The notes beneath the pieces were generated by a model. That model ran no database searches. It was not told the origin of the DNA and saw only the letters and a program-made list of their open reading frames with translations. A program made the translations under genes and the position numbers. From Limosilactobacillus reuteri (GTDB lineage: Bacteria > Bacillota > Bacilli > Lactobacillales > Lactobacillaceae), in assembly GCF_034259105.1 (NCBI RefSeq), contig NZ_CP139478.1, positions 62,001 to 126,000 of the forward strand: a stretch of 64,000 nucleotides of DNA, in the 5' to 3' direction. Positions 1 to 64,000 of the stretch are shown here, piece by piece. Position 1 is the stretch's first letter. Each line of letters opens with the position of its first letter.

Positions 1-2
1 TT

Positions 3-533
3 ACTAATTACCTGCGCCAAAATAACCTTAATTTTGTGGTAATCGGTCACCCGGATAAGGCCCAAGATCGGTTTGTCGACAATGATAACGTAGCGGCAGG
101 GCAAGCGGCGACTGATTATCTGATGGATCATCAGGAGGTCAGCCATCCAGTCTTTCTTCAATCTGCAAGTAATTGGGTATTTGAACAGGATAGACATCAA
201 GGTTATGAGCAGAGTATGCAAAATCATCAACTTCCTGCTCTTAGCTGGCGATATTCGCCAACCGGACTTGCAGTTAAAGATTTTATTAAACAACATCCGC
301 AAATCGATTCAATTGTTTGTGTTGATGACTTGTTGCTGGTACGATTAATACGGCAACTACAAGAATTTAATTTACCAACTATTTGTTTTAACAATAGTCG
401 GTTGATGGGGATGTTAATTAATCAAGAAGAGAAAGTTGACTTACAACCCCGCAAATTGGGTCAGCAAGCGGTCAAATTGCTTTTTAATTTAGAAGAGCAG
501 TATCGGATTGTTGATTTTAAAATAAATAGTTGA
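3..533 (+). CDS. LacI-family transcriptional regulator, C-terminal part
   Basis: This reading frame is open at the left window edge, so only about the last 176 residues are visible and the helix-turn-helix is missing. The visible part reads like the sugar-binding core of LacI/GalR regulators: a VVIGHPD segment, a D-NDNVAAGQAATDYL strand-helix unit, a SIVCVDDLLLVRLI effector-domain helix and the usual closing QPRKLGQQAVKLLF. It lies upstream of a maltose transporter/phosphorylase block, separated by a thiolase gene and two terminators, so a MalR-like role is an inference from context and from LacI-type operators near 1943-1979. A hairpin with a T-rich tail follows the stop. Family assignment is confident; the ligand is not known. 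Confidence 0.8.
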   Translation, partial: TNYLRQNNLNFVVIGHPDKAQDRFVDNDNVAAGQAATDYLMDHQEVSHPVFLQSASNWVFEQDRHQGYEQSMQNHQLPALSWRYSPTGLAVKDFIKQHPQIDSIVCVDDLLLVRLIRQLQEFNLPTICFNNSRLMGMLINQEEKVDLQPRKLGQQAVKLLFNLEEQYRIVDFKINS

Positions 534-536
534 TAG

Positions 537-578
537 AAAGGACCACGGAATTACTTGCCACGGTCCTCTCTTATTTTT
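537..578 (+). terminator. Terminator after the LacI-family gene
   Basis: AGGACC at the left arm pairs with GGTCCT at the right arm around a short loop, and TTATTTTT follows. It closes the regulator transcript just before the thiolase ribosome binding site. Confidence 0.6.
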
Positions 579-596
579 ACATGGAGGGAAATCGGA

Positions 597-1775
597 ATGG
601 AGAAGGTTTACATTGTTGCTGCTCAGCGAACACCAATCGGTAAGTTTAACGGTCAGTTAGCTTCAAAGTCTGCAGTTGAATTAGGAGCGATTGCAATTAA
701 AGCGGCTGTTGAAAAGGCAAAGCTCAGTGGAAATGATATTGACCAAGTGTTAATGGGGAATGTTATCCAAGCAGGGACTAGACAAAATCCAGCTCGCCAA
801 GCATCAATGGCCGCTGGATTAGGTGAGCAGGTTCCGGCAATAACGATTAATGACGTCTGTGCGTCGGGAATGTCCAGTGTTGACCTGGCAGCAAGTTTGA
901 TTCGCGCAGGACAGGCTAATGTAATTGTTGCCGGGGGGATGGAAAGTATGTCTCAAGCTCCTTATATCCTTCCTAAGGCACGGAATGGCTATCGATTTGG
1001 GAATGGGACCTTGCTTGATGCAATGCAAAGTGATGCTTTAAATGATGTTTATGGCGGTTATCCAATGGGAATTACTGCTGAAAATATCAATGATAAGTAT
1101 CAGATTACTCGTCACCAGCAAGACGAATTTGCTTTACTGAGTCACCAACGTGCAGTAAAGGCTCAAAAAGCAGGCTATTTCGATTCAGAAATTGTGCCAG
1201 TTGAAGTTAAGCAGAAACGAACCACCGTGACTGTAACGGTTGACGAAGCACCACGATCAGATACTTCACTAGCGGTTTTAGCGAAACTAAAACCAGCTTT
1301 TAAATCTGACGGAAGTGTGACTGCGGGAAACGCCTCGGGAATTAATGATGGGGGAGCTGCTCTGGTTCTTGCTTCTGAAAGTGCAGTCAACCGATTAGGG
1401 TTAACTCCATTAGCTGAGTGGCAAGGATCCGCAGTTGTTGGTCTGGATCCAGCATTAATGGGTCTGGGGCCATATTATGCAATCAATAAGCTCTTAAAAA
1501 AACAGCAGATGTCGGCAGATGACGTAGAAACTTACGAAATTAATGAAGCGTTTGCGACCCAAGCCCTTGTTTGTCAGGACTTGCTTCATCTTGATCCTAG
1601 TACTGTCAATCCTTGGGGTGGAGCAATTGCGTTAGGCCATCCAGTTGGGTGTTCAGGCGCGCGAATTATTGTCACGATGATTAATGAAATGCATAAGGAT
1701 AATCATGAACTTGGCATTGCTTCGCTGTGTGTTGGTGGCGGAATGGGTGAAGCGGTCCTGTTTAAGAAAATTTAG
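597..1775 (+). CDS. Acetyl-CoA acetyltransferase (thiolase)
   Basis: This 392-residue protein is a thiolase, condensing two acetyl-CoA to acetoacetyl-CoA (or the reverse), a cytosolic step that can feed the mevalonate pathway. The acyl-accepting Cys is visible at about residue 88 in [10 protein letters not shown], followed by the C-terminal motifs [21 protein letters not shown] and the second active-site Cys in [10 protein letters not shown]. Length is normal for the family. I start at ATG 597 because GGAGGG at 583-588 lies about 8 bases upstream; an upstream in-frame TTG has no such site. The gene has its own strong terminator and stands alone between the LacI-type gene and the maltose genes. 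A degradative thiolase is possible but no beta-oxidation set is nearby. Confidence 0.93.
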
Positions 1776-1800
1776 TACCAAGAATAACTTTCATTGTAAA

Positions 1801-1856
1801 AGGCAAGTAATTGAGGAAGCTTGAATTTTTTCTCAATTACTTGCCTGCTTTATTTT
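1801..1856 (+). terminator. Strong terminator after the thiolase
   Basis: A perfect 15-base-pair stem (1801-1815 with 1832-1846) is followed by a T-rich tail. It isolates the thiolase from the maltose block. Confidence 0.85.
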
Positions 1857-1942
1857 ATTAAGCTAAATGTATTTTAAATAATTAACTATAACGGGCCTGT
1901 TTTGCGGAAATTAAATAGTAATAACTTTAAATTACAAAAATC

Positions 1943-2036
1943 TGCAACCGTTTTCCGAAATTTTGCGCAAGCGGTTGCACAAAAATTTTAAATTTGATAT
2001 TATTAATATTGCAATAATGTATGAAACGCTTACAAT
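1943..2036 (+). promoter_or_regulatory. LacI-type operators and cre-like site upstream of the maltose block
   Basis: Two LacI-family operator-like sequences occur: TGCAACCGTTTTCCG at 1943-1957 and CGCAAGCGGTTGCA at 1966-1979. The second is nearly identical, in reverse complement, to the operator upstream of the paralogous transporter at 40599-40612. A cre-like ATGAAACGCTTACA lies at about 2021-2034. Together they suggest repression by a MalR-like LacI protein and CcpA control. The match to consensus is by eye. Confidence 0.6.
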
Positions 2037-2086
2037 AATCATAAGTGTCTTTTAGAACTATTTTATAAGTTAAGGAGTTGTTAGCA

Positions 2087-3436
2087 ATGAGTCAAGAAAA
2101 GTCCACGGGGGCTGGATTACCTACTCTATCAAAGAGTACCATCTGGATGATCAACTTTGGATTCCTTGGTGTTCAGACAGCTTTTACTCTGCAGAGTTCT
2201 CAAATGAGTCGGATTTTCCAAACTATTGGGGCCGACCCTAACAACCTTGGCTGGTTCTTCATCTTACCACCATTAGCTGGTTTGATTGTTCAACCAATCA
2301 TTGGTTATTATTCAGACCGTACATGGGCACCAAAGTTAGGTGGTCGGCGGTTGCCATACTTACTATTGGGAATGATTGTAGCTGTTATCGTTATGATTTT
2401 GCTTCCTAATTCAGGAAGTTTCGGTTTCGGGTATGGTTCGCTTGCTGCCCTTTGGTTCGGTGCAATTACTGTTGCTTTACTTGACCTTTCATCAAATGTG
2501 GCAATGCAGCCATTTAAGATGATGGTTGGTGATATGGTTAACGATGACCAAAAGAGTTATGCCTATGGGATTCAAAGTTTCTTATCTAACACAGGTGCTG
2601 TGTTAGCTGCCGTTTTCCCATTCATTTTAACTGCTTGGTTTGGGGTTCGTAACACTGCAAAACGAGGCGTTGTTCCAGATTCAGTTATTATCGCCTTCTA
2701 CGTTGGGGCAGCCTTGTTAGTTGTTACTAGTTTATTTACAGTTTTCCGGGTTCATGAATATGACCCAGCAACTTACGCAAAGTACCATGGTATTTCTGAA
2801 GATGATAACAAAGAGGGTGGAAATTGGTTCACACTCTTAAAGCATGCACCAAAGGCATTCTGGACAGTTACCCTTGTTCAATTCTTCTGCTGGTTTGCAT
2901 TCCAATACCTCTGGACATACTCAGCTGGGGCTATTGCGAAAAACGTTTGGAATACTGTTGATGCTACCTCTGCTGGTTATCAGGCTGCTGGTAACTGGTA
3001 CGGTGTGCTTGCGGCTGTTCAATCAATCGCTGCTGTTATTTGGTCATACGTTTTAGCTAAGGTGCCGAACAAGTACCACAAGCTTGGTTACGGTGGTAGT
3101 TTACTTCTTGGTGCTCTTGGGTTCATTTCAGTGTTCTTTGTTCATGATCAATGGACGTTGATTGTTTCATACACCCTTGTCGGAATTGCTTGGGCTGCGA
3201 TGAACACTTACCCATTAACAATTGTTACAAACGCATTGACTGGTAAGCACATGGGTACATACCTTGGATTATTCAACGGTTCAATTTGTTTACCACAAAT
3301 TGTTGCTTCATTATTGAGTTTTGCTTTATTCCCATTATTTGGACACTCACAAGTTCACATGTTTATCCTTGCTGGTATTGTAATGGCTCTTGGTGCTCTT
3401 TCAGTTGCCACAATCAAGGAAACTTATGCTGAATAG
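2087..3436 (+). CDS. Maltose-type sugar:cation symporter (SLC45/GPH-like MFS)
   Basis: This 449-residue, about twelve-helix membrane protein belongs to the MFS/SLC45-GPH type that imports maltose and related disaccharides in lactobacilli. Typical features are SQMSRIFQTIGADPNN after the first helix, PPLAGLIVQPIIGYYSDRTW, the GGRRLPYL loop, and a central hydrophilic loop near residues 225-250. AAGGAG at 2072-2077 sets the ATG at 2087; an in-frame TTG nine bases earlier is too close to the site. It precedes maltose phosphorylase, which makes maltose the likely substrate. Close paralogs occur at 39130-40503 and, broken, at 31738-33123. Substrate is inferred from the operon. Confidence 0.88.
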   Translation: MSQEKSTGAGLPTLSKSTIWMINFGFLGVQTAFTLQSSQMSRIFQTIGADPNNLGWFFILPPLAGLIVQPIIGYYSDRTWAPKLGGRRLPYLLLGMIVAVIVMILLPNSGSFGFGYGSLAALWFGAITVALLDLSSNVAMQPFKMMVGDMVNDDQKSYAYGIQSFLSNTGAVLAAVFPFILTAWFGVRNTAKRGVVPDSVIIAFYVGAALLVVTSLFTVFRVHEYDPATYAKYHGISEDDNKEGGNWFTLLKHAPKAFWTVTLVQFFCWFAFQYLWTYSAGAIAKNVWNTVDATSAGYQAAGNWYGVLAAVQSIAAVIWSYVLAKVPNKYHKLGYGGSLLLGALGFISVFFVHDQWTLIVSYTLVGIAWAAMNTYPLTIVTNALTGKHMGTYLGLFNGSICLPQIVASLLSFALFPLFGHSQVHMFILAGIVMALGALSVATIKETYAE

Positions 3437-3465
3437 GAGTTATTTAATAAAAAAATTAATTAAGT

Positions 3466-3497
3466 TATAATAAAGGCAGGTTAAAAACTACCTTTAT
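3466..3497 (+). promoter_or_regulatory. Candidate promoter -10 and hairpin between transporter and malP
   Basis: TATAAT at 3466-3471 is followed by an imperfect hairpin (TAAAGG pairing with CCTTTA, about 3470-3497) right before the malP ribosome binding site. It could be a second promoter, a weak attenuator or an mRNA processing site that raises malP expression relative to the transporter. Confidence 0.35.
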
Positions 3498-3523
3498 TTC
3501 AGATGAAAGGAATTGAGATTTCA

Positions 3524-5776
3524 ATGAAACGTACATTTGATATTGCCCCTTGGCATGTTGCTACTCACAAATGGGACCCACAAGACAAGCGTTTACAAGA
3601 ATCAATGACTAGTTTAGCCAATGAAAATCTTGGTATGCGCGGCTTCTTTGAAGAAGGTTACAGTGGTGACCACATGGAAGGTATCTACCTCGGGGGAGTT
3701 TGGTTCCCTGACAAGACTCGTGTTGGTTGGTGGAAGAATGGTTATCCTAAGTACTTTGGTAAGATGATCAATGCTGTCAACTTCATGAAGTTAATCATTA
3801 AGGTTAATGGTGAACAACTCGACTTAGCAAAGCAAACACCAAAAGACTTTAAGCTTGATCTTGACATGAAGCGTGGTGTTTTAGAACGACGCTTTACTGT
3901 TGAAATTGGTGGTACTGAAATGTACTTCAATTTTGAACGTTTTGTTAGTGTTACCCAAAAAGAATTAGTTGGTCAACGTCTCCACATTAAGAACCGTGGC
4001 GACAGTGATGCTAAGGTTGAAATTACCAGCATGATTGATGCTGATGTATACAACGAAGACGCTAACTACGATGAACAATTCTGGAACGTTTTAGGCAAGT
4101 CTGCTGATGGCGAACATGCTGAATTAACTTCTATGACTAAGAAGAATGATTTTGGTACTCCACAATTCATCGTTGGAATGAAGACTACTTCAAAGACTAA
4201 CCTTGACCACGTGGATGACGGTACTGACGAAAAGCACGCTTACAACACATTTGCTGGTACTGTAGCTGCTGGTAAAGAAGTTAACTTTGAAAAGCGTAGT
4301 ATCGTAATGACTTCTCGTGATTACGATTCTCAAGCAGATATTGAAAAGAACTTGGATGTATTAGGCGACCAACTTGATAATCAAAGTTTTGACGATTTAC
4401 TCGATCCACATATTAAAGAATGGGCAGATCGTTGGGTTAAGTCTGATGTTGAAATTGAAGGTGACGAAGGAGCTCAACAGGGTATTCGTTTCAACCTCTT
4501 CCAACTCTTCTCTACTTACTACGGTCAAGATTACCGTCTTAACATCAGTCCAAAGGGATTCACTGGTGAAAAGTACGGTGGTGCTACTTACTGGGATACT
4601 GAAGCTTACTGTATTCCTGTTTACCTTGGGGTTGCAGACCCAGAAGTCGCTCGTAACTTATTAATGTACCGTTACAAGCAATTAGATGGTGCCTTTGTTA
4701 ACGCTAAGCAACAAGGACTTGCTGGTGCATTATTCCCAATGGTTACCTTCAACGGTATCGAATGTCACAACGAATGGGAAATTACCTTTGAAGAAATCCA
4801 CCGTAACGGGGACATTGCCTTTGCTATTTACCTTTACACTAAGTACACTGGCGACAAGTCATACGTTCTTAACGAAGGTGCAGAAGTTCTTACTGAAATT
4901 TCTCGTTTCTGGGCTGACCGTGTGCACTACTCCCAAAACAAGAATAAGTACATGCTTCATGCCGTAACTGGTCCTGATGAATACGATAACAACGTAAACA
5001 ACGACTGGTACACTAACCTTCTTTGTCGTTGGACTCTTCAATACACCCTTGACATCTTAGACCAAGTAGATGAAAAGGTAGCTAAGAAGCTTAATGTTTC
5101 AGAAGACGAAAAGCGCAAGTGGAAGGGCATTGTAGACAACATGTACCTTCCTTATGACAAGGAAAAGGACATCTTCCCAGAAAACGATGGCTTCATGGAC
5201 AAGGACTTGACTCCAGTTTCTGAAATTCCAAGTGACCAATTACCACTTAACCAACACTGGTCATGGGATAAGATCTTACGTTCACCATACGTAAAACAAG
5301 GTGACGTTATCCAAGGTCTCTGGGACTTCATCGATGACTTTACTAAGGAAGAAAAGAAGAACAACTTTGACTTCTACGAACAATTTACTGTTCACGAATC
5401 AAGTCTTTCTGCTTCCGTTTACTCAATTATCGCTGCTGATATTGGTTACGAAGACAAGGCCGTTGAATTGTATGAACGTTCAGCACGTCTTGACCTTGAT
5501 AACTACAACAACGATACTTCTGATGGACTTCACATCACTTCAATGACTGGTTCATGGCTTGATATTGTTCAAGGATTTGCTGGTATGCGTGTTCGTGATG
5601 GTCAATTGCACTATGCACCATTCTTACCTAAGAAGTGGGATTCATACCAATTCCGTCAAATGTTCCGTGGTCGGATCTTGAAGGTTAAGGTTGACAAGCA
5701 TGGTACTAAGATCGATCTTGTATCAGGTGACCCAATTACCATCGATCTTGACGGTAAGAAGCTTGAATTAAAGTAA
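3524..5776 (+). CDS. malP: Maltose phosphorylase (GH65)
   Basis: The 750-residue protein phosphorolyses maltose to glucose and beta-D-glucose-1-phosphate in the cytosol. It has the GH65 layout: an N-terminal beta-sandwich (about 1-270), a linker helix region and an (alpha/alpha)6 barrel with the general acid Glu near residue 486 in VTGPDEYDNN, plus the substrate motif GFTGEKYGGATYWDTEAY near 345. Length matches lactobacillar maltose phosphorylases. ATG 3524 follows AAAGGA at about 3506-3511; an earlier in-frame ATG at 3503 overlaps that site. Codon choice is strongly biased (for example AAG for Lys, GAA for Glu), as expected of a highly expressed gene. pgmB follows after 18 bases. Confidence 0.96.
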   Translation: MKRTFDIAPWHVATHKWDPQDKRLQESMTSLANENLGMRGFFEEGYSGDHMEGIYLGGVWFPDKTRVGWWKNGYPKYFGKMINAVNFMKLIIKVNGEQLDLAKQTPKDFKLDLDMKRGVLERRFTVEIGGTEMYFNFERFVSVTQKELVGQRLHIKNRGDSDAKVEITSMIDADVYNEDANYDEQFWNVLGKSADGEHAELTSMTKKNDFGTPQFIVGMKTTSKTNLDHVDDGTDEKHAYNTFAGTVAAGKEVNFEKRSIVMTSRDYDSQADIEKNLDVLGDQLDNQSFDDLLDPHIKEWADRWVKSDVEIEGDEGAQQGIRFNLFQLFSTYYGQDYRLNISPKGFTGEKYGGATYWDTEAYCIPVYLGVADPEVARNLLMYRYKQLDGAFVNAKQQGLAGALFPMVTFNGIECHNEWEITFEEIHRNGDIAFAIYLYTKYTGDKSYVLNEGAEVLTEISRFWADRVHYSQNKNKYMLHAVTGPDEYDNNVNNDWYTNLLCRWTLQYTLDILDQVDEKVAKKLNVSEDEKRKWKGIVDNMYLPYDKEKDIFPENDGFMDKDLTPVSEIPSDQLPLNQHWSWDKILRSPYVKQGDVIQGLWDFIDDFTKEEKKNNFDFYEQFTVHESSLSASVYSIIAADIGYEDKAVELYERSARLDLDNYNNDTSDGLHITSMTGSWLDIVQGFAGMRVRDGQLHYAPFLPKKWDSYQFRQMFRGRILKVKVDKHGTKIDLVSGDPITIDLDGKKLELK

Positions 5777-5794
5777 TTCTTGGAGGCATTTGAG

Positions 5795-6457
5795 ATGAAG
5801 TTTGAAGATTTGAAAGGTTTTGCATTTGATCTTGACGGTGTTATTGCTGACACTGCTCGTTTTCACGGTCAAGCATGGCACCAATTAGCTGACAAGGTTG
5901 GAACTGAATGGACTCCAGAACTGGCTGACGCATTAAAGGGTGTTAGTCGGATGGATTCTTTGGAATTAATCTTGAAGGCTGGCGGCCATGAAAATGACTA
6001 TACTCAAGACGAAAAAGAAGCTTTGGCAACTGAAAAGAATGATAACTATATTAAATTAGTTGAAACTCTAACACCTGCTGATATTCTTCCAGGAATGAAA
6101 GATTTCTTAGATGAATTGAAAGCTAATGGTTACCACATTGTATTAGCTTCTGCTTCTAAAAATGCGCCAAAGGTTCTTAAGTATTTGCAATTAACTGATT
6201 ACTTTGAAGGAATCGTTAATCCAGCAAACTTAAGTCATGGTAAGCCAGATCCAGAAATTTACCAAGAAGCAGCTAAATTAATGGATCTTCCAGCTGACCA
6301 AGTAGCAGGACTTGAAGATGCCCAAGCCGGAATTGAATCAATTAATCGTGCTGGTGAATTATCAATTGGTTTTGGTGCTGATTTGCAGGATGCTGATGTT
6401 AAGTTCGATAAGACTGGCGACGTATCCTTAGCTGCTATTAAAGCGCAAATGAATTAA
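5795..6457 (+). CDS. pgmB: Beta-phosphoglucomutase
   Basis: This 220-residue HAD-superfamily enzyme converts beta-glucose-1-phosphate from maltose phosphorylase to glucose-6-phosphate. The nucleophile Asp12 and acid/base Asp14 sit in FDLDGVIADT, the phosphate-binding Ser/Lys motifs are in VLASASKNAP and HGKPDPEIY, and the metal site in GLEDAQAGIESI. Cap domain residues about 15-90 match the beta-PGM subfamily. ATG 5795 follows TGGAGG at 5781-5786; an in-frame TTG at 5780 overlaps it. It is the last gene of the transporter-malP-pgmB unit and is followed by a terminator. Confidence 0.96.
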   Translation: MKFEDLKGFAFDLDGVIADTARFHGQAWHQLADKVGTEWTPELADALKGVSRMDSLELILKAGGHENDYTQDEKEALATEKNDNYIKLVETLTPADILPGMKDFLDELKANGYHIVLASASKNAPKVLKYLQLTDYFEGIVNPANLSHGKPDPEIYQEAAKLMDLPADQVAGLEDAQAGIESINRAGELSIGFGADLQDADVKFDKTGDVSLAAIKAQMN

Positions 6458-6488
6458 GATCCAATTTCTCTCTTTTAACAATCCGTAA

Positions 6489-6524
6489 AGACGTACTTAG
6501 AATAATCTAGGTGTGCCTTTTTTT
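6489..6524 (+). terminator. Terminator of the maltose operon
   Basis: A wobble-rich stem (about 6491-6501 with 6506-6516) is followed by a run of seven T at 6518-6524, ending the maltose block. Confidence 0.65.
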
Positions 6525-6535
6525 ATGTGAAATTT

Positions 6536-7021
6536 ATGAAAAGAAAAATCGTTATAATAACAACAATCATTCTAATTAGTTGCTTATGGGTAGTAGTTGC
6601 GATTAACTTTAATCGGCCGTCCCTTCAGCCAGTTCAAGATGAAACACAGTCAAGTCAACAACCGCGGCCAAAATTTACCGACCAACAAATTGGGGTTTTG
6701 GCTGGATTGGCAATATCTCCCGACTGGTTAAAACAAAATATTGCTGCAAATCAACTCGTTTATGGAATTGTTAAGCCTTCTGATACCGTTCCAGCCGGAG
6801 TAAATGATTATAGCTATTTAGTAGCCGCTGACGACCAAGATGGAACGGTAATTTTCTTTAAAGTTGAAGGCCAAACGGTGATCATAAAATATACTTCTCA
6901 GCGAAATGCAAAACTAAAAACAAAGGACTTAACCTTGACGCAACTAAGAAAAGAATTCTACCAAACTAAGTCACAAAAAAAGCAAGTAGATAACTATATA
7001 GCAGGATTGCGGACCGAGTAA
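6536..7021 (+). CDS. Membrane-anchored hypothetical protein
   Basis: I do not recognise this 161-residue protein. An N-terminal hydrophobic segment (residues about 3-23, after MKRK) suggests a signal anchor, with the remainder outside the membrane. A Gln/Ser/Pro-rich linker near 32-45 precedes a small folded region with alternating strands (YSYLVAADDQDGTVIFFKV) and a basic C-terminal helix. There is no Cys in a lipobox position and no LPxTG motif. The start is uncertain: GTG 6527 is in frame and neither codon has a strong ribosome binding site. It lies directly behind the maltose terminator and before the stringent-response gene, with no obvious partner. Confidence 0.6.
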   Translation: MKRKIVIITTIILISCLWVVVAINFNRPSLQPVQDETQSSQQPRPKFTDQQIGVLAGLAISPDWLKQNIAANQLVYGIVKPSDTVPAGVNDYSYLVAADDQDGTVIFFKVEGQTVIIKYTSQRNAKLKTKDLTLTQLRKEFYQTKSQKKQVDNYIAGLRTE

Positions 7022-7108
7022 AATTTAAGGCATCTTAAAAATGCTATTTTCAGGGTATTCTTTAGTGATGAGTACTGTATAATATTCAAATTAAAGGAGG
7101 AAACTGTG

Positions 7109-7729
7109 ATGTCAATTTATGGCCCATATGAGCAGATTTTGTCAAATATTCTTTCCCTCACAACTGATCGGATCAAAGAACTAAATCAGCAAACAGTGCA
7201 GGATAAGCAACCAAAACTTTATGAACATTTAATTGCCCGGGTGAAGACTTCCGAGAGTATGGCAGAAAAATGCCAGCGAAAAGGCTATCCGGTCTCTACT
7301 GAATCGGCCTTACGAAAATGTCGCGATGCAGTTGGAATCAGAATTGTTTGTAATTTCATCGATGATATTGACCGTTGCCTTTACCAATTACGTCAAGCTG
7401 ACTGGTGTGAGGTTATTAAGGAAAAAGATTATATTACAAATGCAAAGCCAAATGGGTATCGGAGCTATCACGTCATTATTGATGAAACAGTTCCATATCA
7501 AGATATTGAAGGAAATAACCCCGGACATTTTTATGTTGAAATTCAGTTACGAACGATCGCAATGGACTCATGGGCAAGCCTTGAACATGAGATGAAATAT
7601 AAACATAATATTAAAAATCCAGAGCGAATTGGCCGTGAACTTAAACGTTGTGCTGACCAATTAGCATCGTGCGACGTTCAAATGCAAACAATCCGGCAAT
7701 TAATTAATTCTAGTGAGGAAGGCGAATAA
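7109..7729 (+). CDS. relQ: Small alarmone synthetase (RelQ-like GTP pyrophosphokinase)
   Basis: The 206-residue protein carries only the RelA/SpoT synthetase domain and so belongs to the small alarmone synthetases that make ppGpp/pppGpp from ATP and GDP/GTP. Visible motifs are RCRDAVGIRIVCNF-like strand residues near 72-90, KPNGYRSYHVIID near 115-128 (GTP/ATP contact) and the catalytic Glu in HFYVEIQLRTIAMDSWASLEHEM near 145-165. There is no hydrolase, TGS or ACT domain. AAAGGAGG just upstream favours ATG 7109 over GTG 7106. A TATAAT at about 7077 is a likely -10. It is followed within a few bases by a response regulator and kinase, suggesting co-transcription. Confidence 0.9.
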   Translation: MSIYGPYEQILSNILSLTTDRIKELNQQTVQDKQPKLYEHLIARVKTSESMAEKCQRKGYPVSTESALRKCRDAVGIRIVCNFIDDIDRCLYQLRQADWCEVIKEKDYITNAKPNGYRSYHVIIDETVPYQDIEGNNPGHFYVEIQLRTIAMDSWASLEHEMKYKHNIKNPERIGRELKRCADQLASCDVQMQTIRQLINSSEEGE

Positions 7730-7730
7730 A

Positions 7731-8396
7731 ATGCGAATCCTTGTAGCAGAAGATGAACAGCAGCTATCTCATGTATTAAGTTCAGCGATGACAGCGAGTG
7801 GTTATCAAGTTGATATTGCTAATAACGGCCAAGAAGCGGTTGAGCAGGCGAAAGAAAATGCTTATGATGTCATAATTTTAGACATCATGATGCCTGTTAA
7901 ATCAGGATTGGAAGCATTAAAAGAAATTAGGGCAACTGGTAATCCCACATATATTATGATGTTAACGGCAATGGGTGAAGAAGATGATAAGGTAACTGGT
8001 CTTGATGCCGGTGCTGACGATTACTTGACTAAGCCATTTTCGTTAAAAGAACTACTTGCTCGTTTGCGCTCCCGTCAACGCCGAGACGATTCTTACCAAG
8101 TAGATGTTCTTGAATTTGGTGATTTGACTCTTAATGGAAATGATCAATCGCTTGAAAGTCATAATTCGATTAGTTTAATGAATCGGGAAAATCGTTTACT
8201 TCAGTATTTTATTTTGAATGCTAATAAAGAACTATCAGTAAATGAACTTATCAGTCATGTTTGGGATGAGAATGAAACCGCTGATCAAGAAGATCTCTGG
8301 ATTAATATCTGTTATTTACGGCAAAAATTACAGGCAATTCAATCTCAAGTAACAATTAGTGGTGAAAAAACTGGACCGTTTATGATTGTATACTAG
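7731..8396 (+). CDS. OmpR/PhoB-family response regulator
   Basis: The 221-residue protein has a receiver domain (1-120) with acidic pocket AEDE near the N terminus, phosphoacceptor Asp51 in IILDIMMP, Thr in MMLTAMG and Lys in YLTKPFS, followed by a winged-helix DNA-binding domain (about 125-221). The C-terminal wing ends TGPFMIVY instead of the usual VRGVGY hairpin, so the last beta-hairpin is diverged. It starts one base after the relQ stop and is followed at once by its histidine kinase. Its signal is unknown. Confidence 0.92.
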   Translation: MRILVAEDEQQLSHVLSSAMTASGYQVDIANNGQEAVEQAKENAYDVIILDIMMPVKSGLEALKEIRATGNPTYIMMLTAMGEEDDKVTGLDAGADDYLTKPFSLKELLARLRSRQRRDDSYQVDVLEFGDLTLNGNDQSLESHNSISLMNRENRLLQYFILNANKELSVNELISHVWDENETADQEDLWINICYLRQKLQAIQSQVTISGEKTGPFMIVY

Positions 8397-8407
8397 GGGG
8401 CCAAGGA

Positions 8408-9655
8408 ATAATTCAACGTTTTCGCTATAAATTTATTGCAATCTCAACTGCGGCGTTATTATTTGTGATTTTGACAATTGTTGGCAGTATTTGTACCCTC
8501 ACTTACTATCAATCGCACCAAGAAATTGAACGGGTATTGACGATTTTAGTAAATAATGATGGTCAAATTCCTCGAAAAGGGATCCGGACTACTGACAATA
8601 GTCAACCTCAATTTTCACGTGAGGGCCTTCATCAATATCGTTATTTTGCTGTACTGGTCGATAATAAAAATCAAGTAACGGAAGTGCGAGATGATCATAT
8701 TGCAACGGTTACGCCACAGGATGCCCGGGCAATGACAGACCGGCTTATAAGAAGAAAGGTGCATAGCGGACAGTTACTATATCAAGGGGTAAATTATGCT
8801 TATAAGATTCGGAATAACGACAGTGAGAAAGTAATTGTCTTTCTTGATGAATCGCTTCTCATGGCCCGGACGCGATCCCTAATGCATACGGGGTTGATCT
8901 TAGGGGTAATTGTTTTAGTTCTGTACACTATTGTTTTAACCCTTTACTCCCGTCGTGCAATTCGGCCAATTATTGAGGCAGAGCAGCGGCAAAAAGAATT
9001 TATAACTAATGCTAGTCACGAACTAAAAACACCATTGACAGTTATTTCAGCGAATAATGAAATGCAAGAGATTATCAATGGGGAGAATGAATGGACAGCA
9101 AATACCAAGCAACAGGTTACCCGCTTGACAAAGTTAATTAATAACCTGGTGTCCCTTGCGCGTATGCAAGAACAACCGACATTAACGATGGTACCAGTAA
9201 ATGTAAGTCAAATTGCTGGGGATGTGGCTAGTAGTTTCAAGAGTGTGATTTCAACCGACCAAAAACAGTTCCGTGTACAAATTGATGAAGGCTTGGTGGC
9301 AAACGGTGATGAAAATATGCTGCGGGAACTGCTGAATATTTTGCTTGATAATGCGAATAAGTATTGTGATCCTCAGGGTGAAATTGATTTTACAGTGGCC
9401 TCACCTAATCATAGTAAGAATATCGTTATTACGATTGCGAACAGCTATAAGGATGGTAAAAGTCTGGATGTTAAAAAATTCTTTAACCGTTTTTACCGGG
9501 TTGATGAATCGCATACTCAAGGAAAAAAGGCTGGCTTTGGGATTGGGCTTTCGATGGCTCAATATATTGTTAAACAATTTAAAGGGAAAATTACAGCGAA
9601 GTATACAAATGGTAAATTAGCTTTTATCGTGACGTTAAAAGAAGTAGGAAAGTAA
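8408..9655 (+). CDS. Sensor histidine kinase, probable non-canonical start codon
   Basis: This partner kinase has a first membrane helix (RYKFIAISTAALLFVILTIVG), an extracellular sensor of about 120 residues, a second helix near 160-180, then a dimerisation/phosphoacceptor domain with the His in NASHELKTPLTVIS and an ATPase domain (N box LLDNANKYC, G box GFGIGLSMAQ). No ATG, GTG or TTG exists in frame between the stop at 8363 and GTG 8465, and GTG 8465 would cut through the first helix. A good ribosome binding site AGGGGG at 8395-8400 points to ATA 8408 or ATT 8411 as initiator; ATA may be a mutated ATG. From 8408 the product is about 415 residues. Confidence 0.85.
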   Translation: MIQRFRYKFIAISTAALLFVILTIVGSICTLTYYQSHQEIERVLTILVNNDGQIPRKGIRTTDNSQPQFSREGLHQYRYFAVLVDNKNQVTEVRDDHIATVTPQDARAMTDRLIRRKVHSGQLLYQGVNYAYKIRNNDSEKVIVFLDESLLMARTRSLMHTGLILGVIVLVLYTIVLTLYSRRAIRPIIEAEQRQKEFITNASHELKTPLTVISANNEMQEIINGENEWTANTKQQVTRLTKLINNLVSLARMQEQPTLTMVPVNVSQIAGDVASSFKSVISTDQKQFRVQIDEGLVANGDENMLRELLNILLDNANKYCDPQGEIDFTVASPNHSKNIVITIANSYKDGKSLDVKKFFNRFYRVDESHTQGKKAGFGIGLSMAQYIVKQFKGKITAKYTNGKLAFIVTLKEVGK

Positions 9656-9657
9656 GA

Positions 9658-10839
9658 ATGAAATTTTGGCGACTTAAGATTGGAATATATGCAGTTGTTT
9701 GGAGCCTAATAATTGGTATACTGACAGCGGCGTATTTAAACTTAGTTAACTGGGTAATTGATTTAGTTTGGCATCAATACCTTGATACGGCAGTTGGTGG
9801 TAAATGGTATCCGTTTTTAGTATGTATTCCATTGGGATTTTTGATTGGTTTCTTGAATGAGCGATGGGGTAATTACCCGTTAACGATTGAACAAGTGCTG
9901 ACGCAAGTAAGGTTGAAGGGGCAATTAAATTATCATAATTGGTGGAAGTCTTTTATTCTTGGCTTATTGGCCTTTGGAGCAGGAGGAAGCATCGGGCCGG
10001 AAGCTTCTACAACAGTCTTAACTAGCAGCATGATTAATTGGCTTGGTGACCGTATGCGCTGGGCAACTTCAATGCGCCAGAAAGTTTCTCTTTGGTACGG
10101 TAAAATGCAAACGCAAGATTTAGCCCGTGCCCCTAGATTCAGTCAGCTTTTTAAAAATAAATATCAACGAGTCTTTGTTATTTCAGGATTAGTTGGAATT
10201 GGAATAGTAGGCGCGGCGATTGTTTTTAAGCTTTTTCCTGAAGAAGGTGTTTTTGGGATTCATCACCGGATCATTAATTGGGAGTGGATCAATTTATTAA
10301 CGAGTATTCCAACGCTTATCATCGGGATTGCTTTTGGGTGGCTGTTTGTTCACTTAGAAAATTGGGCTGCGCTGATAATTAACGCAAAAATAAATAAGAT
10401 TTGGCAAGGTGGGATTTTTGGGCTAATTTTAGCGGTTAGCTCGTTGATCACAAGCGATATTTTATTTTCTGGTGAGTTTAGAATTGTTCCTTTTACTCAC
10501 GAAGCCTTTAATCATTCAATCACCTTCCTATTAGTTGTAGCGCTCGTAAAAGCCGTAATGAGTAATTTGGGGTTTGCAATGGGATGGCGGGGAGGAACGA
10601 TTTTTCCGGCTATCTTTTCGAGTGTCGCGGTAGGAACTGCCTGTGCGATGATGTTGCCTGGAGACGTACGAGTAAATGCAATTGTTGTGATTGCGGCAAG
10701 CCTTACCTTTATTTTAGAAAAACCACTATTAACAATTATCCTACTGTTATTATTAGTGCCGATTGAACTAGCTCCTGTAATCATTCTTGTTTGCTTCTTA
10801 GTAGGAAGGATTATTAAACTTTTTCCTGCTAGTGAATAG
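9658..10839 (+). CDS. ClC-family chloride channel/antiporter-like membrane protein
   Basis: The 393-residue protein has about ten membrane helices and the ClC-type signature GAGGSIGPEAS near 115, where the Glu corresponds to the gating Glu of ClC proteins. A second conserved stretch, MGWRGGTIFPAIFSS near 305-320, fits the anion-coordinating region. No C-terminal CBS domains are present, as in many bacterial members. It starts two bases after the histidine kinase stop, so the relQ-response regulator-kinase-ClC genes probably form one transcript, hinting that the two-component system responds to envelope or ionic stress. Anion specificity cannot be told from sequence alone. Confidence 0.82.
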   Translation: MKFWRLKIGIYAVVWSLIIGILTAAYLNLVNWVIDLVWHQYLDTAVGGKWYPFLVCIPLGFLIGFLNERWGNYPLTIEQVLTQVRLKGQLNYHNWWKSFILGLLAFGAGGSIGPEASTTVLTSSMINWLGDRMRWATSMRQKVSLWYGKMQTQDLARAPRFSQLFKNKYQRVFVISGLVGIGIVGAAIVFKLFPEEGVFGIHHRIINWEWINLLTSIPTLIIGIAFGWLFVHLENWAALIINAKINKIWQGGIFGLILAVSSLITSDILFSGEFRIVPFTHEAFNHSITFLLVVALVKAVMSNLGFAMGWRGGTIFPAIFSSVAVGTACAMMLPGDVRVNAIVVIAASLTFILEKPLLTIILLLLLVPIELAPVIILVCFLVGRIIKLFPASE

Positions 10840-10990
10840 AAAATCTTTAATATCTTTTGTATAACAAGGAAGATTGAGTGCTTGCTAAGCGTGAAAGATT
10901 ATTTAAATTTAGTTTTATTAATATCTAGTTGTTTATATGATAAAAGTCGTGTATCTTTATTAAAAAACAATTAGAGAATGGGGCGATAAT

Positions 10991-12331
10991 GTGTTTAGCA
11001 GAATTGGTCAATTAATATTCGATAATGAAGCTGTTGCAAAGACTTCTGATTTTACAATGGGTCTTGAGATTGAAATGCAACGAGTAGACGAAGATGGCAA
11101 CCTAAGCCTTGAGCCATATCCGTCAGCGATTGGGGATGAGAAGACTAATCCATGGATTACCAATGATTTTTTAGAAACAATGGCTGAAATGGTAACTCCT
11201 TCTGCCCAACATTCTCTTGATGCAATGCATTATTTGTATGTTATCAATAATACATTGCGATCGGCTCTTGCTCCCGGTGAGTTATTATGGCCGCTATCCA
11301 TGCCCCTACGACTTCCTAAAGATAAGACTAAATTGCGGTTAGCTAAAATGGGACCGAAAAAAGAAGCTTATTTGAAGGAATGGGCAAAACGTCATGGATA
11401 CTCGCAAGGAACGCCTTGTGGAGCGCATATTAACTTGAGTATTGATCAGCACATTATTGAGCTAGTCCTTAATGCTCTCCCAGAACGCTTTAATAGTGAG
11501 CGTGAAGTGCGGAACTATTTATATACTATCTTGGCACAAGGTTTTGTTCGATATCGATGGCTTCTTACATATCTTTATGGTGCAAGCCCAATTGTTGAAG
11601 AAAATTATTTTGAACCGGGAAAAGAGTTGCCTCATCCGATTCGGAGCGTGCGGCAAAGTCAATACGGTTTTGGGACCAAATTTACCGGTGATTTTACTAA
11701 TCTCGATCGTTACATTGCACGGATTGAAGAAGGAGTTAAAGCAGGGATTTTAACATCGGATTACGAATTTCATGGTCCGGTGAGGTTCAAAGGAAACACG
11801 GATTTAAAAAAGTTGCCTGAACATGGAATTGAGTATTTAGAATTACGAATGCTCGATTTAGATCCTAGCAGTTCAGTGGGAGTTCGGACTGGTACACTAA
11901 GATTTATTCGTTTATTAGCAAGTTACTTGATCATGCAGCCGCCATTAAAAGAAAACGAAGTAGAAGAAATGTTGGTGACTGCCGATAAAATGAATGAAGT
12001 TGTGGCCGAGGAAAATCCCCAAGCAACTTGCAGATATCAGGCCAAAGCTCGTGCTGTCCTCAAAAGTTTAGAGCGGTATGCCAATCAAATCCAACTCGGT
12101 CCAGAATATTCCGAAGTTCTGGAAGACTTAGAAGATCGGGTCGAAAATCCACTAACTACCTCGAGTGCTAAACTCTTAAACTATGTAAAGGATGGCTCAC
12201 TCACTGAGTATGCGTTGCGTCGTGCCAAACGTTACCAACAAGCGGCACAGGAAACAATCCATCCTTTCAAAGGGTTTGAAGATGGACGAATCTATACTGC
12301 TGATGAGCTTCGAAAAGAATTAACATTGTAA
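10991..12331 (+). CDS. gshA: Glutamate-cysteine ligase
   Basis: This 446-residue cytosolic enzyme resembles the Gram-positive type of gamma-glutamylcysteine ligase, joining Glu and Cys with ATP to support thiol redox balance. The N terminus FTMGLEIEMQRV contains the Glu cluster used for metal-ATP binding, and the substrate region includes QGTPCGAHINLSI near 135-150 and a GIEYLELRMLDLDP block near 275-290. The fused ATP-grasp glutathione synthetase domain of bifunctional GshF enzymes is absent. GTG 10991 is the only suitable start; an ATG two bases before is in another frame. It is monocistronic with a perfect hairpin downstream. Confidence 0.88.
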   Translation: MFSRIGQLIFDNEAVAKTSDFTMGLEIEMQRVDEDGNLSLEPYPSAIGDEKTNPWITNDFLETMAEMVTPSAQHSLDAMHYLYVINNTLRSALAPGELLWPLSMPLRLPKDKTKLRLAKMGPKKEAYLKEWAKRHGYSQGTPCGAHINLSIDQHIIELVLNALPERFNSEREVRNYLYTILAQGFVRYRWLLTYLYGASPIVEENYFEPGKELPHPIRSVRQSQYGFGTKFTGDFTNLDRYIARIEEGVKAGILTSDYEFHGPVRFKGNTDLKKLPEHGIEYLELRMLDLDPSSSVGVRTGTLRFIRLLASYLIMQPPLKENEVEEMLVTADKMNEVVAEENPQATCRYQAKARAVLKSLERYANQIQLGPEYSEVLEDLEDRVENPLTTSSAKLLNYVKDGSLTEYALRRAKRYQQAAQETIHPFKGFEDGRIYTADELRKELTL

Positions 12332-12353
12332 CCTTTTCAACGAGAAGCTAGCT

Positions 12354-12428
12354 CCAGTAAGCAATAATAGGCCTCCAACGTTCGAGTTTACCGGGCGTTG
12401 GAGGCCTATTATTCTATGCTTTTTTTTG
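12354..12428 (+). terminator. Bidirectional hairpin terminator; copy 1 of a dispersed repeat
   Basis: A perfect 18-base-pair stem (12363-12380 with 12396-12413) lies between the convergent gshA and the peptidase C26 gene, followed by eight or more T. A related sequence with the same GGCCTC/GAGGCC arms and CGTTCG loop edge occurs at about 22332-22398, so this is a small repeat family. Confidence 0.85.
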
Positions 12429-12464
12429 AAAGTAACTTAACTTATGTCACTGCCCCTCCACTAT

Positions 12465-13193
12465 TTATTTAACCGCTTTTTTTGCTCTAGCAATTAAGTC
12501 AGCAAAAATAGCGCGTGAATAATCATAATGTTTAAACATGTTTTCTGGATGCCATTGAACTGCTAAGATTTGATCAGAGTTAATGGTTTCCACGGCTTCT
12601 GGCACCTGATCATCAGCCCATGCCGTTACATGAAGTGGTTCAGCAATCTGATTTAGTGATTGATGATGACGTGAATTAACATATGGTCTGGGTCCTACTA
12701 AGTTAAATAATCGACTTGCCTTGTCTGTATTAACGTGGTGGGAAGGAAAATTTCCTGGGGCATCTTGAGAATGCTTAAGTGTTTGATGGGGATTTTCCGA
12801 AAGATCTTGGTATAAAGTCCCACCAAGTGCAACATTTAGTACCTGCATTCCACGACAGATCCCCATCATTGGTTTTCCGGCATTAAACGCAGCTGTAGCA
12901 AGACTAATTTCAAATTGATCTCGTTTAAGATATGTGGAACCTAATTTTTGGTGCGGTTCTTCGTTGAAAAAGGTTGGATCGACATCACTTCCTCCAGCAA
13001 AGATAATCCCATCAAAAAGATCAAGGTAGGATGGTGCTAGTGAAGCAGCAACACTAGGAAGAATAACGGGTAATCCTCCTGACTTGATAATGGCTTCTAT
13101 TAATGGGCGAGGTGCGAAGGCAGCATTTCGCTCGTTAATGATGTTTGTAGCTTCAGTTAATGTATCTGCAGGAATAGCAATTCGTGGATGCAT
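12465..13193 (-). CDS. Class I glutamine amidotransferase-like hydrolase (peptidase C26, PuuD-like)
   Basis: The 243-residue cytosolic protein belongs to the gamma-glutamyl hydrolase group related to PuuD, which cleaves gamma-glutamyl-GABA. The nucleophile Cys lies in MGICRGMQVLNVALGG near 120, the His in AVQWHPE near 220, and the oxyanion region in FAGGSDVDP near 75. GAGGAGGGG sits inside an upstream extension of the frame, which fixes the start at ATG 13193. It faces gshA across a bidirectional terminator; a link to gamma-glutamyl peptide turnover is plausible but unproven. Confidence 0.88.
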   Translation of the reverse strand: MHPRIAIPADTLTEATNIINERNAAFAPRPLIEAIIKSGGLPVILPSVAASLAPSYLDLFDGIIFAGGSDVDPTFFNEEPHQKLGSTYLKRDQFEISLATAAFNAGKPMMGICRGMQVLNVALGGTLYQDLSENPHQTLKHSQDAPGNFPSHHVNTDKASRLFNLVGPRPYVNSRHHQSLNQIAEPLHVTAWADDQVPEAVETINSDQILAVQWHPENMFKHYDYSRAIFADLIARAKKAVK

Positions 13194-13310
13194 ATAACCC
13201 CTCCTCATTTAGTTCTCATGATATTATAATCAAAGCATAATTCATTTGGAATAGCAATCAATATTTTTAATAAAAAAGATATAATAGAAGATGAAAGAAG
13301 GAATGTAAAG

Positions 13311-14177
13311 ATGCTTGAATTAACTAATATTAACTCAACGTTCAACTTAAATAATGGGGTCAAGATTCCCTGCGTGGGATATGGTACATTTAGGACTCCG
13401 GCAGATGTAGCTGAACAGGCTGTGAAAGAAGCAATTGAAACTGGTTATCGACACATTGATACTGCGGCAGTTTACGGAAACGAAGAAGCAGTAGGGAAGG
13501 GTATTAAGGATTCAGGAATTAAGCGTGAAGACCTTTTTGTAACTAGCAAGTTATGGAATGCTAATCGTGGCTATGAACAAACGAAGAAGGCTTTTCAAGA
13601 GACGCTTGATCGTTTACAGATGGACTATTTAGACCTTTACTTAATTCACTGGCCCGCCAATGAAAAGCAGTTTGGCGATGATGCTGCCAAGATTAATGCT
13701 GAAACGTGGCGCGCAATGGAAGACCTTTACAATGAAGGCAAAATTCGGGCAATTGGGGTAAGCAATTTTATGCCTCACCATATTGCGGAATTAATGAAAA
13801 CGGCCAAAGTAGCGCCAGCAGTTGATCAAATTGAAGTTCATCCGGGTTGGCCACATACAGAAGAAGTTAAATACTTACAAGCACACAATATCTTAGTTGA
13901 GGCGTGGGCTCCTTTAGGTGGTCAAGGTGCTAAAGTATTAACTAATCCAACAATGATTCAAATCGCTGATAAGTATCAAAAGACGCCAGCGCAAGTCTGC
14001 TTACGTTGGGTTCTCCAACAGGGGATTCTTCCATTACCGAAATCTGTCCATAAAGAACGGATGATAAGTAACCAAAATATATTTAATTTCGAATTAACGG
14101 ATGAGGATATGCGCAAGATTAGTTTATTGCCAAATCTTGGCGGTCAATGTGCTGATCCAGATGAGGTTGATTTTTAA
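13311..14177 (+). CDS. Aldo/keto reductase
   Basis: The 288-residue protein is an AKR family NADPH-dependent carbonyl reductase of the 2,5-diketo-D-gluconate reductase type. The catalytic tetrad is visible: Asp in HIDTAAVYGNE with the Tyr four residues on, Lys in VTSKLWNAN and His in YLIHWPANE. The cofactor-binding segment PLPKSVHKERMISNQ near 240 is also present. AAGGAATG just upstream and ATG 13311 fit; a TATAAT at about 13281 is a likely -10. It has its own terminator. The physiological substrate is not predictable. Confidence 0.92.
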   Translation: MLELTNINSTFNLNNGVKIPCVGYGTFRTPADVAEQAVKEAIETGYRHIDTAAVYGNEEAVGKGIKDSGIKREDLFVTSKLWNANRGYEQTKKAFQETLDRLQMDYLDLYLIHWPANEKQFGDDAAKINAETWRAMEDLYNEGKIRAIGVSNFMPHHIAELMKTAKVAPAVDQIEVHPGWPHTEEVKYLQAHNILVEAWAPLGGQGAKVLTNPTMIQIADKYQKTPAQVCLRWVLQQGILPLPKSVHKERMISNQNIFNFELTDEDMRKISLLPNLGGQCADPDEVDF

Positions 14178-14241
14178 TGATAAGAAATATGAAATTGATG
14201 CAGTAGTATTGGGTATCCAGTCGAATTAAAATAGTATGCTA

Positions 14242-14278
14242 AAAAGTCTCGAACCTTCACGGAAGAGGCTTTTTTGAT
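14242..14278 (+). terminator. Terminator after the aldo/keto reductase
   Basis: AAAAAGTCTC pairs with GAGGCTTTTTT around a short loop, giving an intrinsic terminator shape. Confidence 0.7.
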
Positions 14279-14315
14279 ATAATTTCTTTTAGCTAATAAC
14301 GAGGAGAATTTGAAA

Positions 14316-16019
14316 ATGAAAAATGCTTATCGCGCTTTTCGTCAATACTCTTGCCAGTTCAGGAAAAATTGGCTTGAATATTTAATATTATTTGGCGGTC
14401 TTGATATTGTAAACCAGTTTCTGGTAATTCCCTTTTTTCGCTGGATAACTACCTTTGTCCTGCAGGCAGGAGAAATTCCGTTTATTTCATATCAAAATAT
14501 TGTAATTATTCTGACCCACCATCCATTAGTTGTAGTGAGCCTTTTAATTGAATTAATATGTCTAATGGTAATCATTTATGGCAAATTTATGCTCTTGTTG
14601 ACGGGCTTTCGTGAAATTGGCTTGCCAGAGTTTAGCTGGCGCCGAATGTTTAGGCAAACAAAAGAAACTTTATCGTTACTAAATTTTGGATCGTTAATTT
14701 TATTATTAGGTTACTTCTTACTTATTATTCCATTTACAGATATTATCTTTCGAACTCCCCTGCTGGCGAAAATTCAAGTTCCTCAGTTTATTGTTGATTA
14801 TCTTACCCGTAATGCATGGCTTATTGGTGGATTGACCTTGTTCTATCTTTTAATGACAATGATCGGTATTCGTTTAATATTGACAATGCCATTAATGGCT
14901 TATCAACATTTACGGTTAAGAGCTGCTATGTCTCAAAGCTGGCAAATGACAAGTAAGCTAAGATGGTTGAAGTTTTTAATTCAAATTGTGCTGATGACAA
15001 TAATTGTAGGTAGTATAACGGTTGTTTTTTACCTCATGATTTACATTCTTCAGGTTGTTTTGGATTTATTACCCGGGAAATTATCTTTGATTACTGCTAT
15101 CTTTAACTTGTCGATCTTACAGCTTGGTGGTGAGGTATTAGCAGTATGGGCAGGAACGATTATCTTACTGGTAGTCGTTAACCCGTTAACTAGCATTAGT
15201 GAACTAGCGACAACTCCTGAACATCCATCACGAGGATTGCTTACTTCCTTTATGCTTGTTTTCCTTGTAATCGGCTTGGCGACTCTTGCAAATAATACTT
15301 TTTACATGATGGGGACGGGGATTAAACGCCCAATAACTATCTCGCATCGGGGAGTTGCTGAAAAAAACGGGGTGCAAAATACTATTCCAGCAATGGAAAA
15401 AACAAGTAAACTTAAGCCTGATTATATTGAAATGGATTTGCATGAAACAAAGGATCACCAGTTTGTTGTGATGCATGATGAGAATCTTAAAGACCTAACA
15501 GGAGTAAACAAAACACCTCATGAACTAACATTGAAGCAATTAACACGACTAACTGCACGCGAAAATGGCTATCATGCTAAGGTTGCGAGTTTTGATCAAT
15601 ATTTAGCAGCGGCTGAGAAACATCATCAGAAACTTCTGATTGAGATAAAAACAACACCACATGATTCAAAGCAGATGCTCCAGAATTTTAATCGCCGGTA
15701 TGGGAAAAGGATTTTGCAAGATCATGACCAAGTTCACTCGCTCGACTACAGTGCTGTGAATAAGCTAAAAAAGATTAATCCACGGCTAACAGTTTTGTAT
15801 ATTCGACCCTATAATTTGGGTAATCCCCAGGGAGTTGCTGACGGGTTTTCGATGGAATATTCAACATTAAATCAGGACTTCATTACTCAAGCCCAGTGGC
15901 AACATAAACCGGTATATGCATGGACAGTTAATGACACAGATTTAATGAAACAGACTATGTATAACCATGCTGATGGGATAATTACCGATAATTTAGGGGG
16001 AATTAAATGTGGCAATTAA
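14316..16019 (+). CDS. Membrane-anchored glycerophosphodiester phosphodiesterase
   Basis: The 567-residue protein has an N-terminal membrane domain of about seven or eight helices (residues 15-335, glycerophosphoryl diester phosphodiesterase membrane-domain type) and a C-terminal GDPD catalytic domain. Catalytic residues show in ISHRGVAEKNGVQNT (His, Arg, Asn), DYIEMDLHETKDHQFVVMHD (Glu, Asp, His) and LLIEIKT. The enzyme hydrolyses glycerophosphodiesters from lipids or teichoic acid, probably at the outer membrane face. GAGGAG at 14301-14306 supports ATG 14316. Confidence 0.9.
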   Translation: MKNAYRAFRQYSCQFRKNWLEYLILFGGLDIVNQFLVIPFFRWITTFVLQAGEIPFISYQNIVIILTHHPLVVVSLLIELICLMVIIYGKFMLLLTGFREIGLPEFSWRRMFRQTKETLSLLNFGSLILLLGYFLLIIPFTDIIFRTPLLAKIQVPQFIVDYLTRNAWLIGGLTLFYLLMTMIGIRLILTMPLMAYQHLRLRAAMSQSWQMTSKLRWLKFLIQIVLMTIIVGSITVVFYLMIYILQVVLDLLPGKLSLITAIFNLSILQLGGEVLAVWAGTIILLVVVNPLTSISELATTPEHPSRGLLTSFMLVFLVIGLATLANNTFYMMGTGIKRPITISHRGVAEKNGVQNTIPAMEKTSKLKPDYIEMDLHETKDHQFVVMHDENLKDLTGVNKTPHELTLKQLTRLTARENGYHAKVASFDQYLAAAEKHHQKLLIEIKTTPHDSKQMLQNFNRRYGKRILQDHDQVHSLDYSAVNKLKKINPRLTVLYIRPYNLGNPQGVADGFSMEYSTLNQDFITQAQWQHKPVYAWTVNDTDLMKQTMYNHADGIITDNLGGIKCGN

Positions 16020-16104
16020 AGATTTTACTGGTAGGCAAAGTTATGCTAATCGAATTTTAAACTATATCATTGTCGTTCCCACAAGTGGGGGAATTGAACC
16101 GTAA
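16009..16104 (+). CDS. Possible 31-residue small protein
   Basis: GTG 16009 follows AGGGGG at about 15995-16000 with an 8-base gap and overlaps the end of the GDPD gene. The product is 31 residues with a short hydrophobic stretch (ILNYIIVVPTSGG). Its stop falls at the edge of the terminator. It may be a real translationally coupled small protein, a remnant, or chance; there is no comparative evidence here. Confidence 0.2.
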   Translation: MAIKDFTGRQSYANRILNYIIVVPTSGGIEP

Positions 16105-16158
16105 AAAACACTCGAGAACTAATCGCCTTAGTGGCTTAGCTGTTCTCGAGTGTTTTTT
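16103..16158. terminator. Bidirectional terminator
   Basis: A perfect 17-base-pair stem (16103-16119 with 16142-16158) has A-run and T-run flanks, ending both the GDPD transcript and the convergent ECF gene. Confidence 0.9.
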
Positions 16159-16654
16159 ATCCAACATGATGCTTCTTTAGTTGCCTAATAACAATTAACG
16201 CCACTATTCCACCAATCATTCCTTGGATAAAGTTTGAACCTAAACTCAAAAAACCGGTGATTACATGGTACATAACGGTATTGCAGATAAAGTAGATTGC
16301 AATCATTACAATTGATCCGGCTAAGACTGCGGTCCATTTGCCCCAGGTGGAGTTGCCATATTTTTTATAAATCCAGCCACTGATAAATCCTTCTAAACCA
16401 TGAGCCGCAAAGGAAAATAAGGCATCTTGCGGAAAGCCGGAAATAAGGTCAAGGAACATTCCGCCAAAGCCGCCGACAATTGTTCCTGCTCCTGGTCCTA
16501 AAAGCATGGCAGCAATGAATACACCAGCATCACATAAGTTGACGTTACCATGTGTCCATGGAATAGGGATAAGAAAGAAGCGTCCGAGAACAAGAGTTAG
16601 TGCTAGTAACATTGCAGCAATAATTGAGCGGCGCAACCGAAAAGTAGATTCCAT
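16157..16654 (-). CDS. ECF transporter S component (substrate-binding membrane protein)
   Basis: The 165-residue protein has five to six membrane helices and the ECF S-component pattern: a basic N terminus, GNVNLCDAGVFIAAMLLGPG near 40-60 and GGFGGMFLDLISGFPQDALF near 62-82. Such proteins capture a vitamin or precursor and dock on a shared EcfAA'T energising module that lies elsewhere. The sequence resembles the PF07155-type S components. No riboswitch-like leader was recognised upstream that would reveal the substrate. Confidence 0.82.
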   Translation of the reverse strand: MESTFRLRRSIIAAMLLALTLVLGRFFLIPIPWTHGNVNLCDAGVFIAAMLLGPGAGTIVGGFGGMFLDLISGFPQDALFSFAAHGLEGFISGWIYKKYGNSTWGKWTAVLAGSIVMIAIYFICNTVMYHVITGFLSLGSNFIQGMIGGIVALIVIRQLKKHHVG

Positions 16655-16826
16655 ATTAAAACTCCTAACATAGTCAATTATGAGTAATTTTACAATAATT
16701 TTTAAAAAATTTCAGAGAAAAGCATGTCGTTATTTATCTATTGATACAAATAAAAGATACCTTAACATCTTATGCAATAGTAATTGTATTTAAACATTAT
16801 GTAATAAAGATGATAATTGGTTTTCA

Positions 16827-16839
16827 ATTGATAATCAAT
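16827..16839. promoter_or_regulatory. Palindrome in the nox/ECF intergenic region
   Basis: ATTGATAATCAAT is a perfect 13-base palindrome between divergent genes, and a GTATAAT -10-like element with an adjoining ATTGTGAAAAT Rex-like half-site lies nearer nox (about 16878-16897). A redox-responsive control of NADH oxidase would make sense, but the assignment is by eye. Confidence 0.3.
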
Positions 16840-16921
16840 ATTCCTATTTTATATATTGATTAAATGAAAATTATGCGTATAATTAATTGTGAAAATCAGA
16901 ACATGATATGAGGTGTGTGTT

Positions 16922-18271
16922 ATGAAGGTTATTATTGTTGGTTGTACGCATGCAGGGACAATTACTGCCACTCAAATTTTACAAAATCATCCAGAAACAG
17001 AAGTCACAATTTATGAACGTAATGACAATGTTTCATTCCTCTCATGTGGGATTGCGGTTTACCTGAGTGGTGATGTTGGTGACCCAGATGCAATGTTCTA
17101 CTCAAGTCCCAAACAACTTGCTGCCATGGGGGCAACAGTTCATATGCAACATAATGTAACTGATATTGATCCTAAGACTAAGACGGTTACAGTGACAAAC
17201 CTTGTGACAGGCGAAACAAAGACTGACCATTATGACAAGTTAGTTGATACTACTGGTTCTTGGCCAGTAATCCCACCAATTGAAGGTGTAGATGGCCCTA
17301 ATGTTTATTTGTGCAAGAACTACCACCATGCTAAAGAATTGTTCAACGTTGCTAAAGATGCGCAACGGATTGTTGTAATTGGTGGAGGTTACATTGGAGT
17401 TGAATTAGTAGAAGCTTACACTCGTCAAAATAAGGATGTTACATTGATTGATGGTTCACCACGGATGCTTCATAAATACTTTGACCGCGAGTACACTGAT
17501 CGGATTCAACAAGAATTTGTAGATCACGGAGCTAGTTTTGCCTTTGACCAACGAGTAACCGGATTTGAAAATCATGAAAATGGTGTAACCGTTAAGACAA
17601 ATAAGGGCAACTATGATGCAGATATTGCTATTCTCTGTGTTGGATTCCGTCCGAATACTGACCTCTTAAAGGGTAAAGTGAAGATGCATGATAATGGGGC
17701 AATCATTACGAATGAATATATGCAATCATCTGATCCAGATATTTATGCTGCCGGAGATTCAACGGCTGTTCACTATAACCCAACTGGCAAGGATGCATAC
17801 ATTCCATTAGCTACTAACGCTATTCGGCAAGGAACAATTGTCGGAACAAATCTCTTTGGCAATACAATGCGCGATATGGGAACCCAATCTAGTTCTGGCT
17901 TAAACTTATATGGAACAACGATGGTATCATCTGGCTTAACTTTGGAGAATGCCAAAGAAGCGGGCTTTGATGCAGCTGCGGTGACAGTTGAAGACAACTA
18001 CCGTCCAGAATTTATGCCGACAACAACTCCTGTATTAATGACATTGGTGTGGGATAAGAAGACTCGGCAAATTCTTGGTGGACAGTTTATGAGTAAGCAT
18101 GATGTTTCTCAATCTGCTAACATCATTTCCTTATGTATCCAGGATAAGCACACGATTGATTATTTAGCATTTGTTGATATGCTATTCCAGCCACACTTCG
18201 ATCGTCCGTTTAACTATGTAAATATTCTTGGTCAAGCGGCGGTAAAGAAGCAGGCTGAATTAGAAAAATAA
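16922..18271 (+). CDS. nox: NADH oxidase (H2O-forming type, FAD/Cys-dependent)
   Basis: The 449-residue flavoprotein belongs to the NADH oxidase/peroxidase/CoA-disulfide reductase family. The single redox Cys42 is in FLSCGIAVYL, the first Rossmann motif in VGCTHAG, the NADH-binding motif in VVIGGGYIGVELVEAY near 155-170 and the FAD ribityl contact in IYAAGDSTAVHY near 275. It uses O2 to reoxidise NADH, which spares ethanol formation in heterofermenters. ATG 16922 follows GAGGTG; an in-frame GTG three codons earlier overlaps it. Water- versus peroxide-forming activity cannot be proven from sequence. Confidence 0.9.
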   Translation: MKVIIVGCTHAGTITATQILQNHPETEVTIYERNDNVSFLSCGIAVYLSGDVGDPDAMFYSSPKQLAAMGATVHMQHNVTDIDPKTKTVTVTNLVTGETKTDHYDKLVDTTGSWPVIPPIEGVDGPNVYLCKNYHHAKELFNVAKDAQRIVVIGGGYIGVELVEAYTRQNKDVTLIDGSPRMLHKYFDREYTDRIQQEFVDHGASFAFDQRVTGFENHENGVTVKTNKGNYDADIAILCVGFRPNTDLLKGKVKMHDNGAIITNEYMQSSDPDIYAAGDSTAVHYNPTGKDAYIPLATNAIRQGTIVGTNLFGNTMRDMGTQSSSGLNLYGTTMVSSGLTLENAKEAGFDAAAVTVEDNYRPEFMPTTTPVLMTLVWDKKTRQILGGQFMSKHDVSQSANIISLCIQDKHTIDYLAFVDMLFQPHFDRPFNYVNILGQAAVKKQAELEK

Positions 18272-18281
18272 TTGTAAAAAA

Positions 18282-18329
18282 GACGAGGCTCGGAAAGAAC
18301 AAAAAGTTTTTTCTCTGAGCCTCGTTATT
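18282..18329. terminator. Bidirectional terminator between nox and guaC
   Basis: ACGAGGCTC pairs with GAGCCTCGT (about 18283-18291 with 18317-18325) around a long T-rich loop; it serves both convergent genes. Confidence 0.8.
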
Positions 18330-18330
18330 T

Positions 18331-19305
18331 TTAAAAATCGCCGTTCATAATTGAATCTTTTACAATCATATAATCAACCTTCCGAATAGCTTCAAGGTCG
18401 CGACCACCCGAATAAGAAATAGCTGATTGTAGATCTTCCTGCATTTCGTTTAGGGTGTCTTTGATGGAGCCACGGTAAGGAACGAGCATTTGCTTTCCTT
18501 CAACATTTCGATAAGCACCTTTTTGAACCTCCGATGCAGACCCCCAGTATTGCTTATATTGTTTTCCATCAATGGTGATGACATGTCCTGGTGATTCGAG
18601 GTGACCGGCAAGCATTGAACCAATCATCACCATTGAAGCGCCAAAACGAACAGACTTAGCAATGTCCCCATTATGTCTAATACCACCGTCAGCGATGATT
18701 GGTTTTCGCGCGGCTTTAGCACACCAACGAATAGCCGATAATTGCCAGCCGCCAGTACCGAAACCAGTCTTTAGCTTAGTGATGCAAGCTTTACCGGGGC
18801 CAACCCCAACCTTAGTGGCATCTGCCCCTGCATTTTCGAGGTCGCGAACAGCTTCGGGAGTTGCAACGTTCCCCGCGGTTACAAAGGTATCTGGGAGCTT
18901 TTCTTTGATGTATTCGATCATTTTGATTACAAAATCTGAATGACCGTGAGCAACATCAATCGTAATGTACTCTGGATTTAATTGTTCGGATTTTAGCTGA
19001 TCAATAAACTTGTACTCATCATCCTTAATCCCGACCGAAATCGAAGCAAATAATCCTTTTTCGTGCATCATTTTAACGAAAGCTGCTCGTGTTTCTGGAT
19101 TAAAGCGGTGCATCACATAATAATAGTCATTTTGGGCAAGCCAAATCGCCAAATCTTCATCAATGACGCTTTCCATGTTTGCGGGTACAACAGGGATCTT
19201 GAATGTGTGCGGGCCAAACTTGATGCTTGTATCTGCCTCCTTACGGCTCTTGATCACACATTTGTTTGGGACTAATTGAATATCATCATAATCGAATGTT
19301 TTCAT
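18331..19305 (-). CDS. guaC: GMP reductase
   Basis: The 324-residue TIM-barrel enzyme reduces GMP to IMP with NADPH, linking guanine to adenine nucleotide supply. The catalytic Cys is in [16 protein letters not shown], typical of the Firmicutes GuaC2 form, and the phosphate-binding loop in [22 protein letters not shown] directly upstream sets ATG 19305; the frame is open another 26 codons but lacks a ribosome binding site there. It is divergent from purA, which uses the IMP made here, so shared purine-responsive control of the intergenic region is plausible. Confidence 0.95.
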
Positions 19306-19387
19306 TAGGGCAGCTCCTTTAAAAAAATTACCGTAATTATTATGCGCTAAAATATATGAAGCGTCAATGAAAATAGCGTACATTTAT

Positions 19388-19448
19388 TGAACTATATCAA
19401 AAAATAGTTCGATAAACTGTTGACGCCAAGAACTTAATCCGGTAAAAT
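19388..19448 (+). promoter_or_regulatory. purA promoter with PurR-box-like inverted repeat
   Basis: TTGACG (19420-19425) and TAAAAT (19443-19448) are spaced 17 bases, an excellent sigma-A promoter. Just upstream, TGAACTAT (19388-19395) and ATAGTTCG (19404-19411) form an inverted repeat resembling PurR boxes with CGAAC cores, although the spacing is shorter than in the Bacillus arrangement. The promoter is well supported; PurR binding is an inference. Confidence 0.6.
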
Positions 19449-19499
19449 AGCGAAGTAAAAACGTTAATTTTAGAAAATATAACTATGAGGTGAAAATAA

Positions 19500-20798
<1,299 letters not shown>

Positions 20799-20805
20799 AT
20801 AGATG

Positions 20806-20850
20806 AAAGCTTCTAATGTTTGAATAATCTTTAAGCATTGGAAGCTTTTT
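20806..20850 (+). terminator. Terminator after purA
   Basis: AAAGCTTCTAATG pairs with CATTGGAAGCTTT (20806-20818 with 20836-20848) and is followed by T-rich sequence. Confidence 0.8.
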
Positions 20851-20907
20851 ATTTTCCTGGTTCCCTCTATGGTATAATCGAGGCAAATAAACGTTATAGG
20901 GGGCAAG

Positions 20908-21600
20908 ATGATGACACAGCCAACACTAACAGTAGAAAAACATTATTTGAATTGGCCACTTAACCATCCTTTAAATCAAGCTGATATAATGCATGAGTTG
21001 GGTGTGCAAGCATCTGATGAAACGGGCCAAGATCTAACAAGTAAGGTCATGATGAACCTAACCCAAGTGGATGTTAACAAAGCAGGAGAATACCCTGTGA
21101 TGTTAAGTGTAATGGATAATAACGGACAAAGTACTCAGGTAAGCATCACCCTAAATATTCAACCGATGCGGACACAGAATGCAACTCAGGAAACTGCAAC
21201 GCCCCAAAAGTCAAGACGGGGATGGTTATGGGTTATTATCGTAATCGTAGTTATCTTATGTGCATGGTGGGCGATCAGCTCTCATAACCGGCAAGCTGCT
21301 AACCAAGTGGCAGAACTTAAAGGGGCAACTCAACAATACCAAAAAGACCACGATCAACAAGCATTAGAAAGTCGCCTTAATAAGATTCAAAGCCAGACTC
21401 AAGACTTGCAAAATCAAGTGCAAAGCAACAGCATGAAACAAGATTTAAACCAAGTTAATGAAACCGTTAATGAAGTACGGGAAAACCCAGATAATGGGAC
21501 GAAAATTGTAAATAACTTAAAGAATAAGGGTGATTTTCAAGAAATCTGGGGAAATATTAGCCAAGAAGTCCAGAAGTGGCTAGATGAATTTGCTAATTAG
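20908..21600 (+). CDS. Membrane protein with Ig-like domain and coiled-coil tail
   Basis: I do not recognise a named family for the whole 230-residue protein. Residues about 5-85 look like one bacterial Ig-like/DUF5011-type repeat (VTLTQVDVNK-AGEYPVMLSVMDNNGQ pattern), followed by a basic RRGW stop and one transmembrane helix (about 105-125: WLWVIIVIVVILCAWWAI), then a Gln-rich coiled coil (130-210). There is no N-terminal signal peptide, which makes topology odd: either the Ig domain is outside by N-out insertion or it is cytosolic. AGGGGG at about 20898-20903 precedes ATG 20908/20911. It lies alone between purA and pyrR. Confidence 0.7.
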   Translation: MMTQPTLTVEKHYLNWPLNHPLNQADIMHELGVQASDETGQDLTSKVMMNLTQVDVNKAGEYPVMLSVMDNNGQSTQVSITLNIQPMRTQNATQETATPQKSRRGWLWVIIVIVVILCAWWAISSHNRQAANQVAELKGATQQYQKDHDQQALESRLNKIQSQTQDLQNQVQSNSMKQDLNQVNETVNEVRENPDNGTKIVNNLKNKGDFQEIWGNISQEVQKWLDEFAN

Positions 21601-21621
21601 TGAGTTTGACAGCGGCAAGAT

Positions 21622-21740
21622 AGACCCTTAAAATGGGAATAATAATTAGCGAGATTTCCCGTTGAGTTGTTAGGGATGATGGGAAAACTCAAGTAAATGC
21701 TGGATCCTTCCTTAGATTAGCGGAGGGTCTTATTCTTTTG
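21622..21740 (+). promoter_or_regulatory. pyrR leader: pyrR leader with attenuator-like alternative hairpins
   Basis: A terminator-like stem (GATCCTTC at 21703-21710 with GGAGGGTC at 21722-21729) plus a T-rich tail lies just before pyrR. AGACCCT at 21622-21628 can pair instead with AGGGTCT at 21724-21730, giving an antiterminator. TCCCGTTGAG...TAGGGA at 21657-21676 resembles a degenerate PyrR binding loop, similar to the clearer one in the carA leader. Autoregulation by UMP-PyrR is likely. Confidence 0.6.
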
Positions 21741-21760
21741 AAAGATTTTAAATTAATTAA

Positions 21761-22309
<549 letters not shown>

Positions 22310-22331
22310 AAGAAAGGGAGCCACGAAAAGC

Positions 22332-22398
22332 CCCCGTAAGTAACAACAGGCCTCTATCGTTCGGTTTTACCAGACGCTGGAGGCCATTAATGTACTGC
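22332..22398. repeat. Dispersed hairpin repeat, copy 2
   Basis: GGCCTC/GAGGCC arms with the CGTTCG-GTTTTACC loop match the hairpin at about 12354-12413 with point differences. The stem is about 12 base pairs with one mismatch. Like copy 1 it lies between convergent genes and may act as a bidirectional terminator. Confidence 0.6.
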
Positions 22399-22403
22399 AC
22401 TGT

Positions 22404-22790
22404 TTATCTTATCTTCCGCCACCAATCCACCGTTGAATGCTCATTAAATACCCGGGTACCAAATTTTTTCTGAAACCACCGGACTTGTTTGGGAGTAAAT
22501 CCTCGAAATACTAATGGTAAGTTTTTCCAGTGAGAATAAAGGGCATAGAGAAGAAGGATGTATTGTTCTTTACTAATATTATCTACTGGAATCTCACTAA
22601 CCATGGTCATTGAAATCCCTGTCCCCAGTGCAGGAAATGTATCAAGACTAATCTTGTAGATTGGATGGTGACCGATATTGGTAGTGAATACTATTAATGC
22701 TTGTTTCTGTCGCGGACGATAAACTTTTTCGATCCGCTTATTGATCTTGTGAACTTGGCGCTTCGTTGGATTAAGAATTATATTTCGCAT
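22404..22790 (-). CDS. Conserved-looking basic hypothetical protein
   Basis: The 128-residue protein is not recognised. It is basic at the N terminus (PTKRQVHKINKRIEKVYRPRQKQ) and has a mixed alpha/beta pattern with a Trp-rich C terminus (STVDWWRK). No membrane segment or signal peptide is seen. TAGAGG about 8 bases upstream supports ATG 22790 rather than an upstream ATG at 22835. It converges with pyrR and is divergent from a decayed small membrane gene. Confidence 0.55.
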   Translation of the reverse strand: MRNIILNPTKRQVHKINKRIEKVYRPRQKQALIVFTTNIGHHPIYKISLDTFPALGTGISMTMVSEIPVDNISKEQYILLLYALYSHWKNLPLVFRGFTPKQVRWFQKKFGTRVFNEHSTVDWWRKIR

Positions 22791-22855
22791 ATAAAAGCCT
22801 CTAATCGAACATTTGTTTAGGAAATAGTATATCATACTTAGAAACAGAACAAATC

Positions 22856-23032
22856 ATGTAAGTTTTTGCTGATATAATTCTATTTATCCTTTTCGTTGTA
22901 ATTACAATATTTTTATTAATGCGGTATGATTGGATTAGTAAGTTTAGTATTAATCGTGCAGGACATCTAATGCCAAACTGGTTTGCAATCTTATTTTGGT
23001 TAACGCGACGTGAGCGAGCTGAAAATAATTAG
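22856..23032 (+). pseudogene. Small membrane protein gene with stop at codon 2
   Basis: From ATG 22856 the second codon is TAA, after which the same frame stays open for 56 codons to TAG 23032. The encoded peptide has one hydrophobic helix (ADIILFILFVVITIFLLM) and a basic, Trp-rich tail (NWFAILFWLTRRERAENN), so it looks like a real small membrane protein that has lost its start region. ATG 22919 inside it lacks a ribosome binding site and would omit the helix. A non-AUG start at GTT 22862 cannot be excluded. Confidence 0.4.
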
Positions 23033-23500
23033 AGGAATAGAAAAAACGCTTAATGACTGCACAAATCATTGAACGCATTAGTTTAGAGAATAATAGCAGC
23101 TGATATCGCACATTATCTGCTACTAGTAAAATGTTAAGTCTAATTGAGGCGAACAACTAAAAACAATTATTGGCACCACCCTAGAAGAAAGAACAATTTA
23201 GTCTTGGGAGTTTATTTAGATTTTGTCCTTATTAAAATGAGAAAAAGTTAAGGATATTCTAGAAGTCATTAAGCAATAAAATTGATTTCTTCACGAATTG
23301 CTTTTGATGTTAAAGCTTCAATTCGTTGATATTTTATCAAGTAATTTATCAATAGTTAATAGTTTTACGAGATTATGCACTCACTGTGTACAAGTGATAC
23401 CAAGAATATACTTTGTTCTAACAAGGGTGTTATTTTACTATATTTTTACTAATCGTTTATATTAAGATAATATAGTTTGGAGTTTATATAGGAGAAAAAA
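23033..23500. other. Gene-free region before the TetR gene
   Basis: I see no convincing gene. A plus-strand frame from ATG 23053 (MTAQIIERISLENNSS) meets a stop and then remains open for about 18 more codons, which may be a decayed gene. The last 60 bases are AT-rich with a TATAGT-like -10 for the following regulator. Confidence 0.3.
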
Positions 23501-23501
23501 G

Positions 23502-24143
23502 ATGGATATTCGTAAAATTAATACGTTAAATAGAATTAAGGAAGGATTTATTACTGTTTTAGATACTAAAAAGTTATCAGAATGTACTACTAATGATATT
23601 GTAAATAGCGCTGAAATCAGTAAGAAAACCTTCTACAATTATTATCAAAATAAGCAGGATCTTCTTCATGAAATTGAGAATGATCTATTGGAAGGCCTGA
23701 AAGAAGCGCTTGTAATTGATCGTGAAGAGCTAAAAGATGTCAAGCATTTACCAGGTGCAGACGAAATTAAGGAATTAGCAGAAGTGGCATTTAATCATAC
23801 GTTGGCTTTTTGTAATGAAAATAAGCATGCGTTGTCAAATTTGCTTTCCTCAAATGGAGATATGCAGTTTTATCAAATGATTGTTGAAGTAGCAAATAAT
23901 GAATTTGATGCGCGAGTTCCATATTTGTTTGGGGATATAAATATTAAAGAAGCTAATGTGAAGTCGCCATTGCCATTCTCATTTATAAAAACCCTCTATA
24001 TCAATACAATTGTTAATTTGTTAATGCTTTGGGGTGCCGCACCAGACTCTTTAAGCATTAATGAAATTAAGTCAATTGCAGGCTTGATTCAAACAAAATC
24101 ACCAGTTGAATTGATTCAAATTTATAAATCTTATTTAAACTAG
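23502..24143 (+). CDS. TetR/AcrR-family transcriptional regulator
   Basis: The 213-residue protein has an N-terminal HTH of the TetR type (residues about 10-55: TTNDIVNSAEISKKTFYNYYQNKQDLLHEI, with the recognition helix SKKTFYNYY) and an all-helical ligand/dimerisation domain. AGGAG upstream sets ATG 23502. No transporter or enzyme lies in the same transcript, and the next gene is convergent, so its target is unclear; autoregulation through the AT-rich upstream region is likely. Confidence 0.88.
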   Translation: MDIRKINTLNRIKEGFITVLDTKKLSECTTNDIVNSAEISKKTFYNYYQNKQDLLHEIENDLLEGLKEALVIDREELKDVKHLPGADEIKELAEVAFNHTLAFCNENKHALSNLLSSNGDMQFYQMIVEVANNEFDARVPYLFGDINIKEANVKSPLPFSFIKTLYINTIVNLLMLWGAAPDSLSINEIKSIAGLIQTKSPVELIQIYKSYLN

Positions 24144-24188
24144 AAAATGAGGAGCCGAAAATTTTTTCTCGGTCTCCTCATTTTTTAT
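24144..24188. terminator. Bidirectional terminator
   Basis: AAAATGAGGAGCCGA pairs with TCGGTCTCCTCATTTT (24144-24158 with about 24169-24184) with T-run tails for both convergent genes. Confidence 0.85.
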
Positions 24189-24208
24189 TATCAAAAATTC
24201 TTTTTAAA

Positions 24209-24613
24209 TTAATTGCCCTTCCAATAACGTGCCCGGGTAAGCAGTTCCCGTGAACGCTGGTCAGCTGGTCGATAACCCTTAGTAAATAGGTGTCGGAAGT
24301 ACATCATATTATAGAAAAAGCCAAAGAAAACAGAAGGCCATGGGAATTGGAGCAGGGCATTAAGTCCAAAGAAAAGGGCTACCAAAGCATAATCGAGGGT
24401 TAATACAATCATTAAAATAAAGTTATAGTAGTCAGCCCGAAAAAGAGCTGGTAGTGGCCCGAACCAAAGAGTTGTCCATGAAAAGCCAACTTTGGCTATT
24501 CGGATATCCCCCTGGTCATTAACGATTTTAGCGTAATTTGGTGGGAGGGGGAGATTGTTTAAGTTAAACGGATTTTGGTTATCATTATTGTTATTACCAA
24601 ATGGGTTTTGCAT
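24209..24613 (-). CDS. Small membrane protein, DUF2628-like
   Basis: The 134-residue protein starts with an Asn-rich, disordered N terminus (NPFGNNNNDNQNPFNLNN), then a FSWTTLWFGPLPALFRADYYN motif and two hydrophobic segments (about 60-105), ending in a soluble GYRPADQRSRELL tail. This arrangement resembles DUF2628-type proteins of unknown function. ATG 24613 follows TGGACGAG closely; an upstream frame extension has no ribosome binding site. Confidence 0.6.
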   Translation of the reverse strand: MQNPFGNNNNDNQNPFNLNNLPLPPNYAKIVNDQGDIRIAKVGFSWTTLWFGPLPALFRADYYNFILMIVLTLDYALVALFFGLNALLQFPWPSVFFGFFYNMMYFRHLFTKGYRPADQRSRELLTRARYWKGN

Positions 24614-24751
24614 ATCTCGTCCACTTCTTTCTATAAATAATAATATTAACACATTGAGTGAGGGATAGGAAACGTCTCTATCAGGCTTTCAAGGAATGTT
24701 AACAATTATATGGTAAACTCAAAGTGATAACCATGAAAGGGGAAATCAAGG

Positions 24752-26293
24752 ATGCTTTTTTTCCTAAACGATAATATCCAACGAAACAAATCAGGAATTG
24801 AGCATGCGCAAATTAAGCGTCTGCATCTGTTTGAAAAATATCATCAACCGGCTAAAATTGTTACTCGGCAATATTCCAATGAATTACACTTGGTAACAGC
24901 AGAAGCAGGGATTGATGATCGTAACTTTATTAACTTGTTTGATTATTTTCAAGAGGCTTGTGAGGTCCCGCAAAGGAATATTCGGATTAAAGATATTCCA
25001 GTTAACCCCCATTGGGATCGCAAGGCCGATGGGATCAATTATAATTATTATCAAAATGGCAAACGTATTCTCTATATCCGTCGGCGCAGTGATACTGATC
25101 GGCGGGTAATTAATATTCAATATTTTGATCATTATGGAAAGCTTCTCAAAGTTAGTTGGTTTGACAGCCGCGGTTTTATCTCGGTCGAACAACTTTATGA
25201 CTGGGATGGAAAAATGGCAACGGAAAACTATTACCGTCCAGACGGAACCTTAGCAATCCAGCTAGCCCACCAGCAGGATAAGCGGGGAAAGGAAATTAAA
25301 ACATACCATCTCTTTAATTACCATGGTCGTGACTACCAATTCAGTGGCTTTGATCAGTTAACCCGGTTTTTCCTCGATGAGTTGGTTACTGACAAGCAAA
25401 TCTGTGGTGAAGGTCCGGTTGGCTTTGTCGTTGACCGAGTGTATGAACTAGGCTGGGCGGTTTTGCACATGAAGCACCGGGTCTTTCGGGTCCTTCAATT
25501 GCATAATGACCATGTCAATAATCCTGATGATATGCTTCATTCTACCCTTAATTATAACTATGATTGGGGACTTAAGCACCTCCAAGATTGGGATGGAGTC
25601 ATTGCATTAACTCCGCAACAACAAGAAGATCTTCAAGACCGGTTTGGCAAGTTTGGCGTGAAGATATACCGGATTCCCGGTCCGATTGTACCTGCGGCGG
25701 TTATTAATAAGCGTCACGTTCCTTTTAAAAAACGAACGAAGAAACAAGTTGTCATGGTTGCTCGCTTGTCTCCTGAAAAACAGCAAGACCACCTATTAAA
25801 AGCATGGCCACAAGTATTAGCCGCTGTTCCGGATGCCAAACTCGATTTTTGGGGTTATGCTAATGATGATTTTGATAAGACGCTCAATAAAATTGTCAAA
25901 GAGGAAGCAATTAATAGTTCTGTGACCTTCCATGGGTATACGGATGACGTCAATTCGGTTTACGAAGATGCGCAATTACTCATTTTGCCAAGTCGGGCTG
26001 AAGGGCTACCGCTATCATTAGTGGAGGCTCAGTCCCATGGGTTGCCGATTATTGCTAATGACATAAAATATGGTCCTTCAGATGTCGTTATTGATCAACA
26101 GGATGGATTACTGACCAAGAACGGTGATATTGATGGACTGGCTCAAGCGATCGTTCGCTTATTGCAAGATCAAGAGCGGTTAGCGCAGATGAGTGAAAAT
26201 GCTTATGCTGATAGTGAACGTTATTCTGAACCAAACGTGATGAAGTTATGGAATGAATTAGTTGCTGACATGAAGGAAAAGGGGGAAGAGTAA
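24752..26293 (+). CDS. gtfA: GtfA-like protein O-glycosyltransferase (GT4)
   Basis: The 513-residue protein is a GT4-fold glycosyltransferase of the GtfA/TagE type, which with GtfB adds N-acetylglucosamine to Ser/Thr of surface proteins. It has the N-terminal GIEHAQIKRLHLFEKY signature, a beta-rich central insertion (about 60-210) typical of GtfA/GtfB, and the retaining GT4 motif E-x7-E in SRAEGLPLSLVEAQSHG near 415. GAAAGGGG supports ATG 24752. The next gene begins one base after its stop and encodes the GtfB-like partner. No SecA2/SecY2 genes are present here, so this pair resembles the Lactiplantibacillus gtfA/gtfB type outside an accessory Sec cluster. A wall-teichoic-acid glucosyltransferase role is the main alternative. 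Confidence 0.8.
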   Translation: MLFFLNDNIQRNKSGIEHAQIKRLHLFEKYHQPAKIVTRQYSNELHLVTAEAGIDDRNFINLFDYFQEACEVPQRNIRIKDIPVNPHWDRKADGINYNYYQNGKRILYIRRRSDTDRRVINIQYFDHYGKLLKVSWFDSRGFISVEQLYDWDGKMATENYYRPDGTLAIQLAHQQDKRGKEIKTYHLFNYHGRDYQFSGFDQLTRFFLDELVTDKQICGEGPVGFVVDRVYELGWAVLHMKHRVFRVLQLHNDHVNNPDDMLHSTLNYNYDWGLKHLQDWDGVIALTPQQQEDLQDRFGKFGVKIYRIPGPIVPAAVINKRHVPFKKRTKKQVVMVARLSPEKQQDHLLKAWPQVLAAVPDAKLDFWGYANDDFDKTLNKIVKEEAINSSVTFHGYTDDVNSVYEDAQLLILPSRAEGLPLSLVEAQSHGLPIIANDIKYGPSDVVIDQQDGLLTKNGDIDGLAQAIVRLLQDQERLAQMSENAYADSERYSEPNVMKLWNELVADMKEKGEE

Positions 26294-26294
26294 A

Positions 26295-27797
26295 GTGTAC
26301 TTTTTTGTAAACCAATACTTGTTAAGTAGCAATTCCAGTGTTGAACATGCTGAATTAAAACGACTAGCCCTATTTAAAAAGCATGGTGGAGAAGCTAAGT
26401 TGGTGACTCGTGACTTCGACCTCGTTCTTCATGATACCATCAAAAAATTTGGTTTAACCAACGACCAAATTGTTAATATGTATGATTTTTTTGCAAACAC
26501 GACTGATTACCAAGGCGAAAAGCTCCATACTGAGGATTTGCCTTTACCAATTAACTATCAAGTAGGAACCGGAAATAACTATCGCGAAGTAAAAGATGGT
26601 GACCGCCTTGTTTGCGAAGTTCACTTTGCGGCTGGAACGATTGGGCAAGTTAACCATGTTGATTACTTTGATCTTGCTGGTAATATGACTCTTCGCCAAC
26701 AATATGATATTCGTGGCTTTAAGGCAGCTGACGAATTCTTTGGTGAAGATGGACAGGAATACTATGCACGTTATTACCGCCCCAATGGAGAAACGTATCT
26801 TGAACGGTATTTTGTAAAATCAGTTGAAAATACCCCGATCAATTCTCTGAATGTTTTACGTAATTATCAGGGACAGGATCGCTTCTTTGATTCTTTAGAG
26901 GACCTCTTTATCTTCTTTTTAGATGAATTGAATAAGGCGAATGGTGAGGACAATGTATTTATTGCTGATCGACCAGCAGTTGCGATCAAACCGGTTCAAT
27001 CAATGATGACAAAAGCAAAGAAATTCTTGTGGCTTCCGATGAACCAGGTTAATGATGGCCAGGACTTAATAAATGGTTCCTTAAATGTTATGCTACAAGA
27101 CCCTGTTACTACGGATGCGGACAAGTGGGATGGGGTAATCGTCATGACTGCTAAGCAAGCTGAGATTCTCCAGCAACAAATTCACAATACTGTGCCAATC
27201 TATGTGATTAATGGGGCCCCCGTTCTTGCTAACTATGCACGGATTAATGAAGCTGATCGGACACCAGGACAGTTGATTTATGTTGGGCGACTGGCAGAAG
27301 ATAAGCAAACTAGTCAACTAATCAATATGTTTGCGCAGATTCATCATCAAGTTCCTGAAAGTAAGCTAACTTTCTATGGTTATGGCACTAGTGAAGATAT
27401 GGACAACTATAAAAAGCAGGTTAAAAGCCTTGGATTAGATAAGGCGATTGAGTTTGCTGGTTACCAGATATCATTAGATGAGGCATATGATCAAGCTCAA
27501 TTATTTGTCGATGCAAGTCGAATCGATGCACAGCCATTAGCGATGGGCGAGGCCTTGAATCATGGGGTACCAGTTGTTTCTTATGATTACCTTTATGGAC
27601 CACGTGAAATGGTAATTTCAGGTAAAAATGGTGAGATCATTCCTTTGAATAATCAGGGACAGTTCATTCAAACCGTCGTCAAATTATTACAAGATCAAGA
27701 TGAACTGCAAAGCTTGAGTACTGGTGCCTATGACAATCTAGATAAATTGGCAGAAGAAAAAATTTGGAAGCAATGGCAACAACTATCAGCTATTTAG
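26295..27797 (+). CDS. gtfB: GtfB-like glycosyltransferase partner, altered active site
   Basis: The 500-residue protein is a paralog of the preceding gene (SVEHAELKRLALFKKHGG at the N terminus, same beta-rich insertion). The first Glu of the E-x7-E motif is replaced by Asp in SRIDAQPLAMGEALNHG near 410, as expected for a GtfB-type chaperone/substrate-binding subunit that lacks activity alone. GTG 26295 is the start, one base after the gtfA stop, with GGGGGAAG upstream. The two products most likely form one enzyme complex at the inner membrane face. Confidence 0.78.
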   Translation: MYFFVNQYLLSSNSSVEHAELKRLALFKKHGGEAKLVTRDFDLVLHDTIKKFGLTNDQIVNMYDFFANTTDYQGEKLHTEDLPLPINYQVGTGNNYREVKDGDRLVCEVHFAAGTIGQVNHVDYFDLAGNMTLRQQYDIRGFKAADEFFGEDGQEYYARYYRPNGETYLERYFVKSVENTPINSLNVLRNYQGQDRFFDSLEDLFIFFLDELNKANGEDNVFIADRPAVAIKPVQSMMTKAKKFLWLPMNQVNDGQDLINGSLNVMLQDPVTTDADKWDGVIVMTAKQAEILQQQIHNTVPIYVINGAPVLANYARINEADRTPGQLIYVGRLAEDKQTSQLINMFAQIHHQVPESKLTFYGYGTSEDMDNYKKQVKSLGLDKAIEFAGYQISLDEAYDQAQLFVDASRIDAQPLAMGEALNHGVPVVSYDYLYGPREMVISGKNGEIIPLNNQGQFIQTVVKLLQDQDELQSLSTGAYDNLDKLAEEKIWKQWQQLSAI

Positions 27798-27908
27798 TCA
27801 AAATTGGTTATAATATATTCAGAAGACGAAAAGCAGAAAATAATCAAATGTTTTTGAAGCCTTTGGTCGTTATCTATTGATAATCTATAGACGGAAAATG
27901 AGGGCGGA

Positions 27909-29849
27909 ATGATGGATAATTATCAAGCAATGAATTTTTACTATGGACTTCTTAATTTACGTGCCGGTTTCTTTAAGGCTAACTTATGCGAAATACTAAT
28001 GGCGATCGCACAAAGCGTACCTGATGAAAATCAACAATCAGCAACGGCATATCATACTGTGGACGAGGATCTAAGTCAAGACCATGAACAATTAAAGCAT
28101 GATCAAGTTGAATTTGGATCATTTTATGAAGATGGTCATATTTTACATAATGTCAAAATTAATACCCAATCAGACTTTTTCCTCGATCCGACCCGGGAAG
28201 ATACCGTCAAGTGGCGTGTTAGTTTTACGGTTGCTAAAGATGTCCGACCAGCCGATCAATTTACTGTTCAACTATCATCAAATTTGATGGTTGCGCCTAA
28301 TGGTTATCCTAAAAAACCAGTTCCTGACTTTAGTGATCAAGATGGGGTTGTTATTGCGATGGGGGCCTATGACCGTGATAAGCACGAACTTGTCTATACT
28401 TTTACCAATTACGTAACCGAGCATCGACAAATAATTGGTGGATTAGAGGGAGAATTAGCAATTGATCCACTCACAACTCCAGAGAACGAATTTGGCTTGG
28501 AATGTTTTATAAGTGTTGATGATTACCGAAAAGACTTTACGATTGATATCGACTATCCAGACCTTGCTAACGATATGTTTCTCGGGATTTCTAGCCGGAT
28601 GATGAATTTTGATAAGGATCAGCAGCTCTTTGAGGACATTATCTATGTTAATCTGGCACAAAAAGACCTTAATCATGCCTATATTGTCTTTAACACGAGT
28701 GACCTAGTAGAAGAGTTATCTAATGCCGTAGTAAAGCCGTCAACAATGCGGATTGAGATTTATCGTAATTCACGGGGATTAAAGTTGCCTCAATCATATG
28801 GGGTAAACCTTCAACGACTACGGGATATTTCTAATCAATTCCCAGTAGTGGAAGGGGATCACCTTGTCGAGACACCTTATACAATGTCCTTTGCTGATAA
28901 CAAGATGCGTTTGAATTTTGGTGCGGATCAGACTAATGATTCCTATATTATTAGGGTAGTCGGCCAATATAATGATGAACTTGATGGAACAGTACGATTG
29001 CGGGCTCGTTTATTTGGGATGGACCAGCAAAATGTTTATATGAGTAATTCTACGGCTGCAGCAGCTACTGGAACTTCGATGGTCGCAAGTGGCCATGCTA
29101 TTTCTAAGGAGAAATTAGTAGAGGCGGCAGCGATCACAACAGAAGACTTGAAGCAAGAAGAACCTTTTGTCAATGTGGAAGAACCTCTTGAACCTTCAGC
29201 AGTTGAAGGAGTGGAGGAAGATGGTGACGTTCCTTTTGCTTCTGATAATCAGGAACAGTTTGCTAGTTTTCAAGCGGAAGAAGAGGAAATGCCAATCGAA
29301 GAAAATCAGGAAGATATCCCGACTAATGATGTTGCTGCAGAAGAGCAAGTTGAACCCCAAGAAGATTCCCCGCAAAGTGCAGTTTCAGTTCCAGATGATG
29401 CAGCCGTTGAAGAAGAATCTGACTCATCAGCTTATATAATTTCATTTAATTCAGATGAGGAAGAGGAGTCGCTTGTTGCTACTGAACAAGAAGAAAATCA
29501 GGCGGAAGCTTCTACAGTCAGTGCAGCAGTTGGTGGGGATGAATTATCGATCTCCTTTGACATCGCTCCGCAAGCGGCACCAGCAGAGACTAAAGAAGAT
29601 CTAACAGAAGAAACTGAATCTTCAGATGAGGAAGAGGAGTTTACTACACCACCCGAAAAATTAGGAGCAGAACCTACTCAGGCATTATCTGAAGAATCCG
29701 CAACCCCTGAGCCTGTTGTTGAAATTAAAGTTAGTGAAGAGGAGACAAGCGCAGCACCATTACCAATGCCCGGACGACGACCACCTCGCCGGCACAGTCG
29801 TTTTCAAAATACAACCCGGTCGAATCATTCGTTGCGTCATTTGCGGTGA
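27909..29849 (+). CDS. MSCRAMM-like (N2-N3 fold) protein without signal peptide or LPxTG
   Basis: The 646-residue protein contains two Ig-like regions resembling the N2-N3 adhesin fold of Sdr/Clf proteins: residues about 85-215 (VKWRVSFTVAKDVRPADQF, then LVYTFTNYVTE) and about 225-370 (IIYVN, MRIEIYRNSRGLKLPQSYG, MRLNFG-SYIIRVVGQY). Residues about 400-610 are rich in Glu, Ser and Thr; the last 27 are Arg/His-rich (PGRRPPRRHSRF). I see no cleavable signal peptide and no LPxTG or hydrophobic anchor. It follows gtfB by about 110 bases with its own TATAAT at about 27810, and its Ser/Thr-rich part could be the GtfAB substrate. Function is inferred. Confidence 0.6.
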   Translation: MMDNYQAMNFYYGLLNLRAGFFKANLCEILMAIAQSVPDENQQSATAYHTVDEDLSQDHEQLKHDQVEFGSFYEDGHILHNVKINTQSDFFLDPTREDTVKWRVSFTVAKDVRPADQFTVQLSSNLMVAPNGYPKKPVPDFSDQDGVVIAMGAYDRDKHELVYTFTNYVTEHRQIIGGLEGELAIDPLTTPENEFGLECFISVDDYRKDFTIDIDYPDLANDMFLGISSRMMNFDKDQQLFEDIIYVNLAQKDLNHAYIVFNTSDLVEELSNAVVKPSTMRIEIYRNSRGLKLPQSYGVNLQRLRDISNQFPVVEGDHLVETPYTMSFADNKMRLNFGADQTNDSYIIRVVGQYNDELDGTVRLRARLFGMDQQNVYMSNSTAAAATGTSMVASGHAISKEKLVEAAAITTEDLKQEEPFVNVEEPLEPSAVEGVEEDGDVPFASDNQEQFASFQAEEEEMPIEENQEDIPTNDVAAEEQVEPQEDSPQSAVSVPDDAAVEEESDSSAYIISFNSDEEEESLVATEQEENQAEASTVSAAVGGDELSISFDIAPQAAPAETKEDLTEETESSDEEEEFTTPPEKLGAEPTQALSEESATPEPVVEIKVSEEETSAAPLPMPGRRPPRRHSRFQNTTRSNHSLRHLR

Positions 29850-29859
29850 TTCTAATAGC

Positions 29860-29902
29860 AAAATAAAGTGTCAGGAGAGATTATCCTGGCATTTTATTTT
29901 TG
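29860..29902 (+). terminator. Terminator after the MSCRAMM-like gene
   Basis: AAAATAAAGTGTCAGGA pairs with TCCTGGCATTTTATTTT around a 7-base loop, with a T-rich right arm. Confidence 0.8.
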
Positions 29903-29908
29903 TCAAAA

Positions 29909-29985
29909 TGTAATCGTTTACATAAAATGCTTGCAATTAAAAATATAGGTGTTAATATTTAATTGGAGTTAAGTAAACGTTTACA
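29909..29985 (+). promoter_or_regulatory. Two cre/LacI-type operators upstream of the alpha-glucosidase
   Basis: TGTAATCGTTTACA (29909-29922) and AGTAAACGTTTACA (29972-29985), the latter with a perfect GTAAACGTTTAC palindrome, match the cre consensus used by CcpA and related LacI regulators. They flank the expected promoter of the glucosidase and imply carbon catabolite and/or sugar-specific control. Confidence 0.7.
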
Positions 29986-30037
29986 TTAATATTTAAAGTG
30001 AAAATTATAGTAGTTTTATGGAGAGAGGTTTTATTTT

Positions 30038-31720
30038 ATGGAAAACAATCATTGGTGGAATAAATCGGTTGTTTATCAAATTTATCCAAAAAGTTTTCAA
30101 GATACCAATCATGATGGTGTCGGTGACCTTCGTGGAATAATTGATCGTCTCGATTACATTAAGGAATTAGGCGTCGATGTCATTTGGTTGAACCCCATTT
30201 ATGAGTCACCACAATTTGATAATGGTTATGATATCAGCAACTATGAAGCAATTAACCCGACTCTTGGCAACATGGATGATTTTCAAGAATTGATCGATTG
30301 CGTTCATGAACGTGGAATGAAATTGGTCATGGACTTAGTAGTTAACCATACTTCTGACCAACATGACTGGTTTAAGGAATCACGAAAGGGCAAAGACAAT
30401 CCATATCGTGATTATTATATTTGGCGTGACGGTAAGAAGGGTGAAGAGCCAAATAATTGGGGTTCCTACTTCTCTGGTGCTGCTTGGAAATATGATGATG
30501 AATCCGGCCAATATTACCTTCATCTTTTTGCTCCAGAACAACCAGATCTAAATTGGGAAAATCCGAAAGTTCGGCACTCTGTTTATGACATGATGAACTG
30601 GTGGGCTGCCAAGGGTGTCGATGGTTTTCGGATGGACGTTATTAACCTAATTTCTAAGCCGGATGGATTGCCTGATGCTAACAAGAACGAAGACGAGAAA
30701 TACGCCAATGTTGAACCGTTAGTATCAAATGGTCATCGCATTCATGAATTCTTACAAGAAATGAATAAGAATGTTATGAGTAAGCATAAGATGGTGACAG
30801 TTGGTGAAACACCGGGCGCTACACCGGAAGATGCCGAGAAGTATGCCAGCCTTGATAATAAAGAATTAAATATGATTTTCCAATTTGAACACATGGGCCT
30901 TGATAGCAACCCTAATCCAGCCCTTGGTAAGTGGGATGATCGCAAGACGAGCCTTAAAGATTTGCGGGCAAACTTAACGAAGTGGCAAGAAAAATTGTAT
31001 GGCAAGGCTTGGAACTCCCTTTATTGGAACAACCATGACCAGCCACGGGTTGTATCACGGTTTGGTAATGACCAGACCGAAGATTATCGAGTTAAATCTG
31101 CCAAGATGTTAGCAACCATGACCCATATGATGCAAGGAACGCCATACATTTATGAAAGGGAAGAAATTGGCATGACTAACGCCTATTTCCCAAAGCTTGA
31201 AGATTACGTCGACCTTGAATCGATTAATGCCTACCACCAACTTGTTGATGACCAGCATTTGCTTGATGGCGAGACGATGATGAAGTACATTGCGATCCAT
31301 TCACGTGATAATGCGCGGACACCAATGCAATGGGATGATAGCGAGTATGCAGGCTTTTCCGATCATACTCCATGGGAAAAGGTTAATCCAAATTACAAGC
31401 AGATTAATGTCAAAAATGCATTAGCTGATAAGAATTCAATTTTCTATTACTATCAAAAATTGATTGAACTACGACACACAATGCCGGTAATTACTAATGG
31501 AAAGTATGCGTTAGTTCCTGGTAATGAAGATGATGAACAGGTCTTTGCATACACACGCCAAGATGATGACACTACTTTGTTGATAATCTTGAACTATACT
31601 GATGAGACTGTTAACCGCCATTATAATGTGCCAGCTGATGCGAAGTTACTAATTAGTAATTATGAGGATGATCAAAATGATACTATCCGGCCATACGAAG
31701 CTAAGGTTTATCAATACTAG
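30038..31720 (+). CDS. malL: Alpha-glucosidase / oligo-1,6-glucosidase (GH13)
   Basis: The 560-residue cytosolic enzyme is a GH13_31-type alpha-glucosidase. The barrel motifs are intact: DLVVNHTSDQH, the nucleophile Asp in GFRMDVINLI, the acid Glu in VTVGETPGATPED and the transition-state Asp in WNNHDQPRVVSRFG. The QPDLNWENP region and length fit isomaltase/dextran glucosidases; isomalto-oligosaccharides or short dextrins are likely substrates. GAGAGAGG precedes ATG 30038. A frameshifted sugar transporter follows in the same transcript. Confidence 0.93.
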   Translation: MENNHWWNKSVVYQIYPKSFQDTNHDGVGDLRGIIDRLDYIKELGVDVIWLNPIYESPQFDNGYDISNYEAINPTLGNMDDFQELIDCVHERGMKLVMDLVVNHTSDQHDWFKESRKGKDNPYRDYYIWRDGKKGEEPNNWGSYFSGAAWKYDDESGQYYLHLFAPEQPDLNWENPKVRHSVYDMMNWWAAKGVDGFRMDVINLISKPDGLPDANKNEDEKYANVEPLVSNGHRIHEFLQEMNKNVMSKHKMVTVGETPGATPEDAEKYASLDNKELNMIFQFEHMGLDSNPNPALGKWDDRKTSLKDLRANLTKWQEKLYGKAWNSLYWNNHDQPRVVSRFGNDQTEDYRVKSAKMLATMTHMMQGTPYIYEREEIGMTNAYFPKLEDYVDLESINAYHQLVDDQHLLDGETMMKYIAIHSRDNARTPMQWDDSEYAGFSDHTPWEKVNPNYKQINVKNALADKNSIFYYYQKLIELRHTMPVITNGKYALVPGNEDDEQVFAYTRQDDDTTLLIILNYTDETVNRHYNVPADAKLLISNYEDDQNDTIRPYEAKVYQY

Positions 31721-31737
31721 AGTGGGGATGAATAATC

Positions 31738-33123
31738 ATGGGATAAATCACTTTCGAATTCGAAACAAAAAGTTGAAACGAAGCAGGTTGATCTGGATAC
31801 AGGGATGCCAGACTTGCCAAAAAAGAGCTATTTGCGATTACATTTGCTTTTCTGGGAATAAACATGGCTTTCTCACTGCAGAGTTCTCAGATGAGTCGGA
31901 TTTGTCAAACGATTGGGGCAAATCCTAACAACCTAGGTTTCTTCTTCATTTTTCCACCATTAATGGGGATGATTGTACAACCGATTATGGGGAAGATGTC
32001 AGATCGAACCTGGAATCGCTTTGGTCGCCGGTTGCCCTACCTATTATTTGGGACACCGATTGCGGCATTAGTTTTGATCATGTTACCATTCTCCGGTTCC
32101 CTTGGTTTCGGCTATGGTTCAATGGCTGCGATGATTTATGCTGCGACGGCGGTATGTTTGATGGACTTATTTAGTAATATTTGTATGCAGCCATCACGGA
32201 TGATTGTTGGTGACATGGTTAATAACAAGCAGAAGAACTTTGCTTGGTCCTGGCAACAAGTCTTTTCCAATGGTGGGGGAATTTTAGCAACGATCTTACC
32301 ATTTATCTTTACGATGTTCGGGATGTCAAATACTGCTAAACGAGGAGTTGTGCCAAACACTGTTATCTGGTCATACCTTTGTGCAGCGGCGGTTCTTCTA
32401 TTTACGGGATTATGGACGGTCTTTAATGTTAAGGAATATGATCCGGAAACATATGCAAAATACCACCACATTGATCCAGAAGAGCAAAACAAATCAGTCA
32501 GCCTTTGGGAATTGATTAAGACGGCACCGCGCGCTTTCTGGGAAATCAACCTGGTTCAATTATTTAGTTGGTTTGCGATTATGTATGTTTGGACATACAC
32601 AACTGGAACCTGTGCTCGTAATATTTGGCATACGTCTGATGTAACTTCTGCCGGTTATCAGGCTGCTGGTAACTGGTACGGTATTTTAACTGCCGTTTAC
32701 AGTATTGCTGGCATTGTTTGGGGATTAATTTATGCTCATGCTAAGGCTGGCTCACGGAAGAAGTGGTACACGTTTGGAATGATTGTTGGTGGCTTAGGAT
32801 TAATTTGGATGACCTTTGTAACAACTAAGACTACTTCAATCATTGCAATGATCATGTTTGGAATTGGTAACTTCAGTATCAACACGATTCCATTTACCCT
32901 CCTTACTTCATCTTTGAATGGTAAAAATGAAGGTGCCTACCTCGGACTCTTCAATGTTGGAATCTGTGTACCGCAAATTGTTGCATCGTTATGTAGCTTC
33001 TTCCTTTTCCCACTTGTTGGTCACAATCAACCAATGATGCTTTTGCTTGGTGGCATCTCCCTTCTTATTGGGGCTTTAGCTGTCCAAGCAATTCATGAAG
33101 GGGTAACTGTTAAAGAAGTGTAG
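31738..33123 (+). pseudogene. SLC45/GPH-type sugar transporter, N-terminus broken by two frameshifts
   Basis: The long open frame from ATG 31864 encodes a paralog of the transporters at 2087-3436 and 39130-40503, but starts inside the first helix. Upstream sequence still encodes the missing part in another frame (DKSLSNSKQKVETKQV...LPKKSYLR). ATG 31738 would join it if one G of the GGG at 31740-31742 were removed, and a one-base loss near 31840 returns to the main frame. TGGGG upstream is the likely ribosome binding site. Either the gene is inactive, a truncated 419-residue form is made from ATG 31864, or the sequence has errors. It probably once served with the adjacent alpha-glucosidase. 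Confidence 0.75.
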
Positions 33124-33159
33124 CGCTAATTAAATCTCTCCTTAATATAAAATAGTTAA

Positions 33160-33201
33160 AATAAAAGCGGGACTAGAAATTTATCCGGTCTCGCTTTTAT
33201 T
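33160..33201. terminator. Bidirectional terminator between transporter and carB
   Basis: AATAAAAGCGGGAC pairs with GTCTCGCTTTTATT (33160-33173 with 33188-33201); it serves both convergent transcripts. Confidence 0.85.
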
Positions 33202-33203
33202 AT

Positions 33204-36200
33204 CTATTTAATTGTGATGGCTTCCAAAGATTGATCTTCTTTAACGTGCAGCAACGCATTAACCGTATCAAGTGAAGTCATGAGTGGTACGTTTTGCGCG
33301 ATTGTACTTTGGCGGATCTGAAAACCAAGTGAATCTTGTTCGTAATCGTGGCGCATGGTGTTGATAACGAGGTCGATCTGCCCGGATTTTAAGAGGCGGT
33401 TGAGTTCATCGATATTGGATATTTCTTGATGGATGTGAATTCCGTTATCCTTAAAGTATGATGCTGTTTGCGGGGTAGTGAAAACTTGGTAGCCAATCTG
33501 AGCAAACCGTTTTGCTAGTGGGAGAATGTCTTCTTCATCCCCATTTTCAATCGTAAAGAGAATTTTGCCATTGTTAGGGACTTGAACGTGTGCTCCAGAA
33601 AAGGCTTTATGAAGTGCTTTTGCATAGGTGGTATCTGTCCCCATCACTTCGCCTGTCGATTTCATTTCTGGACTGAGGTAAGAATCAACATTCGCTAGCT
33701 TGTTAAAACTAAAGACGGGAGCTTTAACATGAATAGTTTGTGGCTCTGGGTAAAGCCCGTTAGTAAAGCCTTGATCAGCAAGGGACTGTCCAAGGATAAC
33801 TCTGGTAGCAACTTGGGCCATTTCGATCCCTGTAATTTTGCTGAGGAATGGCACTGTCCGACTAGCGCGCGGATTAACTTCAAGGATGTACACCTCATGA
33901 TTATGAACAATAAATTGGATGTTCATAATGCCGATACATTTAAGCGCAACTGCTAATTTTTCGGTGGCAGTAACGATTTGCTGTTTAATGTCATCATCAA
34001 AATGTTGTGGGGGATAAACTGCCATTGAATCTCCCGAATGAACGCCCGCGTGTTCAATATGTTCCATTATTCCGGGGATAAGGACGTCCTTCCCATCACA
34101 AATTGCGTCTACTTCACATTCCCGTCCTTCAAGGTAAGCATCGATTAAAATGGGGTGATCAGCAGTAATGGAGGCGTTTTGTTGAAGGTATTGGTCCAGT
34201 TCTTCTTGATTATAAACAGTCTCCATGGCCTTCCCACCGAGAACATAACTTGGACGAACGAGAACGGGATAGCCGATTTTTTCAGCCGCTTTGATAACGG
34301 CAGAGTGAGTAGTCGCGGTTAAACCGATTGGCTGCTTAAGATTTAGATCAGTAATAACTTTATCGAATACTTCTCGATCTTCCGCGGCATCAAGATCTTC
34401 AACGGTTGTTCCAAGAATATTAACCCCGTTTTTAACAAGACCTTCTGCTAAATTAATCGCCGTTTGTCCACCGAATTGAACAATCACGCCTACTGGTTGT
34501 TCGAGATCAACCACGTTTAGGACATCTTCAAGCGTGAGGGGCTCGAAATAGAGTTTATCGGAAACCGAGAAATCTGTTGAAACAGTTTCTGGATTAGAAT
34601 TAATGACAATTGCTTCGTAGCCAGCCCGTTGAATTGCCTTAACGCTGTGAACGGTCGCGTAGTCAAACTCGACTCCTTGACCAATCCGGATTGGCCCTGA
34701 GCCAATGACAAGGATCGATGGTTTTTTTGTTCGTTGACTTTCGTTTTCATGGTCATATGCACTGTAGAAATAAGGGGTTGAAGAAGCAAATTCAGCAGCA
34801 CAGGTATCGATCATCTTATATACGGAGAGAACTCCATTTTGTTTTCGGAAATCCCGAACTTCTTGTGAGGAAGTATACCAAAGGTGGGCAATTGTTGCAT
34901 CGCTAAAACCATATTTTTTGCCTGTCATCAGTGTTTCTGCATCAAATGGTTTGGTGCTAAGATCGTCTTCGAGTTCCACCAAGTGTTTGACGATATCGAG
35001 GAAATAAGGGGAAATCTTAGTTAAGTCATGAGTTTGCTGAAGGGAGTACCCACGCCGAAATGCTTCTGCTAAATAAAATAACCGATCATCTTGGGGATAA
35101 CGTAACTTCTTTTCCAGTATATCTGTTGGCGCATGGTGTGCCTCTGCTGAAAAGAGGTCTTTTTCATCAATTTCAAGTGAGCGGACAGCCTTATGGAGGG
35201 CTTCTTCAGCCGTCCGACCAATTGCCATTACTTCTCCGGTGGCTTTCATCTGACTGCCCAGGTGTCGATCAGCTTGAGCGAATTTATCAAACGGCCAGCG
35301 GGGAATTTTGCAGACAACATAGTCAAGTGCCGGTTCAAATTCAGCAAAAGTCGTCTTGGTAACGGGATTCTTAATTTCATCGAGGATAAGGCCAACCGCA
35401 ATTTTAGCAGCCATTTTAGCGATTGGATAACCAGTTGCCTTGGAAGCAAGGGCAGATGAACGGGAAACCCGCGGATTAACTTCGATAACGTTATACTGGA
35501 AACTTTGCGGATCAAGAGCCAGTTGGACGTTACATCCCCCTTCGATTTTGAGGGCACGAATTAGCTTGAGCGCGCAATCACGGAGCATCTGGTATTCACG
35601 GTCGCTAAGGGTCTGGTTAGGGGCAAATACGATGGAGTCACCAGTATGAATTCCCACCGGATCAAAGTTTTCCATGCAGCAAACGACCATTACATTGTCA
35701 GCTGCATCCCGCATTACTTCAAACTCGATTTCCTTATAACCCGCGATTGATTTTTCAATTAAACATTGGGTGGCAGGGGATAATTCCAAGCCATTTTTGG
35801 CAACAGTACGCATTTCTGCATCATTATGGCAGATCCCACCACCTGTACCACCCATGGTAAAGGCGGGACGGACGATTACTGGATATCCACATTGGTGTGC
35901 GAATTCGACTGCTTCATCAACAGTATTAACTGTCTGCGAAGCGGGAACAGGTTCACCAAGCTCATTCATTAATTCCTTAAATTTTTCTCGGTCTTCTGCT
36001 TCATCAATCGAATCCAGCTTAGTTCCGAGAAGTTCAATTCCTAATTCATCGAGGAGACCAGTTTTAGATAAGGAGACAGCTAAGTTGAGGCCAATTTGTC
36101 CGCCAAGGGTTGGTAAAATTGCATCAGGATATTCTTGACGGATAATGCGAGAGAGGGAGTCAACCGTTAATGGTTCGATGTAGACATGATCTGCAATTTC

Positions 36201-36374
36201 CTTATCGGTCATGATTGTTGCTGGATTAGAATTAACAAGAACAGTTTCGTATCCTTCTTCGCGGAGGGCGAGACAAGCCTGCGTGCCGGAATAATCAAAT
36301 TCAGCTGCTTGACCAATAATAATAGGACCAGACCCGATGACGAGAATTTTATGAATATCAGTTCGTTTAGGCAT
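33204..36374 (-). CDS. carB: Carbamoyl-phosphate synthase large subunit
   Basis: The 1056-residue protein has the two ATP-grasp halves of CarB, each beginning with a nucleotide motif ([21 protein letters not shown] near 8 and [20 protein letters not shown] near 550), a central oligomerisation domain and a C-terminal allosteric domain. It makes carbamoyl phosphate from bicarbonate, ATP and ammonia passed from CarA, for pyrimidine and arginine synthesis. ATG 36374 follows GGAGGT; its start overlaps the carA stop by eight bases, typical of coupled subunits. Confidence 0.98.
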
Positions 36375-37455
36375 AGGCGAGGACCTCCTTATTACTGTCA
36401 ATTAATGCCATGAATTTATCAAAAAGCTGTTCAGCATCGTGGGGGCCTGGCGCAGCGTCTGGGTGGAACTGAACGGAAAATGCTGGATACTTTGAATGTT
36501 GGAGTCCTTCAACCGTGCCATCGTTCACTTCAAGGTGGGTGATTTGGAGGTCGGTATCATCAATGGAGGATGGATCAACCGCAAAACCATGATTTTGGGA
36601 GGTAAATGCAATTTTTCCTGTTTGGAGATTACGGACGGGATGGTTAAAACCACGGTGACCAAATTTCATCTTATAAGTTTTGGCACCATTAGCTAGAGCA
36701 AAGATTTGATGGCCCATGCAAATGCCGAAGATGGGAAGATGTTTTTCTAATTCCGTGACGGTTGCAGCTGCGTTTGTCATTTCAAGCGGATCACCAGGCC
36801 CGTTGGAAAGAAGGATACCGTCTGGATTGAATGCCATTATTTCGCTGATCGAGGCGTTATAAGGAAGGACGATCGCATTGCAGTCTCTTTTATTTAATTC
36901 ACGGAGAATGCTATTTTTCATCCCGAAGTCAAGAACAACAACAGTTCGCTTAGTTCCTGGATTAGCGTAGGATTCTTTAGTAGATACTTTACTAATAATG
37001 TTATGGGTTGGCGAAGTTTGCTTTAACTGTTCAAGCTTATCTTTGACATCGGTAATATTATCGGTCATGATTCCGCGTAATGTACCATATTGACGAAGCT
37101 TACGGACTAGTTCACGTGTATCAATTCCTTGAAGGCCAGGAATTTGGTGTTTTGCTAAGAAGTTAGGGAGTGAGTCAGTCATGCGCCAGTTGCTGGGAAC
37201 ACGTGCGACATGATGACAAACTACACCCTTGATTTGGGGATGCAATGTTTCGTTGTCTTCACTATTAATCCCATAGTTACCGATGAGAGGATTGGTAAAG
37301 ACTAAAATTTGATGGGCAAAAGATTGGTCGGTAATTGCTTCTTGGTAGCCGACCATCCCTGTTGTGAAGACGACCTCACCAAGAGTTGCCTTGATAGCGC
37401 CAAAACCCTCGCCGGTATAAACAGTACCATCTTCTAGAATTAAATATCGTTTCAT
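36367..37455 (-). CDS. carA: Carbamoyl-phosphate synthase small subunit
   Basis: The 362-residue glutaminase subunit supplies ammonia to CarB. The class I amidotransferase triad is intact: Cys in [15 protein letters not shown] near 240 and the His-x-Glu-like pair in [15 protein letters not shown] near 330, where the usual Glu is Asp-Ala as in many CarA proteins. AAAGGA upstream supports ATG 37455; an ATG nine bases earlier overlaps it. Expression is controlled by the PyrR attenuator in the leader. Confidence 0.97.
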
Positions 37456-37527
37456 GAGTTTCATCCTTTCTTACAAAACCCTTCCACTGATCACATAAAC
37501 TAGTTGCACGTTGTAAAAAAATTTAAT

Positions 37528-37645
37528 AAAAAACGCTTAAACCATTGGTGATGGGCTTAAGCGTATACGAAAAATTGAATATATATGTATAATTCAATGT
37601 TAGTAATACAACGCTGCCCTTGTTAGCCTCACGGGACCAAATTAA
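37528..37645 (-). promoter_or_regulatory. carA leader: PyrR-responsive attenuator upstream of carAB
   Basis: On the minus strand, TCCCGTGAGGCT (complement of 37625-37636) followed by AACAAGGG matches the PyrR binding-loop consensus UCC-N-G-N-GAGG-Y-U. Downstream in the transcript a 10-base-pair hairpin (complement of about 37534-37563) ends in a run of T, forming the terminator, and an intervening inverted repeat (ATTGAAT...ATTCAAT) is an antiterminator candidate. UMP-loaded PyrR (21773-22309) would favour termination. Confidence 0.85.
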
Positions 37646-37800
37646 AGGATAATGATTGATACTAAACTACTGTAAATTTATACTTTTGTCAAGTTTTTAA
37701 TGTATTTTTATGCAAAAATGTGTTTATTATAAACGAAAAATTGCATAAAGACTTTTAGGTATTATAACAAATCTTATTTAAAATAAAAGCCTAAATTTCA

Positions 37801-39060
37801 AGAATAAGTTAGCCACTGGACTCAAATAAATAATACTGACCAATTGATTATTGGTTGATGGAGCTGTGATATCTCTTGGTAGAAGGCCTTACGATAGATA
37901 TCCATTGACGAATGTCCATTAAACATAGCTCGTGGATAGTGATTCATCCAATCATTAGTCGCTATGATCTGAGCACTACTATAGTTATTTATAGCTTCAC
38001 CTTTGGTAATCTCCTTGCGGAGAAACCGGTTATTGATCTCATTGGATCCACGTTCCCAAGGGGGGAATACGGATCAGCATAGAAAACATGATCGTGAACT
38101 TGTGTTAACTCACTAAATTCTGAACCGTTGTCAGAGGTTATTGTCTTAAAGATGCGATAGTAAGCATCTGTGCCCATTTTCTGGCGTAAATTTATAAAGA
38201 ACTGATTTACTGCATGCGCAGTTTTACCAGCAATTTTACTCGTGATATTAACTCGTGAAAGGCGATCAGTCATTACTAGTACAACACTGTCATTACCGTT
38301 TTTCTGTCCCTGAACTGTATCTAGTTCCCAATGGCCAATTTCGGACCGTTGGTCCGCAGTTTGAGGTCGTTGAGCAATATTAGGCCCTAAGCACCTTTTA
38401 GCTTGCGGATGAGTTCGATGATGCTTACGTTTAGGTTTTTCAAAGAGGTCTAAATTGGACGTACGAAGCACACCCTCATTAATCCATTGATATAAAGTTA
38501 CAACCGACTTTGGGATCAGGGTGCCATCATTCATTAAATCTCGAGCCTTATAAATAACCGCTTGTGGGGAGTAATGGTGGTCGTCAAACTCACCAAGCAT
38601 TAGCTGATCAGCTAATCGTAAAAATTGCTTTGAAGAATAATATAAGCGACGACGACCAGAATGGCGGTGATGTTCAAGATATGTGGCCTGACCAGCTTCA
38701 TAACTATAGATGTAGTAAGAATATTCGTAAATCTTACCATTAGATTTTTGACGACGAAGTTGGCGGACCGTACCACGGTTGAGCTCGTTATTAATTGTTT
38801 GATGATTAACTCCTAATTGGCGACCAATTGCGCGATTGGAAAGTCCTTGCGACTTTAAAGTCGCAATCATCACACGTTCTTCTTTAGTAAGATGAGCATT
38901 CTTTTTATGAGTAGTCAATAAACTAGTAGACATGGTATCATTTAAGTGCGTCATTTGACGGACATCCTTTCATATAGGTTTGGTTCACTTAATATGATAC
39001 CTGATGTCACGCCGAATGGCGTTTTTTATTTACCACCAACTGGGTGGCTAACTTCATTCT
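37801..39060 (-). mobile_element. IS30-family insertion sequence
   Basis: Imperfect terminal inverted repeats are visible: AGAATAAGTTAGCCAC at 37801-37816 and, inverted, GTGGCTAACTTCATTCT at 39044-39060. The single transposase is on the minus strand and is frameshifted. The element sits between the carAB leader and the terminator of the maltose-type transporter. A clear target duplication was not found. Confidence 0.75.
37822..38954 (-). pseudogene. IS30-family transposase, frameshifted in a poly-C tract
   Basis: The N-terminal part (HTH near 20-65: LTKEERVMIATLKSQGLSNR, then the DDE catalytic core with LDTVQG and TITSDNGSEFS) is in one frame until about 38060, then translation runs into nonsense (LGNVDPMRSITGF). 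The expected continuation PWERGSNEINNRFLRKEI, including the catalytic Glu region, is in a different frame and runs to a stop at 37822. The switch coincides with six C in a row (GGGGGG on the plus strand at about 38056-38061). The element is probably immobile unless slippage restores the frame. Confidence 0.8.
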
Positions 39061-39069
39061 ATAATCCAC

Positions 39070-39125
39070 CTTTAAAATAAAAGTAGAGTCTGCAAATATT
39101 GTCTGCAAACTCTATTTTATTTAGA
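39070..39125 (-). terminator. Terminator after the second maltose-type transporter
   Basis: AAATAGAGTTTGCA and TTGCAGACTCTACTTTTATTTT on the minus strand form a long imperfect stem with a T-rich tail. Confidence 0.7.
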
Positions 39126-39129
39126 ATAA

Positions 39130-40503
39130 TTAAGCTTGGTAAGTTTCTTTGATAAAGAGAACTGAAATTGCACCTAAGAGGGCAGAAATACCAGTAACAA
39201 GCATCATGTTGACTTGGGAACTGCCGAGTAATGGGAAGAGACCAAAACTTAGTAGTGAGGCAACCATTTGTGGTACACAGATTGAACCATTAAATAGTCC
39301 AAGGTAGGTACCCATGTGTTTACCAGATAAGGCATTTGTAACCATTGTTAACGGGTAGGTATTCATTGAAGCCCAGGCAATTCCAATCAAAACGAAGGAG
39401 AAGATAAGGGCATTTTGTGAATGGATAAAGAAGATTGATGTGTACCCAATAGCCCCGAGTAAAAGACTGAAAGCATAGCCAGCTTTGTGGTGATTATTAG
39501 GAACTTTAGCCAAAACATATGACCATACAACTGCCGCGATTGATTGAACCGCAGTCATAACACCGTACCAGTTACCAGCAGCTTGGTAGGCAGCAGAAGA
39601 AGCATCCGTTGTTAACCAAACATTCTTAGCGATGGCCCCAACAGCATAAGTTGAAAGGTATTGGAAAGAGAACCAGCAGAAGAATTGAACTAATGCGACA
39701 TTCCAAAATACCCGTGGAGCATGCTTTAAGAGGGTAAACCAGTTTCCGCCTTTTTTATTATCTTCCTCTGAAATGCCATGGTAACGAGCATAAGTTGCGG
39801 GATCATATTCGTGAACCCGGAAGATAGTAAAGAGACAGGTGATGACTAAAATAACAGCGCCAACGTAGAACGAAATTACAACTGATTGAGGAACAACACC
39901 CTTTTTAGCAGTGTTTGATACACCCCACCATGTCAAAAGGAATGGGAAAATGGCTGCTAAAACGGCACCGGTATTACAGATTAAACTTTGAATCCCGTAT
40001 GCATAACTCTTTTGATCATCGTTAACCATATCACCAACCATCATCTTAAATGGCTGCATCGCCATATTTGATGAAAGATCAAGGAAGGCAACGGTAATAG
40101 CCCCAAACCAGAGGGCTGCTAACGAACCGTATCCAAATCCAAAACTTCCTGAATTAGGCAGTAAAATCATAACGATGACGGCAATGACCATCCCGATTAA
40201 CAGGTAGGGGAGACGCCGACCACCAAGTTTTGGCGCCCATGTTCGGTCAGAATAATAACCAATGATTGGCTGCACGATCAATCCTGCAAGTGGTGGAAGT
40301 AAGAAGAACCATCCCAAATTATTAGGATTAGCACCAATTGTTTGGAAGATCCGGCTCATTTGTGAACCTTGTAACGTAAAGGCGATTTGAACCCCAAGGA
40401 AACCAAAGTTAATCATCCAGATGGTACTCTTTGGTAAAATTGGCAATCCACTCGTCGAAGTTTCTTGGTCTTTGTTAAGTACAACAGACTCATCTTGACT
40501 CAT
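39130..40503 (-). CDS. Maltose-type sugar:cation symporter, second copy
   Basis: The 457-residue, about twelve-helix protein is very similar along its whole length to the transporter at 2087-3436 (same SQMSRIFQTIGANPNN, GRRLPYL and MNTYPLT motifs), differing mainly in an N-terminal extension of about ten polar residues. AGGAG upstream sets ATG 40503. The LacI-family gene upstream and a matching operator suggest induction by maltose or a related sugar. There is no adjacent phosphorylase, so the imported sugar probably feeds the malP-pgmB genes elsewhere. Confidence 0.88.
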   Translation of the reverse strand: MSQDESVVLNKDQETSTSGLPILPKSTIWMINFGFLGVQIAFTLQGSQMSRIFQTIGANPNNLGWFFLLPPLAGLIVQPIIGYYSDRTWAPKLGGRRLPYLLIGMVIAVIVMILLPNSGSFGFGYGSLAALWFGAITVAFLDLSSNMAMQPFKMMVGDMVNDDQKSYAYGIQSLICNTGAVLAAIFPFLLTWWGVSNTAKKGVVPQSVVISFYVGAVILVITCLFTIFRVHEYDPATYARYHGISEEDNKKGGNWFTLLKHAPRVFWNVALVQFFCWFSFQYLSTYAVGAIAKNVWLTTDASSAAYQAAGNWYGVMTAVQSIAAVVWSYVLAKVPNNHHKAGYAFSLLLGAIGYTSIFFIHSQNALIFSFVLIGIAWASMNTYPLTMVTNALSGKHMGTYLGLFNGSICVPQMVASLLSFGLFPLLGSSQVNMMLVTGISALLGAISVLFIKETYQA

Positions 40504-40555
40504 GAAAAACAACTCCTAACGAAAAAATGTATCAAATAATTGCAACTCGAGCTGA

Positions 40556-40612
40556 TGTAAGCTCTTACACGATTAATATAACAAACTTATTCTTTTTGTG
40601 CAACCGCTTGCA
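40556..40612 (-). promoter_or_regulatory. Operators upstream of the second maltose-type transporter
   Basis: TGCAACCGCTTGCA (40599-40612) is a LacI-family operator shared with the site at 1966-1979, and TGTAAGCTCTTACA (40556-40569) is a cre-like palindrome. Both lie between the regulator gene and the transporter. Confidence 0.65.
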
Positions 40613-40660
40613 AAAAAATGGTAAAAAGTCGCGGTTTGTTTCAATTAAAATCGCGACTTT

Positions 40661-41671
40661 CTAATATTCTAATGATTTTTTGCCTAGGAGTCTTACGCTA
40701 TTTCGCGGTGTGATATGGATTGGGATAAATTGTGAGTCATCATCGTTCAATAGGCTCCTAACTGCGATGAGTCCCATTTGATAAAAGTCCTGAGTTACGC
40801 TTGTAATAGTTGGGATGGTAATGTCACAGAGAAAAGTCCCATCGATACTGATAAATGATAGGTCTTTCGGAATATCAGGGCCTAGCAAATGAGCCTCTCT
40901 GATCATACCCACGGCCACCATATCACTAGCTGTGATGATCGCATCGAGGTCCTTAGTTATTAGTGTTTTGAGCATGTTTTGTTGAGGACCAAAACTGTAA
41001 TCGCCATATTCAACCCATTCCATATGAGGAATTAAGCCGTGTTCAGTCATTGCCCGTTGGTAGCCGTGAAGGCGCTGCTTCCCAGTTGAAGAACGATCAA
41101 TGCCGGCTAATCCAATTCGGGAGTGTCCGTGTTCAATTAAATAGTTAGCGGCTGAATAACCAATTTCCTCGTTATTTGAGCTTGTAAATTTAAATCCAGT
41201 ATACCGGGGATCATCTTCGTCATAGACCGATACTAACCGGCAAGGAGTATTGCTTTCTCGTAAGGTGCGAGCGGCTTGTTCATCGAGGGAGGTTGCGACT
41301 AGCAGAATACCGGCAACGTGTCGTTCGAGGGCAACGCTAATTGCTTGATTAAGCAGTCGAGCATCATGATTCCCGGCGTAAAGAATAAACATTTGGTATC
41401 CTGCTTTGTCCGTTTCCGCTTGAATAGCAGCGATGATATCATCTGAGAAATTCGTTTGAGTATTATTTAAGATGACGGCAATTAACATACTGCTGTTGGC
41501 AGCTAATTCAGCCGCTGCGAGGTTTTTCTTGTATCCTAGTTCTTTAGCGATTGCTTCAATCTTAGCCGCAGTTTCGGGACGGTAGGATTTCGCTTTTTTG
41601 GATAAAACACGAGAAACAGTGGCCGTTGAAACGTGGGCCCGTTGAGCAATATCTTTAATTGTTGGCTTCAT
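40661..41671 (-). CDS. LacI/GalR-family regulator (MalR-like)
   Basis: The 336-residue regulator has a LacI HTH (IKDIAQRAHVSTATVSRVL at 4-22), hinge region (RPETAAKIEAIAKELGY) and a periplasmic-binding-like sugar domain (TSSNNEEIGYSAANYLIEHGHSRIGLAG). AAGGAAG precedes ATG 41671. It lies directly upstream, on the same strand, of the maltose-type transporter whose promoter holds a LacI operator, and the same operator precedes the other maltose block, so it may control both. The effector is inferred, not shown. Confidence 0.88.
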   Translation of the reverse strand: MKPTIKDIAQRAHVSTATVSRVLSKKAKSYRPETAAKIEAIAKELGYKKNLAAAELAANSSMLIAVILNNTQTNFSDDIIAAIQAETDKAGYQMFILYAGNHDARLLNQAISVALERHVAGILLVATSLDEQAARTLRESNTPCRLVSVYDEDDPRYTGFKFTSSNNEEIGYSAANYLIEHGHSRIGLAGIDRSSTGKQRLHGYQRAMTEHGLIPHMEWVEYGDYSFGPQQNMLKTLITKDLDAIITASDMVAVGMIREAHLLGPDIPKDLSFISIDGTFLCDITIPTITSVTQDFYQMGLIAVRSLLNDDDSQFIPIHITPRNSVRLLGKKSLEY

Positions 41672-41771
41672 AGGCGGGCTTCCTTTATTGTTTTCTTATT
41701 AAATCTATTATAATGAAATTGCGATTTTTTGTAAACGTTTTCAATGGAGCTTGATCATTATTTAAAACAAA

Positions 41772-41808
41772 AGTAGGCCGAAAGAAAAATTAGTTTTCTT
41801 CCAGCCTA
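41772..41808 (-). terminator. Terminator after the RNA methyltransferase
   Basis: GTAGGC pairs with GCCTAC, extended by GAAAGAAAA/TTTTCTTC (about 41773-41806). Confidence 0.75.
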
Positions 41809-41813
41809 CATAG

Positions 41814-43220
41814 CTATTCCTTATTTCCGTTTCGCAATGATAATTTCACGACTGCTTCACAACGGGCCGTTTGGGGCATCATGTCAATTGGTTGAATGTA
41901 GTCAACGTGATAGACGCTAGTTAATCGTCGTAGGTTGCGGGCAAGAGAAGCCATGTCACATGAAACGTAGGCAAACTTACGCGGCTTAACTTTTAAGATT
42001 TGCTTGATTAATTGGTCATCTAACCCAGTTCGTGGAGGGTCAACAACAAGGGCATCAAAGTTGAGTCCCTCTTTTTGCCAGCGGGGAAGAACTTCTTCTG
42101 CTTTGCCAACTTCATATTTAGCGTTAGTAATATTATTTAACTTGGCATTTTCGTTAGCATCGGCAACTGCTTCGGGGATAATTTCCATTCCGCGAACAGC
42201 TTTTACCCGCGATGCAAGGGAAAGACCGATTGTTCCGATCCCGGCGTATGCATCAATTAAGGTATCATCTTTGTCTAGTTCAAGGGCCTTAGAAGCTTCT
42301 TCGTACAATACCTCTGTTTGTTCAGGATTTAGTTGTAAGAATGAGCGTGCCGAGAGTTTAAAATCAAGTCCCATCAAGCTTTCAAGAATTGAATCTTTTC
42401 CAGCCAGGTGGATCATTTTATCACCCCAAACTAAGGGTGTATCACCTGGGTTAACGTTTTGCATGACTGAAACAACTGCTGGTAGTTCTTTTTCAATGCG
42501 TTCAAGCAATTCGCGTTTGTGAGGAAGTTTAGCAGAATTAGTAATGAAGGTTAATTGGACTTCCCCAGTTGACCATGATTCACGGACTGCTAAGGTCTTG
42601 ATGATACCGCTATTGTGCTTTTCATCATAAACTGGGATTTGCAAGTCTTCGATCATCTGCGTAACTGCTCGAACTGTCTCCATTGTGCGGGGCATTTGAA
42701 CAGCACAAGTCTCCATATTAACGAGGGTATGACTGTTTGGCTGGTAAAGCCCGGCTGCCACTTTGCCGTTGACCATCCGCACCTGGAATTGGGCCTTGTT
42801 ACGGTAACCGTATTCTTCAGGGGCTGCAATAGTTGGGCGAACATCGTAATTACGGTAGCCGTATGGTTGAAACTTTTCGAGACTATCAATGATTACTTGC
42901 CGTTTAAACTTTAATTGTTGTTGGTAAGCGAGATTTTCAAGTTCAAAACCACCAGCAATATCAGCGTACTCATCCCGTGGTGTTATCCGATCCCGACTCT
43001 TTTTCCGAATCCGGTGAATTTTAGCTTCAAGGTAGCGTGGCAGAACGCGTGTAACTTCCGCGACCACGACTTCATTTGGCAGGGCACCAGGGACAAAACA
43101 TACCTTGTGCTTATAGTAGCCGATTCCGTGTCCGTTAACGCCTAGGCGACGAATCGTGAGTGGGAATCGCTTCCCAACCCATACATCAACATCTTGTTCA
43201 TGTTGTTTAGTTTGTGTCAT
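41814..43220 (-). CDS. 23S rRNA m5U methyltransferase (RumA/RlmCD family)
   Basis: The 468-residue protein has an N-terminal TRAM RNA-binding domain (about 15-70), a central domain and a C-terminal SAM-dependent methyltransferase. The SAM motif LIDAYAGIGTIGLSLA, the VDPPRTGLD motif and the catalytic Cys in FAYVSCDMASLARNL are intact. The Cys residues that hold the [4Fe-4S] cluster in E. coli RumA (CGGC motif) are missing: the corresponding segment reads RDEYADIAGGFELENL near 80-95. CGGAGAA precedes ATG 43220. It probably makes m5U in 23S rRNA; which site(s) cannot be read from sequence. Confidence 0.9.
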   Translation of the reverse strand: MTQTKQHEQDVDVWVGKRFPLTIRRLGVNGHGIGYYKHKVCFVPGALPNEVVVAEVTRVLPRYLEAKIHRIRKKSRDRITPRDEYADIAGGFELENLAYQQQLKFKRQVIIDSLEKFQPYGYRNYDVRPTIAAPEEYGYRNKAQFQVRMVNGKVAAGLYQPNSHTLVNMETCAVQMPRTMETVRAVTQMIEDLQIPVYDEKHNSGIIKTLAVRESWSTGEVQLTFITNSAKLPHKRELLERIEKELPAVVSVMQNVNPGDTPLVWGDKMIHLAGKDSILESLMGLDFKLSARSFLQLNPEQTEVLYEEASKALELDKDDTLIDAYAGIGTIGLSLASRVKAVRGMEIIPEAVADANENAKLNNITNAKYEVGKAEEVLPRWQKEGLNFDALVVDPPRTGLDDQLIKQILKVKPRKFAYVSCDMASLARNLRRLTSVYHVDYIQPIDMMPQTARCEAVVKLSLRNGNKE

Positions 43221-43477
43221 ATTATTTCTCCGTTCTATTAATTCAATGTGTTTAATATTTTAGCACATCTCCAAATACCACTGGATAAATATGTCGGGGG
43301 ATGAAAAATCGCGTAATTAATTTTTTAAAATGATAACTTAGCCAAACTTATAACCAATTGTTGCAGAAATAGTTAATTAAGCGTGCATATTACTAATAAT
43401 ATGTTTTTTGATTGAGTAAAATATAGTAGAATAACAATGTGAAATGTTGCATAAATAGCTTAAAGGAAGTGACACGT

Positions 43478-44050
43478 TTGAAAATTGCTGCAATTGCCGG
43501 GTCAAATGCTAATCATTCATACAACCGGATGTTATTAGAATTTATTGCCCGTCATTTTAGTGATGATGATATTGATGTGATTGATATTCGTCAAGTGCCA
43601 ATGTTTAATGAAAATTATAAGGGAAAGATTCCTGAGGTTGTTGCTGATATTGATCGTCGTGTTTCAAGCGCCGATGCTGTTATTATCGCCAGCCCAGAAT
43701 ATAACCACTCTGTTACCTCTGCTTTGAAGAGTGTAATCGAATGGCTTTCCTATGAAGTTCACCCCTTAGAAAATAAGCCGGTCATGATCATCGGGGCATC
43801 TACCTATGATCAAGGCTCATCCCGTTCCCAAGTTCAATTACGAGACATCTTAATTTCACCAGGTGTTAATGCTTATATTTTCCAAAACGAAGAGTTCTTT
43901 ATGAGTGATGCTGCTCATATCATTGATAAAGATGGCGACATTACTAACGAAACGACTATTCATTTCTTAGAAAAATGTATGCGTGAATTCAAACACTATG
44001 CTAAGGCAATCAATCGCATGGTTACTGAAAAGAAGGAGGCGAAGAAGTAA
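43478..44050 (+). CDS. NAD(P)H-dependent FMN reductase (flavodoxin-like)
   Basis: The 190-residue flavodoxin-fold protein has the FMN-phosphate loop AGSNANHSYNRML near 7-19 and the SPEYNHSVTSALKSVIEWLSY motif near 70-90 of the NADPH-dependent FMN reductase family. TTG 43478 is the likely start: AAAGGA lies at about 43462-43468 and translation then begins MKIAAIAGSNA, aligned with the paralog that follows. GTG 43469 or 43439 is less likely. It overlaps the next gene by one base and would supply reduced flavin or electrons to the flavinylated neighbour. Confidence 0.88.
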   Translation: MKIAAIAGSNANHSYNRMLLEFIARHFSDDDIDVIDIRQVPMFNENYKGKIPEVVADIDRRVSSADAVIIASPEYNHSVTSALKSVIEWLSYEVHPLENKPVMIIGASTYDQGSSRSQVQLRDILISPGVNAYIFQNEEFFMSDAAHIIDKDGDITNETTIHFLEKCMREFKHYAKAINRMVTEKKEAKK

Positions 44051-45297
44051 TGAAAATTCTTGCTCTAGTTGGAACTAATGCTGATTTTTCCTATAACCGG
44101 ATTTTACTTTGCTACATGAAAAAGCACTTCCGCCAAATGGCTGATATTGAAATTGCTGAGATTAGCCAATTACCGCCATTTAGCGTTGACACTCCTCTTT
44201 CTGAACAAACAGAGGTATGGAAGTTAAAGCAAAAAGTTAAGGCTGCAGACGGAGTTATTTTCTCAACTCCTGAATATGACCATGGGATTCCAGCGGCCTT
44301 AAAGAGTACAGTAGAATGGCTTTCTTACAAGACTGATGTATTAAAACACAAGCCAGTCATGGTTGTCGGGGTATCTTATGGACGCCAAGCTTCTGCAAGA
44401 TCTCAAGTTCAAATGCGTCAAATTCTGGTTTCTCCTGATTGTGACGCTAACCTATTACCAGGAAATGAAGTTCTGATTGGTAATGCTAGTCATTCCTTCT
44501 CCAAAGACGGTCGGTTAATTAATGCCGAAGCACGAGATAACCTTGAAGACTGCTTTACTCATTTTGTGGAATACATTCAAATCTTTGAAAATGCAAATAA
44601 GGAGGGACTGGATATGTCCGTTAAACAACCAACGATCAGTGAAGCATACATTAACTTCCCAACTGGTCGGTTGACATTAAAAGAAGTTCAACAAATCTTC
44701 AGTACAATTCCATTTGAAATTGACCTAATCGACAGTACTGACCATTTCGCATGGTTCTCTGATAAGCCAAACCGGGAACACGTTCGTAATGTAGCTTCCC
44801 TTGGTGAAACTGTTCAAGAATGTCATCCACCATTGGCTGTACCTGCTGTAATGAGCATCATTAATAGTTTCCGCGAAGGTAAGAAAGATGTTGTTACCCG
44901 TCCATTATGGATGAATGGTCACCGTTCATTGATCCAATACTACGCTTTACGTGATGTTAATGGTCATTACCTTGGAACCATCGAATTTACTGGTAGTGTA
45001 GAATACATTCTTAACCTCTTCGAAAATGGAGCATGGAGTACTGATGGTAACACTGGTGCATCTAAGCATGAAGATGCTAATGACAACAGTGAAGAAGCTG
45101 ACAGCGTTGATGCATCAACAGGTGCTTCAGAATCAAGTGATGATAACACCGACAATGCTAGTGAAGTGGTTGCAACCCCAGCACCAGCAGCAAACGACGA
45201 TACTGATGCGGACGCTACAACAGGCGTATCAGATGCAGGCAGCGTAGACGCAAATGATGATGAGGCAGATGCTACAACAGGTGCATCCGAAAACTAG
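44050..45297 (+). CDS. FMN reductase-PAS fusion with a multi-flavinylation-motif tail
   Basis: This 415-residue protein has three parts. Residues 1-185 are a flavodoxin-fold FMN reductase (LVGTNADFSYNRIL, TPEYDHGIPAALKSTVEWLSY). Residues about 195-325 are a PAS domain of the DUF438/PAS_10 type (ECHPPLAVPAVMSI, IQYYALRDVNGHYLGTIEF). Residues 330-415 form an acidic, low-complexity tail with four repeats of D-x-x-T-G-A/V-S: DGNTGAS (332-338), DASTGAS (354-360), DATTGVS (388-394), DATTGAS (407-413). This is the pattern to which ApbE attaches FMN, and apbE is the next gene. No signal peptide or membrane segment is seen, so it should be cytosolic. A strong ribosome binding site before Met189 may give a second product. 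Confidence 0.85.
   Translation: MKILALVGTNADFSYNRILLCYMKKHFRQMADIEIAEISQLPPFSVDTPLSEQTEVWKLKQKVKAADGVIFSTPEYDHGIPAALKSTVEWLSYKTDVLKHKPVMVVGVSYGRQASARSQVQMRQILVSPDCDANLLPGNEVLIGNASHSFSKDGRLINAEARDNLEDCFTHFVEYIQIFENANKEGLDMSVKQPTISEAYINFPTGRLTLKEVQQIFSTIPFEIDLIDSTDHFAWFSDKPNREHVRNVASLGETVQECHPPLAVPAVMSIINSFREGKKDVVTRPLWMNGHRSLIQYYALRDVNGHYLGTIEFTGSVEYILNLFENGAWSTDGNTGASKHEDANDNSEEADSVDASTGASESSDDNTDNASEVVATPAPAANDDTDADATTGVSDAGSVDANDDEADATTGASEN
44599..44616 (+). promoter_or_regulatory. Internal ribosome binding site and ATG inside the fusion gene
   Basis: AAGGAGG at 44599-44605 is followed after 8 bases by ATG 44614 (Met189), exactly at the boundary between the reductase and PAS domains. Translation here would give a 227-residue PAS-tail protein in addition to the full-length fusion. 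Confidence 0.6.
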
Positions 45298-45299
45298 TT

Positions 45300-46232
45300 A
45301 TGAATAATGAATTGATGGCGCAGCGGCATGTGATGACTCATCACGCTCTCGGAACTCGCATAAATTTAACGATTTTTGGCAACAAATATTTTTCATTGTT
45401 AAAGAAATCAATGGACCTAATTGACCACTATGAGGACCAATTAACGGTTAACCGTAATGAATCAGAAGTGATGTCGGTGAACCATGGTGCAGGGAAAACT
45501 CCGAAAATGGTATCGCCAACGACTTTTGACCTCATTGAGCTGGCAGTGAAATATAGTCGTGAAAACTTTGGCTTTAACGCTTTGATTGGCCCGTTAGTAA
45601 AATTATGGAAAATCGGTTTTGCAGGGGCGCACGTGCCAAGTGATGCTGAGATCAAAGAGCGGTTGAAGTTGATCGACCCTTATAAAGTATTGCTGAACCG
45701 AGAAGCACGGACGGTATATTTAGAAGAGCCGGGGATGGAATTAGACCTTGGCGGAATTGCGAAGGGCTATATTGCGGACCGTATTCGGGATCTTTGGATT
45801 GAAGCTGGAGTTCCCGCGGGAATTATCGACTTAGGGGGAAATCTCTTATTTGTTGGTAAGTCGCCACGGCGGGATGATGGGCAGTGGATCATCGGTGTGC
45901 AGGATCCGCAATTACATCGTGGTGAAAATCTGGCAACTGTTCGCGAGCCTGCTTGTTCGGCAGTTACATCTGGGATTTATGAACGATTTTTGATCAAAAA
46001 TGGCCGTCGTTATCACCATTTACTAGATCCTCTGACTGGATACCCGTTAGAGACTGATTTGAGCAGCGTGACTGTTTTTACTGATCAATCGGTAATGGGT
46101 GAAATTGAGGCTAAGCGACTTTTCTTCAATGGCGAACCAATTGCGGGCTGGGAAACGCGTCCTGACAACCGTGGTGCTATCTTTATTCATAATGATGAAT
46201 CAATGGTAAATGTTGGGCTGAATAAAAATTGA
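45300..46232 (+). CDS. apbE: FAD:protein FMN transferase, cytosolic ApbE
   Basis: The 310-residue enzyme transfers FMN from FAD to a Ser/Thr of target proteins. Family motifs are present: LGTRINLTIFG near 15, LDLGGIAKGYIADRI near 155-170, GIIDLGGNLLFVGKSP near 180 and the metal/active-site region AVTSGIYERF with HHLLDPLTGYPL near 220-245. The usual lipobox or signal peptide of exported ApbE proteins is absent, so it acts in the cytosol. It starts two bases after the gene encoding four D-x-x-T-G-A/V-S motifs, its obvious substrate. An IS element begins 14 bases after its stop, and the IS transposase frame overlaps its 3' end on the other strand; the gene itself looks intact. Confidence 0.92.
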   Translation: MNNELMAQRHVMTHHALGTRINLTIFGNKYFSLLKKSMDLIDHYEDQLTVNRNESEVMSVNHGAGKTPKMVSPTTFDLIELAVKYSRENFGFNALIGPLVKLWKIGFAGAHVPSDAEIKERLKLIDPYKVLLNREARTVYLEEPGMELDLGGIAKGYIADRIRDLWIEAGVPAGIIDLGGNLLFVGKSPRRDDGQWIIGVQDPQLHRGENLATVREPACSAVTSGIYERFLIKNGRRYHHLLDPLTGYPLETDLSSVTVFTDQSVMGEIEAKRLFFNGEPIAGWETRPDNRGAIFIHNDESMVNVGLNKN

Positions 46233-47931
46233 TTTCATTTAAGTGAGGCTGGGAATTAACTATTAAATTCCTTCCTCTGAATATTAAAATCCGAACCATA
46301 ATTTTTGATTTTCCAGAAATTATGGTTCGGATTTTTCCTTTTTCAATTAATTTTGTCCCTGCTTGAGCTACTAACTTTCCCAATTTTGTTAAATTCATAG
46401 CCATTAGTGTAAATCCGGTGTCATTTTCCACAGCGCGTTGCCCACGTAAATGTGTTCGGCGTACGCCAAAATCCCTCTTCATGTGACCGAAAACGGGTTC
46501 AACGTCGTACTTACGTCGACGATAAATTGCCTTACCTTCGTCACTTGAGAGGGTTGCTTTAACTTTAGCTTTATAGTAATTCCAAGTTGGATTAACTTGC
46601 ATATAGCGTTGACGTCCACTTGGTGTTTTCGCTAATTGATCTAATTGTACTGATAATTGATGTTTATCTGCCCGATAAAGTTTAAAATCACGTTTAAATC
46701 CATATTTATCAATTCTTCGACTGTAACGATAAAAACTAAAACGAACTCCTAGATGGTCAATGTAATAATCATCTTCGGCATTATATTGCCAGTTTTGTGA
46801 TTTAGTTGGATCAGTTTTGTATTTTCGTTTCTGTTCCTTTTGGTAAGTCGTATATGGAATAACAGGCTGTTTTTCAAACTGATCAATAATTGTCGTGTAA
46901 TTATATTCACTACCATACCCTGCATCAGCCACGATATGATCAAAGAAATCTAAAGAATGAAATTGAGCAAGAAATGGTACTAATGTTCTAGTATCTGTCG
47001 GATTAGAATATAAGGCATAATCAAGAACAAATTGATTGTGGGTAGCGATTTGTAAGTTGTATCCAGGTTTCAATTCTCGGTTTTTCATTGGATCTTCTTT
47101 CATACACATGAATGTGGCATCATGATCTGTTTTTGAAAAGCTATTGCGGCCCTTAAAAATATCTTCTGCTTCTTCATACTTATTAGCACGAGGTATAAAG
47201 TCTTCTTTTAATTGTCGACGAATCTTTTTTAAGAAACGGCGTCGTCGTTTCTTAACTGAACCACCCTTGATTACTTTAGGTTCTTGAGCTATTTCTTCAT
47301 TCAATTCACTGATTTTATCATCAATATTTTCAGCCATAAGAGCCATTCCATTAGCGGTTTCCACTAGTTCTGGACTCATCGCTTTAACTACCCGTTTTTC
47401 GACTAAATCTTCGTAAAGTTTGATTGTTTTTTCTTTTAATTTTGCATGATATTTTTCAACAGCTCGACGCCAAGTAAATGAATACTTATTGGCATCTGCC
47501 TCAAGCTTTGTCCCATCAATAAAGAAAGCATCACTTTGAATTAGTCCGTGATCCTTTAATGCCATCGTAAAGTACACAAAAGAACGTTTGATTAAATTAT
47601 TAGCGTGTTGACTTTGGCGAAAATTATTAATTGTATGGTAACTATAGGTATGATCACGTGCCAACCAACGCATTGGTAAATTCTCTTCAAGCATCAACTC
47701 AATTTTCCGACCAGAATAAGTTTGACGTGAATAGGCAAATAATAAAATTTTAAGCATAATCGCTGGATGAGAAAGTGGGCGACCGGTAGTCGCTACTTTG
47801 TCATCCAATAAAATTTCTTGTGGAATCGAATCTACAAAAGCATCAATCATACGTACAATATGTCTTGATGGAACATTATAATCATAATTTAGTACGAATT
47901 CTGTTTGCCCTGTGATATAATTTTGATACAT
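46183..47931 (-). CDS. IS1182-family transposase
   Basis: The 582-residue transposase has the N-terminal DUF772-like domain (FVDSIPQEILLDDKVATTGRPLSHPAIMLKI), a DDE core (FFIDGTKLEADANKYSF; HIVADAGYGSEYN; YDVEPVFGHMKRDFGVRR) and a charged linker near 195-245. ATG 47931 follows AGAGGAGCG. The frame has no stop within the element: it reads through the left inverted repeat at 46246 and ends at 46183 inside the antisense of apbE, so about 20 C-terminal residues come from host sequence. Confidence 0.9.
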   Translation of the reverse strand: MYQNYITGQTEFVLNYDYNVPSRHIVRMIDAFVDSIPQEILLDDKVATTGRPLSHPAIMLKILLFAYSRQTYSGRKIELMLEENLPMRWLARDHTYSYHTINNFRQSQHANNLIKRSFVYFTMALKDHGLIQSDAFFIDGTKLEADANKYSFTWRRAVEKYHAKLKEKTIKLYEDLVEKRVVKAMSPELVETANGMALMAENIDDKISELNEEIAQEPKVIKGGSVKKRRRRFLKKIRRQLKEDFIPRANKYEEAEDIFKGRNSFSKTDHDATFMCMKEDPMKNRELKPGYNLQIATHNQFVLDYALYSNPTDTRTLVPFLAQFHSLDFFDHIVADAGYGSEYNYTTIIDQFEKQPVIPYTTYQKEQKRKYKTDPTKSQNWQYNAEDDYYIDHLGVRFSFYRYSRRIDKYGFKRDFKLYRADKHQLSVQLDQLAKTPSGRQRYMQVNPTWNYYKAKVKATLSSDEGKAIYRRRKYDVEPVFGHMKRDFGVRRTHLRGQRAVENDTGFTLMAMNLTKLGKLVAQAGTKLIEKGKIRTIISGKSKIMVRILIFRGRNLIVNSQPHLNEINFYSAQHLPLIHHYE

Positions 47932-48078
47932 GAAAATCGCTCCTCTTTGTTTGTTTTTAGGGGTAATTACATCATATCAGGAACGATTTCCTGTGTACAT
48001 AAAAATCCGTACAATGAATCTTTGTAGAATTCATTGTACGGATTTTTATTTTCAACTAGGAGTTTTTTTCCCGGCCTC
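46246..48078 (-). mobile_element. IS1182-family insertion sequence
   Basis: The ends carry short inverted repeats GAGGCTGGGAA (46246-46256) and, inverted, TTTCCCGGCCTC (about 48067-48078). Just inside each end is a strong hairpin (around 46290-46335 and 48003-48050), which may block read-through transcription. The element sits 14 bases after the apbE stop and does not break the gene. A clean target duplication was not identified. Confidence 0.8.
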
Positions 48079-48470
48079 TTCTTAACTAAGGGACTTATGT
48101 CACAGTCCCTTTTTTGCGTACTTGACAGGTTGGTAATGGTCAAACGATAAAGAAAGACGGAGGAGATTGGTACATATGATCATTATTTCATTTATAAGAA
48201 GTGAATAAAAAAGAGGGTATGCTGCTTTAATCCTCCTCAACGGTTGATATAATAGCATTGAATGTTGAATTTTATTAAGAAAGTAAATTTTCTGGTGATA
48301 AATCAGTTGAAAAAAGTTACTAAGAGTGTAGAATGACAATTGAAAGTTATTATTAAAATGTTGTTTCAACAAGACAAATGATTAATTATCATTTAATTAT
48401 CAGCTTTTTAATAAAATGAAGTTCTTAAAAATTGCTAGTTTAGCCACTTGTTTAATAAATGATTGGTTGT
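48079..48470. other. Gene-free AT-rich stretch after the IS1182 element
   Basis: No convincing coding sequence. TATAAT at 48248-48253 may be a -10 for a transcript running into the structured region to the right, but no good -35 is seen. Confidence 0.3.
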
Positions 48471-48477
48471 AACTTGC

Positions 48478-49298
48478 CAGCAGGTGCCACCATTCATCTG
48501 GTCGACAGCTACAGATGAAATGCCACCTGGTAGTGATCTTGATGGTTACTATTTATCTTGAGGAGTACTTTACCTTTTATTTATAAAATGGTTTATTGAA
48601 TGACTTAACTTACTCCAAAAGATAGTGGTAAGTATGTGCCAGGTGGCTTGGGATAATCTCTTTTTAAACTGGCGGATATAGGCTATTATAATAACCTTAA
48701 AGAGGCGACCCCCGATGCCTACGTAGGCTAATTATAATGGTAGCTGTCACTTGACTGGATAGTGGTAAAGTCTAGTTATTAAGTGTTAAGCAACAATTTT
48801 TGTGCATTGTTTGTTGCGACTACTACTCCCTAATAGGTATAAGGTTTATAGCCTTATATAGCAGGTATCATAAAATAGCTGAACACTGTTTAGATAAATT
48901 TGTCAAACGGTAGAATGATAATGCTTATAAGAAACCCCCGAATACTTAACTTTAAGCATTAGTAGCAATATCTCCCCCAGATAACTTAAAAGTCTTATTG
49001 TCTACGCCAACAGCAATAAGCAGATAACAGTTTAGTTTTATCATATAAGTGTATTTGCTACCAAAAAGTTTTTTATTGTTCATGACAATTGTGCTAAACA
49101 ATGATTCAACAGTACAGATAGTATAGTGATGCCTCAAAAGTCGGCACAGAAATTACAACAGTATGGTAAATGTGCTAGCCTACTGTAATGTAAGCCGCTT
49201 GGTGGTAGGTTTTAAATGTTGAATGGTGGACTTATCACCAAAGTTAGTTGTGCGTAAACTAACCAAAAAAGGATTTTCAGAAGTGAAAATCCTTTTTT
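48478..49298 (+). ncRNA. Candidate large structured non-coding RNA
   Basis: About 820 bases contain no plausible gene on either strand but hold a series of hairpins: CAGGTG...CACCTG (48481-48529), AGGCTATTATAATAACCTT (48680-48698), GCCTACGTAGGC (48717-48728), GCAACAA/TTGTTGC (48790-48817), TATAAGG/CCTTATA (48838-48858), AATGCTTA/TAAGCATT (48920-48960), GGTG/CACC (49225-49239) and GTTAGTT/AACTAAC (49243-49263), ending in an intrinsic terminator at 49265-49298. The size and ornate structure recall large ncRNAs of Firmicutes such as ROOL or GOLLD, but I cannot match it to either. The 5' end is unknown and the strand is inferred from the terminator, which could act both ways. Confidence 0.4.
49265..49298. 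terminator. Terminator before the serS leader
   Basis: AAAAAAGGATTTTCA pairs with TGAAAATCCTTTTTT (49265-49279 with 49284-49298). It ends whatever is transcribed from the left, or a minus-strand transcript. Confidence 0.85.
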
Positions 49299-49379
49299 GT
49301 TTTAAATAAAAATTCGATTGATAAATTAGAGAAAGTGTAATAAGATAATTGCAGAATAGAAAACACGAGTGCATTTCAA

Positions 49380-49580
49380 GTAGGTTATTCAGAGAAGCAG
49401 CGGGTGGTGGAAGCTGTCAACCGAAACTCCGGTGCAAAAATATGTGGGCAGGTAATTCTGCACGGATAGTAGCCGTTATCTACTTCGAAGGGTGACTAAA
49501 GATAGTCAAACTTGGGTGGTACCGCGGAACTAGAGCCATTTCGTCCCAAAATATAAAGGATGGAATGGCTCTTTTTTATA
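49380..49580 (+). promoter_or_regulatory. serS leader: T-box riboswitch of serS
   Basis: The leader has the distal stem I pattern (GGTGGTGGAAGCTGTCAACC), the T-box core GGGTGGTACCGCGG at 49514-49527 and a terminator (GAGCCATTTCGTCC at 49533-49546 with GGATGGAATGGCTC at 49559-49572, then T run). Uncharged tRNA-Ser would stabilise the antiterminator. TCC at 49428-49430 is a fitting serine specifier, assigned with less certainty. Confidence 0.92.
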
Positions 49581-49598
49581 TAATTAGGAGGAAATACG

Positions 49599-50906
49599 AT
49601 GTTAGATATTAAAAAGATTCGTCAAGAACCTGATTTTTATAAGGAAAAGTTGGCTACGCGTGGTATAAAACCAGAAGAAATTGATGAAGTTATTGCGCTA
49701 GATAAGAAGCGGCGTGAATTGCTTCAACAAACCGAAACAATGAAGGCGCAACGTAATGAAGCGTCAAAGAAGATTGGGGAAGCTAAGCGAAATGGTGAAT
49801 CTGCCGATACTGCCATTAAGGAAACTCGTGAACTTGGTGATAAGATCAAGGAACTAGACGCTGAAGTTGAAGCAAATGATGCAGAACTTCATAATAAGAT
49901 GGCTCACCTCCCGAACGTTCCTCATGACGGTGTTCCGGTTAGCTTAACGGAAGACGGTGCCGTTGAATTGCGGAAAGTAGGGAAGGTGCGGGACTTTGAT
50001 TTTGAACCTAAGCATCACTGGGATATCGGTGAAAATCTTGGTATTTTAGACTTTGATCGCGCTGGTAAGGTTTCTGGTGCGCGTTTTGTCTACTACTTGG
50101 GTCTTGGTGCTCAGCTTGAACGGGCAGTTTACAACTTCATGCTTGACGAGCACATGAAGGAAGGATATACCGAAGTCTTGCCGCCATACATTGTTAATGC
50201 TGAGTCAATGTACGGTACTGGTCAATTTCCTAAGTTCAAAGAGGGAGTTTACCAGGTTAACGGCGAGGATATGACTTTGATCCCAACTGCCGAAGTTCCG
50301 TTAACTAATTACTACCGTGGTGAAGTTATTCCGACTGAAGAATTACCAGTTTACGTTACTGCTTTAACACCATCATTCCGTTCTGAAGCGGGAGCAGCGG
50401 GTCGTGATACTCGGGGATTGATCCGGATGCACCAATTTAATAAGGTAGAAATGGTTAAGTATACTAAGCCAGAAAACTCATGGGATGAACTTGAAAAGAT
50501 GACTGCTAACGCTGAGAACATCTTGAAGAAGTTAAACTTGCCATACCATGTTATTACCTTAACTACTGGTGACATGAGCTTTACGGCATCTGAAACACAT
50601 GACCTTGAATTGTGGATGCCAGCACAAAATAAGTATCGTGAAGTTTCGAGTTGTTCAAACTGCTTGGACTTTCAGGCACGGCGGATGCACACCCAATACC
50701 GGGATGAGGATGGTAAATTACAATATGTTCACACGCTTAACGGTTCTGGTTTAGCCGTTGGGCGGACAGTGGCAGCTATCTTGGAAAACTATCAAAATGC
50801 TGATGGCTCCGTAACAATTCCAGAAGTATTAGTACCATACATGCATGGTGTTACTAAGATTACTAAGGAAAATGCGGTTCCTTTCCGTAATAAAGTTAAT
50901 AAATAA
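49599..50906 (+). CDS. serS: Seryl-tRNA synthetase
   Basis: The 435-residue class II synthetase charges tRNA-Ser. Residues about 1-110 form the long antiparallel coiled-coil arm that grips the tRNA variable arm (Glu/Lys-rich), followed by the catalytic core with motif 2 ([22 protein letters not shown]) and motif 3 ([19 protein letters not shown]). AGGAGG precedes ATG 49599. Expression depends on the T-box leader directly upstream. A short hairpin follows the gene. Confidence 0.98.
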
Positions 50907-50926
50907 GAATAGAAGAATATTTTTCG

Positions 50927-50966
50927 CTAAAGAAGTTTGGAGTGCTAAATCTGAGCTTCTTTTTTG
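50927..50966 (+). terminator. Terminator after serS
   Basis: AAGAAGTTT pairs, with wobble pairs, with GAGCTTCTT and a T run follows. Confidence 0.65.
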
Positions 50967-51172
50967 ATTAAAAAAGTCTTAGAAAAGATCGAAAACGAAT
51001 AAAATAGACTTAATAAAATTAACTTTTTGTTGGTTGTTATCTTTAAAAATCATTGTTTAAAACGCTGACATCTTAGATAAACACAAACTTTAATGAAGAA
51101 TATTTATTTTATTTTCTGGCGATGATAAAGTAGTATCAACGTTAAAATTTAATTAAAAAGGAGTCGGTGCAG

Positions 51173-52636
51173 ATGCATAGCAGCAAGATAAAAAATATGA
51201 TCATCACCATTGTTGCAGTTCTTGGAATTGTAGTGGGGTGGCAAATGGTCGAACCTCAGCAGGTATCTGCTGCCGAACCGACTTATACGTTTGCAACTAA
51301 TAACACCTTTGAACCCTTTGAAATTCAAGATAGTAAAGGTGGGTACTCAGGAAAGAATCCTGGGATTGAAATTGAAATGCTTAAGAAAATTGCTAAGCAT
51401 GAGCATTTTAAGTATGAACTGAAGCCAATGAGCTTTAATGGTGACTTACAAGCTCTTGAAGCAGGACAAGTTGATGCAGTAATTGCCGGAATGAGCGTTA
51501 CTGATGAACGAAAAGAAAAGTATGATTTTTCAACACCTTACTATACTAGTGGGGTTGTTATGGCTGTTGCAAAAGATAGCAATATTAAGTCGATGAGCCA
51601 ATTAAAAGGCAAAACAGTTTCGGCAAAGTCAGGAACGAGTGCGGCATTATTTTTGAAGAACAACCAAAAGAAATACGGTTACAAAATCCGCTACTTTGAT
51701 TCTTCAAATACGATGTGGAATGATGTGAAGACTGGGAACACAGCAGCTACTTTTGATGATGGCCCTGTTCTTGAATACGGAATTAAAGAAGGTGTTCCAC
51801 TTAAGGTTGTGACAAAGAAGCCAATTGATGCACAACCAGTTGCCGTTGGATACCAAAAGGGCAAGAACTTAGAATTACAGAAAAAGATGAATGACGGGAT
51901 TAAGTGGCTAAAAGATACTGGCCAAATGGATCAAATCATTGATAAATATACTAAGAGTGACAAAACAACGAAGGACAATGCGACTGATCGGACAATCCTG
52001 GGATTAATCCGCGCCAATTATCCTGCCTTGCTTCGTGGGTTATGGATGACAATTGAATTAACCGTTGTCGGCATTATTTTTGCGATGATTTTTGGGGTAA
52101 TTCTAGGTGTATTAGGTATTGCACAAAACAAATTTGCCAATGCTGTTTCTAGCACCCTGATTTATATCTTCCGTGGTATTCCAATGATTGTTTTGGCCTT
52201 CTTTATTTACATGGGGATTCCGAATGTTATTGGCCATAAAGTTCCATTATTCTTGGCGGGGATCCTAACCTTGACTTTTAACGAAGGGGCTTATATTGGG
52301 GCCATTGTTAAAGGTGGATTTGAATCCGTTAATATTGGACAGTGGGAAGCAGCACGGAGCTTAGGGTTGCCATATAGCAAAGCCTTGATTAAAGTTATCG
52401 CTCCCCAAGGATTTAAGTTAATGATTCCTTCGTTAGTTAACCAGTTTATTATTACCTTGAAAGACACCTCAATTCTTTCCGCAATTGGTGTAATGGAACT
52501 TACGCAAACGGGGACTGTTATCATTTCCCAGAATATGGAAGGATTTAAGATGTGGTTAATCATTGGAACGATGTATATCATTATCATTACCCTGTTGACT
52601 TGGTTATCAAACTACGTACAAAAGAGGATGGGTTAA
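51173..52636 (+). CDS. glnP: Amino-acid ABC transporter: fused substrate-binding protein and permease
   Basis: The 487-residue protein carries a signal peptide (hydrophobic core [14 protein letters not shown], cleavage likely after VSA near residue 35), a family 3 solute-binding domain (about 40-265: [33 protein letters not shown]) and a C-terminal BPD_transp_1 permease of about five helices with the ATPase-contact loop [21 protein letters not shown]. Such SBP-permease fusions are typical of GlnP/polar amino-acid systems in lactic acid bacteria. AAAAGGAG supports ATG 51173. The ATPase follows one base after its stop. Confidence 0.93.
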
Positions 52637-52637
52637 T

Positions 52638-53381
52638 ATGGATAAAAACTATAAAGTACAAGTAAAAAATCTGCACAAAAGTTATGGAAGTAATGAAGTG
52701 CTGAAAGGTATTAGCTTGGACGTAAAACCCAATGAGGTGGTTTGCATGATTGGACCATCAGGATCGGGAAAAAGTACCTTTCTTCGTTGCATTAATAAGC
52801 TTGAAGAACCAAATAGCGGCCATATTTATATTGATGGCTACGATATTGCTGATCCGCAAGTAAATATTAATAAGGTTCGGGAAAATATCGGGATGGTTTT
52901 TCAGCACTTTAATCTCTTTCCAAATATGAATGTTTTGGAGAATATCACTTTGGCACCTGTTCAACTTGGCAAGATGACCAAGGAAGAGGCAGAAAAGGAC
53001 GCGATGCACTATCTTGACTTAGTTGGGCTAGCCGATAAAGCAGGGGCAGATCCAACCAAGCTGTCTGGAGGTCAAAAGCAACGGGTAGCCATCGCCCGTG
53101 CCCTTGCAATGAAACCGGATGTAATGCTCTTTGATGAACCAACGAGCGCCCTTGACCCTGAAATGGTAGGGGATGTTTTGGAAGTAATGAAACGGTTAGC
53201 GCAAGAGGGAATGACCATGATCGTGGTAACTCACGAAATGGGATTTGCTAAGCAGGTTGCTGATCGGGTGGTCTTCTTCCATAATGGTGATATTCGGGAA
53301 CAAGGCACTCCAGAAGAGATTTTTGATAATCCACAACATCCAGATACGAAGAATTTCTTGGATAAAGTGCTAAATATTTAA
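52638..53381 (+). CDS. glnQ: Amino-acid ABC transporter ATP-binding protein
   Basis: The 247-residue ATPase energises the fused permease upstream. Walker [10 protein letters not shown] near 38-46, the Q loop QHFNLFPN, the signature LSGGQKQR near 137, Walker [14 protein letters not shown] and the switch His in VVTHEMGFA are intact. It belongs to the polar amino-acid (GlnQ/HisP) group. No terminator is seen before the next T-box region, so occasional read-through is possible. Confidence 0.96.
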
Positions 53382-53439
53382 TTATCGACTGACTTTTAGT
53401 AATTTAAATTTGACAAAGTTAGGATAATCATTATAATAA

Positions 53440-53632
53440 TGAGCAACTTCTAATAATTGGTTGACAGAGAATCTAGCATTTGCTGAAAGCTGGATCCAAT
53501 TAAATGGCATGAGCGTTTGAATGGAGTGGTTTCCTTATCAACCGAGAGGTAGTTCGCAAATGTGAGCTATAAAGATGGGTGGAACCGCGTTAAAAAACGT
53601 CCCTGGTAGATGATTACCAGAGACGTTTTTAT
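53440..53632 (+). promoter_or_regulatory. T-box riboswitch of the amino-acid permease
   Basis: Stem I closes with GGTTGA (about 53460) and TCAACC (about 53539), the AGAGAATCTAGC...GCTGGAT distal part is typical, the T-box core GGGTGGAACCGCG is at 53577-53589, and the terminator is AACGTCCCTGGTA with TACCAGAGACGTT plus T run (53596-53630). The specifier codon, which would name the amino acid, could not be assigned with confidence. Confidence 0.9.
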
Positions 53633-53683
53633 TTGTTTAAGAAAACGTTTTTGTTATTAACTAAATTTTTAAGGAGGCATATT

Positions 53684-55033
53684 ATGGACGAAAAACAACA
53701 ACAGAAGTTAGAACGATCGCTTAAAAGTCGTCATGTGACGATGATTGCTATTGGTGGAGCTATTGGGACCGGTCTTTTTCTTGGATCAGGAACAGCTATT
53801 CACCAAGCAGGTCCTTCAATCATTCTTTCATACCTGATCGTCGGTATCTTTTGCTTCTTTATGATGCGGGCGTTAGGGGAACTTATTTTAGCTGATACTT
53901 CAAAACATTCATTTATTGATTCGGTTAAGGAATATCTTGGTGACCGAATGGAATTTGTTGCTGGATGGATGTACTGGGCATGTTGGCTAACATTAGCAAT
54001 GGCAGATCTTACTGCTACTGGTATTTACTTGAAATATTGGTTCCCTAATTTACCACAATGGGTTGGTCCATTAATTATTGTTATTTTATTGATGTTAGTA
54101 AACATGGTAAACGTCGGGCTGTTTGGTGAACTAGAAAGTTGGTTCTCCATGATTAAGGTGATTGCAATTTTAGCCTTAATAGCAGTTGGCGCGGTCTTAC
54201 TTGTGATGCATGGTCATGTAGAAGGGCGGCCGGTAACCCTTTCAAACCTAGTTAACCAGGGTGGCTTTTTCCCTACTGGTCCGATGGGCTTCTTAATGTC
54301 TTTCCAAATGGTAGTCTTTGCCTTTGTGGGAATTGAAATGGTCGGTTTGACAGCTGGTGAAACTAAGAATCCAGATAAAGATATTCCGAAGGCGATTAAT
54401 ACCTTACCAGTCCGGATTGGTTTGTTCTATATCGGCTCAATGGTTGCGATGATGTCAATTTACCCATGGTTCCATATTAAGACTACTTCGAGTCCGTTTG
54501 TTCAAGTGTTTGCAGCAATCGGTGTTCCAGGAGCAGCTGCGATTTTAAACTTTGTGGTTTTGACGGCTGCAATGTCTGCAACTAACAGTGCGATCTTTAG
54601 TACTAGTCGTTCCCTCTACTCATTAGCTCGAAGCGGGAACGCACCAAAACGTTTTGGTGAATTAAGCGCGAAGGCAGTTCCTAATCATGCATTAACTTTC
54701 TCTTCATTGATTCTTTTTATCACAGTTATCTTGAATTATATTATGCCAGCGGGAATATTCGATGTGATTGCTGGAATTTCAACAATTACCTTTATCTTTA
54801 CGTGGATCATTATTTTGGTTGCACATATTAAGTTCCGGCGGCAGAATCCAAAGGGAGTTACGAATTTCAGAATGCCAGGATATCCGATTACTAGTTGGTT
54901 AACAATTATTTTCTTCTTGGCAGTTCTAGTGATTTTACTCTTTATTGATTCAACACGAATTCCATTAATCCTTTCAATCGTCATTTTTGCATTGCTTGCT
55001 TATGGTTATGGATTTTTGAAGAAGAAAAATTAA
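53684..55033 (+). CDS. Amino-acid permease (AAT family, APC superfamily)
   Basis: The 449-residue protein has twelve membrane helices and the amino-acid transporter (AAT) signature: MIAIGGAIGTGLFLGSGTAIHQAGP in helix 1 and FQMVVFAFVGIEMVGLTAGETKNPDKDIPKAIN in helix 6-7. AAGGAGG just upstream sets ATG 53684. It is controlled by a T-box, so it imports the amino acid whose tRNA is sensed. The substrate is unknown; homologs carry aromatic, proline or other amino acids. Confidence 0.92.
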   Translation: MDEKQQQKLERSLKSRHVTMIAIGGAIGTGLFLGSGTAIHQAGPSIILSYLIVGIFCFFMMRALGELILADTSKHSFIDSVKEYLGDRMEFVAGWMYWACWLTLAMADLTATGIYLKYWFPNLPQWVGPLIIVILLMLVNMVNVGLFGELESWFSMIKVIAILALIAVGAVLLVMHGHVEGRPVTLSNLVNQGGFFPTGPMGFLMSFQMVVFAFVGIEMVGLTAGETKNPDKDIPKAINTLPVRIGLFYIGSMVAMMSIYPWFHIKTTSSPFVQVFAAIGVPGAAAILNFVVLTAAMSATNSAIFSTSRSLYSLARSGNAPKRFGELSAKAVPNHALTFSSLILFITVILNYIMPAGIFDVIAGISTITFIFTWIIILVAHIKFRRQNPKGVTNFRMPGYPITSWLTIIFFLAVLVILLFIDSTRIPLILSIVIFALLAYGYGFLKKKN

Positions 55034-55041
55034 AAACTTAG

Positions 55042-55074
55042 CAGGGGCTCGAAAATTTTGAGTCTCTTTTCTTT
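55042..55074 (+). terminator. Terminator after the permease
   Basis: GGGCTCGAAAA pairs with TTTTGAGTCTC followed by TTTTCTTTT. Confidence 0.6.
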
Positions 55075-55620
55075 TGCATTTAATAATGAATAGTTTAAGA
55101 GAGAGCTAAAAAGTAATAGAAAAGTTAATTTTGTTTAATAGTTGGAGGAGATCTAAATCCCGGTGTGACGCGGTTTAATTGTCTTTTTGTTGGGTAGGGA
55201 TTATACTGAAAGTGTGGAAAGATAGAAGGCCGAATTTAACAAACATCTTCTCATAATAAAACTACTTTGAAGTACGTTAATTAGACTTTTTGCATGAAAA
55301 TACCAACACCCCACTCCACATGAAACGCTTTAGTTTCCGTAAAAAGTATGTTAGCTAAAAATAATTAGTGGCCATATCTACAACGAACCTATAATGATAA
55401 GCTTAAGTTCCTCGTATTAAGCAGATAGATAAGTTACCAAAAATTAAAAATAATAATACTCGGCCTTTCTTCCCACTTCTTCATGGTTGAGAAGCCCGGA
55501 ATGTTATTTTGATAAACGTCCCGGGCTTCTGCCAGTTTAAACCTTAAATATTTTATGTTATTTCCTGGGAAATACTAAAGTTAGTGAAACTGTAAATTAC
55601 TTCTCTAAATATTTGAACAT
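55075..55620. other. Gene-free region with a strong unexplained hairpin
   Basis: No convincing coding sequence. AGAAGCCCGG (55490-55499) and CCGGGCTTCT (55521-55530) form a perfect 10-base-pair stem with a 21-base loop but no T run on either strand, so it is not an obvious terminator. A weaker inverted repeat AATCCC/GGGATT occurs near 55156-55203. Confidence 0.35.
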
Positions 55621-55655
55621 TTGCTCAATTGATTTTAATTGAGTATAATAGAAAA

Positions 55656-55726
55656 CCTTGGCAGGGGCAACGGAAAGACACATAGCAAAGATGATTTGCC
55701 ACGTGTAACTTTCCGTTTCTTTTTGT
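55656..55726 (+). ncRNA. Candidate small RNA with its own promoter and terminator
   Basis: A good sigma-A promoter (TTGCTC at 55621-55626, TATAAT at 55644-55649, 17-base spacer) is followed about 50 bases later by a hairpin (AACGGAAAG at 55669-55677 with CTTTCCGTT at 55709-55717, extended by ACAC/GTGT) and a T-rich tail. The predicted transcript is about 70 bases and non-coding. It could also be an attenuated leader of the nucleoside transporter 260 bases downstream. Confidence 0.45.
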
Positions 55727-55733
55727 TAACACA

Positions 55734-55747
55734 TGACAACGTTTTCA
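55734..55747 (+). promoter_or_regulatory. cre-like site upstream of nupC
   Basis: TGACAACGTTTTCA matches the cre consensus closely and suggests CcpA control of the nucleoside uptake genes; a further cre-like site is at 57240-57253. Confidence 0.5.
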
Positions 55748-55982
55748 TAAATTCTAAAAAACTTTGTGAAATTTCCGGAAGTTGAAAAGTTAATAAAATG
55801 AGCGAATTGTAAAATTATAATTTAAAAAATGATAAAAATTCACAAATTGTCTACAAAACAGCGCTTTACAGGAAGCAAATTTAAAGATATTCTTAAATAG
55901 TTAACTCGCCACAATTGCAATTATAGTATCTTAATTTGGAACGGCTGTTAACGAATATTCTATTTAAGGAGGGTACACAGCC

Positions 55983-57194
55983 ATGTCTATGTATCTTATT
56001 ATCAACATTATTGGGTTGATTGTCTTTCTTGGAATTGGATGGCTTTTCTCCAAGAATCGAAAGGAAATCAACTGGAAGACTGTAGGAATCATGGTAGTCT
56101 TGAACTTACTTTTAGCATGGTTCCTCGTAAGTTCAGCAGCTGGTCGTGCTGGGGTTAAAGCGGCCGCTGATGGTTTTGCTTGGATTGTTAACGTCTCTGC
56201 AAAAGGAACTGTGTTTGCATTGGGTGATTGGTACACACCAAAGAACCTTAACTTCATTTGTTCTGCATTGATGCCAATCCTTATGATTGTTCCATTGTTC
56301 GATATCTTAAACTACATTGGTGTATTACCATGGATTATTAAGTGGATCGGACGTGGACTTTCATTCATTACTGGTGAACCTAAGTTTGAATCATTCTTTG
56401 CTGTAGAAATGATGTTCTTAGGTAACACCGAAGTTTTGGCTGTTTCTGGTATGCAATTACGTGCCATGAACAAGGAACGTAATTTGACGATTGCCATGAT
56501 GTCAATGTCTTGTGTTACTGCTTCAATTCTTGGTGCATATATTGAAATGATGCCAGGACAATATATTCTGACTGCTGTTCCAATTAATATTATTAACTCA
56601 TTGATTGCTGTAAGTATGTTAAACCCTGTTAAGGTTCCAGCTGAAGATGACACCATCGAAAAGGTTGGTGCTGAAGTTGACTCTGATAAGCGTGAACCAT
56701 TCTTCAGTTTCTTGGGAGACTCAATTCTAGGTGCTGGTAAGTTAATCCTTATCATCATTGCTAACGTTGTTGCCTTCGTTGCTTTGGCAGCCTTGATCGA
56801 TGCTATCTTAGCATTGTTCTGGAAGGACCTTTCACTTGAAAGTATCTTAGGTGTTATCATGTTCCCATTCTCATGGTTACTTGGTTTACCTGTTCACCAA
56901 GCATGGATGCTTTCCCAAGATATGGGTATGAAATTGATTACTAACGAATTCGTTGTTATGGGTAAAGTTACTGATGAAATCAACAGTTACGCACCTCACT
57001 TGCGGGCTGTCTTGACTGTCTTCGTAACTTCATTTGCCAACTTCGGTACTTTAGGTATGATTATTGGTGCCTTCAAAGGATTAGTTGACAAGGAAAACAA
57101 CGATTACATTGCTTCAAACATTGGTTACTTAATGCTTTCTGGTATTTTGGTTTCATTATTATCAGCCGCATTTGTTGGTCTCTTTGTTTGGTAG
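55983..57194 (+). CDS. nupC: Concentrative nucleoside transporter (NupC, CNT family)
   Basis: The 403-residue membrane protein imports nucleosides with H+ or Na+. The CNT pattern is clear: an N-terminal three-helix region, the nucleoside-recognition stretch GEPKFESFFAVEMMFLGNTEVLAVSGMQL near 125-155 and C-terminal FANFGTLGMIIGAFKG near 350-365. AAGGAGGG precedes ATG 55983. The nucleoside hydrolase that follows would split the imported nucleosides; a small terminator between them (57203-57229) allows separate regulation. Confidence 0.95.
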   Translation: MSMYLIINIIGLIVFLGIGWLFSKNRKEINWKTVGIMVVLNLLLAWFLVSSAAGRAGVKAAADGFAWIVNVSAKGTVFALGDWYTPKNLNFICSALMPILMIVPLFDILNYIGVLPWIIKWIGRGLSFITGEPKFESFFAVEMMFLGNTEVLAVSGMQLRAMNKERNLTIAMMSMSCVTASILGAYIEMMPGQYILTAVPINIINSLIAVSMLNPVKVPAEDDTIEKVGAEVDSDKREPFFSFLGDSILGAGKLILIIIANVVAFVALAALIDAILALFWKDLSLESILGVIMFPFSWLLGLPVHQAWMLSQDMGMKLITNEFVVMGKVTDEINSYAPHLRAVLTVFVTSFANFGTLGMIIGAFKGLVDKENNDYIASNIGYLMLSGILVSLLSAAFVGLFVW

Positions 57195-57202
57195 AAATGG
57201 AA

Positions 57203-57229
57203 AAGCAGCTGGCAAGGCTGCTTTTTTCA
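57203..57229 (+). terminator. Terminator after nupC
   Basis: AAAGCAGC pairs with GCTGCTTT around TGGCAAG, with a T run. Confidence 0.8.
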
Positions 57230-57239
57230 ACATTAAATC

Positions 57240-57253
57240 CGAAAACGCTTGCA
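57240..57253 (+). promoter_or_regulatory. cre-like site upstream of the nucleoside hydrolase
   Basis: CGAAAACGCTTGCA matches the cre consensus at all but the first position and lies just before the ribosome binding site. Confidence 0.5.
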
Positions 57254-57274
57254 CGATAAAAAGGAGATAAAATT

Positions 57275-58183
57275 ATGACTACAAAGATTATTATGGATAC
57301 TGACCCAGGTATTGATGACGCAGCTGCTTTAACGATGGCTATTAATGATCCATCATTAGACTTGAAATTAGTTACAACAGTTGCCGGTAACGTTACTGCT
57401 GATAAAACCACTGCTAACGCTTTGAAGATTATTCACTTCTTCGGTAAGGATATTCCAGTTGCAGCAGGTGCCAAGCAACCATTGATTAAGCCTTTTGAAG
57501 ATGCTGCCCGAATTCATGGTGAATCAGGAATGCCTGGTTATGACTTTGGTGACGATTATGGTAAGCCACTTGATAAGACTGCTGTTGAAGCACTTCATGA
57601 CGCAATCATGGCTGAAGATGAAGTCATCCTGGTTCCAACTGGTTCATACACTAACATTGCACTACTCTTTAGCGAATATCCAGAAGTAAAGAGCCACATT
57701 AAGCAAATCGTTGCGATGGGTGGTTCATTCTCTGGCGGTAATATGACTAGTGTAGCTGAATTTAACGTCTTCACTGATCCAGATGCTGCTAAGATTATGT
57801 ACAATGCGGGTGTTCCAATTGTAACTGTTGGATTGGATGTTACCTTAAAGGCGCTCTTAACTGCGGATACGATTGAGAAACTTGGTAGTCTTAATAAGAC
57901 TGGTGAAATGCTGCATGGATTAATCACGCACTATAATGATGGTAGTGATCAAGGGCGTCCAATGCACGATGTTAATACCATCTTCTATCTTCTTCATCCA
58001 GAAGCATTTACTACGAAGGATATGTGGGTTGATGTTCAAACAGACGGTCCAGCAATCGGTGCTACTGTTGGTGATATTCGCGCTGCTTACCATGATGGCA
58101 AGACTAACGCAAAAGTTTGTTTAGACATTGATGCTGAATACTTCAATAAGTGGTTCTTAGAAGAAGTAAGCAAAATGAAATAA
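57275..58183 (+). CDS. rihC: Ribonucleoside hydrolase
   Basis: The 302-residue enzyme hydrolyses the N-glycosidic bond of ribonucleosides to base and ribose. The Ca-binding N-terminal motif DTDPGIDDAAAL is at about 8-19, the ribose-binding motif MGGSFSGGNMTSVAEFN near 148-165 and the conserved MHDVNTIFYLL (active-site region) near 230. AAGGAG sets ATG 57275. It follows nupC and shares carbon-catabolite-type sites, fitting use of nucleosides as carbon source. Purine versus pyrimidine preference cannot be fixed. Confidence 0.95.
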   Translation: MTTKIIMDTDPGIDDAAALTMAINDPSLDLKLVTTVAGNVTADKTTANALKIIHFFGKDIPVAAGAKQPLIKPFEDAARIHGESGMPGYDFGDDYGKPLDKTAVEALHDAIMAEDEVILVPTGSYTNIALLFSEYPEVKSHIKQIVAMGGSFSGGNMTSVAEFNVFTDPDAAKIMYNAGVPIVTVGLDVTLKALLTADTIEKLGSLNKTGEMLHGLITHYNDGSDQGRPMHDVNTIFYLLHPEAFTTKDMWVDVQTDGPAIGATVGDIRAAYHDGKTNAKVCLDIDAEYFNKWFLEEVSKMK

Positions 58184-58187
58184 GATG

Positions 58188-58224
58188 CTAGGAGGCTGGA
58201 AAAATAATCCAGCCCCTTTTTATT
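58188..58224 (+). terminator. Terminator after rihC
   Basis: AGGCTGGA pairs with TCCAGCC around AAAATAA, then a T run. Confidence 0.75.
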
Positions 58225-58233
58225 ACTTTCTAG

Positions 58234-58247
58234 TGTAAGCGCTTCAC
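58234..58247 (+). promoter_or_regulatory. cre-like site upstream of the 3-hydroxyacyl-CoA dehydrogenase
   Basis: TGTAAGCGCTTCAC resembles the cre consensus with two deviations at the 3' end; GGTATAAT follows and is probably the -10. Confidence 0.45.
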
Positions 58248-58286
58248 GGTATAATGGTAGTAGTTAAAGTAAGGAGGAAATACCAA

Positions 58287-59171
58287 ATGAAGAATATAAT
58301 GATTGCCGGCGCTGGTGTATTGGGTAGCCAGATTGCATATCAAACGGCTTTATCCGGCTTTAATGTCAGCGTATATAATCACCATATTGATACCGCTGAA
58401 CGACGGATTAAGGCGTTGAAAAGTGATTATGAACGTGACTTGCATTTGACTGATAAGGAATTTCAACAGGGCCTTGATAATATTAAAGTAATTACTGATG
58501 ATGTTGCGACCGCGGTTAAAGATGCTGATTTAATGATTGAAGCTTTACCAGAATCGTTAGAGTTAAAGGAACAGTTTTACGAAGAGGTTTCAGGATTAGC
58601 CCCTGAAAAAACAATCTTTGCTAGCAACTCCTCTACATTTATCCCTAGCCAACTAGCTCCTTATACTGATCGGCCAGAAAAATTTCTTAATATGCACTTT
58701 GCTAACCAAATTTGGAAATTTAATGTGGTCGAAATTATGGGCACCTCCCAAACAAGTCCAGAGGTGATTGAAGAAGCTACAAAGTTTGCCCGGGAAATAA
58801 AGATGGTTCCTGTTATTCTTAATAAAGAACAACACGGGTATATTCTGAATTCCCTTTTGATTCCGTTACTTGCATCTGGTCTTAGCTTATGGGCTAAAGG
58901 AGTTGCTGATCCAGCGATGATTGATAAGGATTGGATGATTTCGACAGGTGCACCAATGGGACCATTTGGTATTTTAGATATGGTTGGTTTACGGACGGCA
59001 GCGCAAATTGAACGGAATGCCTATGCCCAGACTAAGGATGAAAGTCATAAGGAAATTGCCGATAAGATGGAACAGATGATTCAAGAAGGGCACGAAGGAA
59101 AAGAATCGGGACAAGGATTTTACAATTATCCCAATCCAGCTTTCATGGATCCAGATTTTCTGAAGCATTAA
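58287..59171 (+). CDS. 3-hydroxyacyl-CoA dehydrogenase-family protein
   Basis: The 294-residue protein has an N-terminal NAD-binding Rossmann fold (IMIAGAGVLGSQIAYQTALSG) and the C-terminal helical domain of 3-hydroxybutyryl-CoA dehydrogenases (HGYILNSLLIPLLASGLSL; GPFGILDMVGL). The His of the catalytic His-Glu pair fits LNMHFANQIW near 138. AAGGAGG fixes ATG 58287. It is monocistronic. With only a thiolase elsewhere in the window and no beta-oxidation set, its true substrate may be another 3-hydroxyacid. Confidence 0.88.
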   Translation: MKNIMIAGAGVLGSQIAYQTALSGFNVSVYNHHIDTAERRIKALKSDYERDLHLTDKEFQQGLDNIKVITDDVATAVKDADLMIEALPESLELKEQFYEEVSGLAPEKTIFASNSSTFIPSQLAPYTDRPEKFLNMHFANQIWKFNVVEIMGTSQTSPEVIEEATKFAREIKMVPVILNKEQHGYILNSLLIPLLASGLSLWAKGVADPAMIDKDWMISTGAPMGPFGILDMVGLRTAAQIERNAYAQTKDESHKEIADKMEQMIQEGHEGKESGQGFYNYPNPAFMDPDFLKH

Positions 59172-59310
59172 GATTAAGTATTGAAAACGTTAGGAAGGGG
59201 AGCAAGATAAAAGTCACTCGTGACTGCTATCTTACTCCCTTATTTTGCGCTCCAATTTTCACGTAATCCGGTTGCAACAATGGCAAAATTACGGTACAGT
59301 AGTAGAGAAC

Positions 59311-59331
59311 GTGAAACAAAAAATGTTTCAC
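59311..59331. repeat. Everted parS-like half-sites before rsmG
   Basis: GTGAAACA (59311-59318) and TGTTTCAC (59324-59331) are the two halves of the ParB site parS but in swapped order with five A between them. As RNA the sequence makes an eight-to-nine-pair hairpin directly before the rsmG ribosome binding site. It lies next to the parAB genes; ParB or RNA-level function is speculative. Confidence 0.4.
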
Positions 59332-59348
59332 GAAAGGAGACCTAATAA

Positions 59349-60073
59349 ATGAATCCTGAACAATTTCAACAAGCATTAGCTGATCATGGTATCACCTTAT
59401 CAGCAGAACAAATGCAACAATTTGCTGACTATTACCAATTATTAGTTGAAACTAATGAACATGTAAATTTGACACGGATTACTGAAAAGAATGAAGTGTA
59501 TTTAAAACATTTTTATGACTCAATTACAGGAACGTTTGCTGAACCACGCTTAGAGTGCGAAAAACTGACATTATGTGATATCGGTGCGGGGCTGGCTTTC
59601 CTTCCTTACCGTTGAAGATCGCTTTTCCACAATTAAAGGTAACGATTGTCGATTCGTTAAATAAGCGGATTGCTTTTCTTGAAGACTTAGTTACCAAGCT
59701 CGGTTTAACTGACGTTACATTGATCCATGATCGGGCAGAAACTTTTAGTGCCAAGAACAGTCCATATCGAGAGAAATTTGATATCGTTACCGCCCGCGCA
59801 GTTGCCCGCCTATCAGTTTTAAGCGAATTATGCTTGCCAGCTGTTAAAGTTGGTGGCGAATTTATTGCTTATAAGGCAAGTGCGGCTCCTGAAGAACTTC
59901 AACAGGGCGGGACAGCAATTAAACAACTTGGTGGAAAAGTTCAAAAAACGGTGACATTGACTTTACCAGGAACTGATGGAGAACGTAATATTATTGTGAT
60001 TGATAAGATAAAGGCGACCCCTAAGAAATACCCACGTCGTCCAGGCTTACCAAGTAAAAAACCAATTCAGTAA
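59349..60073 (+). pseudogene. rsmG: 16S rRNA m7G527 methyltransferase, frameshifted
   Basis: The gene starts as normal RsmG/GidB (MNPEQFQQALADHG) and reaches the SAM-binding motif, where CDIGAG turns into LAFLPYR and a stop at 59615. One additional G in the GGGG run at 59588-59591 would restore [20 protein letters not shown] and join the second frame (59612-60073), which holds the rest of the methyltransferase ([23 protein letters not shown]). The N-terminal fragment cannot bind SAM properly. The position before noc-parA-parB is conserved in Firmicutes. Loss of RsmG removes m7G527 and gives low-level streptomycin resistance in other bacteria; a sequencing error is the alternative. Confidence 0.85.
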
Positions 60074-60090
60074 GATAAGGAGTTGAAAGT

Positions 60091-61059
60091 ATGGCTTTTT
60101 CATTATTTGGTATTGGAAAAAATAATTCCGATAATACAAAAAATAAGGTCGTAGAAGTAAAAATTGATCAAATTATTCCTAATCGTTATCAGCCACGGAA
60201 GGTATTTGATCAAGACGGTATCCGCGAATTAGCACAAACAATTGACGAACACGGGTTGTTACAACCAATTGTTTTACGTGAATACGAGCCAGCAAAATAT
60301 GAAATTATTGCTGGGGAACGCCGATACCGGGCGATGAAGCTCTTAAAGTGGGAAAAAGCGCCAGCGATCATTGAAAAGATGAGTGATCAAGAGACTGCTT
60401 CGCTTGCCCTCATTGAAAATCTGCAACGGTCGCAATTGAGTTCAGTCGAAGAAGCGCAGGCCTACCGACAATTAATGGATCTGAACCATCTTACCCAATC
60501 GCAATTAGCAAAGGGGATGGGGAAGAGTCAGTCCTTTGTTGCTAACAAATTACGGTTGCTGCGTCTGATCACCCCAGTCCAAACAGCTATTTTAGATCAC
60601 CGGATTACGGAACGTCATGGTCGAGCATTATTAGATTTAGATGAAAAACAACAATGTGATATGTTAATGCGGATTGTTAATGAACGGTTAACAGTTCGGC
60701 AGACAGAAGATGAAGTTGCTCGCTTATTAGGGCGTCCGTTACCTTCAGAAATTGCAGAATTAAAAGCAGCCGCTAAGCGCAAAGAATTAGCTTCTATTGA
60801 GGACCATGCTGAAGAAACAGCAGACGTTGAAGAGGTACCAGTAGAAAAGCCTGCAGAAAAGAGGCGCGCTCCTAAACGAAAGACAGCTAAGAAGGCCCGA
60901 AGCAAAAAAACTCAGCAGGCTAATGATGCGCGTTTAGCTTTAAATACGATTAAAAAGTCAATTAAGCTGGCGACAAATGAAGGCTTTGAAATTAAAATGC
61001 ATGAGAAGGAAAACGGCGATACTTATCAATTAACAATTGAGATTCCGAAGAAACAGTAG
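60091..61059 (+). CDS. noc: Nucleoid occlusion protein Noc (ParB family)
   Basis: The 322-residue ParB-like protein has an N-terminal amphipathic segment (MAFSLFGIGKN, membrane targeting in Noc), the CTPase/ParB-N domain with IIAGERRYRAMK near 72-83, an HTH near 140-165 (LTQSQLAKGMGKSQSFVANKLRLL) and a dimerisation domain at the end. A Lys/Arg-rich linker of about 50 residues (about 228-275: PAEKRRAPKRKTAKKARSK) before the last domain makes it longer than Bacillus Noc. It prevents division over the chromosome. The rsmG-noc-parA-parB order supports the call over a second Spo0J. Confidence 0.9.
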   Translation: MAFSLFGIGKNNSDNTKNKVVEVKIDQIIPNRYQPRKVFDQDGIRELAQTIDEHGLLQPIVLREYEPAKYEIIAGERRYRAMKLLKWEKAPAIIEKMSDQETASLALIENLQRSQLSSVEEAQAYRQLMDLNHLTQSQLAKGMGKSQSFVANKLRLLRLITPVQTAILDHRITERHGRALLDLDEKQQCDMLMRIVNERLTVRQTEDEVARLLGRPLPSEIAELKAAAKRKELASIEDHAEETADVEEVPVEKPAEKRRAPKRKTAKKARSKKTQQANDARLALNTIKKSIKLATNEGFEIKMHEKENGDTYQLTIEIPKKQ

Positions 61060-61071
61060 GGAGGCCAAAAA

Positions 61072-61842
61072 ATGGGTTCTGTAATTGCCCTTGCAAATCA
61101 AAAAGGCGGTGTTGGTAAAACAACAACGAGTGTTAATTTGGGTGCATGCTTAGCTGAGACTGGCCAGCGCGTCTTATTAATTGATCTTGATCCTCAAGGA
61201 AATGCAACTAGTGGTTTGGGCGTTGAAAAACAGAATATTAAGCAAAGTATTTATGACGTTTTAATTAATGAAGTGCCATTAGAGGATGTCATTCAAAAGA
61301 CAAGTCACGTAGGAGTTGATATTGCTCCCACAACAATTGCTTTATCCGGGGCCGAAGTAGAATTAACTAATTTAATGGCCCGGGAAACACGGCTTAAAGA
61401 TTCGTTTGGTGAAATTCGTCAAAAATATGATTTTATTTTAATCGATTGCCCACCATCCTTGGGGCTCCTGACGATTAATGCATTTACTGCTTGTGACTCA
61501 ATTCTGATTCCTGTCCAAAGTGAATATTATGCCTTGGAAGGATTAAGTCAGCTTTTAAATACCATCAAGCTTGTTCGTAAACACTTCAATCCGCAACTTA
61601 AGATTGAAGGGGTCCTTTTGACAATGTTTGATCGGCGCACAAACCTTGGACAACAGGTAAATTCTGAGGTCAAAAAGTTTTTTGGGGACCAGGTTTATGA
61701 TACGATTATCCCTCGTAATGTTCGTTTATCGGAGGCACCTAGTCACGGCTTAGCAATTATTGATTATGATAAAAATTCAACGGGGGCGCACGTCTACCAA
61801 CAATTAGCAAAGGAAGTGTTGGCTAACCATGGCAAAGAATAA
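61072..61842 (+). CDS. parA: Chromosome partitioning ATPase ParA (Soj)
   Basis: The 256-residue ParA has the deviant Walker A KGGVGKTTTS near 11-20, Walker A' IDLDPQGNATSGLG and Walker B FILIDCPPSLGLLT. With ParB it moves origins and controls replication initiation. GGGAGG precedes ATG 61072. The next gene, parB, overlaps its last 14 bases, so the two are translationally coupled. Confidence 0.97.
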   Translation: MGSVIALANQKGGVGKTTTSVNLGACLAETGQRVLLIDLDPQGNATSGLGVEKQNIKQSIYDVLINEVPLEDVIQKTSHVGVDIAPTTIALSGAEVELTNLMARETRLKDSFGEIRQKYDFILIDCPPSLGLLTINAFTACDSILIPVQSEYYALEGLSQLLNTIKLVRKHFNPQLKIEGVLLTMFDRRTNLGQQVNSEVKKFFGDQVYDTIIPRNVRLSEAPSHGLAIIDYDKNSTGAHVYQQLAKEVLANHGKE

Positions 61843-62713
61843 AAAAGGTGGGCTTGGCCGAGGTATTGAAGCCCTCTTTGCAGAAAATGAAGTAACTGAA
61901 CTTGCGGATGAAACGGTTCAAGATATCAAGCTATCGTTAATTCATCCTAATCCCTATCAACCACGGCGAACGTTTGATAAAGAGGCGTTGGCAGAGTTAG
62001 CTTCATCGATTGAAAAATCAGGGGTGTTTCAACCAATTATTCTGCGACAAACGGATCCAAAAATTAACCGTTATGAGCTAATCGCTGGGGAGCGACGGTT
62101 TAGGGCTTCTAAGATCGCCAAACAGAAAACTATCCCAGCAATTGTGCGTAAGATGAGCGATGACCAGATGATGGAAATCGCGGTTCTCGAAAACCTTCAA
62201 CGTGAAGACCTTACACCACTTGAAGAAGCGCAAGCCTACCAGATGTTAATGGATAAATTGTCATTAACACAGGCACAGGTGGCAAGCAGACTAGGAAAGA
62301 GTCGGCCTTATATTGCCAATTACTTGCGATTACTAGGGTTACCAAAAGTGATCAAAGAGTTTCTTAATACTGGCAAACTATCGATGGGTCAAGCACGGAC
62401 AATTCTCGGTTTAAAAGATAAGACAAAACTTGTTCCGCTTGCCCAACGAGCTGTCGAACAAAATCTTACAGTGCGACAATTAGAAGAGATTGTAACGCAG
62501 ACTAATGGAACGGCCAAAAAGAAAGAAGAACGGCGGACGCAACGAAAACCAATCTATATTCGAGAAGCTGAATCACAGTTGCAGAGTAAATTTGGTACAA
62601 AAGTTGCTGTCGCGCAAAGTCGGAAAAAAGGCGCAGGAAAGATCGAAATACCTTATACGTCAAATGAAGACTTTACTCGAATTCTTGAATTATTAAATAT
62701 AACCTTAGATTAA
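61829..62713 (+). CDS. parB: Chromosome partitioning protein ParB (Spo0J)
   Basis: The 294-residue protein has the ParA-contact N terminus (KKGGLGRGIEALF), the ParB/CTPase motif LIAGERRFRASK near 87, the HTH LTQAQVASRLGKSRPYIANYLRLL and a C-terminal dimerisation domain. It binds parS sites near the origin and slides as a CTP clamp. A parS-like half-site pair lies upstream of rsmG. It overlaps parA and is followed by a DUF951 gene. Confidence 0.96.
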   Translation: MAKNKKGGLGRGIEALFAENEVTELADETVQDIKLSLIHPNPYQPRRTFDKEALAELASSIEKSGVFQPIILRQTDPKINRYELIAGERRFRASKIAKQKTIPAIVRKMSDDQMMEIAVLENLQREDLTPLEEAQAYQMLMDKLSLTQAQVASRLGKSRPYIANYLRLLGLPKVIKEFLNTGKLSMGQARTILGLKDKTKLVPLAQRAVEQNLTVRQLEEIVTQTNGTAKKKEERRTQRKPIYIREAESQLQSKFGTKVAVAQSRKKGAGKIEIPYTSNEDFTRILELLNITLD

Positions 62714-62726
62714 GGAGGAATAACTC

Positions 62727-62924
62727 ATGGCAGCATATGATAAAGGTGACATTGTAATGATGAAAAAGGCTCACCCGTGTGGAACTAACCGCTGGAAGAT
62801 TACACGAGTGGGTGCAGATATTAAAATTGAATGCCAAGGCTGTGGTCATATTGTCATGATGACCCGTCAAAAATTTGATAAGGGATTAAAAAAGGTTATC
62901 GAAAAAGCGGATCAAGATGATTAA
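62727..62924 (+). CDS. DUF951 small protein
   Basis: The 65-residue protein matches the DUF951 pattern: DKGDIVMMKKAHPCGTNRWKITRVGADIKIECQGCGHIVMM, with an HPCG and CxxCGH motif that may bind a metal. It sits between parB and ychF in many Firmicutes; function is unknown, though the basic C-terminal helix suggests nucleic-acid contact. GGAGG precedes ATG 62727. Confidence 0.9.
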   Translation: MAAYDKGDIVMMKKAHPCGTNRWKITRVGADIKIECQGCGHIVMMTRQKFDKGLKKVIEKADQDD

Positions 62925-63007
62925 TATTTTTAATGATTGATGATCACAAATAACTAATTGTAGATTAAAATAATAAATGATTAATTGAAAAGGAAAGTGA
63001 ACAATTT

Positions 63008-64000
63008 ATGTCATTAACTGCAGGAATCGTTGGCTTGCCAAACGTTGGTAAATCAACACTTTTTAACGCAATTACTAAAGCTGGTGCCGAAATGGCTAAC
63101 TACCCATTTGCAACAATCGATCCCAATGTGGGGATGGTTGAAGTTCCAGATAGTCGACTTGACCGGATCCAGGAATTAATTCCAGCGAAGAAGATCGTCC
63201 CAACTACCTTTGAATTTACCGATATTGCCGGAATTGTTAAGGGTGCTAGTAAAGGTGAAGGGCTTGGGAACAAGTTCTTGGAAAATATTCGTCAAACTGA
63301 TGCAATTGTTCATGTTGTGCGAGCATTTGATGATAATGATATTACTAGTGTTTCTGGTAAAGTGGATCCAATTGAAGATATCGATACTATCAACTTAGAA
63401 TTAGTAATGGCTGACTTAGATGCTGTTAATAAGCGCTTGGCAAAAGTACAGCGGGCTGCTAAGGGTCGTGATAAGGATGCTTTAGCAGAATTAGAAGTGC
63501 TCAATAAGATTAAACCAGTTCTTGAAGATGGCAAGGGTGTTCGCTCAATTGATTTTAGCGATGATGAACAAAAGATTGTCAAAGGGCTTTTCTTGCTAAC
63601 AAGTAAACCAGTCTTATACGTTGCTAACATTGCCGAAGAAGATATGGCAGATCCAGATAGCAACAAATACATGGATGCAATTAAAGAACACGTAAAAGAT
63701 GACGGAGAAGTTATTGGTGTCGCAGCGGCTGCTGAAGAACAAATTGCCGAAATGGATGAAGCAGATAAGGCTGATTTTCTTGAAATGGAAGGCGTTACAG
63801 AACCGGGATTGAACCGGTTGATTCGGGCAGCGTACAAGCTCTTAGGCTTGGAAACCTTCTTTACTGCTGGTGGGCCTGAAACGCGGGCTTGGACTTACAA
63901 GAAGGGCACAAAGGCTCCACAAGCAGCGGGAATTATTCACTCTGATTTTGAACGTGGGTTTATCCGGGCCGAAGTAATGAGCTTTGAAGATCTTGATGAA
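63008..64000 (+). CDS. ychF: Redox-regulated ATPase/GTPase YchF, 3' end outside the window
   Basis: The gene is open at the right edge; 331 codons are visible of an expected 366. The G1 motif GLPNVGKST is at residues 8-16, G3 DIAGIVKGAS near 72-81 and the altered G4 motif VANIAEED near 205, which explains ATP preference in this family. A coiled-coil insertion (about 125-165, RLAKVQRAAKGRDKDALAELE) follows. AAAGGAAAG precedes ATG 63008. It acts at the ribosome and in oxidative-stress responses. Confidence 0.96.
   Translation, partial: MSLTAGIVGLPNVGKSTLFNAITKAGAEMANYPFATIDPNVGMVEVPDSRLDRIQELIPAKKIVPTTFEFTDIAGIVKGASKGEGLGNKFLENIRQTDAIVHVVRAFDDNDITSVSGKVDPIEDIDTINLELVMADLDAVNKRLAKVQRAAKGRDKDALAELEVLNKIKPVLEDGKGVRSIDFSDDEQKIVKGLFLLTSKPVLYVANIAEEDMADPDSNKYMDAIKEHVKDDGEVIGVAAAAEEQIAEMDEADKADFLEMEGVTEPGLNRLIRAAYKLLGLETFFTAGGPETRAWTYKKGTKAPQAAGIIHSDFERGFIRAEVMSFEDLDE

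Follow-up and report, generated by a model that had tools for sequence, protein, structure and literature searches.

Which protein would receive the flavin that a cytosolic ApbE attaches, and where would the electrons carried by such a flavin go? These questions are raised by a three-gene unit of Limosilactobacillus reuteri, located in a stretch of 64,000 nucleotides of contig NZ_CP139478.1 (referred to here as the window), in which an FMN reductase gene is followed by a gene for an FMN reductase-PAS protein with a long C-terminal tail, and by apbE. A previous reading of the locus, made from the sequence only, had regarded this tail as a soluble, multi-FMN electron wire. Flavinylation has mostly been studied outside the cytosol, and in the case of a cytosolic fumarate reductase the flavin is carried by the catalytic protein itself.

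Organization of the gene unit

Open reading frame analysis, Pfam searches and a motif scan reproduced every checked detail of the coordinates, domains and four motifs given in the sequence-only reading. The features are listed below by window position; L266 is a Lactobacillus-genus genome whose proteins were taken as FRed type and used as references.

43478..44050, + strand: FMN_red1, FRedA-like NAD(P)H:FMN reductase subunit, 190 aa (PF03358, 3.9e-35; 43.6% to the L266 FRedA-like protein)
44050..45297, + strand: FMN_red2-PAS-tail protein (FRedB-like domain, PAS_10 and disordered tail), 415 aa (FMN_red part 50% to the L266 FRedB-like protein)
44050..44487, + strand: FMN_red domain of the tail protein, residues 1-146 (PF03358, 7.7e-33)
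44689..44988, + strand: PAS_10 domain of the tail protein, residues 214-313 (PF13596, 1.5e-14; fold matches 3cax and 2qkp)
45037..45294, + strand: acidic disordered tail, residues 330-415 (net charge -23; pLDDT below 50)
45043..45063, + strand: flavinylation-motif-like site 1, DGNTGAS, residue 332 (motif scan)
45109..45129, + strand: flavinylation-motif-like site 2, DASTGAS, residue 354 (motif scan)
45211..45231, + strand: flavinylation-motif-like site 3, DATTGVS (Val variant), residue 388 (motif scan)
45268..45288, + strand: flavinylation-motif-like site 4, DATTGAS, residue 407 (motif scan)
45300..46232, + strand: apbE, FAD:protein FMN transferase, 310 aa, without a hydrophobic N-terminus (PF02424, 3e-67; best PDB match 7esa, 1.7e-58)
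46288..46333, + strand: terminator-like hairpin 3' of apbE (consensus scan only; 2 overlapping matches versus 2.4 expected)

FMN_red1 starts with TTG, an alternative in-frame GTG at 43439 yielding a product of 203 aa. Its stop codon shares one base with the ATG of the tail protein (TAATG), while the stop codon of the latter and the ATG of apbE are two bases apart, as had been described, and the consensus scan found no terminator-like hairpin between any of the three genes. The highest Kyte-Doolittle 19-mer scores were 0.82 (FMN_red1), 1.01 (tail protein) and 1.37 (ApbE). Hydropathy agrees with the earlier statement that neither the tail protein nor ApbE has a membrane helix, no candidate membrane segment being seen in any of the three proteins, and the tail protein has no hydrophobic N-terminus or segment that would indicate an extracytosolic location. 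Exported electron transfer found no support, the single ApbE of the genome being without a hydrophobic N-terminus.

The tail motifs are conserved beyond their linkers

The 86-residue acidic tail (residues 330-415; net charge -23, pI 4.05) with motifs at residues 332, 354, 388 and 407 was present as reported. Three of the four sites match the canonical D-x-x-[ST]-G-A-[ST], the remaining one being a Val variant; in another protein, an Ala-to-Val change in the motif cut flavinylation to about half (PMC12052999). In an AlphaFold2 model of the tail protein (mean pLDDT 70.2, pTM 0.48) residues 330-415 score below 50, whereas the folded parts resemble FMN reductases and PAS_10 structures. An FMN_bind domain (PF04205) was not found in this protein by a Pfam scan up to E 1.

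When the tail sequence was shuffled 200,000 times, the strict pattern D-x-x-[ST]-G-[AV]-[ST] occurred on average 0.019 times per shuffled tail, twice in 18 shuffles and three or more times in none, while a looser pattern (S/T/A at position 4, G/S at position 5, A/V/T/S at position 6) gave four motifs in six shuffles. The window has 50 non-overlapping open reading frames that encode 100 aa or more, and among these the tail protein is the sole carrier of the strict motif. The four copies differ in their codons and so do not represent a fresh DNA duplication. Across 20 near relatives, pairwise identity was 88% at motif residues (a figure which the search pattern itself fixes in part) versus 33, 29 and 65% in the linkers, and identical motif residues were encoded by different codons in 59% of cases. 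As far as these sequences go, the motifs persist while the linkers drift. Chance or a low-complexity repeat as the origin of the motifs is ruled out by the shuffles, the codon differences and the conservation relative to the linkers.

The sequence-only reading had named a conserved tail with unconserved motifs as one of two findings that would refute it. Most relatives keep the motif, but seven of 36 (L055-L061) have mostly or only the variant D-x-x-A-[GS]-A-S; these were recovered with the looser motif (S/T/A at position 4, G/S at position 5), and none of them reached two motifs with S/T alone at position 4.

ApbE accompanies the tail protein

The ApbE domain of the unit scores 227.4 bits against a Pfam cut-off of 25.6. 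Its best structural match, 7esa, we take to be FmnB, whose residue numbers correspond at an offset of 20. Two members of the FmnB triad, Ser (S257) and His (H273), are present as S224 and H240, while alignment places Glu268 at the position of the catalytic Asp (D301), and Lys replaces Thr four residues beyond it. The Glu is clade-wide, occurring in 28/28 aligned cytosolic ApbEs, and hence does not represent damage to this copy.

Within Limosilactobacillus the tail protein was found in 28 of 33 genomes, all 28 of which encode ApbE (linked in 23); ApbE also occurs in two of the five genomes without the tail protein. In each of the nine order-level genomes that encode the tail protein, apbE lies within the same gene run, the gene order differing. 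The search for homologs with repeated motif tails next to apbE, proposed in the sequence-only reading, retrieved such loci, with a same-strand apbE at 31 of 36 relative loci and at 58 of the 80 loci listed. At least 80 loci are distributed across lineages, nearly all in Bacilli. Among the loci listed, the loose pattern finds 1-6 motifs in each protein; these counts span the whole protein and may include single matches outside the tail or overlapping matches. In L104 and L107 the tail reading frame was chosen by requiring FMN_red plus PAS; in L055 and L058 the tail occurs without PAS. The proposal of a soluble, multi-site candidate ApbE target on an FMN reductase is thus supported by motifs that outlast their linkers and by the constant presence of ApbE in Limosilactobacillus genomes with the tail protein.

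It could be argued that the tail receives little or no flavin, with ApbE serving other proteins and the motifs being kept for, e.g., binding or phosphorylation. The host does encode another canonical ApbE target, an FMN_bind protein of 97 aa, and the Asp-to-Glu and Thr-to-Lys changes in ApbE, as well as the variant motifs of L055-L061, agree with such a view. We nevertheless consider it very improbable: the start of apbE directly after the tail gene and the clade-wide nature of the Glu speak against it, as do 16 Limosilactobacillus members with tail protein and ApbE in which no FMN_bind protein was found, so that the tail is the only known target type seen there.

The two FMN_red proteins as probable subunits of one reductase

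The earlier view that two reductases charge the tail is probably incorrect. FMN_red1 is a better match to FRedA and the FMN_red domain of the tail protein to FRedB, and FRedA and FRedB of L. johnsonii are each inactive alone and active together (PMC4500961); for these reasons the two most likely form one heterodimer. The L. johnsonii pair is described as a heterodimeric NADH:FMN reductase with NADH oxidase activity, binding two FMN per heterodimer (KD for free FMN about 2 uM), and the purified enzyme reduces free flavin and yields H2O2 without any tail (PMC4500961).

Gating by the PAS domain, also suggested previously, has indirect support: preincubation of LjPAS with FRedB halved the initial rate, but LjPAS had no significant effect after heterodimer formation (PMC4500961). 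The LjPAS transcript was about 3-fold lower in aerated cells according to the Results of that report, while its abstract describes repression under anaerobic conditions. LjPAS-like 28-kDa proteins (LjPAS being identified by its 28.0 kDa mass, the 12-base FRedA-FRedB spacing, the 40% FRedA-FRedB identity and the genus names of homologues) bear three motif-like sites of their own, and other PAS-tail proteins likewise bear motifs without an FMN_red domain.

A fumarate-reductase-like enzyme as candidate acceptor

In Secundilactobacillus (L096), FMN_red-PAS-tail, FMN_bind and a fumarate-reductase-like FAD_binding_2 domain are joined in a single protein of 1020 aa, the tail being located between the reductase and fumarate-reductase-like domains. 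In further lineages, gene runs at L250, L268 and L269 unite the unit with fumarase-like and flavocytochrome-c-like (fumarate-reductase-like) genes, and at L103 and L104 an FMN_red-FAD_binding_2-FMN_bind protein directly precedes FMN_red-PAS-tail and apbE. The ene-reductase part of HcrB, a hydroxycinnamate reductase component, is FAD_binding_2; Pfam placed an HcrAB-type domain of this kind in none of the window proteins, and in L103 and L104 on the gene next to the tail gene. These relatives point to the tail as a carrier for a fumarate-reductase-like enzyme; the wire of the earlier reading is hypothetical. Some of the loci that have a reductase gene nearby are closely related to each other, and in some (e.g. 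Companilactobacillus) the reductase is on the opposite strand.

The host genome encodes one ApbE, the one FMN_bind protein and one full-length FAD_binding_2 protein without an FMN_bind domain; the gene of this 464-aa protein (flavocytochrome-c/fumarate-reductase-like) is near a fumarase-like gene and is not linked to the three-gene unit. FAD_binding_2 was found in 32 of 33 Limosilactobacillus genomes, including all three without ApbE, so co-occurrence is uninformative there. A fumarate-reductase-like partner in every host is ruled out, since no FAD_binding_2 match at 1e-15 was obtained in six of the nine order-level genomes that encode the tail protein. The small FMN_bind protein is ruled out as a general partner, being present in 8 of 33 genus members; G015 (75% complete) has it without ApbE.

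The same six genomes are in keeping with a different role, in which the tail flavins do no more than occupy the two FMN sites of the FMN_red dimer, so that the reductase stays loaded, the enzyme acting as an NADH oxidase/flavin reductase with O2 (giving H2O2) or a small molecule as acceptor and extra motifs just raising the local flavin concentration. Models in PMC11334425 propose a tail flavin docked in the FMN_red site, and FRedA/B makes H2O2 and holds two FMN per heterodimer (PMC4500961). Up to 5-6 motifs exceed two such sites, however, LjPAS-like and other PAS-tail proteins have motifs but no FMN_red domain, and the fusion and gene runs involve fumarate-reductase-like genes; we consider this role possible though rather unlikely. 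Still less probable is a redox sensor, in which tail flavins and PAS would signal the state of NADH or O2 and govern reductase assembly with no bulk electron transfer. The presence of PAS, the lowered initial rate of FRedA/B assembly in vitro and the response of the LjPAS transcript to aeration, whose direction differs between Results and abstract (PMC4500961), are in its favour, while 2-6 covalent flavins are unneeded by sensors, two relatives (L055, L058) have a tail without PAS, and the tail of the L096 fusion is placed between two enzymatic domains.

Discussion

From the gene content, motif conservation, ApbE linkage and, in relatives, the fusions and gene runs that involve fumarate-reductase-like enzymes, we infer for this host, with a confidence slightly above even, a soluble cytosolic module passing electrons from NADH via an FMN_red heterodimer and tail flavins to a fumarate-reductase-like enzyme, with O2/H2O2 as a side or alternative acceptor. 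By analogy with relatives, FMN_red1 and the FMN_red2 domain would pair as a FRedA/FRedB-type heterodimer oxidising NADH via bound FMN. ApbE would place FMN on as many as four D-x-x-T-G-A/V-S motifs, in each case on the final Ser, as suggested by the motif, the adjacent ApbE and the Lactococcus case. The tethered flavins may then swing, picking up electrons at the reductase site and delivering them to a partner flavoenzyme, for which the 464-aa FAD_binding_2 protein is the best candidate in this host, perhaps via the 97-aa FMN_bind protein; O2 could take the electrons instead, giving H2O2, and the PAS domain probably sets subunit or partner contact. Against this explanation stand the six order-level genomes without a FAD_binding_2 match, the unlinked reductase gene of the host, the seven of 36 relatives with mostly or only the variant motif, the two ApbE substitutions, and the activity of tail-less FRedA/B on free flavin.

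The arrangement, for which the sequence-only reading knew of no described function, has precedents: flavinylated FMN_red tails were shown in Lactococcus (PMC11334425), and a 2015 paper already mentions fusions of PAS with FMN reductase (PMC4500961). Two published threads, the ApbE-flavinylated FMN_red tails of Lactococcus and L. johnsonii FRedA/FRedB-LjPAS, meet in this unit. The unit shares with the Lactococcus lactis/L. taiwanensis proteins an FMN_red domain with an unstructured, motif-bearing C-terminal extension, a co-located apbE and a Firmicutes host; it differs in having four motifs (1-6 among the relatives listed, by the loose pattern) versus one to two there, and the phrase 'PAS domain' is absent from PMC11334425, whose section on these proteins names no heterodimer partner or acceptor. 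With L. johnsonii it shares two consecutive FMN_red genes, matching the FRedA and FRedB references of L266, and a PAS_10 protein that is fused in other lactobacilli (PMC4500961), whereas here PAS is fused, carries a four-motif tail and adjoins apbE.

HcrA/HcrB of Lactiplantibacillus plantarum (PMC10295242) similarly comprises two FMN_red-type (COG0431) proteins, thought to be a heterodimer, passing NADH electrons to an ene-reductase, but with that domain on HcrB itself, where PAS and tail are found here. The cytoplasmic ApbE of Klebsiella pneumoniae, also without a signal peptide, modifies a soluble cytoplasmic fumarate reductase (PMC12052999); there a single protein holds both flavin site and catalytic domain, whereas here the tail and the candidate reductase belong to different proteins. 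Several covalent flavins on one protein have been proposed for multi-FMN_bind proteins (PMC8238504, PMC10339131), unlike which the present protein has bare 7-residue motifs, no FMN_bind domain and no export signal seen by hydropathy.

If correct, a widespread cytosolic carrier, with several flavins attached at short motifs of a flexible tail, would represent the soluble equivalent of multiheme or multi-FMN_bind carriers. A tentative and rather doubtful extension is that a family of cytosolic disordered multi-flavin carriers acts in Bacilli as a soluble hub for electrons, with PAS-anchored tails whose short ApbE motifs link NADH (FRedA/B), pyruvate oxidase SpxB or lactate-oxidase-like enzymes to fumarate-reductase-like enzymes; pyruvate oxidase, for example, could then work in the absence of oxygen, and LjPAS would carry electrons and not only regulate. 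The unit also raises the testable question of the electron donor of soluble fumarate-reductase-like enzymes in lactic acid bacteria that are without a donor domain of their own. The terms ApbE, 'covalent' and 'flavinyl' are absent from PMC4500961, and its FRedA/B-LjPAS assays were, as far as its text shows, performed without the cognate ApbE. Because LjPAS-like proteins have predicted flavinylation sites, the H2O2-forming flavin reductase of commensal lactobacilli would, if the proposed carrier is real, have to be interpreted differently.

Genes and motifs of the predicted flavinylation locus

The locus analyzed here consists of the following genes:
43478-44050, plus strand: FMN_red1
44050-45297, plus strand: tail protein (FMN_red2-PAS_10-tail)
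45300-46232, plus strand: apbE

Re-reading agrees throughout with the sequence-only reading: all three genes with their domains, each of the four motifs and the 2-base gap in front of apbE were found as described. The FMN_red1 stop and the tail-protein start overlap by one base. The tail (residues 330-415) has a net charge of -23, is predicted to be disordered and contains four strict motifs, D-x-x-[ST]-G-[AV]-[ST], the codon spelling of which differs among the four copies. Three motifs were obtained in none of 200,000 tail shuffles, and the strict motif is absent from every other ORF in the window (50 non-overlapping ORFs of at least 100 aa scanned). A membrane-like segment was found in none of the tail protein, ApbE and FMN_red1.

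A 582-aa ORF (46183-47931, minus strand), by eye IS1182-type transposase-like, adjoins the apbE 3' end and shares its last 50 bases on the opposite strand. The ApbE C-terminus is also present in the same form in another locus, L032.

Conservation of the motifs and of the ApbE active site

Retention of the tail with loss of its motifs, which had been named as speaking against flavinylation, was not observed among the nearest relatives, where no site is lost in 20 tails (a clade of 21 members, compared without its five-motif protein), but a variant motif does occur in 7 of 36 relative loci (L055-L061). In the tails of the latter, D-x-x-A-[GS]-A-S, which retains the last Ser, is the main or sole motif; L055 has one canonical site. 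Pairwise identity in the 20 nearest-clade proteins is 81% for the first 320 residues, 33, 29 and 65% for the linkers, and 88% for the motif residues, the last value being partly built in because a match to the search pattern requires set residues at positions 1 and 7 and allows few at positions 4-6; different codons lie behind 59% of the identical motif residues. Motif 3 (DATTGVS) may be weaker, since an Ala-to-Val change at motif position 6 is reported to reduce flavinylation to about half in another protein (PMC12052999).

The best PDB match of the window ApbE is 7esa (1.7e-58), which we take to be Listeria FmnB. Residues S257 and H273 of FmnB align with S224 and H240, while its catalytic D301 corresponds to Glu268. 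Every one of the 28 aligned cytosolic ApbEs has this Glu, which is a feature of their clade, not damage to the window copy; four residues further on, FmnB has Thr and the 28 proteins have Lys (15), Thr (8) or Ser (5). The window ApbE was assumed to be active.

Distribution of the unit

Among 33 Limosilactobacillus genomes, including that of the host, the tail protein was found in 28, all of which encode ApbE, linked to the tail protein in 23 and elsewhere in the genome in 5. ApbE is present in two of the five genomes without the tail protein, and all three ApbE-less genomes belong to these five (0.0018 if random), although missing sequence may contribute since they are 93, 75 and 66% complete. 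An FMN_bind protein occurs in 13 of the 33 genomes; tail protein and ApbE are both present in 16 of the 20 without one, so that the tail is the sole known-type ApbE target found in those 16 (FMN_bind and tail searched). Two members of Limosilactobacillus, with genomes 86 and 88% complete, encode ApbE (L274:5962-6909, minus strand; L275:782-1699, plus strand) with neither an FMN_red nor a PAS gene in the surrounding stretch that was read, and the tail protein was not found in these genomes.

Nine of 23 order-level genomes encode the tail protein, invariably with apbE in the same gene run, arranged as apbE - FMN_red1 - tail protein. The best 80 loci of a longer list from named genomes represent Limosilactobacillus, Secundilactobacillus, Companilactobacillus, Tetragenococcus, Oceanobacillus, Lederbergia, Enterococcus and others, with one MAG labelled Bifidobacteriaceae. 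By the loose pattern (D-x-x, then S/T/A, G/S, A/V/T/S and S/T), these loci have one motif per protein in 3 cases, two in 23, three in 24, four in 28, five in 1 and six in 1; PAS_10 is present in the chosen protein of 79, and a same-strand apbE lies within the fetched stretch in 58. Streptococcus homologues are named among the matches listed. In Streptococcus agalactiae, three genes numbered consecutively by locus tag, one apbE and two for FMN reductases, are reported to co-vary in transcript (-2.09, -2.11 and -2.12 fold), the last of the trio having a proteome-table value of 3.55 (PMC6224512).

Relationship to known FMN reductases

FMN_red proteins encoded beside apbE have been described whose C-terminal extensions bear one to two motifs; the proteins of two Lactococcus species are flavinylated on co-expression, which is abolished by changing the predicted site to Ala (PMC11334425). 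The window unit shares the sequence features of this class and, judged by these, is a multi-site variant of it; the first interpretation is supported in part, the FMN_red-borne multi-site tail beside apbE standing as a candidate ApbE target, but the arrangement can no longer be called undescribed.

The unit also shares the sequence features of Lactobacillus johnsonii FRedA/FRedB, neither of which is active alone, and which form a NADH-specific, H2O2-forming heterodimer that binds FMN at two sites (KD about 2 uM); LjPAS, a 28-kDa PAS protein, slows their assembly, and its relatives in other lactobacilli are fused to FMN reductase (PMC4500961). The words ApbE, covalent and flavinyl are absent from PMC4500961, as is the phrase 'PAS domain' from PMC11334425, and among the publications listed none uniting the two subjects was found, as judged by titles and abstract openings.

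Six genomes, all of one genus that the names of homologues indicate to be Lactobacillus, have a FRedA-FRedB pair on the same strand as the only ApbE match of the genome and 0.9-2.1 kb away from it. The spacing between the paired genes is 12 bases in L266, where the proteins are 40% identical, and 11 bases in two further Lactobacillus-type genomes; compared with the window, the L266 proteins give 43.6% (FRedA-like, FMN_red1) and 50% (FRedB-like, FMN_red2). Five of the six genomes (L239, L240, L241, L242, L243) encode a separate 244-246 aa PAS protein, which we infer to be of the LjPAS type. That of the L266 genome (L239:4006-4740, minus strand) is 28.0 kDa and ends with DATTGAT, DTATGAS and DTSSGAS; three motif-like sites are found at the C-terminus in L240, L241 and L242, and the third is degenerate in L243. 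The window unit is likely the counterpart of FRedA/B plus PAS.

LjPAS-like proteins bear flavinylation-motif-like sites, whereas the published role is that of a regulatory PAS protein (PMC4500961). In the Lactobacillus-type loci L264-L267, a tyrosine-phosphatase-like gene and apbE come after FRedA-FRedB, with a MupG-like (6-phospho-N-acetylmuramidase) gene inserted in three of the four (families tested in L264).

Partner genes and candidate electron acceptors

PAS-tail proteins also occur beside other genes:
L246:1227-4747, contiguous on one strand: TPP enzyme, apbE, PAS-tail protein without FMN_red
L249:4451-8024, minus strand, contiguous: TPP enzyme, apbE, PAS-tail without FMN_red (same genus as L246)
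L252:3688-7279, minus strand, contiguous: TPP enzyme, apbE, PAS-tail without FMN_red (same genus)
L272:4890-8452: PAS-tail proteins on both sides of apbE

The TPP enzyme is pyruvate oxidase (SpxB; TIGR02720) in the two of the first three loci tested (836 and 828 bits vs 638). One L272 PAS-tail protein has five motifs and the other three plus one overlapping match, and an FMN_dh protein encoded next, after them, is lactate-oxidase-like, below the cut-off of the lactate oxidase model. Such neighbours suggest that the PAS-tail is a portable flavin-carrier module.

Fumarate-reductase-like enzymes are associated with the unit as follows:
L096 (Secundilactobacillus collinoides), 1020-aa protein, N-terminal part: FMN_red 1-149, PAS_10 217-315, motif-bearing tail
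L096, C-terminal part: FMN_bind 402-474, FAD_binding_2 504-991, final motif-like site
L250, one strand: fumarase C (Pfam), flavocytochrome c (NCBIfam, over cut-off), FMN_red1, FMN_red2-PAS-tail
L268, L269 (two genomes, one genus): single-motif FMN_red, apbE, motif-free PAS; in the same run LysR-like (by eye), fumarase-like and flavocytochrome c genes
L103, L104 (Liquorilactobacillus): FMN_red-FAD_binding_2-FMN_bind protein directly 5' of FMN_red-PAS-tail and apbE

In L096, apbE is nearby on the strand opposite to the fusion gene. For the L268 fumarase-like protein, the best of the families tested there was TIGR00979, under its cut-off. HcrB has a FAD domain. The L103/L104 layout, also found by profile in L107, resembles HcrAB (PMC10295242). 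The window unit itself is neither an HcrAB enzyme nor a multi-FMN_bind carrier.

A FAD_binding_2 ORF is present in 16 of the best 80 named loci, in two of them inside the FMN_red ORF itself (L096, L142), and in 6 of 36 relative loci, two sets that share some genomes and include many close relatives, with several of the genes on the opposite strand. Some sister species of the host have a FAD_binding_2 gene about 2-3 kb upstream of the unit, with an rRNA methyltransferase-like gene (by eye) in between. The relative L035 has a FAD_binding_2 gene close to its unit that is broken into two ORFs (11541-12997, minus strand).

The host genome encodes one full-length FAD_binding_2 protein (464 aa, over the flavocytochrome c model cut-off, without FMN_bind domain), with genes for a DASS transporter, a fumarase-like protein and a lactate/malate dehydrogenase nearby. 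It also encodes one FMN_bind protein, which is 97 aa long and contains DGITGAS; the parts of the S. collinoides single fusion therefore exist in the host as separate, unlinked proteins. A transposase-like ORF, IS30-like by eye (L171:8550-9680, minus strand), separates the host fumarase-like and flavocytochrome-c genes. A fixed fumarate-reductase role is disfavoured, because 6 of the 9 order-level genomes that encode the tail protein lack a FAD_binding_2 match at 1e-15.

Flavinylation, heterodimer formation and electron flow in the window unit are predictions based on gene content, conservation, fusions and gene runs, and according to these the unit would most likely be a carrier with tethered flavins, driven by NADH and able to pass electrons to fumarate-reductase-like enzymes and to O2.
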